From contig CANFJP010000007.1 of NCBI GenBank assembly GCA_947447485.1, forward strand, positions 1-32,217: DNA of 32,217 bases, read 5' to 3'. The position numbers and the translations under genes were made by a program. The notes beneath the pieces were generated by a model that searched no databases, was not told the origin of the DNA, and saw only the letters and a program-made list of their open reading frames with translations. This DNA comes from Chitinophagaceae bacterium (GTDB lineage: Bacteria; Bacteroidota; Bacteroidia; Chitinophagales; Chitinophagaceae). Below are positions 1-32,217 of this stretch, in pieces (position 1 is the stretch's first letter; each line of letters opens with the position of its first letter).

Positions 1-53
1 ATTTTGATTGCGGTGTTGAGTTCTTTCTTGCTTTCAATTTTGTTGTTGTCCAT
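1..53 (-). CDS. N-terminus of an unidentified protein (MDNNKIESKKELNTAIK...), truncated by window edge
   Basis: Open frame on minus strand from ATG (complement of 51-53) to the window edge; too short to identify. Confidence 0.4.
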   Translation of the reverse strand, partial: MDNNKIESKKELNTAIK

Positions 54-120
54 TTTATACTTTTTAATGGTACAAAATTGAAGTTGATTCAGGAGACTTT
101 ATTTTACCTATGTTAAAAAA

Positions 121-684
121 TCATTTCTTTGCTCTAATCCTGCTTAACGTTACCTGAGAGATGCCGATGTAGCTGGCGATATCACCTAAAGAGATTCGTT
201 GTAATAAATGAGCGTTGTTTTGATTAAAGCTTTCATATAATTCAGCCGCGTCTTTATTGAACAGTTCTTTTATTCTGTTCAAAAGTGTGAGTGCAGCAAA
301 TGAAAATAATTTTCGTAAAAATGTTTCAAAGGAATGATGATTTTTTGCCAGCTCCTGCACATCCTCATAATCAACATAAGTTACGTTAGTGTCTTCCAAC
401 GCTATTGTCATAAAATCTGCCGCTGTTTGTTTGAGAAAACTATCTAATGTGGTGAAAATATTGTTCTCCGAAAAAAACCGCAAAACAAATAATCGGTCAT
501 CATGATAATAATATTGTTTTACAAGTCCGAAATTGATGAAGAATAGCTGTTTGCAAACTTGTCCTTCTTTTGTTATCAGCTCCCCCTTTTTGTATGACTT
601 TGATTTTAGTTTTGATAAAAAATCCGATTCAGCTTCTTTTGAAAGTTGCGTATATTGATTTATTTGATTTAAAAATCCTTCCAT
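121..684 (-). CDS. Crp/Fnr family transcriptional regulator (cyclic nucleotide-binding domain plus HTH)
   Basis: 187 aa; cNMP-binding-like N-terminus (KSYKKGELITKEGQVCKQLFFINFGLVKQYY) and C-terminal HTH (ISLGDIASYIGISQVTLSRIRAKK). Confidence 0.88.
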   Translation of the reverse strand: MEGFLNQINQYTQLSKEAESDFLSKLKSKSYKKGELITKEGQVCKQLFFINFGLVKQYYYHDDRLFVLRFFSENNIFTTLDSFLKQTAADFMTIALEDTNVTYVDYEDVQELAKNHHSFETFLRKLFSFAALTLLNRIKELFNKDAAELYESFNQNNAHLLQRISLGDIASYIGISQVTLSRIRAKK

Positions 685-713
685 TTGAAGATAGATTTGT
701 GAATTAGCCTTTT

Positions 714-735
714 TATAAATAGATATCTATTTATA
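714..735. promoter_or_regulatory. Perfect 22-bp palindrome TATAAATAGATATCTATTTATA upstream of the Crp/Fnr gene (candidate operator)
   Basis: Self-reverse-complementary over all 22 bases; ends 29 bp upstream of the start codon. Confidence 0.5.
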
Positions 736-910
736 CTGTAAAAGTAATACAATCAGCTTGCCGATAAGGTAACTTAGGGATTTGAAAACCTCGTTTCTTT
801 TTACAGAAGGCTAGATGAAAAACCAAAAAAGAATATTATAAGTAGATTTTTTGGGTAAAAATGATTTTTGAAAAATGTAAAGATGCAACTACACTAACTC
901 ATTAATAGAC

Positions 911-937
911 AAAGAAAAAGCCATCATTTCTGATGGC
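911..937 (-). terminator. Rho-independent terminator of tRNA-Asn
   Basis: Perfect 7-bp stem GCCATCA-GAAA-TGATGGC on the minus strand followed by TTTTTCTTT, 13 nt downstream of the tRNA 3' end. Confidence 0.75.
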
Positions 938-950
938 TTGTCAAGTAGTG

Positions 951-1024
951 CTCCCCCTGTTGGACTTGAACCAACGACCCTCTGATTAACAGTCAGATGC
1001 TCTAACCAACTGAGCTAAGGAGGA
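951..1024 (-). tRNA. tRNA-Asn (anticodon GTT)
   Basis: TCCTCCTTAGCTCAGTTGGTTAGAGCATCTGACTGTTAATCAGAGGGTCGTTGGTTCAAGTCCAACAGGGGGAG folds as a cloverleaf: acceptor TCCTCCT/AGGGGGA, anticodon loop CTGTTAA, T-loop TTCAAGT. CCA not encoded. Confidence 0.97.
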
Positions 1025-1082
1025 ATATGCTTTTCCTGTTTACACTGAGCTTCCTTTTGGGGAAGACAAGTAATTAGGGATG

Positions 1083-1112
1083 CAAAAATACTGATTTTCA
1101 GTTTTTAAACAA
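1083..1112 (-). promoter_or_regulatory. Bacteroidetes-type promoter for tRNA-Asn (TTG-N19-TATTTTTG)
   Basis: Minus strand TTG (1112-1110), 19-nt spacer, TATTTTTG (1090-1083), matching the TTG/TAnnTTTG consensus with canonical spacing. Confidence 0.7.
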
Positions 1113-1127
1113 ATTGATTTTAGGGTT

Positions 1128-1481
1128 TCATAGCCCAAAAAGACCTTTTTTTTCTTCAATCCCCACAAATACTCCTTCTTTTCGCTCTTCTATCAAAAAA
1201 GTCTTTAAAAAATAACCCTCCCCACTCGTATTTCGTCCATTTTCTACACTAAACTTATATCGATGTAGCGGACAAACAATATTACCCAATGGATCTACGT
1301 ACCCCTCTGCCATTCTTCCTCCCGCATGCGGACATTTTGCAGCACAAGCATATAGCTTTTCATTAATTACGCTGATACAAATTTCTCTTCCGTTTACAGC
1401 AACTTCAGTTAATCCCTGACTATCTGAGAATAATTCATGTCTGCTTTCGGAGATTTTATGCCAAACAATCTTTTCGTTCAA
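1128..1481 (-). CDS. Rieske (2Fe-2S) domain protein
   Basis: CPHAGGRMAEG and CPLHRYKF correspond to C-x-H...C-x2-H Rieske ligands. Start appears to be TTG. Confidence 0.9.
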   Translation of the reverse strand: MNEKIVWHKISESRHELFSDSQGLTEVAVNGREICISVINEKLYACAAKCPHAGGRMAEGYVDPLGNIVCPLHRYKFSVENGRNTSGEGYFLKTFLIEERKEGVFVGIEEKKGLFGL

Positions 1482-1557
1482 TGGTTCAAGGTTTAAGGTT
1501 TAACGTAAGCGTCCATAAATATTTATTAAGTAAACATTGAACGTTAAACGTTGAACG
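1476..1557. repeat. Intergenic GTTYAAC-type repeat cluster R1, inverted-arm arrangement
   Basis: Left arm gttcaatggttcaaggtttaaggtttaacg; right arm acattgaacgttaaacgttgaacgt. Confidence 0.7.
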
Positions 1558-1561
1558 TCTA

Positions 1562-2755
1562 CTAGTAGAAAAATTCCGCCTTATACGGATATCTAATTTG
1601 ATAAATATCTCTAACCTTATTTAAAATCGTTTGACGCAGCCCATCTAAATTAGTTCTTTCTGTAGCGGATACAAATACACAATTCCCTTTTGTTTCTTCT
1701 ACCCAACGTTCTTTGAGTTCGCGTAAAATATCTTTTTTTACGTCTTCCTCCAGCCACTGATCAAAAGTTTGTTGTTCGTATTTATCCATCTTATTAAAAA
1801 TAGTGATGGTAGGTTTTTCTGCCGATCCCAATTCTGCTAAGGTTTTATTTACCACCGCCAATTGCTCTTCGTATTTGGGATGTGAAATGTCAACTACATG
1901 CAACAAGATATCTGCTTCTCTTACTTCATCTAATGTACTCTTAAAACTTTCTACTAAATGGTGAGGCAATTTTCTAATAAACCCTACCGTATCGCTTAAC
2001 AAAAAAGGAGTTTGTTCAAATACCACTTTTCGTGTAGTAGTATCCAACGTAGCAAATAATTTATTTTCTGCAAACACTTCGCTCTTGCTCAATACATTCA
2101 TGATGGTAGATTTACCAACATTGGTATACCCCACTAGGGCCACCCTGATAAATTCTCCCCGTTCTTTTCGCTGAGTGAAAGATTGTTTATCTATTTCGGC
2201 TAATCTTTTGCGTAATAAAGTGATTTTATCTTTTACTATACGGCGATCTGTTTCAATTTCTGTTTCACCCGGACCCCTCGTACCTACCCCGCCGCCCTGG
2301 CGCTCAAGATGTTTCCACATTCCTTTCAATCGGGGTAAAATATATTGGTATTGTGCAAGCTCTACCTGCGTTTTAGCCTGTGCGGTTTTAGCTCTGCTCG
2401 CAAAAATATCTAGAATGAGATCGCTGCGATCAATTATTTTAATTTCTAGAATCTTTTCAATATTGATAATCTGAGAACCGGTTAATTCATCATCGAATAT
2501 AACCATGGAAATATTCCCCTTTAATGCAATATAATTTTTGATTTCTTCCAACTTACCCTTCCCCAGAAATGTTTTACTGTCGGGGTGTTTCATTTTTTGG
2601 GTGTAGCGCTTTATAGTAATAGCGCCGGCTGTTTCTGCAAGGAAAGACAACTCATCAAGATATTCGTTTATCTGTTGCTCCGTTTGATCTTTCTGAACAA
2701 GCCCTACGAGAATCGCATTCTCCTCTTTTCCTACTACTTTCTTTTTTTCGATCAC
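1562..2755 (-). CDS. hflX: GTPase HflX
   Basis: 397 aa with GYTNVGKST (G1), DTVGFI (G3), NKMD (G4) and the N-terminal GxGGVGTRGPGETEIETDRR signature. GTG start. Confidence 0.95.
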   Translation of the reverse strand: MIEKKKVVGKEENAILVGLVQKDQTEQQINEYLDELSFLAETAGAITIKRYTQKMKHPDSKTFLGKGKLEEIKNYIALKGNISMVIFDDELTGSQIINIEKILEIKIIDRSDLILDIFASRAKTAQAKTQVELAQYQYILPRLKGMWKHLERQGGGVGTRGPGETEIETDRRIVKDKITLLRKRLAEIDKQSFTQRKERGEFIRVALVGYTNVGKSTIMNVLSKSEVFAENKLFATLDTTTRKVVFEQTPFLLSDTVGFIRKLPHHLVESFKSTLDEVREADILLHVVDISHPKYEEQLAVVNKTLAELGSAEKPTITIFNKMDKYEQQTFDQWLEEDVKKDILRELKERWVEETKGNCVFVSATERTNLDGLRQTILNKVRDIYQIRYPYKAEFFY

Positions 2756-2763
2756 TTATTCTG

Positions 2764-2831
2764 TACGTTTAAGAGTTTAAGAAGTTTAAGTGGTTTAATA
2801 CGTTGAACCTTGAACATTAAACCTCAAACAT
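2764..2831. repeat. Intergenic GTTYAAC-type repeat cluster R2
   Basis: gtttaagagtttaagaagtttaagtggtttaatacgttgaaccttgaacattaaacctcaaac: GTTTAAG direct repeats then opposite-orientation GAAC/TAAAC units. Confidence 0.65.
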
Positions 2832-2832
2832 T

Positions 2833-4188
2833 CTACCTCCCTGCTGCAATCTCTATCCACATCTTCAACGCAGCGCAGGTTTTATATTCATCGTCAATCA
2901 TAATATAGTAGTTCTTTACTTTACCGTTAAACCAAGACTCTAAAGCATTTTCCTTTTTTTGTTCTAGTGCACGCTGAGACACTTTATTGTAGTCGTCTTT
3001 TAAATTTTCGCGGTGCGGCACTGTTTTATTTTTCAAATAGATGATTCGTACACCTCGTTTTCCGCGCTCATCAGTATATTCTACCGGTTGAGAATACTCG
3101 CCTACTGCCAATTCTTTCCACATTAGTACGATGTCTTTGTCCAACTGATCGATGGTTAAAAACGACCCGTCTCTTCCTTGCAACATGCCACCTGTAAATT
3201 TACTGGCATCATCATCACTATAGCGAGAAACCGCTGCACCAAAATCCATAGTGCCAGCAATTAGTTTTGCTCTTACAGAATCAAGTTTTTGAAATCCTTC
3301 TTTCATTTCCACTTGTGTAACCTGTGGCACTTTTAATATATGCCTCACCACTGCATCGTCTCCTGCCCTGCTTACCAATTGAATAATATGGTATCCGAAT
3401 TTTGTTTTGAATGGATTGGATACTTGTCCTGGCTTTAGGGTAAAAGCCTTCGCAAGCCATACAGGATCTAAGTCTTTTTGATTTCTATTTACTTCGTACA
3501 TACCTCCCCGGTCTTTACTTCCCGGATCTTCAGAATAAATAGAGGCAAGCGTACCAAACTCTTTTTTGCCCGTTTCAATTTGCTTTTTATAATCAATCAA
3601 CTGCTCTTTGCAATACTCTTCTGCATCTCTACTTGCTTTAGGATAAATAAGCACTTGTCCTATTTCGACTTCTGTTTCATAATAAGCTAAACTGTCGGTT
3701 GGAATCATATCAAAAAATGCTTTTACTTCATTGGGCGTAATCTTAATGCCTTCAACAATTTTATTGCGCATAGCAGTCGCCAGCTTTTGATCTCTGATCC
3801 CATCTTTAAAATCTTCTTTTAATTGATACAGAGATTTTCCGGCCATTCTTTCTACTTCATCCTTTGAGCCATACTGTGAAATAAAATAACGAATACGGTT
3901 ATCAATATCAGCATCTACTTCTTCTTCCGTTACAATGAGTGAATCTTTTTCGGCCTGTAATACCAATGCTTTAATGCTCATGGCTTGTTGCAAACTCATG
4001 CATCTTGCATCGGGAGACAATTCTATTCCCTGACGCTGCATATCTAACAATGCATTGTCGATATCGCTTTTTAAAATAATTTTATTTCCTACGATAGCAA
4101 TGATCTTATCTGCAACTATTTTTTTAGGCTGGGCAATTGCATTGAAGCATGCGATCAGAGAAAGTATTACTAAGGTATGTTTTTTCAT
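2833..4188 (-). CDS. Peptidylprolyl isomerase, SurA-like periplasmic chaperone
   Basis: Signal peptide MKKHTLVILSLIACFNAIAQ, SurA-N-like region, parvulin repeats (IYSEDPGSKDRGGMYEV...PGQVSNPFKTKFGYHIIQL). Confidence 0.9.
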   Translation of the reverse strand: MKKHTLVILSLIACFNAIAQPKKIVADKIIAIVGNKIILKSDIDNALLDMQRQGIELSPDARCMSLQQAMSIKALVLQAEKDSLIVTEEEVDADIDNRIRYFISQYGSKDEVERMAGKSLYQLKEDFKDGIRDQKLATAMRNKIVEGIKITPNEVKAFFDMIPTDSLAYYETEVEIGQVLIYPKASRDAEEYCKEQLIDYKKQIETGKKEFGTLASIYSEDPGSKDRGGMYEVNRNQKDLDPVWLAKAFTLKPGQVSNPFKTKFGYHIIQLVSRAGDDAVVRHILKVPQVTQVEMKEGFQKLDSVRAKLIAGTMDFGAAVSRYSDDDASKFTGGMLQGRDGSFLTIDQLDKDIVLMWKELAVGEYSQPVEYTDERGKRGVRIIYLKNKTVPHRENLKDDYNKVSQRALEQKKENALESWFNGKVKNYYIMIDDEYKTCAALKMWIEIAAGR

Positions 4189-4210
4189 AAATGTTATTTA
4201 TTGCCGTTGC

Positions 4211-4293
4211 AGAGGTTTCAAGTGTTTCAGCAGTTGAACAAGTTGGAAAATTAACCCATTAAACGTTTTAAACTTGTTAAACCTTTTAAACGC
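4211..4293. repeat. Intergenic GTTYAAC-type repeat cluster R3
   Basis: ggtttcaagtgtttcagcagttgaacaagttgg...cattaaacgttttaaacttgttaaaccttttaaacg. Confidence 0.6.
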
Positions 4294-4300
4294 TGATTGT

Positions 4301-7072
4301 TTACAACGTTCTTTTCACTTCTACTTCCTCAAACGCTTCTACAATATCTCCTGCTTTTACATCATTGTAATTTCTGATAACCAATCCGCACTCCATTCCT
4401 GAAGTAACTTCTTTGGCATCATCACGGAAACGTTTTAAGCTAGCCAGTTCACCTGTAAAGATTACGATGCCATCGCGTACCAATCTGATACGGTTGTTTC
4501 TTGCAATCTTACCATCAAGTACCTGACAGCCGGCAACGGTTGCTTTATCAAAACGATAGGTTTCTCTAATTTCCACATTGGCCAATACTTTGTCTTCCAC
4601 AGTGGGTTCAAGCATTCCTTCCATCGCGCTTCTAATCTCTTCGATGGCGTTATAGATAATAGAATACATTTTGATTTCAATAGATTCATTTTCTGCCAAT
4701 CTTGCTGCTTGCAAAGATGGACGAACGTTAAATCCTATGATGATTGCATCAGACGCATTAGCAAGAGTAACATCACTTTCTGTAATAGCACCCACCGCTT
4801 TGTGAATCACTTTTACTACGATTTCTTCTGTACTTAATTTTTGTAATGAATCACTCAATGCTTCTACCGATCCATCCACATCTCCTTTGATGATTACATT
4901 CAATTCTTTAAAGTTTCCTAATGCCAAACGACGACCAATTTCATCGAGTGTAATATGTTTCTTCGCACGCATTCCTTGCTCACGCAAAATTTGTCCGCGC
5001 TTATACGCTGTTTCTCTTGCGTCTGCTTCGTTTTCAAAAACCTTAAATGTTTCACCCGCCTGAGGCGCTCCGCTCAAACCGAGTAACAATACCGGTGTGG
5101 AAGGAGGTGCCACTTCAACGCGTTGATTACGCTCATTGTACATCGCTTTTACTTTACCAAAGTACTGACCAGATACGATCATGTCTCCCTGGCGAAGGGT
5201 GCCGTTTTGTACAAGAATGGTGGCTACATAACCACGGCCTTTATCCAGCGATGCTTCAATAATGGTTCCCGAAGCTTGCTTTTTTGGATTGGCTTTTAAT
5301 TCCAGAATATCGGTTTCAAGTAATATTTTTTCCATCAACAAATCAATGTTCATTCCTTTTCTTGCACTGATTTCCTGACTTTGAAATTTACCACCCCAGC
5401 TTTCCACCAAAATATTCATGGTAGACAACTGCTCTTTTATTTTTTCCGGATTGGCTCCGTCTTTATCAATTTTGTTGATAGCAAAAATCATTGGTACACT
5501 GGCAGCCTGTGCATGAGAGATGGCTTCTTTTGTTTGAGGCATCACTGCATCATCTGCTGCTACCACGATTACGGCAATATCAGTTACTTTGGCACCACGT
5601 GCACGCATAGCCGTAAAGGCTTCGTGACCCGGTGTATCTAAGAAAGTGATGGCACGGCCATCTTTTAAGGTTACTTCATAAGCACCAATATGCTGCGTGA
5701 TCCCACCGGCTTCCCCTGCAATTACATTGGTATTTCTAATATAATCGAGCAAAGATGTTTTACCATGATCTACGTGACCCATGATCGTAACAATCGGTGG
5801 TCTTGGTACAAGATCTTCTGGATCGTCTTCCTCATCATCTACTTCTAATTCTGCGGCATCGTCTACGCCTATAAATTCTACTTCATAATTAAATTCACTT
5901 GCTACCAATTCAATTACATCTGCCTCTAGGCGTTGGTTAATAGAAACCATGATGCCCAAATTCATACACTTACTGATAATATCTGCAAAGCTCACATCCA
6001 TCAAACCCGCCAATTCACTTACAGAAATAAATTCAGTTACTTGTAATTTATTGCTTTCTACGCCAGCTTCCCCCAATTGGTCAGCCATCTCTTCGCGTTT
6101 CGCTTTACGATATTTCGCTTTCAAGCTTTTTCCACGACCACCTGCACCTGCAAGCTTGGCTTGTGTTTGCTTTAATTTTTCCTGAATTTCTTTTGCATCA
6201 ATTATTTTATCTTCTCTGCGTACAGGCGTTCCTGTTGATGGACGTTGAAAACGATTGCCTCCTTGCTGTCCTGGACGAGAAGGGGGTCCACCAGGTGAAG
6301 GCTTATTGCCTCTTTGTGCTGGATCTTGTTGGGCAGGCGTTCCTGCTTTTTTCTGAATAGGAATACGCTTGCGCTTTTGCCTGTCTTCGTTTGATTCTTT
6401 TTTAGGCCTTGTATCACTATCAACTGGAAGGGTAATTTTTCCAAGAATTTTTGGACCAGTAAGTTTTTCTGCTTGAATGTTCTCAATGGTTGCAGGAACA
6501 TCTTCTGCCACAGGTGCTGGTGGTGCAATAGCTTCCGCATCTGTAAGATTCTTCTTTTTAGTGCCGGTTTCTTTTACTGGTTCGGCAGGCTCTTCTTTCT
6601 TTTTTCCTTTTTTAGGTCTGGTAGAAGACTCGATAGAATCTAAATCAATTTTATCTAACACCTTAGGAGATTCCAATTCGGGCGCATCAATCTTTGTAAT
6701 AGAAGAGGCTTTTTTCTTTGCAGCACTGGTTGCTTTCTCTTCTTCTGTTTCTGCCGGATCAGTTGCTTTTTCTTCGGCTTTCTTAGGTTTTTCTTCCTTC
6801 TTTTTAATAGAAAGATCTTCTTCGTCTCTTTTCTTTTTACCTTCTCCGCCAGCATTCTTAGGAAGATCTAGCTGCGCAGCCTTTTGCTTATTGGCTTTGT
6901 CTTGCTGAAACTCCGACTGCAACACACGATACATTGATTCCGTGAGTTTAGACGTAGGCTTAAGATCGTCGACATTGAAACTTTTAGACACAAGGAATTC
7001 TATCAAGGTATGGGTACCTATGTTAAACTCCTTGGCCGCAGCCATCAACCTTGGTGTGTTTGCTTCTGACAT
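4301..7072 (-). CDS. infB: Translation initiation factor IF-2
   Basis: 923 aa; [38 protein letters not shown] motifs; long charged N-terminus. Confidence 0.98.
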
Positions 7073-7139
7073 TCTGTTTTTTTAGTGTTGCACCAAATTG
7101 GCGCGGGAATATTTTATTTAATTATTGCATTCAGCATAC

Positions 7140-8390
7140 TTATTCTTTTTCGAATTCTTCTTGCAATATTCTTCTGATGTCTGTGATGGTTTCTTTCTCA
7201 AGATCGGTTCTGCGTTCTAACTCTTCTGCAGTAAGATCTAATACAGAACGGGCTGTATCGCAACCAACTCTTTTCAACTCATCAATAATCCATGCTTCAA
7301 TTTCATCACCAAATTCTTCCAAATCGATATCAAATGAATCTTCTTCCCCTTCATTGTCGCGGAACACATCAATTTCATATCCTGTCAATTCGCATGCTAA
7401 TTTAATATTTGCTCCACGACGACCAATGGCCAGTGAAATTTGATCTGGTTTTAAATAAACCTTCGCATGAAGTTTTTCTGTATCCATGTCGATGCTGGTA
7501 ATCTTTGCTGGAGTTAATGAACGCTGAATCAACAATTGTGTATTAGCTGTCCAGTTAATTACATCAATGTTTTCATTTTTAAGCTCTCTAACGATGCCAT
7601 GTATACGACTTCCTTTCATCCCTACACAAGCTCCTACTGGATCAATTCTGTCATCATAGCTTTCTACAGCTACTTTTGCTCTTTCTCCTGGATCTCTTAC
7701 TATTTTCTTCACCACGATTAATCCGTCAAATATTTCGGGAACTTCAATCTCTAATAATTTTTCAAGGAATGAAGGACTGGTACGTGACAGTATAATAATA
7801 GCCTGATTGTTTTTTAGTTCAACTTTTTTTACCACTGCGCGAATGGTTTCTCCCTTTTTAAAATAATCGCTGGGTATTTGTTCAGATTTTGGAAGCAACA
7901 TTTCATTGCCATCTTCATCAAGAATCAATACTTCTTTTTTCCATACCTGATACACTTCCCCACTAACGATTTCGCCAATGCGCTCTTCATATTTCTTAAT
8001 AAGAATATTCTTTTTAAGATCATTGATACGTGCAGCCAATGTTTGCTTTCCAGCCAATATTGCCCTACGACCAAATTCTTTTTGAATATCCACTTCTTCA
8101 TACAACTCTTCTCCCACCTGGTAATCAGGTTCAATTTTAATTGCATTTTTATATTCAATCTCTGTAAGGGTGTTGTACAGATCATCGTCATCTACGATGG
8201 TACGTCTTCTAAAGATTTCTAAATCACCTTTCTGGTCATTTACGATAACGTCGAAGTTTTCATCACTGCCGTATTTTTTACGAATCAATGTTTTAAAAAC
8301 ATCTTCCATTACTTTCATCAGGGTTGGACGATCAATGTTTTCTGCGTCTTTAAACTCCTGAAACGATTCAATCAAGTTAATGCTTGCCAT
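7140..8390 (-). CDS. nusA: Transcription termination/antitermination factor NusA
   Basis: NusA N-terminus, S1 and KH domains (VGMKGSRIHGIVRELKNENIDVI; AIGRRGANIKLACELTGYEIDV). Start taken as MASINLIESF (8390) rather than the ORF start at 8414. Confidence 0.96.
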   Translation of the reverse strand: MASINLIESFQEFKDAENIDRPTLMKVMEDVFKTLIRKKYGSDENFDVIVNDQKGDLEIFRRRTIVDDDDLYNTLTEIEYKNAIKIEPDYQVGEELYEEVDIQKEFGRRAILAGKQTLAARINDLKKNILIKKYEERIGEIVSGEVYQVWKKEVLILDEDGNEMLLPKSEQIPSDYFKKGETIRAVVKKVELKNNQAIIILSRTSPSFLEKLLEIEVPEIFDGLIVVKKIVRDPGERAKVAVESYDDRIDPVGACVGMKGSRIHGIVRELKNENIDVINWTANTQLLIQRSLTPAKITSIDMDTEKLHAKVYLKPDQISLAIGRRGANIKLACELTGYEIDVFRDNEGEEDSFDIDLEEFGDEIEAWIIDELKRVGCDTARSVLDLTAEELERRTDLEKETITDIRRILQEEFEKE

Positions 8391-8408
8391 ATTCCACTTC
8401 GGCTTTTC

Positions 8409-8437
8409 TCCCAAATTTTGGGACCCTGCCGACAGGG
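8409..8437 (-). other. Two directly abutting hairpins in the rimP-nusA intergenic region
   Basis: CCCTG-CCGA-CAGGG (8424-8437) next to TCCCAAA-T-TTTGGGA (8409-8423), no linker (given as + strand). Confidence 0.55.
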
Positions 8438-8450
8438 GGTTTTGTGTTAA

Positions 8451-8915
8451 TTAAAATTTTATCAGAACTTTTGTTTGTTTTATATCAGTAAAAGGAATCG
8501 ACAAATTATGCAATACTGCTTTTTTGCCTTTCCCTTCGGTGAACTCAATGGTAATGTTGTTTTCATCAGCAGCCATCAACTTGCCTTCTTTTTTTGTGCT
8601 GTCATTCATCGTTACTTCTACATTCCGCTCAATATTCTTAATGTATTGCCTGTGTAATTTGAATGGCTCTTCTGTACCCGGACTGGAAACCTCTAAAGAA
8701 AAATCTCCATCGGGATACATGCCCATTTCTTCCATTTGCTTATAAAGCGCTCTATTTATTTTGATGCATTTCTCAATTCCCAACCCGCCATCCGCATCCA
8801 AGTAAATTTTGAAATTATTGATGGGTTTTACCTTGATTTCCACTAAAAAAATATCCCCTTCCAGCAAAGGAGTCAGTAATTTTTTTACAATTTCTATTTG
8901 TGTTTCGTTGCTCAT
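8451..8915 (-). CDS. rimP: Ribosome maturation factor RimP
   Basis: GDIFLVEIKV...ALYKQMEE...DFSLEVSSPGTEEPFKLHRQY is RimP-like; located upstream of nusA-infB. Start taken as MSNETQIEIVKK (8915) because the ORF extension to 8999 crosses a promoter-like site and a hairpin. Confidence 0.92.
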   Translation of the reverse strand: MSNETQIEIVKKLLTPLLEGDIFLVEIKVKPINNFKIYLDADGGLGIEKCIKINRALYKQMEEMGMYPDGDFSLEVSSPGTEEPFKLHRQYIKNIERNVEVTMNDSTKKEGKLMAADENNITIEFTEGKGKKAVLHNLSIPFTDIKQTKVLIKF

Positions 8916-8920
8916 GGTAT

Positions 8921-8954
8921 TAAAAAAGAAGAAGGGAACGATTCCGTTCCCTTC
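8921..8954 (-). terminator. Terminator-like hairpin in the rimP leader (candidate attenuator)
   Basis: Minus strand GAAGGGAACG-GAAT-CGTTCCCTTC (perfect 10-bp stem) followed by TTCTTTTTTA; about 5 nt before the rimP ATG. Confidence 0.7.
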
Positions 8955-8976
8955 CATTTCACTCTTATTTCGAATA

Positions 8977-8984
8977 CAAAGATA
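8977..8984 (-). promoter_or_regulatory. Putative -7 box TATCTTTG of the rimP-nusA-infB operon
   Basis: Matches TAnnTTTG; no good TTG -33 box at the expected spacing. Confidence 0.5.
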
Positions 8985-9060
8985 TGAAAACTTGGTCAAT
9001 AAGCGAAAAGATCTGTTTAGACAAGCCTAAAATTTAACAGCCAAATTATATAAGCAGTAC

Positions 9061-9068
9061 TACCTTTG
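9061..9068 (+). promoter_or_regulatory. Putative -7 box TACCTTTG of the DUF4834-like gene
   Basis: Matches TAnnTTTG, 4 nt before the ATG at 9073. Confidence 0.5.
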
Positions 9069-9072
9069 CCTT

Positions 9073-9309
9073 ATGTTTAAATTCATTCTAGAGCTCATTG
9101 TTTTTTATTTTCTATACAAATTTGTGTTTGAATTCATCATACCTATATATAATGCTACCAAGCAGGTAAAGCAGAAAATGAACGAAATGCAAGAAAAAAT
9201 GGGGAAAACAAGCCAAAAAAGCAACCCTACGCCTAATAAATCTGCTGATAAAACAGGCTTTTCTAATCAAATGAATAGCGAATACATTGATTATGAAGAA
9301 GTTAAGTAG
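9073..9309 (+). CDS. DUF4834-like small membrane protein
   Basis: 78 aa; N-terminal TM MFKFILELIVFYFLYKFVFEFIIPIYNATKQVK then charged tail (YIDYEEVK). Confidence 0.7.
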   Translation: MFKFILELIVFYFLYKFVFEFIIPIYNATKQVKQKMNEMQEKMGKTSQKSNPTPNKSADKTGFSNQMNSEYIDYEEVK

Positions 9310-9386
9310 AGGTTCGGTCTAAATCCTCCTGTTCCCTTTACATCCATCATTTTCTCTCTATAATTTTTTCGGGAAAATACAGAATA

Positions 9387-9408
9387 AAAACTAATAAGCG
9401 TTAGTTTT
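9387..9408. promoter_or_regulatory. Palindromic operator candidate AAAACTAA-TAAGCG-TTAGTTTT overlapping the TetR gene promoter
   Basis: Perfect 8-bp arms with 6-bp spacer; overlaps -7-like TAGTTTTG (9402-9409). Confidence 0.6.
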
Positions 9409-9418
9409 GTGTTCTATT

Positions 9419-10009
9419 ATGTCTAAAATTATAGTATCAGCAAACGGCACAAAAAAAGATGCCATCATCAAAAAAGCCGCGGGCCTTTTTCGTCATAAAG
9501 GATTTGCCGGAACGTCTATGCGAGAGCTTGCCGAAAGTATTGGCGTGGAAGCACCTAGTTTATACAATCACATCGGATCTAAAATTGAATTGTTGCAAAA
9601 CATTTGTTTTAAAGTAGCCAATGAATTTATGCTTCACTTACATCAAACCGAGCAAGAATCAAATAGTACCATTGATAAATTAAAACACATCATTCAGTTT
9701 CATATTCAAATGATGGTGAATGAATACGACGAAGTATTTGTAGCCAATCATGAATGGAAACAACTCAAGGATCCTTACTTAACGGATTTTCTTCTTCAGC
9801 GAAAAGCTTATGAAAAAAAATTAATTGATATAGTAAACGAAGGAATAGAAAATAACGCCATCAAAAATATTCATCCGCAAATTGCAGTGCTTACTATTTT
9901 ATCAGCTGTGAGAGGGCTGGAGTTTTGGCAAGGACAAAAAAATCAGATGGAGGTGATGGAATTAGAAAACAACATGATTGACCACCTGTTAAACGGACTG
10001 GTGAAATAA
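9419..10009 (+). CDS. TetR/AcrR family regulator, likely controlling phenylacetate degradation
   Basis: HTH KKAAGLFRHKGFAGTSMRELAESIGVEAPSLYNHIGSKIELL; first gene of the paa cluster. Start MSKIIVSANG preferred over the ORF start at 9407. Confidence 0.9.
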   Translation: MSKIIVSANGTKKDAIIKKAAGLFRHKGFAGTSMRELAESIGVEAPSLYNHIGSKIELLQNICFKVANEFMLHLHQTEQESNSTIDKLKHIIQFHIQMMVNEYDEVFVANHEWKQLKDPYLTDFLLQRKAYEKKLIDIVNEGIENNAIKNIHPQIAVLTILSAVRGLEFWQGQKNQMEVMELENNMIDHLLNGLVK

Positions 10010-10038
10010 TTTTTAATTTAAAATATACAATCAATAAT

Positions 10039-11118
10039 ATGTCGATTCATTTTCATTCTTTAAAAATAAAAAGCATTCAAAAGGAAACAACTGATTGCGT
10101 ATCGGTTTGTTTTGACATACCCTCTTCTTTGCAGAAAGATTTTACATTTAAAGAAGGACAAAATATCACCATAAAAAAATCAATCAATGGCGAAGAAGTA
10201 AGAAGATCATATTCAATTTGCAACGCGCCACATGAAAAAGAATTAAAAGTGGCTATTAAAAAAGTAGATGGAGGTTTGTTTTCTGAATTTGCCAATGACG
10301 TTTTAACCACTGCCGACATCCTAGAAGTAATGCCTCCTTCTGGAAAATTTAATGCTCACTTATCAAAAAATGGAAAAGGAAAATATCTTGCTATTGCAGC
10401 AGGAAGTGGTATTACGCCTATTTTATCGATCATTAAACACACCTTAATAACAGAACCTGATAGTGAGTTTACTTTACTATATGGAAATAAAAATCGCAGC
10501 TCAATCATATTTTTTGATGAACTAGAAGGATTGAAAAATAAATTCATCGAACGATTTAATTTCATCAACATATTAAGTAAAGAAAAAACAGATGCGCCAG
10601 TTTTTTATGGTAGAATCGATGAGCAAAAACTTGCCGATCTTAAAAAAGTAATTGATTATGCGCACATCGATGCTGCGTATTTGTGCGGACCAGAATCAAT
10701 GATATTTGCGGGGAAAGGTTTTTTAGAGAAAACAGGAGTGGTGCCATCAAATATACATTTCGAATTGTTTAACACGCCGGGTTATAAACAAACGAAAAAA
10801 GAAGGACTTAAAAAAATAGACAATATCACTGGCCCAAAAAGCAATGTTACTATTAAACTTGATGGAAGATCTTTTTCTTTTGAGCTCGCATATGGTGGAC
10901 AAAATATTTTAGACGCTGCATTACAGCAAGGAGCAGATTTACCTTACGCATGTAAAGGGGGTGTTTGTTGTACCTGCAGAGCCAAAATAACAGAAGGCAA
11001 AGTATCAATGGATGTAAATTATGCTTTGGAACCTGAAGAGATTGCACAAGGCTTTGTACTTACCTGTCAGTCTCATCCCACCACAGAAAAAGTAATGATT
11101 GATTTTGATGTAAAATAA
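10039..11118 (+). CDS. paaE: Phenylacetyl-CoA epoxidase reductase subunit PaaE
   Basis: FAD/NAD(P)-binding reductase ([23 protein letters not shown]) plus C-terminal plant-type 2Fe-2S ([16 protein letters not shown]...LTCQ). Confidence 0.95.
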
Positions 11119-11141
11119 AATTACCTATTAAAAATAAACAG

Positions 11142-12089
11142 ATGGAAATATATAATCTAGAAAAAGCGTTTCAGGATAAGATAGACAAAGAAATTAAAAT
11201 TGAGCCAAAGGATTGGATGCCTGAAGCCTATCGTAAAACCAACCTGCGACAAATTAGTCAGCATGCACACAGTGAAATTGTAGGTATGTTGCCCGAAGGG
11301 AACTGGATAAGCAGGGCTCCCTCGCTTAAAAGGAAAGTAATTCTTATTGCAAAAGTGCAAGATGAAGCAGGGCATGGATTGTATTTGTATTCTTCTGCAG
11401 AAACATTGGGAACGAGCAGAGAACAGATGATTGATGATTTGCACAGCGGCAAAGCAAAATATTCTTCCATTTTTAATTATCCCACATTAACCTGGGCAGA
11501 TATGGGCGCGGTAGGCTGGTTGGTAGATGGGGCGGCCATTTTAAATCAAGTGATGCTTTGCAGAACTTCTTATGGCCCCTACGCTAGAGCGATGGTGCGC
11601 ATATGCAAGGAAGAAAGTTTTCATCAGCGGCAAGGATTTGATGCATTGTTGGTGTTGAGCAAAGGAACGAAAGAACAAAGAGCAATGTGCCAGGATGCCA
11701 TCAATAGATGGTGGTGGCCAAGCTTAATGATGTTTGGACCAAAAGACAGCGAAAGCACGAACAGCGACCAAAGCATGAAATGGAAAATTAAACGCAAAAC
11801 AAATGATGAGCTGCGTCAAAATTTTGTAGACATGATTGCTGAGCAAATAAAATTACTAGGAATGACATTGCCTGATCCCGATTTAAAATGGAATGAAGCA
11901 AAAAAACAATATGATTTTGGAGAAATAAACTGGGACGAATTTTGGAATGTAGTAAAAGGAAATGGTCCTTGCAACAAACAACGAATTGCTGCAAGACAAA
12001 AAGCACACGAAGAAGGTGCATGGGTAAGAGCTGCCGCATTAGCCTATGCTGAAAAGAAACGATTAAGATCAACCGCTAAAGTAGCTTAA
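11142..12089 (+). CDS. paaA: Phenylacetyl-CoA epoxidase catalytic subunit PaaA
   Basis: [53 protein letters not shown] di-iron carboxylate motifs. Confidence 0.97.
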
Positions 12090-12119
12090 CTCATTTATAA
12101 ATTATTAACACACTCAATC

Positions 12120-12485
12120 ATGAATATTCAAATTAGAAAATTTTATTACGGAGACATTCCCGAAGAAACTGCAGGAGGACCAATAACCAATGTGTCATCC
12201 GATGAAAAAGCCTGGCCGCTATGGGAAGTTTTTATTCGCAGCAAGCAAGGGCTCGATCACAAACATGTAGGAAGCTTACATGCAGCAGATGCTTCAATGG
12301 CAATTGAAAATGCAAGAGATGTATACACCCGACGTCAGGAAGGAGTAAGCATCTGGGTAGTTGAAAGTAAATTTATTCACGCGAGCGATCCTGCAGATGC
12401 AGAAAGCTTGTACGAACCAGCAGCAGATAAAATTTATCGTCATCCTACTTTTTATGATTTACCCGATGCGGTGAAGCATATGTAA
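12120..12485 (+). CDS. paaB: Phenylacetyl-CoA epoxidase subunit PaaB
   Basis: WPLWEVFIRSKQGLDHKHVGSLHAADASMAIENARDVYTRRQEGVSIWVV; operon context. Confidence 0.95.
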   Translation: MNIQIRKFYYGDIPEETAGGPITNVSSDEKAWPLWEVFIRSKQGLDHKHVGSLHAADASMAIENARDVYTRRQEGVSIWVVESKFIHASDPADAESLYEPAADKIYRHPTFYDLPDAVKHM

Positions 12486-12490
12486 AAAAG

Positions 12491-12581
12491 ATTCAACGTT
12501 TAATGTTCAAGGGTTAAAATGGATACACTTATATCAGTATTCTCTTTCGTTGAACGTTAAACGTTAAACTTTAAACCTTAA
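12491..12581. repeat. Intergenic GTTYAAC-type repeat cluster R4 between paaB and paaC
   Basis: Left arm attcaacgtttaatgttcaagggttaaa, ~30-nt unique spacer, right arm gttgaacgttaaacgttaaactttaaacctt. Confidence 0.7.
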
Positions 12582-12592
12582 AATTATTTAAA

Positions 12593-13339
12593 ATGCCCCT
12601 CACAAATAACACCCTCAACTACACCCTGCACCTGGCAGACAATGCATTGATACTAGGACAGCGCAATGGAGAGTGGTGTGCCCATGGACCAATACTAGAA
12701 CAAGATATTGCCATCACTAATATTACATTGGATCTTATTGGTCAGGCACGGAACTTTTATCAAAATGCTGCTGCTTGTTTGCACGAATCGGGAGACCCTA
12801 CTGCTTCGGAAGATAGTCTTGCCTATCTACGTACCGAAAGAGAATTTAAAAATTTATTGATTTGTGAATTACCCAATGGAGACTGGGCTCAAACTATATT
12901 GAGACAATTTTTCTTTAGTACATTTCAACTATTGCTATTTGAAAAAATGAAACACTCCAACAATGAACCATTAGTAGCCATTGCAGAAAAATCAATCAAG
13001 GAAACTCAATATCATGTAAAATGGAGCAGTGAATGGGTAATTCGTTTGGGCGATGGAACAACAGAAAGTCATAGCCGAATAACAAAAGCCGTCGACACTC
13101 TTTGGATGTATACAGGAGAATTTTTTATTCCTGCTTCTTACGAAATGATAGACGTTGCCTCTCTGAAAAATGAATGGATGAATAAAGTGAAGGAGGTTTT
13201 TGATGAAGCTACACTCACTTTACCAGAAAATGTGTTCATGCAAACGGGTGGAAAAAATGGAGCGCATACAGAACACATGGGTTTTATATTATCAGAATTA
13301 CAATATTTACAAAGAGTATTTCCGGGCGCTGAATGGTAA
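12593..13339 (+). CDS. paaC: Phenylacetyl-CoA epoxidase subunit PaaC
   Basis: LADNALILGQRNGEWCAHGPILEQDIAITNITLDLIGQAR; C-terminal GAHTEHMGFILSELQYLQRVFPGAEW. Confidence 0.96.
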   Translation: MPLTNNTLNYTLHLADNALILGQRNGEWCAHGPILEQDIAITNITLDLIGQARNFYQNAAACLHESGDPTASEDSLAYLRTEREFKNLLICELPNGDWAQTILRQFFFSTFQLLLFEKMKHSNNEPLVAIAEKSIKETQYHVKWSSEWVIRLGDGTTESHSRITKAVDTLWMYTGEFFIPASYEMIDVASLKNEWMNKVKEVFDEATLTLPENVFMQTGGKNGAHTEHMGFILSELQYLQRVFPGAEW

Positions 13340-13846
13340 ATGAATACATTGAATAAAAATAAAGACCATATCTACTCTATACTTCAAGAGGTTTGCGATC
13401 CAGAGGTGCCCGTATTAACGATACTGGATCTTGGAATTGTAAGAGATATTCAATTTCATGAAGAGGAAGTGGAAATAATAATCACTCCTACTTATTCGGG
13501 ATGCCCCGCAATGGATGCGATTAGTGTGGATATTAAATTGAAACTAATAGAGCATGGTTTTAAAAAAGTAAAAGTCAGTTATATATTGTCGCCTGCCTGG
13601 ACAACCGATTGGATGAGTGAAGAAGGAAAAAAGAAATTGCAAGTATATGGAATTGCTCCACCAAAAAAAAGTACGAACGATACGAGACTTCATAAAATGT
13701 TGTTCGAAGAAGAAACACATATTGAATGTCCACAATGCCATTCGATAAACACCAAATTGCTAAGTCAGTTTGGATCTACTGCATGCAAAGCACTCTACCA
13801 ATGCAACGATTGTAAAGAGCCTTTCGATTATTTTAAATGCCATTAA
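13340..13846 (+). CDS. paaD: PaaD, phenylacetyl-CoA epoxidase maturation protein
   Basis: DUF59/MIP18-like domain (EVCDPEVPVLTILDLGIVRDI...YSGCPAMDAI), C-terminal CPQC...C...CNDC...C; starts immediately after the paaC stop. Confidence 0.94.
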   Translation: MNTLNKNKDHIYSILQEVCDPEVPVLTILDLGIVRDIQFHEEEVEIIITPTYSGCPAMDAISVDIKLKLIEHGFKKVKVSYILSPAWTTDWMSEEGKKKLQVYGIAPPKKSTNDTRLHKMLFEEETHIECPQCHSINTKLLSQFGSTACKALYQCNDCKEPFDYFKCH

Positions 13847-13880
13847 TATTGTTAACTTTATTACACCTCAAATTATACGC

Positions 13881-14525
13881 ATGAACATATCCATTTATTT
13901 CGAAGAAGCTGCGCAGGTGTCGGTGGCGTTTATTATTGGTGCCATCATTGGGTTAGAAAGAGAATTTAGAAGCAAGCCCGCAGGTTTTAGAACAATGATT
14001 TTAATATCTGTTGGCTCTTGTCTATATACTATTTTATCAAAAGAAATTTCGGGTAGTGGAGGCGCAGATCGTATTGCCAGCAATATTGTTACCGGTATAG
14101 GTTTTATTGGTGCGGGGGTGATTTTTAAAGAGGGCATTTCTGTAAATGGTTTAACCACTGCTGCGCTAATTTGGGTTACCGCCGCATTGGGTATGGCAAT
14201 AGGTTATCATAATTATCCACTAGCTATTGTAGTGAGTGCCATTGTGGTCATTACGTTGTTTGTATTGGAACCCGTTCAGCGCTTTATTAATAAATTTCAC
14301 AAAGTGAAAGATTATAAAATCCGCACAGTTCAATTAGGAAATAATTTTAAGTCGGAATTGGAAGATTTTTTTAATTCACGTGAGTTGGCTTTCAGGTGTA
14401 TGAAAATGGTTAAAGAAAACAATGACGCCATCTATATGTATCGCATCAGCTCGCCCGACAGAAACTATGATCTCGTAAACCAATTTTTATTGGCGCACGA
14501 AGAAGTGAAAAGTTTTGATGTATAA
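13881..14525 (+). CDS. MgtC/SapB family membrane protein
   Basis: FIIGAIIGLEREFRSKPAGFRTMILISVGSCLYTIL...IVTGIGFIGAGVIFKEG...GLTTAALIWVTAALGMAIG is the MgtC core. Start at 13881 preferred over 13770, which overlaps paaD. Confidence 0.92.
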   Translation: MNISIYFEEAAQVSVAFIIGAIIGLEREFRSKPAGFRTMILISVGSCLYTILSKEISGSGGADRIASNIVTGIGFIGAGVIFKEGISVNGLTTAALIWVTAALGMAIGYHNYPLAIVVSAIVVITLFVLEPVQRFINKFHKVKDYKIRTVQLGNNFKSELEDFFNSRELAFRCMKMVKENNDAIYMYRISSPDRNYDLVNQFLLAHEEVKSFDV

Positions 14526-14555
14526 TCATTAATTAATAGCAATTAAAATAATTAC

Positions 14556-15332
14556 ATGGATCCTATATTATTTGAAATAAAAAATAGTGTTGCACATCTT
14601 ACACTCAACAGACCAGAAAAATACAATGCATTTAATAGAGAAATGGCGTTGTTGCTTCAAGTGTTACTAGATAATTGTGCTGCTGAAAAATCTGTACGAG
14701 CAATATATATCACCGGAAATGGAAAAGCATTTAGTGCCGGACAAGATCTAGCAGAAGTAACAGGAGAAAACCCTGTTGGATTTGAAAAAATATTATCCGA
14801 ACACTACAATCCAATCGTTACTAAAATCAGGTCATTAAACAAGCCCGTAGTTTGTGCCGTAAACGGCGTAGCTGCAGGTGCAGGAGCAAACATTGCATTG
14901 TGCTGTGATATTGTGGTAGCAAGTGAATCGGCTTCATTTATTCAAGCGTTTTCTAAAATTGGACTGATCCCCGATAGTGGCGGTACCTATTTTTTACCCC
15001 GACTCATCGGATTTCAAAAAGCATCTGCGTTGATGATGCTGGGAGATAAGGTGGAGGCCATTGAAGCAGAAAGAATAGGAATGATTTATAAATATTTCAA
15101 TACAGATAATTTTATACAAGAATCGGTGGCCATTGCAGAAAGACTTGCTCAAATGCCTACAAAAGCATTTGCATTGACTAAAAAAGCACTCAATGAATCT
15201 TTGCAAAACAATTTGCAAGCGCAACTACAAATAGAAGACGCGCTACAATATGAAGCGGCTCATACAGAAGATTATTCCGAAGGTGTAAATGCTTTTATAG
15301 AAAAAAGGAAACCTATTTTTAAAGGACTATAA
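14556..15332 (+). CDS. paaG: Enoyl-CoA hydratase/isomerase, PaaG-like (oxepin-CoA-forming isomerase)
   Basis: Crotonase fold (LNRPEKYNAFNREM, GKAFSAGQDL, GVAAGAGANIALCCDIVVA, GLIPDSGGTYFLPRLIG); operon context. Confidence 0.85.
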   Translation: MDPILFEIKNSVAHLTLNRPEKYNAFNREMALLLQVLLDNCAAEKSVRAIYITGNGKAFSAGQDLAEVTGENPVGFEKILSEHYNPIVTKIRSLNKPVVCAVNGVAAGAGANIALCCDIVVASESASFIQAFSKIGLIPDSGGTYFLPRLIGFQKASALMMLGDKVEAIEAERIGMIYKYFNTDNFIQESVAIAERLAQMPTKAFALTKKALNESLQNNLQAQLQIEDALQYEAAHTEDYSEGVNAFIEKRKPIFKGL

Positions 15333-15344
15333 AATAAATAGTAC

Positions 15345-15770
15345 ATGAACACTGAAAAAAATATACAACCCATTCAGGTAGTCAATCATATGATGTTGCA
15401 CGACACATTTAGCCAGTGGCTTGGAATTGAAGTCATAGAAGTAAGAGAAGGATACAGCAAAATAAAAATGACCATCAGAAAAGAAATGATGAACGGATTA
15501 GGCATTGTTCACGGGGGAATTACTTTTTCTTTAGCCGACAGCGCCTTTGCATTTGCATGCAATAACAGAAATGTATTTTCTGTAGCACTGGATACTGCCA
15601 TCAATTTTTTAAAGCCAGCTCATTTAGATGATGTCCTTTTTGCTGAAGCAAAAGAACTGCACAATGGGAAATCAACTGGGTTGTATCATATTTATATTAC
15701 CAATCAACACCATCATGAAGTGGCTGTTTTTAAAGGCACTTGTTTTAGAACCCATAAATCTGTGATTTAA
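15345..15770 (+). CDS. paaI: PaaI hotdog-fold thioesterase
   Basis: GLGIVHGGITFSLADSAFAFACNNRN hotdog motif; operon context. Confidence 0.9.
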   Translation: MNTEKNIQPIQVVNHMMLHDTFSQWLGIEVIEVREGYSKIKMTIRKEMMNGLGIVHGGITFSLADSAFAFACNNRNVFSVALDTAINFLKPAHLDDVLFAEAKELHNGKSTGLYHIYITNQHHHEVAVFKGTCFRTHKSVI

Positions 15771-15780
15771 TTACTAGTGT

Positions 15781-16386
15781 ATGATTTATCAATTCAATAA
15801 TATTATTCCTGTCATTCATCCTTCTTCTTTCATACATCCGCAGGCATGCGTAACCGGTAATGTTATTATTGGTAAAAATGTATATGTTGGGCCGGGCGCT
15901 GCATTGCGCGGCGATTGGGGACAAATCATTATTGAAGATGGTTGCAATATCCAAGAGAACTGCACCATACACATGTTTCCCGGTACTACTGTATTGTTAA
16001 AAGAATCGGCGCATATTGGTCATGGGGCGGTTATTCACGGAGCAACCATTGGAAGAAATTGTTTGATTGGAATGAATGCCGTTATTATGGACAATGTTAT
16101 TTTGGAAGATGAATGTATTGTGGGAGCCTTGGCATTTATAAAATCTGATAGCCTTTTTGAAAAAAGAAGTGTCATTGTAGGAAATCCTGCACAAAAAATA
16201 AAAGAAGCGTCAGATGAAATGATTGAATGGAAAACAGAAGGCACTTCATTGTATCAGCAATTACCCAATGAAATGCGCCTGCATTGGAAGCCCTGCGAAG
16301 CTTTGACAGAAATTCCCGAAAATCAAACCATATCAACGCCAAATTATCAACCTTGGAAGCAAACCAAAGAAAAAGGCAATAGTTGA
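15781..16386 (+). CDS. paaY: PaaY-like gamma-carbonic-anhydrase/left-handed beta-helix protein
   Basis: Hexapeptide repeats ([40 protein letters not shown]...[28 protein letters not shown]). Confidence 0.88.
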
Positions 16387-16449
16387 ATTTTTCGACAATC
16401 TGCTGCTTTTCAAAACAACTCATCACCTCAACAACTCAACAACTAACCG

Positions 16450-16457
16450 TACCTTTG
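16450..16457 (+). promoter_or_regulatory. Putative -7 box TACCTTTG of obg
   Basis: Matches TAnnTTTG, 5 nt before the ATG at 16463. Confidence 0.5.
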
Positions 16458-16462
16458 CACCA

Positions 16463-17467
16463 ATGGACAAATCGAATTTTGTAGATCAGATTAAAATATT
16501 TTGCAGAAGCGGGCATGGCGGCGCAGGCAGTAAACATTTTCTTAGAAACAAGCTGACTGCTAAAGGCGGCCCCGATGGAGGCGATGGAGGACGTGGCGCG
16601 CATATTATCTTAAGAGGAAATGCACAATTATGGACCTTGCTTCATCTTAGGTACTTTAAAAATGTGTTGGCAGAAGATGGAGAAAATGGTAGCGGAAACA
16701 CTTCTACAGGAAGAAACGGAAAAGACATTATTATAGAAGTTCCACTAGGCACCATTGCAAAAAACGAAGAAACAGGTTTGTTAGAAGGCGAAATTCTAGA
16801 AGATGGACAGGAGTTTATTTTAATGAAAGGCGGACGAGGTGGATTGGGTAATAGTAATTTTAAAACTTCTACCAATCAAGCTCCAGAATACGCACAGCCA
16901 GGTGAAGAAGGACAAGAAGGAATTAAGGTATTAGAATTAAAAGTATTGGCTGATGTTGGACTCGTAGGATTTCCAAATGCAGGTAAATCAACCTTACTCT
17001 CTAGTATTACTGCAGCAAAACCAAAAATTGCAGATTACGCCTTTACGACATTGGTTCCCCAGTTAGGCATGGTAGAATACAGAGATTCAAAAAGTTTTTG
17101 CATGGCTGATTTGCCCGGTATTATTGAAGGAGCTGCCGAAGGAAAAGGATTGGGACATCGGTTCCTTAGACATATTGAAAGAAATGCGGTGCTGTTGTTT
17201 TTAATCCCAGCCGATAGCAAAGATCATCGCAATGAATTTGAGATACTAAAATTAGAATTAGAAAAATACAATCCGGAGATGTTGCAAAAAGATTTTGTAA
17301 TTGCTATCAGTAAGTCGGATATGCTAGACGAAGAATTAAAAGAGGCTATTGAAAAGGAATTACCCAAAAACATTCCACATGTTTTTATTTCTTCTGTTAC
17401 TGGTTTAAATCTAACTCAACTTAAAGATTTATTGTGGGGCACATTGAATACTTCGGTTGTCTCTTAA
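16463..17467 (+). CDS. obg: GTPase Obg/CgtA
   Basis: Glycine-rich Obg fold ([36 protein letters not shown]) and G domain [23 protein letters not shown]. Confidence 0.97.
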
Positions 17468-17488
17468 TAGGGAGATAAAAAATAGCAG

Positions 17489-18394
17489 ATGAAAAGAAAA
17501 TTTATTTATCTAATCAACCCTATATCCGGAACTAAAAACAAGGGGCCGCTGATAAACTATATTTTCCGCAATACAAGCGAAAGAAATATTCCTTTTGAAA
17601 TAGCAGATACAAATAAAGAAGGAGATTACTCTTTTTTAATAGAAAAAATTACTGCGGAGCAAATTACTGATGTAATTATTTGTGGAGGAGACGGAACGAT
17701 TAACCATGTGGTTAGTTCTCTATTAAATGTGAAAGTAAATATTGGTATTATTCCAATGGGATCTGGCAATGGATTGGCGCTGGCTGCACGTATCAGTAAA
17801 AATTATCGGAAAGCATTGGAAGTAATTTTTAACGGAAAAGCTTCCCTTGTAGATGGTTTTTATATCAACAACCAATTCAGTTGTATGCTTTCAGGACTAG
17901 GCTTTGATGCACAAGTGGCGCACGATTTTGCCCATCAAAAATCAAGAGGATTATTTACTTATATCTTACAATCGATTAAGAATTTTTTTAATTACAAAAC
18001 GTACGAATTCGTTATTCATATCAACGGAGAAAGAATAAACACTGAAGCATTTTTTATCAGCATAGCAAATAGTAACCAGTTTGGAAATTATATAACAATT
18101 GCCCCTCAAGCAAGCATGCACGATGGATTGCTAGATGTGGTTATTGTAAATAAAAAGAACAAGGTCTTTACTGCTTTTTCTTTACTGCATCATATTAAAT
18201 TAGGAAAAGTAAAAGCTGATATAAGTAATCAAACGAAAAAGAATAGCATAACTTATCTTCAATCCACTCGATTAACAATTGAAAATCTCTCATTAGCACC
18301 ATTGCATGTTGATGGGGAGCCTTATCCTACGGCAGCAAATGTGGAAGTAAAAATTATTCCTGCTGCATTCAGTCTTTTACTGCCTTCGAACTAA
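17489..18394 (+). CDS. Diacylglycerol kinase/lipid kinase (YegS/LCB5 family)
   Basis: INPISGTKNKG, VIICGGDGTINHVVSSL, GIIPMGSGNGLALAARI signature. Confidence 0.92.
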   Translation: MKRKFIYLINPISGTKNKGPLINYIFRNTSERNIPFEIADTNKEGDYSFLIEKITAEQITDVIICGGDGTINHVVSSLLNVKVNIGIIPMGSGNGLALAARISKNYRKALEVIFNGKASLVDGFYINNQFSCMLSGLGFDAQVAHDFAHQKSRGLFTYILQSIKNFFNYKTYEFVIHINGERINTEAFFISIANSNQFGNYITIAPQASMHDGLLDVVIVNKKNKVFTAFSLLHHIKLGKVKADISNQTKKNSITYLQSTRLTIENLSLAPLHVDGEPYPTAANVEVKIIPAAFSLLLPSN

Positions 18395-20579
18395 GAATAT
18401 ATTTGATTTGTTGTAATGCCTTTTGATTTACAGGAGAATTAAACGATTCAATGACATCAATTTTTTCCCTGGTAGACAAATGAAAATTCATAGCAGCCCC
18501 TTTGTCTGCTTGTTCAGGTTTATACATTAAAGAAATTCTATCAATGGAGCTATCCATTTTTTTATAGTAACTATATTGATCTGTTTGAAAGTAATCTTGC
18601 AATTTAAACCAGTTGTGTTGTAGCATAGTAGCAGGAGTAATCATCATATCTGCTATAGATTGTGTTTCAAAAGCTTGTTGCCAATTTTCGTTTGATCGAT
18701 CGCGCAACTGTATAATTAATACCCCACCCGTATTTTGCTGAATCCATTCCTTGAAATGATCAATGAATCGCAGGGTTGTTTCTTGTCCATAGTTATCTCT
18801 CAATCCTGCATCCATTACATCTATTACAGGAGTAGTGGGTAGCCACACATTGGGTAATACATAAGGAAAAGTGGCATTCATTCTTAGTGCAGTTAGCACC
18901 CTCAAATTATAAGGATTGAGGTCTTTAAAAAGAGCGGCGAAGTCAATCGCATCGGGAATTAAAGATGAATCAGCAGAAAGTGCAGCTGGCTTCATCATAA
19001 AACTCATGGGCTGGGTACCTATCATTAATTTTCTACCATCGCTTTTTACAACAGAATTATAAATGATTAGTGGTATACGGGCGTTGGCTTCATCATTTGC
19101 TACATCTTTTAATTGAATATTTAATACCCCGTTGGTATTATCTGAAAGTTTCTTTTCAAATGCATAGCCTCTGTCTTTTACAAATTCTAAATGATCAACA
19201 TTAAATTTTTGAATTGGAGCAACTACGTCTCTGGTAATCATAGAAGTAAAAACAGGATTCAATAAATCGCAAGCAATATTATTGGTATAGATTGGATTAT
19301 TAATATTGATCACCTTATCTTTTAACGAAGCTCTATACAATTCGCGATAGTATGTTGCAGCTAACATTCCCCCACTTGCCCCACTGATTAAAAAAGTTTG
19401 ATTCATGAGAGCGCCATTGGTTGCACTATCTAATTGTTGCAAAGCATTCATCACAAAAGCTGCGCTTCGCAATCCCCCTCCACTTACATTAATGAAAATC
19501 ATTGTTGGCTTCTTGCTTTTTTGACGGGCTTTCCAATTATTTAAAACCACGATCATATTAGCCTTGTCTGACTCAACTTTTTCATTAGTGCACAAGGCCG
19601 AAAGGGAATTTTTGTTGTATAACGGACGATGTGTTTTGTCGATGTAATTTAATCCATACGCTTTGTTCCTTGGGTCAATGATTTCGTTTTTATACAATAT
19701 ATTGATTACAAACAACGCAACTATAACGACGGGTATACTCCATGCTTGAAGAAAATAAGTCAAAGCGCCTATTACGGCAACCATTACAGAAAAAAAGATT
19801 AAAATACTTGAAGCAGCAGGCATTTCAAAGAATTTGTTTTCTAAAAAAAATCCTACCAGAACTAAAAATAAAAACGCCAAGAACATACTAATGATAGCCG
19901 ATAAATGATGACGAGTAAAGACCATATCTAAAAATGCCTGACGATAATGAGTGGTTGTTCTTGCTTTTTTTAATTTGAGACTTCCAGTGAAATAATAACT
20001 TACTTTTAAATCGCCTTCAATGGTTTCTTTGTCTGTGTCAGGATTCGACTCAATTGGATTGATTGTTCGAATGATTGTTTTGTCGGCTCCAAAAAAATAG
20101 ATAACACAAATTGCAATAGCTGCAACAAAACCAACAATTAGCCCCAACATTAATTTAACTATCTCAATAGTGCTCATCAATTCCCGGTAGCTATCGTATT
20201 GATACAATTTTACAAAATAAAAAATCAGAAAAAGCAATGGAAGTATGGCATTATTAATGCAATATTTTAAAAACGGATTGGTGCTCGTAGCTAAAAATCT
20301 AACTCGCTTACTGTGAAGAATAAAGGTGGTAATATTCCAGCTGATAATATAAAATCCTAAGGCAGCACCAATAATTAAAGTGCCAATAAAATTAACCGTA
20401 CCCATATATTCAGGTATAAAAAAGAGCGCATCGGCACCAAACATTTTAAAGAACACACTGTCAATGGTGCTAAATAGAATAAACCAAAATATTAATAAGA
20501 CTTGAAACTTTTTAAAATGAAGAATAAAAAGCTGAATAGGAAAAGAGTAATAAATGTCTTTAGACAGTTTAGTCAACAT
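18369..20579 (-). CDS. Multi-TM membrane protein with C-terminal patatin-like phospholipase domain
   Basis: N-terminal ~300 aa with several hydrophobic helices; C-terminal GGGLRSAAF oxyanion motif, SGASGG (GxSxG), DAG. Overlaps the convergent lipid kinase by 26 bp. Confidence 0.75.
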   Translation of the reverse strand: MLTKLSKDIYYSFPIQLFILHFKKFQVLLIFWFILFSTIDSVFFKMFGADALFFIPEYMGTVNFIGTLIIGAALGFYIISWNITTFILHSKRVRFLATSTNPFLKYCINNAILPLLFLIFYFVKLYQYDSYRELMSTIEIVKLMLGLIVGFVAAIAICVIYFFGADKTIIRTINPIESNPDTDKETIEGDLKVSYYFTGSLKLKKARTTTHYRQAFLDMVFTRHHLSAIISMFLAFLFLVLVGFFLENKFFEMPAASSILIFFSVMVAVIGALTYFLQAWSIPVVIVALFVINILYKNEIIDPRNKAYGLNYIDKTHRPLYNKNSLSALCTNEKVESDKANMIVVLNNWKARQKSKKPTMIFINVSGGGLRSAAFVMNALQQLDSATNGALMNQTFLISGASGGMLAATYYRELYRASLKDKVININNPIYTNNIACDLLNPVFTSMITRDVVAPIQKFNVDHLEFVKDRGYAFEKKLSDNTNGVLNIQLKDVANDEANARIPLIIYNSVVKSDGRKLMIGTQPMSFMMKPAALSADSSLIPDAIDFAALFKDLNPYNLRVLTALRMNATFPYVLPNVWLPTTPVIDVMDAGLRDNYGQETTLRFIDHFKEWIQQNTGGVLIIQLRDRSNENWQQAFETQSIADMMITPATMLQHNWFKLQDYFQTDQYSYYKKMDSSIDRISLMYKPEQADKGAAMNFHLSTREKIDVIESFNSPVNQKALQQIKYILSSKAVKD

Positions 20580-20619
20580 ACGAGGTGGTAGATTAAGTAT
20601 AAATTTAATTTATATTAGC

Positions 20620-21681
20620 TTACCTCGTACTGATTTTAACTTTTTGAACGAGAAATAATAACGCTACTACCGAAATGACTACTAGCATAGCCGTAAATTG
20701 ATGTGCTACTCCCAGCCAAATAAACACATTTGTATGGGTGGAATTGATCAAAGCGAAAATACCCAACAACACCTGTGAAACGATTAAAACTAGTAACCCA
20801 TTTCTCAGTTTTACAAACAGTCTATTCTCTACTATATTTCTGGAGCGAATAAAAAATATCCCCACGATTATTAAAAGCAAATAGCCCATTCCGCGATGTA
20901 TAAAATGAATAGCCAATTTATTATTCCAAAGATTGTTGACCCAGGGATGTAATTCATTGAAAGATGAAGGAAAAGCTTCTCCATTAATTGATGGCCATGT
21001 GGGTGCGCTAGTAGCCGCTTTTAATCCTGCCATAAAACCGCCATACATTAATTGAAGAAAAAGAAACGAAAGAATGAGGATCAATAAGTTTTTCAGCGTA
21101 TTGCTAACCACTTTTGTTTGAAAACTCGGAAGCAAGGTTAATGTAAACCACCATGTATAACTTAATAATAGCAAGGCTGCAATAAAATGAGTAGTCAACT
21201 CAATATGACCTACAAAATATTTTTCAGGCACCAAGCCGCTTTTTACCATTAGCCATCCAATGGCTCCTTGAAGGGCGCCTAAGAAAAACAATATTACCAT
21301 AGGCAATATCATTCGCTGATTAAATTTTCTGCGAATGACAAAATAGATAAACCCAAACAAAAACACAAGTCCCATCATTCTGGCCCACAAACGATGAAAC
21401 CATTCCCAGAAAAAAATAAATTTAAAATCATGTAAGGAAAAATATTGATGCACATATTTAAATTGATCGGTGCCGCGATATTTGTCAAATTCTAATTGCC
21501 AAGCTACGTCATTCAAAGGAGGCAAGGCGCCTGTAATTGGCTTCCACTCAGTAATTGACAATCCAGATTCAGTTAGCCTGGTAATACCGCCCAATAAGAC
21601 TTGTACAACAATCATACCTACTCCAATCAGTAACCAGATAGCTACTTGTTTGTTATTTCTTTGTTGTAATACTCCGTCCAT
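20620..21681 (-). CDS. ctaA: Heme A synthase CtaA/COX15
   Basis: GGITRLTESGLSITEWKPITGALPP, EWFHRLWARMMG, HIELTTHF, AIHFIHRGMGYLLLI, AHQFTAMLVV histidine motifs. Start at MDGVLQQRNN preferred over 21705. Confidence 0.94.
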   Translation of the reverse strand: MDGVLQQRNNKQVAIWLLIGVGMIVVQVLLGGITRLTESGLSITEWKPITGALPPLNDVAWQLEFDKYRGTDQFKYVHQYFSLHDFKFIFFWEWFHRLWARMMGLVFLFGFIYFVIRRKFNQRMILPMVILFFLGALQGAIGWLMVKSGLVPEKYFVGHIELTTHFIAALLLLSYTWWFTLTLLPSFQTKVVSNTLKNLLILILSFLFLQLMYGGFMAGLKAATSAPTWPSINGEAFPSSFNELHPWVNNLWNNKLAIHFIHRGMGYLLLIIVGIFFIRSRNIVENRLFVKLRNGLLVLIVSQVLLGIFALINSTHTNVFIWLGVAHQFTAMLVVISVVALLFLVQKVKISTR

Positions 21682-21688
21682 AGTGCTG

Positions 21689-21718
21689 CAAAGGTAGTAC
21701 ACCAAAAATTGTTATCAA
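21689..21718 (-). promoter_or_regulatory. Bacteroidetes-type promoter of ctaA (TTG-N19-TACCTTTG)
   Basis: TTG (21718-21716), 19-nt spacer, TACCTTTG (21696-21689); 7 nt before ATG at 21681. Confidence 0.7.
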
Positions 21719-21767
21719 ACATTGAATAATGATTCCTTATCTTTTACTGATATTTGTTATACAGAAC

Positions 21768-22346
21768 ATGCTAGAATCATATTACCATCCAAAAAAAATA
21801 GAAGCAGGCTTAGATGAAGCCGGTAGAGGATGCTATGCAGGACCGGTATTTGCAGCAGCAGTGATTTTACCCAAAGACTTTACACATCCCTTTTTAAATG
21901 ATAGCAAGAAATTATCAGAAAAGCAACGTGACCTACTGAGACCCATCATTGAAAAAGAAAGCATCGCCTTTGCAGTGGGAATGGTCGACAATAAAGAGAT
22001 TGATCAAATCAATATTCTTCAGGCGTCGTTTAAAGCCATGCATCTTTCTATTGAAAAACTACTAAAAAAACCCGCCTTGTTATTAATCGATGGCAATCGA
22101 TTTAAGCCATATGAAAAAATTCCTCATTATTGTATTGTAAAAGGCGATGGAAAATACGCCTCTATTGCAGCGGCAAGCGTGCTAGCAAAAACATACAGAG
22201 ACGAATACATGCTTGCATTACATAAAAAATTTCCGCATTATTGTTGGAATAAAAACAAAGGTTATGGAACGGCTGATCATCGAGATGCAATAGCATCCTT
22301 TGGTCTATGCAAGTATCATCGTAAAAGTTTTAACATACTTCCGTAG
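21768..22346 (+). CDS. rnhB: Ribonuclease HII
   Basis: [53 protein letters not shown]. Start MLESYYHP preferred over the ORF start at 21729. Confidence 0.96.
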
Positions 22347-22367
22347 TAACTCAATTTGGGCGGATTC

Positions 22368-22976
22368 TTATATATCCAATTTCCCCAAGCCTTGTCTGAT
22401 AATCTGCCAGTCATCCGTTAAACAATCTACAATCGTAGAGGGAATCATTCCTCCAATTCCGCCATCAATAACCATATCCACCTTGTCGCCAAATTTTTCA
22501 TGGATAATTTCCGGATCGGTATACTCTTCTACCATGTCGCCGGGTAAAGAGGCGCTGATCAAAGGATGGTCTAGTATTTCTAAAATATGCTGACAAATCA
22601 AATTATCGGGAATGCGAAGGCCAATGGTGGATTTTTTGCTCTGTAAAATTTTAGGAACCTGCTTGCTGGCGGGCAGAATAAATGTAAAAGGACCCGGTAG
22701 GTGTTGTTTTAGCATTCTATACAAGGGAGTATCAATTCCCTTTGTAAAATCACTCAGATGACTGAGGTCCTTACAAATAAAAGACAACTGTGCTTTTAGC
22801 GGATTTAATTGCTTGATTTGACAGATTTTTTCAACTGCCTTGGTTTGATAAATATCGCAACCCAATCCATATATGGTATCGGTTGGATAAATAATGACCC
22901 CTCCAGCTTTTAAGCATTCTACCACTTGGGCAATGAGCCTCGAAGGCGGATTTTGCGGATGAATTTTTAATAACAT
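22368..22976 (-). CDS. L-threonylcarbamoyladenylate synthase (Sua5/YwlC/YrdC family)
   Basis: GGVIIYPTDTIYGLGCDIYQTKAVEKICQIKQL...ISASLPG; start MLLKIHPQNPP. Confidence 0.93.
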   Translation of the reverse strand: MLLKIHPQNPPSRLIAQVVECLKAGGVIIYPTDTIYGLGCDIYQTKAVEKICQIKQLNPLKAQLSFICKDLSHLSDFTKGIDTPLYRMLKQHLPGPFTFILPASKQVPKILQSKKSTIGLRIPDNLICQHILEILDHPLISASLPGDMVEEYTDPEIIHEKFGDKVDMVIDGGIGGMIPSTIVDCLTDDWQIIRQGLGKLDI

Positions 22977-23032
22977 ATCATACAATTTAGCATAAAATTG
23001 CCCGGAAGAATTAAAATAAAGATTTAATACGC

Positions 23033-23040
23033 TACTTTTG
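23033..23040 (+). promoter_or_regulatory. Putative -7 box TACTTTTG of the PfkB-family kinase gene
   Basis: Matches TAnnTTTG, 36 nt before ATG. Confidence 0.4.
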
Positions 23041-23076
23041 GTCGATTTTTTAAATTATATCTAAACAACAAATTCT

Positions 23077-24000
23077 ATGTCTCTGATTACTGTTGGCACC
23101 ATGGCTTTTGATGCTATTGAAACTCCCTTTGGCAAAGTTGACAAAATTGTAGGCGGATCTGCTACATACGTAGCTTATGCTGCAAGCAATTTTGTGAAAC
23201 CTGTTCAACAAATCTCTATCATTGGATACGATTTTCCTGAAGAAGAAATTGCTGAATTAAAGAAAAGAGGTGTTGTGATTGACGGAGTAGAAGTAGTGCC
23301 TGATAAAAAATCTTTTTTTTGGAGTGGGCGCTATCACATCGATATGAATTCGAGAGATACATTGATTACAGACCTGAATGTGTTGGAAGATTTTAATCCA
23401 ATCGTTCCAGATAGTTATCAAGGAAGTGAATTTTTAATGTTGGGTAATTTGATGCCTAAATTACAATTGAGTGTAATCAATCAATTAAAAGTTCGCCCAA
23501 AGCTAATTGTAATGGATACAATGAATTTTTGGATGGACATCGCTTTAGATGATTTGAAAGAAGTATTGAAGAAAGTAGATGTACTATTAGTAAACGATGG
23601 GGAAGCTAGACAATTGAGTGGAGAGGTTTCGTTGGTAAAAGCTGCTCGTAAAATAATAGCCATGGGGCCGAAGTTCTTAATTATCAAGAAAGGTGAACAT
23701 GGTGCATTGTTGTTTCATGAAAATCATGTTTTTTTCGCACCTGCTTTACCACTAGAAGAAGTGTTTGACCCAACAGGAGCGGGAGATACTTTTGCAGGAG
23801 GATTTATTGGACACTTAGCAAAAACAAAAGACATCAGTTTTGAAAACATGAAGACTGCGATTATTGTTGGAAGTGCAATGGCAAGTTTCTGTGTAGAAAA
23901 ATTTGGCCCCGAAAGAATGAAAGAAATTACCAAAGAAGATATCAATGAGCGCATTGCTGAATTTGTACGATTGGTAAATTTTGATATTGATCTGGTATAA
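23077..24000 (+). CDS. PfkB family carbohydrate/nucleoside kinase
   Basis: GGSATYVAYAASNF N-terminus and DPTGAGDTFAGGFIGHLA PfkB signature 2. Confidence 0.93.
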   Translation: MSLITVGTMAFDAIETPFGKVDKIVGGSATYVAYAASNFVKPVQQISIIGYDFPEEEIAELKKRGVVIDGVEVVPDKKSFFWSGRYHIDMNSRDTLITDLNVLEDFNPIVPDSYQGSEFLMLGNLMPKLQLSVINQLKVRPKLIVMDTMNFWMDIALDDLKEVLKKVDVLLVNDGEARQLSGEVSLVKAARKIIAMGPKFLIIKKGEHGALLFHENHVFFAPALPLEEVFDPTGAGDTFAGGFIGHLAKTKDISFENMKTAIIVGSAMASFCVEKFGPERMKEITKEDINERIAEFVRLVNFDIDLV

Positions 24001-24008
24001 TTAATTAT

Positions 24009-24281
24009 ATGATAGAAATCATTGTTCTATATTTTCTTTGCAAACAAATAGGCGCTACCGCTCTTCAAAAAGGATTAAAGCCTGCTAAATGGAAGATTTT
24101 AACCGTGGTAGCATGGATTACAGGGGAGTTTACTGGTTTAATAATAGGCGTAATGCTTTTTGGATTTGATCAAAATAATTTATTAGGTCTAATGGCATTT
24201 GCAGTGGCCTGCGCATTTGGAGGATATCTTTTAGTAAGAGCCAGTCTTGAAAAAATACCCTCCATCCCGCAAGACAATTAA
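24009..24281 (+). CDS. Hypothetical small membrane protein
   Basis: 90 aa with several hydrophobic segments; 8 nt downstream of the PfkB gene. Confidence 0.65.
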   Translation: MIEIIVLYFLCKQIGATALQKGLKPAKWKILTVVAWITGEFTGLIIGVMLFGFDQNNLLGLMAFAVACAFGGYLLVRASLEKIPSIPQDN

Positions 24282-24285
24282 TATT

Positions 24286-26889
24286 TTATTGACGCCTCGC
24301 TAACACAACTACATTTTTATATTTTTTACTTTCTCCTTTGAGATTAAATACTTCGGTATAAATAATATATATCCCCATCCCTATTTGTTGATTGCTTTCA
24401 TTTAATCCATCCCATTTAAAAAATCCTTTCATTCCACACAAGACGCTTTTTTCCAAATAACGAACAGGTCTTCCTTCAGGATCATAAATAGTAATATTGG
24501 CTACATATCCTGGTTGGTTAAATTGATATTCAATCATTGTATAATCATCCTGCCCATCATTATCTGGACTAAATGTTTTAGGCAACACCAATATTTCATT
24601 GTTGGAAGTAGCAATGATGTTAGATTGAGAATTTTGATAGGACGGCGTTCCATAGCCAACATCACTTGCAGCGCTCTGCCAATTTTGTTCGTTTTGAGTG
24701 GTTGCATTACAATCAATTCTTTCCAACGCAACACCTTCTTTATTATTCAGCAGTTTAAAATGCCAGCTATCATTATAAGTAAGTTTATCCAATGTCAATC
24801 CTTGTTCATTTAATAAAATCACGGTTCCTTCGTCATCGTTGTAAGAAGGCATGTTATCTACATTGACAATAGCGGTAGGATTGTTTACAACATAATCTCG
24901 CTGTAAAATAAATCCATCCGAAGTTACTACAGCATACTCTTTAGGGAACCACGCATGGTTGTCTTTTTTGATAGTGGTTATATTATCAATGACACCTAAC
25001 GTGTTTAGATTGGCAATAGAAATATTTTTTAAGTTGAGTATTTTATTGCTTCGATTAAATAATTCTACGTAATCTACACCGTCGGAAGTTGGGTTAAACA
25101 ATATTTCATTCACTACTACATCCAAACTATCCGTAGGCTCAGAAAGTCCCACAAATACCTTATTATTTATTCCAATTGGATTGGCAATACAATCTGTTAC
25201 ACCATTGACCGAAAGCGTATATGTTTTATTGCGCAACAATGGATTTTGTAATACAATATTTATTTTGTCAAATATGGGCGCAACGGGGAACACCGATATG
25301 GGGTCGCCTATTCCATCGCTCATATTATAAAAATGTACATCACTCGCTTGCAAACTATCCAATGGTTCATTGAAATACAATGTGACATGCAAACTGTCTG
25401 TTGCAAATGCGCGAATCAATGCAGGAGAAGTAATATCAATATTAACAGCATCTTCGCTATTTATTTTTCCAGGCGTGCCTCCTATTAAAGACTTGCTTGC
25501 TATCCAATTGTCGAATCCTGTGCAGGGATTGTTTAAATCAATCATCTCGAGACTCCAGCCACCATTTTTTTTCATTTCATTTTTATACCATGAATCGGTA
25601 TAATGAATAGCATGAATACTTTTCCCTTCTGATGAAAGTAAATAAATTTCATCCTCTACATTTGATAAGCTGGGAAAATTCGTAACAGATATTGCAGTGC
25701 CAAATAAAGAAAGATTAGATAGCGCTCCGGTACTGCAAACAACAATCATGCTATCGGGTTGTAAAATAAAATCTGGTAAAGCACCGCTTTGCGTATTTGA
25801 TTTGCAAATCTTCCATCCTTTTAAATTGATAGGAAACAATGTATTGTTTCTCAGCTCAATCCATTCTTCATCTGGTAAGCCCACCACCGGACTTGGATCG
25901 GCCATTATTTCATCAATCAACACATCGAATGGCAATGATGTATAAATAAAAAAATGATTGATTGCATTGGTCATTTTATTCCCCATCACATCTGCTACTC
26001 CACTGATCGTAATTTCTAATTGAGTGCGAACAGGAAAAGCTGAGGCAAAAGTTATATGGACCATCGCATGATTGATTGCATCTCTGATAATATAAGTGGG
26101 GGTGTTTACATTATTGTTTACAACGTAATTATCAGTTAACTCACTACTGCTTTGTTCTACCGCCTCATTAAAAATCACCTCTATCGTATTGGGGCCTGTA
26201 ATATTAATTGCTTGAATGGTAGGAGGAATAATGTCAGGAACATACTCTTGTACAATGATTTTGTTGAAGAAATGTTTTTTAAAAAAAGAGGCCGTGCTTT
26301 GTTTAATTAGTAATCCAACAAAAGCAGATGTAGTGTACACCGAATCAACAGCAGTGCCTTCCATAAAATTTCCTGTCATATTAAGATCTCTTGTTAGTTC
26401 CCACTGATTTAAATTATTTCTGATAACTTTTATATCAATCGTATTATTAGTTGTATTCAGTACTCCATTGATTCCATCAATTAATTTTATAATTGCGCCA
26501 TTGTCTTTTCTATATAAAGAAATTTCATCGTCGGTATTTCCGATTCTTACAAAATATCCAACATTGGAAGATTGAGTGATATCGCTTAATGAAGCTGTCA
26601 GGTATATATCAATGTAGTTTGCAGACGAGGGATTGAATTGCATTTGAACAGAAAATTCCCATTGAGCATTCAGCGCTTTGGTAGATTGGGTAGACAAATA
26701 AAAACTGCTATTTGCAACGGTGGAATTGCTTTGAAGCTGTTGACTAGCATTGATTATCCAGGAAGACGTATCGCCAATCCAAGTGGGGTTGCTGGTAAAG
26801 TTTCCATCCGAAAAATCTTCAGATACCTGGCTAAAAACAGGACTGGAAAAAATGATAGCAATCAAAAAATAATAAATAGCTGTTTTCAT
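24286..26889 (-). CDS. Secreted lamin-tail-domain protein with T9SS-like C-terminal domain
   Basis: Signal peptide MKTAIYYFLIAIIFSSPVFSQ; lamin-tail motifs (DEIMADPSPVVGLPDEEWIELRNNT; VNEILFNPTSDGVDYVELFNRSNKI); C-terminus TFSPDNDGQDDYTMIEYQF...GIYIIYTEVFNLKGESKKYKNVVVLARRQ. Confidence 0.82.
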   Translation of the reverse strand: MKTAIYYFLIAIIFSSPVFSQVSEDFSDGNFTSNPTWIGDTSSWIINASQQLQSNSTVANSSFYLSTQSTKALNAQWEFSVQMQFNPSSANYIDIYLTASLSDITQSSNVGYFVRIGNTDDEISLYRKDNGAIIKLIDGINGVLNTTNNTIDIKVIRNNLNQWELTRDLNMTGNFMEGTAVDSVYTTSAFVGLLIKQSTASFFKKHFFNKIIVQEYVPDIIPPTIQAINITGPNTIEVIFNEAVEQSSSELTDNYVVNNNVNTPTYIIRDAINHAMVHITFASAFPVRTQLEITISGVADVMGNKMTNAINHFFIYTSLPFDVLIDEIMADPSPVVGLPDEEWIELRNNTLFPINLKGWKICKSNTQSGALPDFILQPDSMIVVCSTGALSNLSLFGTAISVTNFPSLSNVEDEIYLLSSEGKSIHAIHYTDSWYKNEMKKNGGWSLEMIDLNNPCTGFDNWIASKSLIGGTPGKINSEDAVNIDITSPALIRAFATDSLHVTLYFNEPLDSLQASDVHFYNMSDGIGDPISVFPVAPIFDKINIVLQNPLLRNKTYTLSVNGVTDCIANPIGINNKVFVGLSEPTDSLDVVVNEILFNPTSDGVDYVELFNRSNKILNLKNISIANLNTLGVIDNITTIKKDNHAWFPKEYAVVTSDGFILQRDYVVNNPTAIVNVDNMPSYNDDEGTVILLNEQGLTLDKLTYNDSWHFKLLNNKEGVALERIDCNATTQNEQNWQSAASDVGYGTPSYQNSQSNIIATSNNEILVLPKTFSPDNDGQDDYTMIEYQFNQPGYVANITIYDPEGRPVRYLEKSVLCGMKGFFKWDGLNESNQQIGMGIYIIYTEVFNLKGESKKYKNVVVLARRQ

Positions 26890-27034
26890 ATTAATGAGTT
26901 TGACTAAAAATAATCTGAAAGAGAATTGATTCAGGAAGAAGGGCTTATATAGGCGCAGTTAACTGTTTACAAACGACCACCTTTATTATATTCAAAAAGA
27001 CGCGGTACATGTAAGACAAATGGAAACGAAAGCA

Positions 27035-27042
27035 TATTTTTG
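27035..27042 (+). promoter_or_regulatory. Putative -7 box TATTTTTG of asd
   Basis: Matches TAnnTTTG, 20 nt before ATG at 27063. Confidence 0.4.
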
Positions 27043-27062
27043 CTATCATTAAATAGTAAGAC

Positions 27063-28058
27063 ATGAAAGTTGCAGTAGTAGGCGCCACAGGATTGGTAGG
27101 CACAAAAATGTTGGAAGTATTAGCTGAAAGAGGTTTTCCAGTAACGGAGCTTATCCCTGTAGCATCTGAAAAATCAATTGGAAAAACGATTGTGTTTAAT
27201 GGAGCGTCATTCCCAATAGTTGGAATACAAGAAGCCATTAATAAAAATCCTGCGGTAGCTATTTTTTCTGCGGGAAGTACTATATCATTAGAATGGGCTC
27301 CTCAATTTGCAAAAGCAGGAATTACGGTTATTGACAATTCAAGTGCCTGGCGCATGGATGCTACTAAAAAATTAGTAGTGCCAGAAGTAAACGGAGATGT
27401 TCTAACAGCGGCAGATAAAATTATTGCGAATCCAAATTGTTCTACCATTCAAATGGTGGTGGTATTGAAACCCCTACACGATCGTTATAAAATAAAAAGA
27501 GTAGTAGTAAGCACCTATCAAAGCGTAACTGGTACCGGCATTAAAGCGGTCACTCAGCTCATGAATGAAAGGATTGGTAAGGAGGGTGAAATGGCTTATA
27601 AATATCCTATTGATCTTAATGCCATTCCACACATTGATTCTTTTTTAGACAATGGTTATACAAAAGAAGAAATGAAGATGACGAATGAAACAAAAAAAAT
27701 AATGGCTGATGATTCAATTAAAGTAACAGCAACCTGCGTTCGTATTCCAACAGTAGGCGGACATAGCGAAGCTGTAAATATTGAACTTGAAAACGACTTT
27801 GATCTTGCTGATGTAAAAAAGTTACTTGCCGAATCACCCGGCATTGTTTTAAAAGACGATGTAGCGAATTTCATTTATCCAATGCCATTAACGGCGCACG
27901 ACAAAGACGATACTTTTGTAGGCAGACTTAGAAGAGATGAAACACAACCCAATACACTCAACTGCTGGATTGTAAGTGATAATTTGCGAAAGGGCGCTGC
28001 TACGAATGCTATACAAATTGCTGAAACGTTGCTACAAAAAGGATTTATACAAAAATAG
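27063..28058 (+). CDS. asd: Aspartate-semialdehyde dehydrogenase
   Basis: VAVVGATGLVGTKMLEVLAERGFPV, NPNCSTIQMVVVLKPLHD, CVRIPTVGGHSEAVNIE. Confidence 0.97.
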   Translation: MKVAVVGATGLVGTKMLEVLAERGFPVTELIPVASEKSIGKTIVFNGASFPIVGIQEAINKNPAVAIFSAGSTISLEWAPQFAKAGITVIDNSSAWRMDATKKLVVPEVNGDVLTAADKIIANPNCSTIQMVVVLKPLHDRYKIKRVVVSTYQSVTGTGIKAVTQLMNERIGKEGEMAYKYPIDLNAIPHIDSFLDNGYTKEEMKMTNETKKIMADDSIKVTATCVRIPTVGGHSEAVNIELENDFDLADVKKLLAESPGIVLKDDVANFIYPMPLTAHDKDDTFVGRLRRDETQPNTLNCWIVSDNLRKGAATNAIQIAETLLQKGFIQK

Positions 28059-28068
28059 AGAAGGTGGA

Positions 28069-29100
28069 TTATGAAATCGTCCAAATTTCATTTCCACGCA
28101 ATAATTTATCTAAAGAGCCCTTGCCTTTTTTTGCTATGACTTCTTCTATTTGCATAGTCATCATATCTTCATAACACGCTCTTTCTTTCTGATAAAAAAC
28201 ACCAAAAGGTCTGGGTAAATGATCTTGTAAAGCGGGATCGTCAAACATTCTTACCAAAATTTGTGCTTTATAAAAATCTTTTTCATCGTGGATCCAGCAA
28301 TCATCCTTGCTAGCGCCTTCTTGTAAATCAACGACTACAGGCTTAAATCCATCGAGCTTAATTCCTTTATTTTGAGAAGGGCCAAATACAAGTGGCTGGC
28401 CTTGTTCAAGAAAAATAGCCTCTGCCGCTTTTGAACTTTTTTCTGTAAATACTTCAAAGGCGCCATCATTGAAAATATTGCAATTCTGATATATTTCCAG
28501 AAACGAAGTGCCTTTGTGTGCATTTGATCTAAGAAGCATGGCTTGCAAATGCTTAGGGTCTCTATCCATTGACCTAGCTATAAAACTTGCGTCTGCTCCC
28601 ATTGCCAATGCCAATGGGTTGAAAGGATGATCAATGCTACCAAAAGGAGTGCTCTTGGTGATTTTATGTTCTTCTGAAGTAGGTGAATATTGCCCTTTGG
28701 TAAGACCATAAATCTGATTGTTGAATAATAAAATATTGACATCAAAATTTCTGCGCAATAAATGAATGGTATGATTTCCGCCAATACTCAATCCATCTCC
28801 ATCCCCTGTAACAATCCATACGCTCAATTCGGGGCGAGCAGCCTTTAATCCACTAGCCACCGCGGTAGCTCTTCCATGAATGCTGTGCATGCCATAGGTG
28901 TTCATATAATAAGGAAAGCGACTACTACATCCAATACCAGAAACAATGACAATATTTTCTCTTGGAATGCCAAGCGTAGGCATTACTTTTTGTACCTGGG
29001 CCAATATTGAATAATCTCCACAACCAGGACACCAACGTACTTCCTGATCTGTAGAAAAGTCTTTTGATGTTAATGGGGAAGCGGTGGAAATATCACTCAT
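28069..29100 (-). CDS. 2-oxoacid:ferredoxin oxidoreductase beta subunit (KorB-like, TPP-binding)
   Basis: WCPGCGDYSILAQVQKVMP, GIGCSSRFPYYMNTYGMHSIHGRATAVASGLK, TGDGDGLSIGGNHTIHLLRRN TPP motif. Confidence 0.94.
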   Translation of the reverse strand: MSDISTASPLTSKDFSTDQEVRWCPGCGDYSILAQVQKVMPTLGIPRENIVIVSGIGCSSRFPYYMNTYGMHSIHGRATAVASGLKAARPELSVWIVTGDGDGLSIGGNHTIHLLRRNFDVNILLFNNQIYGLTKGQYSPTSEEHKITKSTPFGSIDHPFNPLALAMGADASFIARSMDRDPKHLQAMLLRSNAHKGTSFLEIYQNCNIFNDGAFEVFTEKSSKAAEAIFLEQGQPLVFGPSQNKGIKLDGFKPVVVDLQEGASKDDCWIHDEKDFYKAQILVRMFDDPALQDHLPRPFGVFYQKERACYEDMMTMQIEEVIAKKGKGSLDKLLRGNEIWTIS

Positions 29101-29244
29101 GTTTTAAAACTTTAGATGATGTAAAGTTAGTATATAATAGATATTTTATAAGAAATTTCATATTTATACTAAAATACAAATTTTCTATACCGCTTGTTAG
29201 GAAAAGCTTTACTATAATTACTCTTGCAACTAGTTATATTAATC

Positions 29245-31005
29245 TTATTTACATCCTTCTAAAAAGTCCTTCACTCCTTCTACTATTTTTTCTGCCATCT
29301 TTTGTTGAAATGATTCATCAAGCATTTTCATTTCTTCTTCAGGATTGCTTAAAAACAAAGTTTCAATTAATGCATTGGGATATTCTGTTGGGCTATTCAG
29401 CATAAAATTAAAAGAACCATTGTTTCCATATTCTTGCAACCCAAGCTCCAGCATGCGTTTATAAATAGCATTGCTCAGTGGCCTAAATCCTATGTAGCGA
29501 TAAAATGTACTAGTTCCCTGAATGTGTATTGGATCTGCAGAAGAATTTAAATGTATACTTAAAAGTAAATCAGGGAGGGTATCTCTATAAAAAAGAATAC
29601 GTTCTTTGTTATCAAAAAATTGTTCTGTTTCTCTGGTCATGATAACTTTCGCTCCGGCATGTTCAAGTAATTTTTTAAGTTTAAGCGAAAGGGCCAACGC
29701 GAGATTTTTTTCAGCCACTCCTGTAGGTCCACCTGCTCCTGTATTGGTACCACCATGGCCTGCATCTATTGCAATCGTAAGTTTTTTTAAGGAGAGCTCT
29801 GCGGGCTGTTGCTTTATTTTAACAACCAACACATTTCCTTTATAATAAATTTGATGTCCCCAATGTTGATGATGTTTAAGTTGAATGGTGATTCTAAAAA
29901 TATCATCTGCTATTTGTTCGTACTGAACATCTTTTATTTCTTTAATTGAATTCAATTGGTTTATCCAATTCGTATTATTGGTGGCTCCAAAAATATCTAC
30001 AACAATTTTAGAGGGATCTGTTAATTGAAAAGACTGATAAGGTAATTTGTTGGTCAATTCAATATTAACATAATCATAAGCAGAGTCGCCATATATTCTC
30101 CATTTACCTGTTAGCGCCGACGGAGAAAAAGTTCCCTTAGGCATTAAAGTGACAAGTTCATCTGGTATATAAGCAGATCTATTTTTTGCCAATTGTACTT
30201 TATAATGTGTACCTACCTTCCCTATTATTTTCAGTGGAATCAAACTATCTAGATAGCCGATTTTAGCGCCTCCTAGCCTATCGTCTCCTAAGCCATATTC
30301 TAAATGAGCCAAGCGTCCTTTCGTGATTACAATATCAGAATCGCTTTCTCTCATCACTGAAAACAGATTGCGGGTTTCTTTTGTACTCTTTTTACCTAGA
30401 CTATCTATAATGGTAACTGGAATTTTAAATTTTTGAAAAGTGTCTGTTTTTTGAATTTCATACATTCCCTGATAAATCCCTGTCATTCCATTAGTAGAAG
30501 AAACAGGCATTTCATATAACGGTATATTATTAAACAAAACCGCAGTTATCCCTGGATAGGCTTTTACTTTGAATTTTATTTTATCGCCCGTCCTTAATAA
30601 AAGATTTCCATCTGGAAAGGTTTGTATGCTTTCAATGCCAAACTGCTTTACTGGTTCAGCAGGCAAGGGAACTGAATAATTGTATTCGATTGTTTTTGAT
30701 ACAGAATTGATATCATTTATACTAGCAACAATTGTAAAAGATGTATCTCCTTCTAGCAAGTTCAACTCATAGGCAAAGGCACCCGTTGGATATACTTTTA
30801 CCATTTCATCATTAATAGAAAGTAAACAAGATTTGCAAGTACTTCCAATAATAAATTGCTGAGCACCATTGGCATTATTAATTGCTTTCAGTGGTTCAAC
30901 AAGTTTTATAAAAGGCTTTTCTTGCTGTTGAGAATAGGCTGAAGAAAAAGAAAAAAGAATTCCTATTAAAATATATAGAAGCCTGTTGTTAGAAGTGCCT
31001 TTCAT
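29245..31005 (-). CDS. N-acetylmuramoyl-L-alanine amidase (Amidase_3) with N-terminal extension
   Basis: C-terminal TIAIDAGHGGTNTGAGGPTGVAEKNLALALSLKLKKLL...LLSIHLNSSADP; signal peptide and beta-rich N-terminal region. Confidence 0.92.
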   Translation of the reverse strand: MKGTSNNRLLYILIGILFSFSSAYSQQQEKPFIKLVEPLKAINNANGAQQFIIGSTCKSCLLSINDEMVKVYPTGAFAYELNLLEGDTSFTIVASINDINSVSKTIEYNYSVPLPAEPVKQFGIESIQTFPDGNLLLRTGDKIKFKVKAYPGITAVLFNNIPLYEMPVSSTNGMTGIYQGMYEIQKTDTFQKFKIPVTIIDSLGKKSTKETRNLFSVMRESDSDIVITKGRLAHLEYGLGDDRLGGAKIGYLDSLIPLKIIGKVGTHYKVQLAKNRSAYIPDELVTLMPKGTFSPSALTGKWRIYGDSAYDYVNIELTNKLPYQSFQLTDPSKIVVDIFGATNNTNWINQLNSIKEIKDVQYEQIADDIFRITIQLKHHQHWGHQIYYKGNVLVVKIKQQPAELSLKKLTIAIDAGHGGTNTGAGGPTGVAEKNLALALSLKLKKLLEHAGAKVIMTRETEQFFDNKERILFYRDTLPDLLLSIHLNSSADPIHIQGTSTFYRYIGFRPLSNAIYKRMLELGLQEYGNNGSFNFMLNSPTEYPNALIETLFLSNPEEEMKMLDESFQQKMAEKIVEGVKDFLEGCK

Positions 31006-31029
31006 TCAATAAAAATAACATTATAAATT

Positions 31030-32217
31030 CTATGATAGAGAATATTTATTATCGGAAATCAATTTATCAGCAATTCTTCTTCTTGCCTCTTTGCTATTAA
31101 ACGAAGGGGTTTTAGTGAATCTTTTTAATCCCAATAAAAGCATTCTTTGTTCATCGCCCTCTGTGAAAGCATTAATGGCTTCTTTTCCTGCTTTGTTTAA
31201 TTTATCAATCGCATCGTATAAATAACAATGCATCATATCTGTATAAATAGCAATAGAAGCATGTGTATTTTTTTCAGTCATTTTCATTACTCTCAACAAT
31301 GCGCTTTCTGCAGTGAAAGTTACAATAGCCATATCGGCAATATTCATTAGTATTTCTTGTTCATTTTGAAGATTCATCATTAATTTTTGCACTGCTGTTC
31401 CGGCTACCATTAGAATCGCTTTTTTCATCTCAATGATACTTTTCTTCTCAGATGAAAATGCGCTATCCTCTTCTTTACCAAAATCAGGAATGCTCATTAA
31501 TTCTTTTGAAACAGCCATGGCAGCAGTCATTAAATCTAATTTCCCTTTCATGGCACGTTTTAGCATCATGTCCACGGTGAGCAACCGATTGATTTCATTG
31601 GTTCCTTCAAAAATTCTATTAATGCGACTGTCCCTGTAAGAGCGACTGATTGAATATTCATCACTAAAGCCGTTGCCCCCATGAATTTGTACTCCTTCAT
31701 CTACTACAAAGTCTAGCACTTCGCTGCCTTCTACTTTTAGCATAGCACATTCAATGGCATATTCTTCGGCTGCTCCTAATAGTGCTTCGTTGAATGGTTT
31801 TCCAGCAGCGATTAATTCTTTTTCTTTATCCTCAATCCATTTAGCTGTTCTATATAAAGCACTTTCTGACGACCATATACGAATAGCCATTTCAGCAAGC
31901 TTATGTTTGATGGCTCCAAAAGTAGCAATCGGCTTATTGAATTGTTCTCTTGTGTTAGCATATACTACACTGTCCGTTAATGCAAGCTTAGCGCCTCCCA
32001 ATACAGCTGCACATAATTTTAATCGACCAATATTTAAAATATTAAATGCGATGATATGGCCTTTGCCTATTTCGCCTAACACATTTTCTACAGGAACTTT
32101 ACAATCTTGAAAATAAAGCTGTACGGTAGAAGATCCTTTGATACCCATCTTGTGTTCTTCTGGGCCTTGAGTAAAACCCTCCATTCCACGTTCAATAATA
32201 AACGCAGTAAATTTATC
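31030..32217 (-). CDS. Acyl-CoA dehydrogenase, truncated at the window edge
   Basis: KMGIKGSSTVQLYFQDCKVPVENVLGEIGKGHIIAFNILNIGR; VQIHGGNGFSDEYSISRSYRDSRINRIFEGTNEINRLL. Frame continues past the window end. Confidence 0.93.
   Translation of the reverse strand, partial: DKFTAFIIERGMEGFTQGPEEHKMGIKGSSTVQLYFQDCKVPVENVLGEIGKGHIIAFNILNIGRLKLCAAVLGGAKLALTDSVVYANTREQFNKPIATFGAIKHKLAEMAIRIWSSESALYRTAKWIEDKEKELIAAGKPFNEALLGAAEEYAIECAMLKVEGSEVLDFVVDEGVQIHGGNGFSDEYSISRSYRDSRINRIFEGTNEINRLLTVDMMLKRAMKGKLDLMTAAMAVSKELMSIPDFGKEEDSAFSSEKKSIIEMKKAILMVAGTAVQKLMMNLQNEQEILMNIADMAIVTFTAESALLRVMKMTEKNTHASIAIYTDMMHCYLYDAIDKLNKAGKEAINAFTEGDEQRMLLLGLKRFTKTPSFNSKEARRRIADKLISDNKYSLS

Follow-up and report, generated by a model that had tools for sequence, protein, structure and literature searches.

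NusA is present in nearly all bacteria, and the homeostasis of its level has been worked out mainly in Bacillus subtilis and Escherichia coli. In B. subtilis the nusA operon is controlled by NusA-stimulated termination in its leader (Mondal et al. 2016, according to passages of the review PMC12288461), and where terminators of this species depend on NusA, their hairpins tend to be weak or their U tracts interrupted (PMC12288461); in E. coli, rimP is preceded by terminators and the operon is regulated by its own product NusA (PMC6511841). Naville and Gautheret (2010) described the rimP-leader, the attenuator family that they met most often, as a lone terminator with no antiterminator whose stem has the form GGGc(...)gCCC and whose favoured effector is NusA (PMC2965389); Firmicutes and Gammaproteobacteria are named in the main text of that paper, Bacteroidetes are not (PMC2965389). 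A structured 5′ element upstream of rimP has also been seen in the transcriptome of Flavobacterium psychrophilum, where it is conserved in Flavobacteriaceae and has no Rfam hit (PMC9723704). This element shares phylum and gene with the locus described below, but in the main text of that paper it is only listed, with no structure or mechanism (PMC9723704).

The window, by which we mean the whole 32,217-nt stretch of Chitinophagaceae DNA that was analysed, carries rimP, nusA and infB on its minus strand, and we consider it very likely, from the letters and their conservation, that the short leader in front of them is an intrinsic terminator acting as the attenuator of this operon. The features of the locus are:

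8977–8984, minus strand: −7 box TATCTTTG, which matches the Bacteroidota −7 promoter element TAnnTTTG (by sequence; consensus from PMC7366714)
8955–8972, minus strand: A-rich leader start, with the predicted transcription start near its 5′ end (from the spacing to the −7 box and conserved A residues)
8945–8954, minus strand: 5′ arm of the predicted terminator stem, GAAGGGAACG (sequence, folding and pair counts)
8941–8944, minus strand: loop GAAT, which varies in sequence and length among relatives
8931–8940, minus strand: 3′ arm of the predicted terminator stem, CGTTCCCTTC (sequence, folding and pair counts)
8921–8930, minus strand: U tract TTCTTTTTTA, including a genus-conserved C (by sequence)
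8451–8915, minus strand: rimP, first gene behind the putative attenuator, 154 aa (best model PRK02001, 118.8 bits, slightly below the NCBIfam model cut-off of 123)
7140–8390, minus strand: nusA, probable source of the feedback factor (TIGR01953, 362.8 bits; ATG at 8390)
4301–7072, minus strand: infB, translation initiation factor IF-2 (TIGR00487)
9073–9309, plus strand: divergent 78-aa ORF upstream of the leader (from the ORF listing)

The leader stem is a perfect 10 bp with a 4-nt loop (8954–8931), and 22 A-rich nt lie between it and the −7 box on the minus strand. Behind the U tract come ATACC and the rimP ATG at 8915–8913 (minus strand), which places the ATG 15 nt from the stem end and about 60 nt from the box. 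The preliminary description of this DNA had reported the −7-like box, the 10-bp stem, the GAAT loop, the U tract and the ATG spacing, and all of its letters and coordinates are correct; its observations that no minus-strand gene lies upstream and that the six-frame rimP ORF spans the hairpin likewise hold, the latter up to a TTG at 8999. The conserved RimP protein begins at the ATG at 8915 and not at this TTG. A role of the hairpin as the terminator of an upstream codirectional gene was rejected, since the upstream neighbour is divergent. The hairpin folds with −15.8 kcal/mol (z −4.7; 0 of 200 shuffles equal or better), and the 32-kb window holds no other perfect stem of 10 bp or more with a loop of 3–8 nt; shuffled windows contain a mean of 0.15 such stems, and in 0 of 40 shuffles was there one with a T-rich tail. 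Its 24-nt sequence is present in a single copy in the 1.83-Mb genome.

Comparison with the described systems shows both likeness and difference. The locus resembles the rimP-leader in its G-rich 5′ arm, C-rich 3′ arm, U tract, operon specificity (below) and position, the terminator and U tract of that family lying 4–130 nt before rimP and those of the window 15 nt before it. The stems differ, however, in that GGGc(...)gCCC was described whereas GGG(R)(R)C...G(Y)(Y)CCC is found here, with the C-G pair closing two pairs further in; exact GGGC...GCCC stems are present in some other classes of the phylum. As in the B. subtilis nusA leader, a 5′-leader intrinsic terminator would set the transcription that enters the nusA operon, and by its predicted position it sits between the promoter and that operon; the B. 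subtilis leader, on the other hand, is about 180 nt long (PMC2965389) as compared to the short box-to-start distance here, and a NusA response is here only predicted. The E. coli metY-rimP-nusA-infB operon similarly has terminators between promoter and rimP, but its leader includes several promoters, a tRNA gene, more than one terminator and RNase III sites (PMC6511841), whereas here there are one box and one hairpin. The class of element is one already described as the rimP-leader, and the Bacteroidota rimP/nusA leader has its own stem signature. We judge it likely overall that the element is an antiterminator-free attenuator, the Bacteroidota form of the rimP-leader, with NusA as its likely tuner. 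Because the Rfam rimP family (RF01770) has no match at the locus at E up to 10, the Bacteroidota leader is probably unannotated in these genomes; nothing in Rfam reached the gathering threshold at the locus, and up to E 10 there were only sub-threshold matches. A search of the whole genome with RF01770 gave a sole weak match on another contig (G000:C27:3623–3751, L082; 34 bits, below the cut-off), which is probably a chance match to a terminator.

Among relatives, rimP was detected in 56 of 60. In the window's own genus and order a hairpin and T tract precede rimP in all 50 upstream regions read. The preliminary description had held that an unconserved stem or U tract would refute an attenuator; the stem, U tract and −7 box are retained in 34 of 34 genus-level homologues, and 193 of 196 rimP upstream regions across the phylum have a hairpin and U tract (a single hairpin with dG ≤ −8 kcal/mol and at least 5 T within the next 8 bases), as compared to 10% of dinucleotide shuffles, the 196 regions being phylum and class samples from related genomes whose counts give breadth and not independent events. 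The antisense strand passes in 41%, above the shuffles, as expected of a palindrome with A-rich flanks. Of the three exceptions, one (L117) does have a good hairpin, which at −7.8 just misses the threshold, and a clear leader hairpin was not found in L298 and L299. An apparent absence of the hairpin from several genomes in a perfect-stem scan was discarded, as most of those read have imperfect or shifted hairpins. As a control, 23 other genes in the window were held to this threshold and only 2 reached it, with −10.0 and −8.1; the −10.0 hairpin is at the rimP end, before nusA. All 34 genus members have a TAnnTTTG box 10–30 nt upstream of the stem, where 1.5 would be expected from shuffles, and so do 102 of 106 class members, where 5.9 would be expected. 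The median gap in the genus is 20 nt (quartiles 19–21), and a spacer of about that length offers hardly any space for an alternative structure. The distance from stem to start codon varies among leaders, with a median of 14 nt. In two close relatives (L009 and L011) about 90–100 nt separate the hairpin from the aligned rimP start, and an ATG directly follows the U tract; the stretch in between may hold an insertion, a short leader ORF or a start further upstream. Except near contig ends, no case of rimP and nusA located apart was noticed among the listed places.

The Bacteroidia stem core GGG(R)(R)C...G(Y)(Y)CCC was found in 121 of 156 leaders of that class. Since MAFFT misaligned the 5′ arms at differing loop lengths, base pairs were counted in 95 unique rows anchored only at GGG/CCC with the outer pairs free; pair +3 is GC in 63, AT in 29 and GU in 3 of these rows, and at pair −2 there are 44 rows with GC and 37 with AT. 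At five varying pairs (−3 to −1, +3 and +4) none of 2000 shuffles reaches the observed pairing, a comparison that ignores relatedness and so is supportive and not a formal probability, and the anchor itself requires purine/pyrimidine at +3 and +4, so that pairs −1 to −3 constitute the free covariation test. Pairs −4 to −6 are not above the shuffles, and so the conserved stem stops there. Information content is about 2 bits in the stem and U tract and about 0.3 immediately after the U tract. The C inside the U tract is present in 30 of 34 members of the window's genus; the position is mostly T in the remaining Bacteroidia, and the U tract is mostly clean in other families. Outside Bacteroidia the hairpin and U tract are kept with different stems, AAAGTGGG...CCCACTTT, CGCCCG...CGGGCG (for example in L121, L133 and L137) and ATGGGC...GCCCAT (for example in L113, L128 and L140). 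Some of these classes have the inverse arrangement, a C-rich 5′ arm, where position and U tract persist and the sequence is replaced. What persists throughout the phylum is the predicted terminator, and the sequence signature persists within the class.

An exact scan for GAGGGGACN(3–8)GTCCCCTCTTT over a public collection of about 85,000 genomes gave at least 119 loci, and among the matches listed rimP starts at most 200 nt downstream in 112 of 119. Six of the other 7 listed matches have records: five (L148, L165, L193, L204 and L214) are recorded as organisms outside Bacteroidota, and the Mesonia sequence (L202) stops 88 nt after the hairpin, too short to judge. GGGAAC...GTTCCCTTCT has one locus in each matching genome of the genus, the rimP leader. 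As far as such scans and predicted folds can tell, the leader motif is specific to the operon and antiterminator-free, as in the rimP-leader family.

Genomes that lack rimP bear on the identity of the effector. There are 16 sampled genomes without a rimP match, and RimP_N is above the Pfam cut-off in 0 of 16 of these as compared to 10 of 14 control genomes; several Bacteroidota families have seemingly lost rimP, a 30S maturation factor, yet keep nusA and the attenuator. Of the 13 rimP-less genomes in which nusA is present, 9 have a GGG...CCC hairpin and T tract with a −7-like box upstream directly before nusA, between 34 and 166 nt ahead of its start and so near that a rimP would not fit in between (loci L322 and L325–L332 in genomes G326, G357, G416, G319, G388, G218, G254, G428 and G167; L332 was read by eye). 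Four of the nine belong to family f77, one to f84, one to f116 and three to f52. Two rimP-less genomes of family f102 have a weaker version of the element before nusA, and no leader hairpin was found within the 411 nt available before nusA in a third f102 genome or before nusA in L333, from a 0.5-Mb genome. In the locus L328 further AAAGTCCC...GGGATTTAGGGCA-type repeats occur between the hairpin and nusA, in the 0–166 nt before the gene, as if the leader were partly duplicated. Simple loss of rimP would initially leave the leader in place; in f52 and f77 the leader is kept with an intact stem across several genera or species. We found no prior description of such rimP-less leaders in the open-licence literature, and the leader directly before nusA in these genomes is new here.

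Which protein, if any, acts on the leader can be weighed from these data. Feedback by RimP, the product of the first gene, has been named as a possibility (PMC2965389) and would fit an element that stands before rimP almost everywhere, but the retention of hairpin, U tract and box before nusA in nine genomes from four families without detectable rimP disfavours RimP as a general effector and makes this explanation very improbable. As far as gene content can, the same leaders point to NusA as the source of feedback, with IF2 and general factors such as NusG as further candidates. NusA feedback is favoured indirectly also by the B. subtilis analogy, in which NusA autoregulates through leader termination (passages of PMC12288461), and we regard NusA as reasonably likely to be the main effector. 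Against tuning by NusA, the stem is strong, and only the interruption of the U tract resembles NusA-dependent terminators. That strong stem, together with a short leader that fits no antiterminator or sensing domain, could also belong to a constitutive brake in which the terminator fixes a low output of a strong promoter with no feedback. A weaker promoter would, however, achieve the same with less, and retention throughout the phylum precisely at the operon of a termination factor suggests feedback, which B. subtilis has, so we give the constitutive brake rather little credit.

Stem sequence is conserved within the class more strictly than termination requires, which speaks against a plain terminator. 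It could be explained if the hairpin acted after transcription, in protection of the mRNA 5′ end, as an RNase or protein site or in control of rimP translation, and both the nearness of the stem to the start codon and the RNase III sites of the E. coli operon (PMC6511841) are in keeping with this. But the U tract is conserved as much as the stem, conservation stops right behind it, every class has a T tract behind the hairpin although stem sequences differ between classes, and the distance to the start codon is variable; a post-transcriptional role is therefore quite improbable. The −7 box and terminator could also make up a small RNA gene in its own right, about 50 nt long and in front of rimP by chance, and small RNAs of Bacteroides thetaiotaomicron have these two features (PMC7366714); this we find hardly credible, since strong conservation is limited to the stem and U tract with the rest mostly unconserved, and since in other classes the stem sequence is wholly different while its position before rimP is constant, which fits a cis element. 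Returning to attenuation of the operon, it is conceivable but unlikely that NusA or another elongation factor of Bacteroidota recognizes the sequence of the GGG(R)(R)C/G(Y)(Y)CCC stem, fixed throughout the class, which would make it a dedicated nusA-linked recognition element and more than a terminator of fitting strength.

In the mechanism that we infer for this bacterium, including the start site, the termination itself and NusA as effector, RNA polymerase would begin about 20 nt ahead of the stem; some polymerases would terminate in the U tract and free a leader of about 50 nt, and the remaining ones would read through into rimP-nusA-infB. The C within the U tract may make termination incomplete and open to tuning, and more NusA would give more termination and less nusA operon mRNA, closing a homeostatic loop. 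Since the hairpin is kept nearly phylum-wide, even in genomes without rimP, the element probably serves as an in-built brake through which NusA holds down its own synthesis, a type of brake known from other bacteria. A one-hairpin attenuator with a leader of about 55 nt that extends through a phylum is a very simple natural test object, and the rimP-less lineages tell NusA and RimP apart as candidates for feedback and open the NusA hypothesis to a direct test. Conserved A residues, GGAAAAAGAAACAAA-like in relatives, are also present 6–17 nt before the GGG (8955–8972 in the window), and these may act as a signal of the early-transcribed region or form an A tract opposite the U tract.
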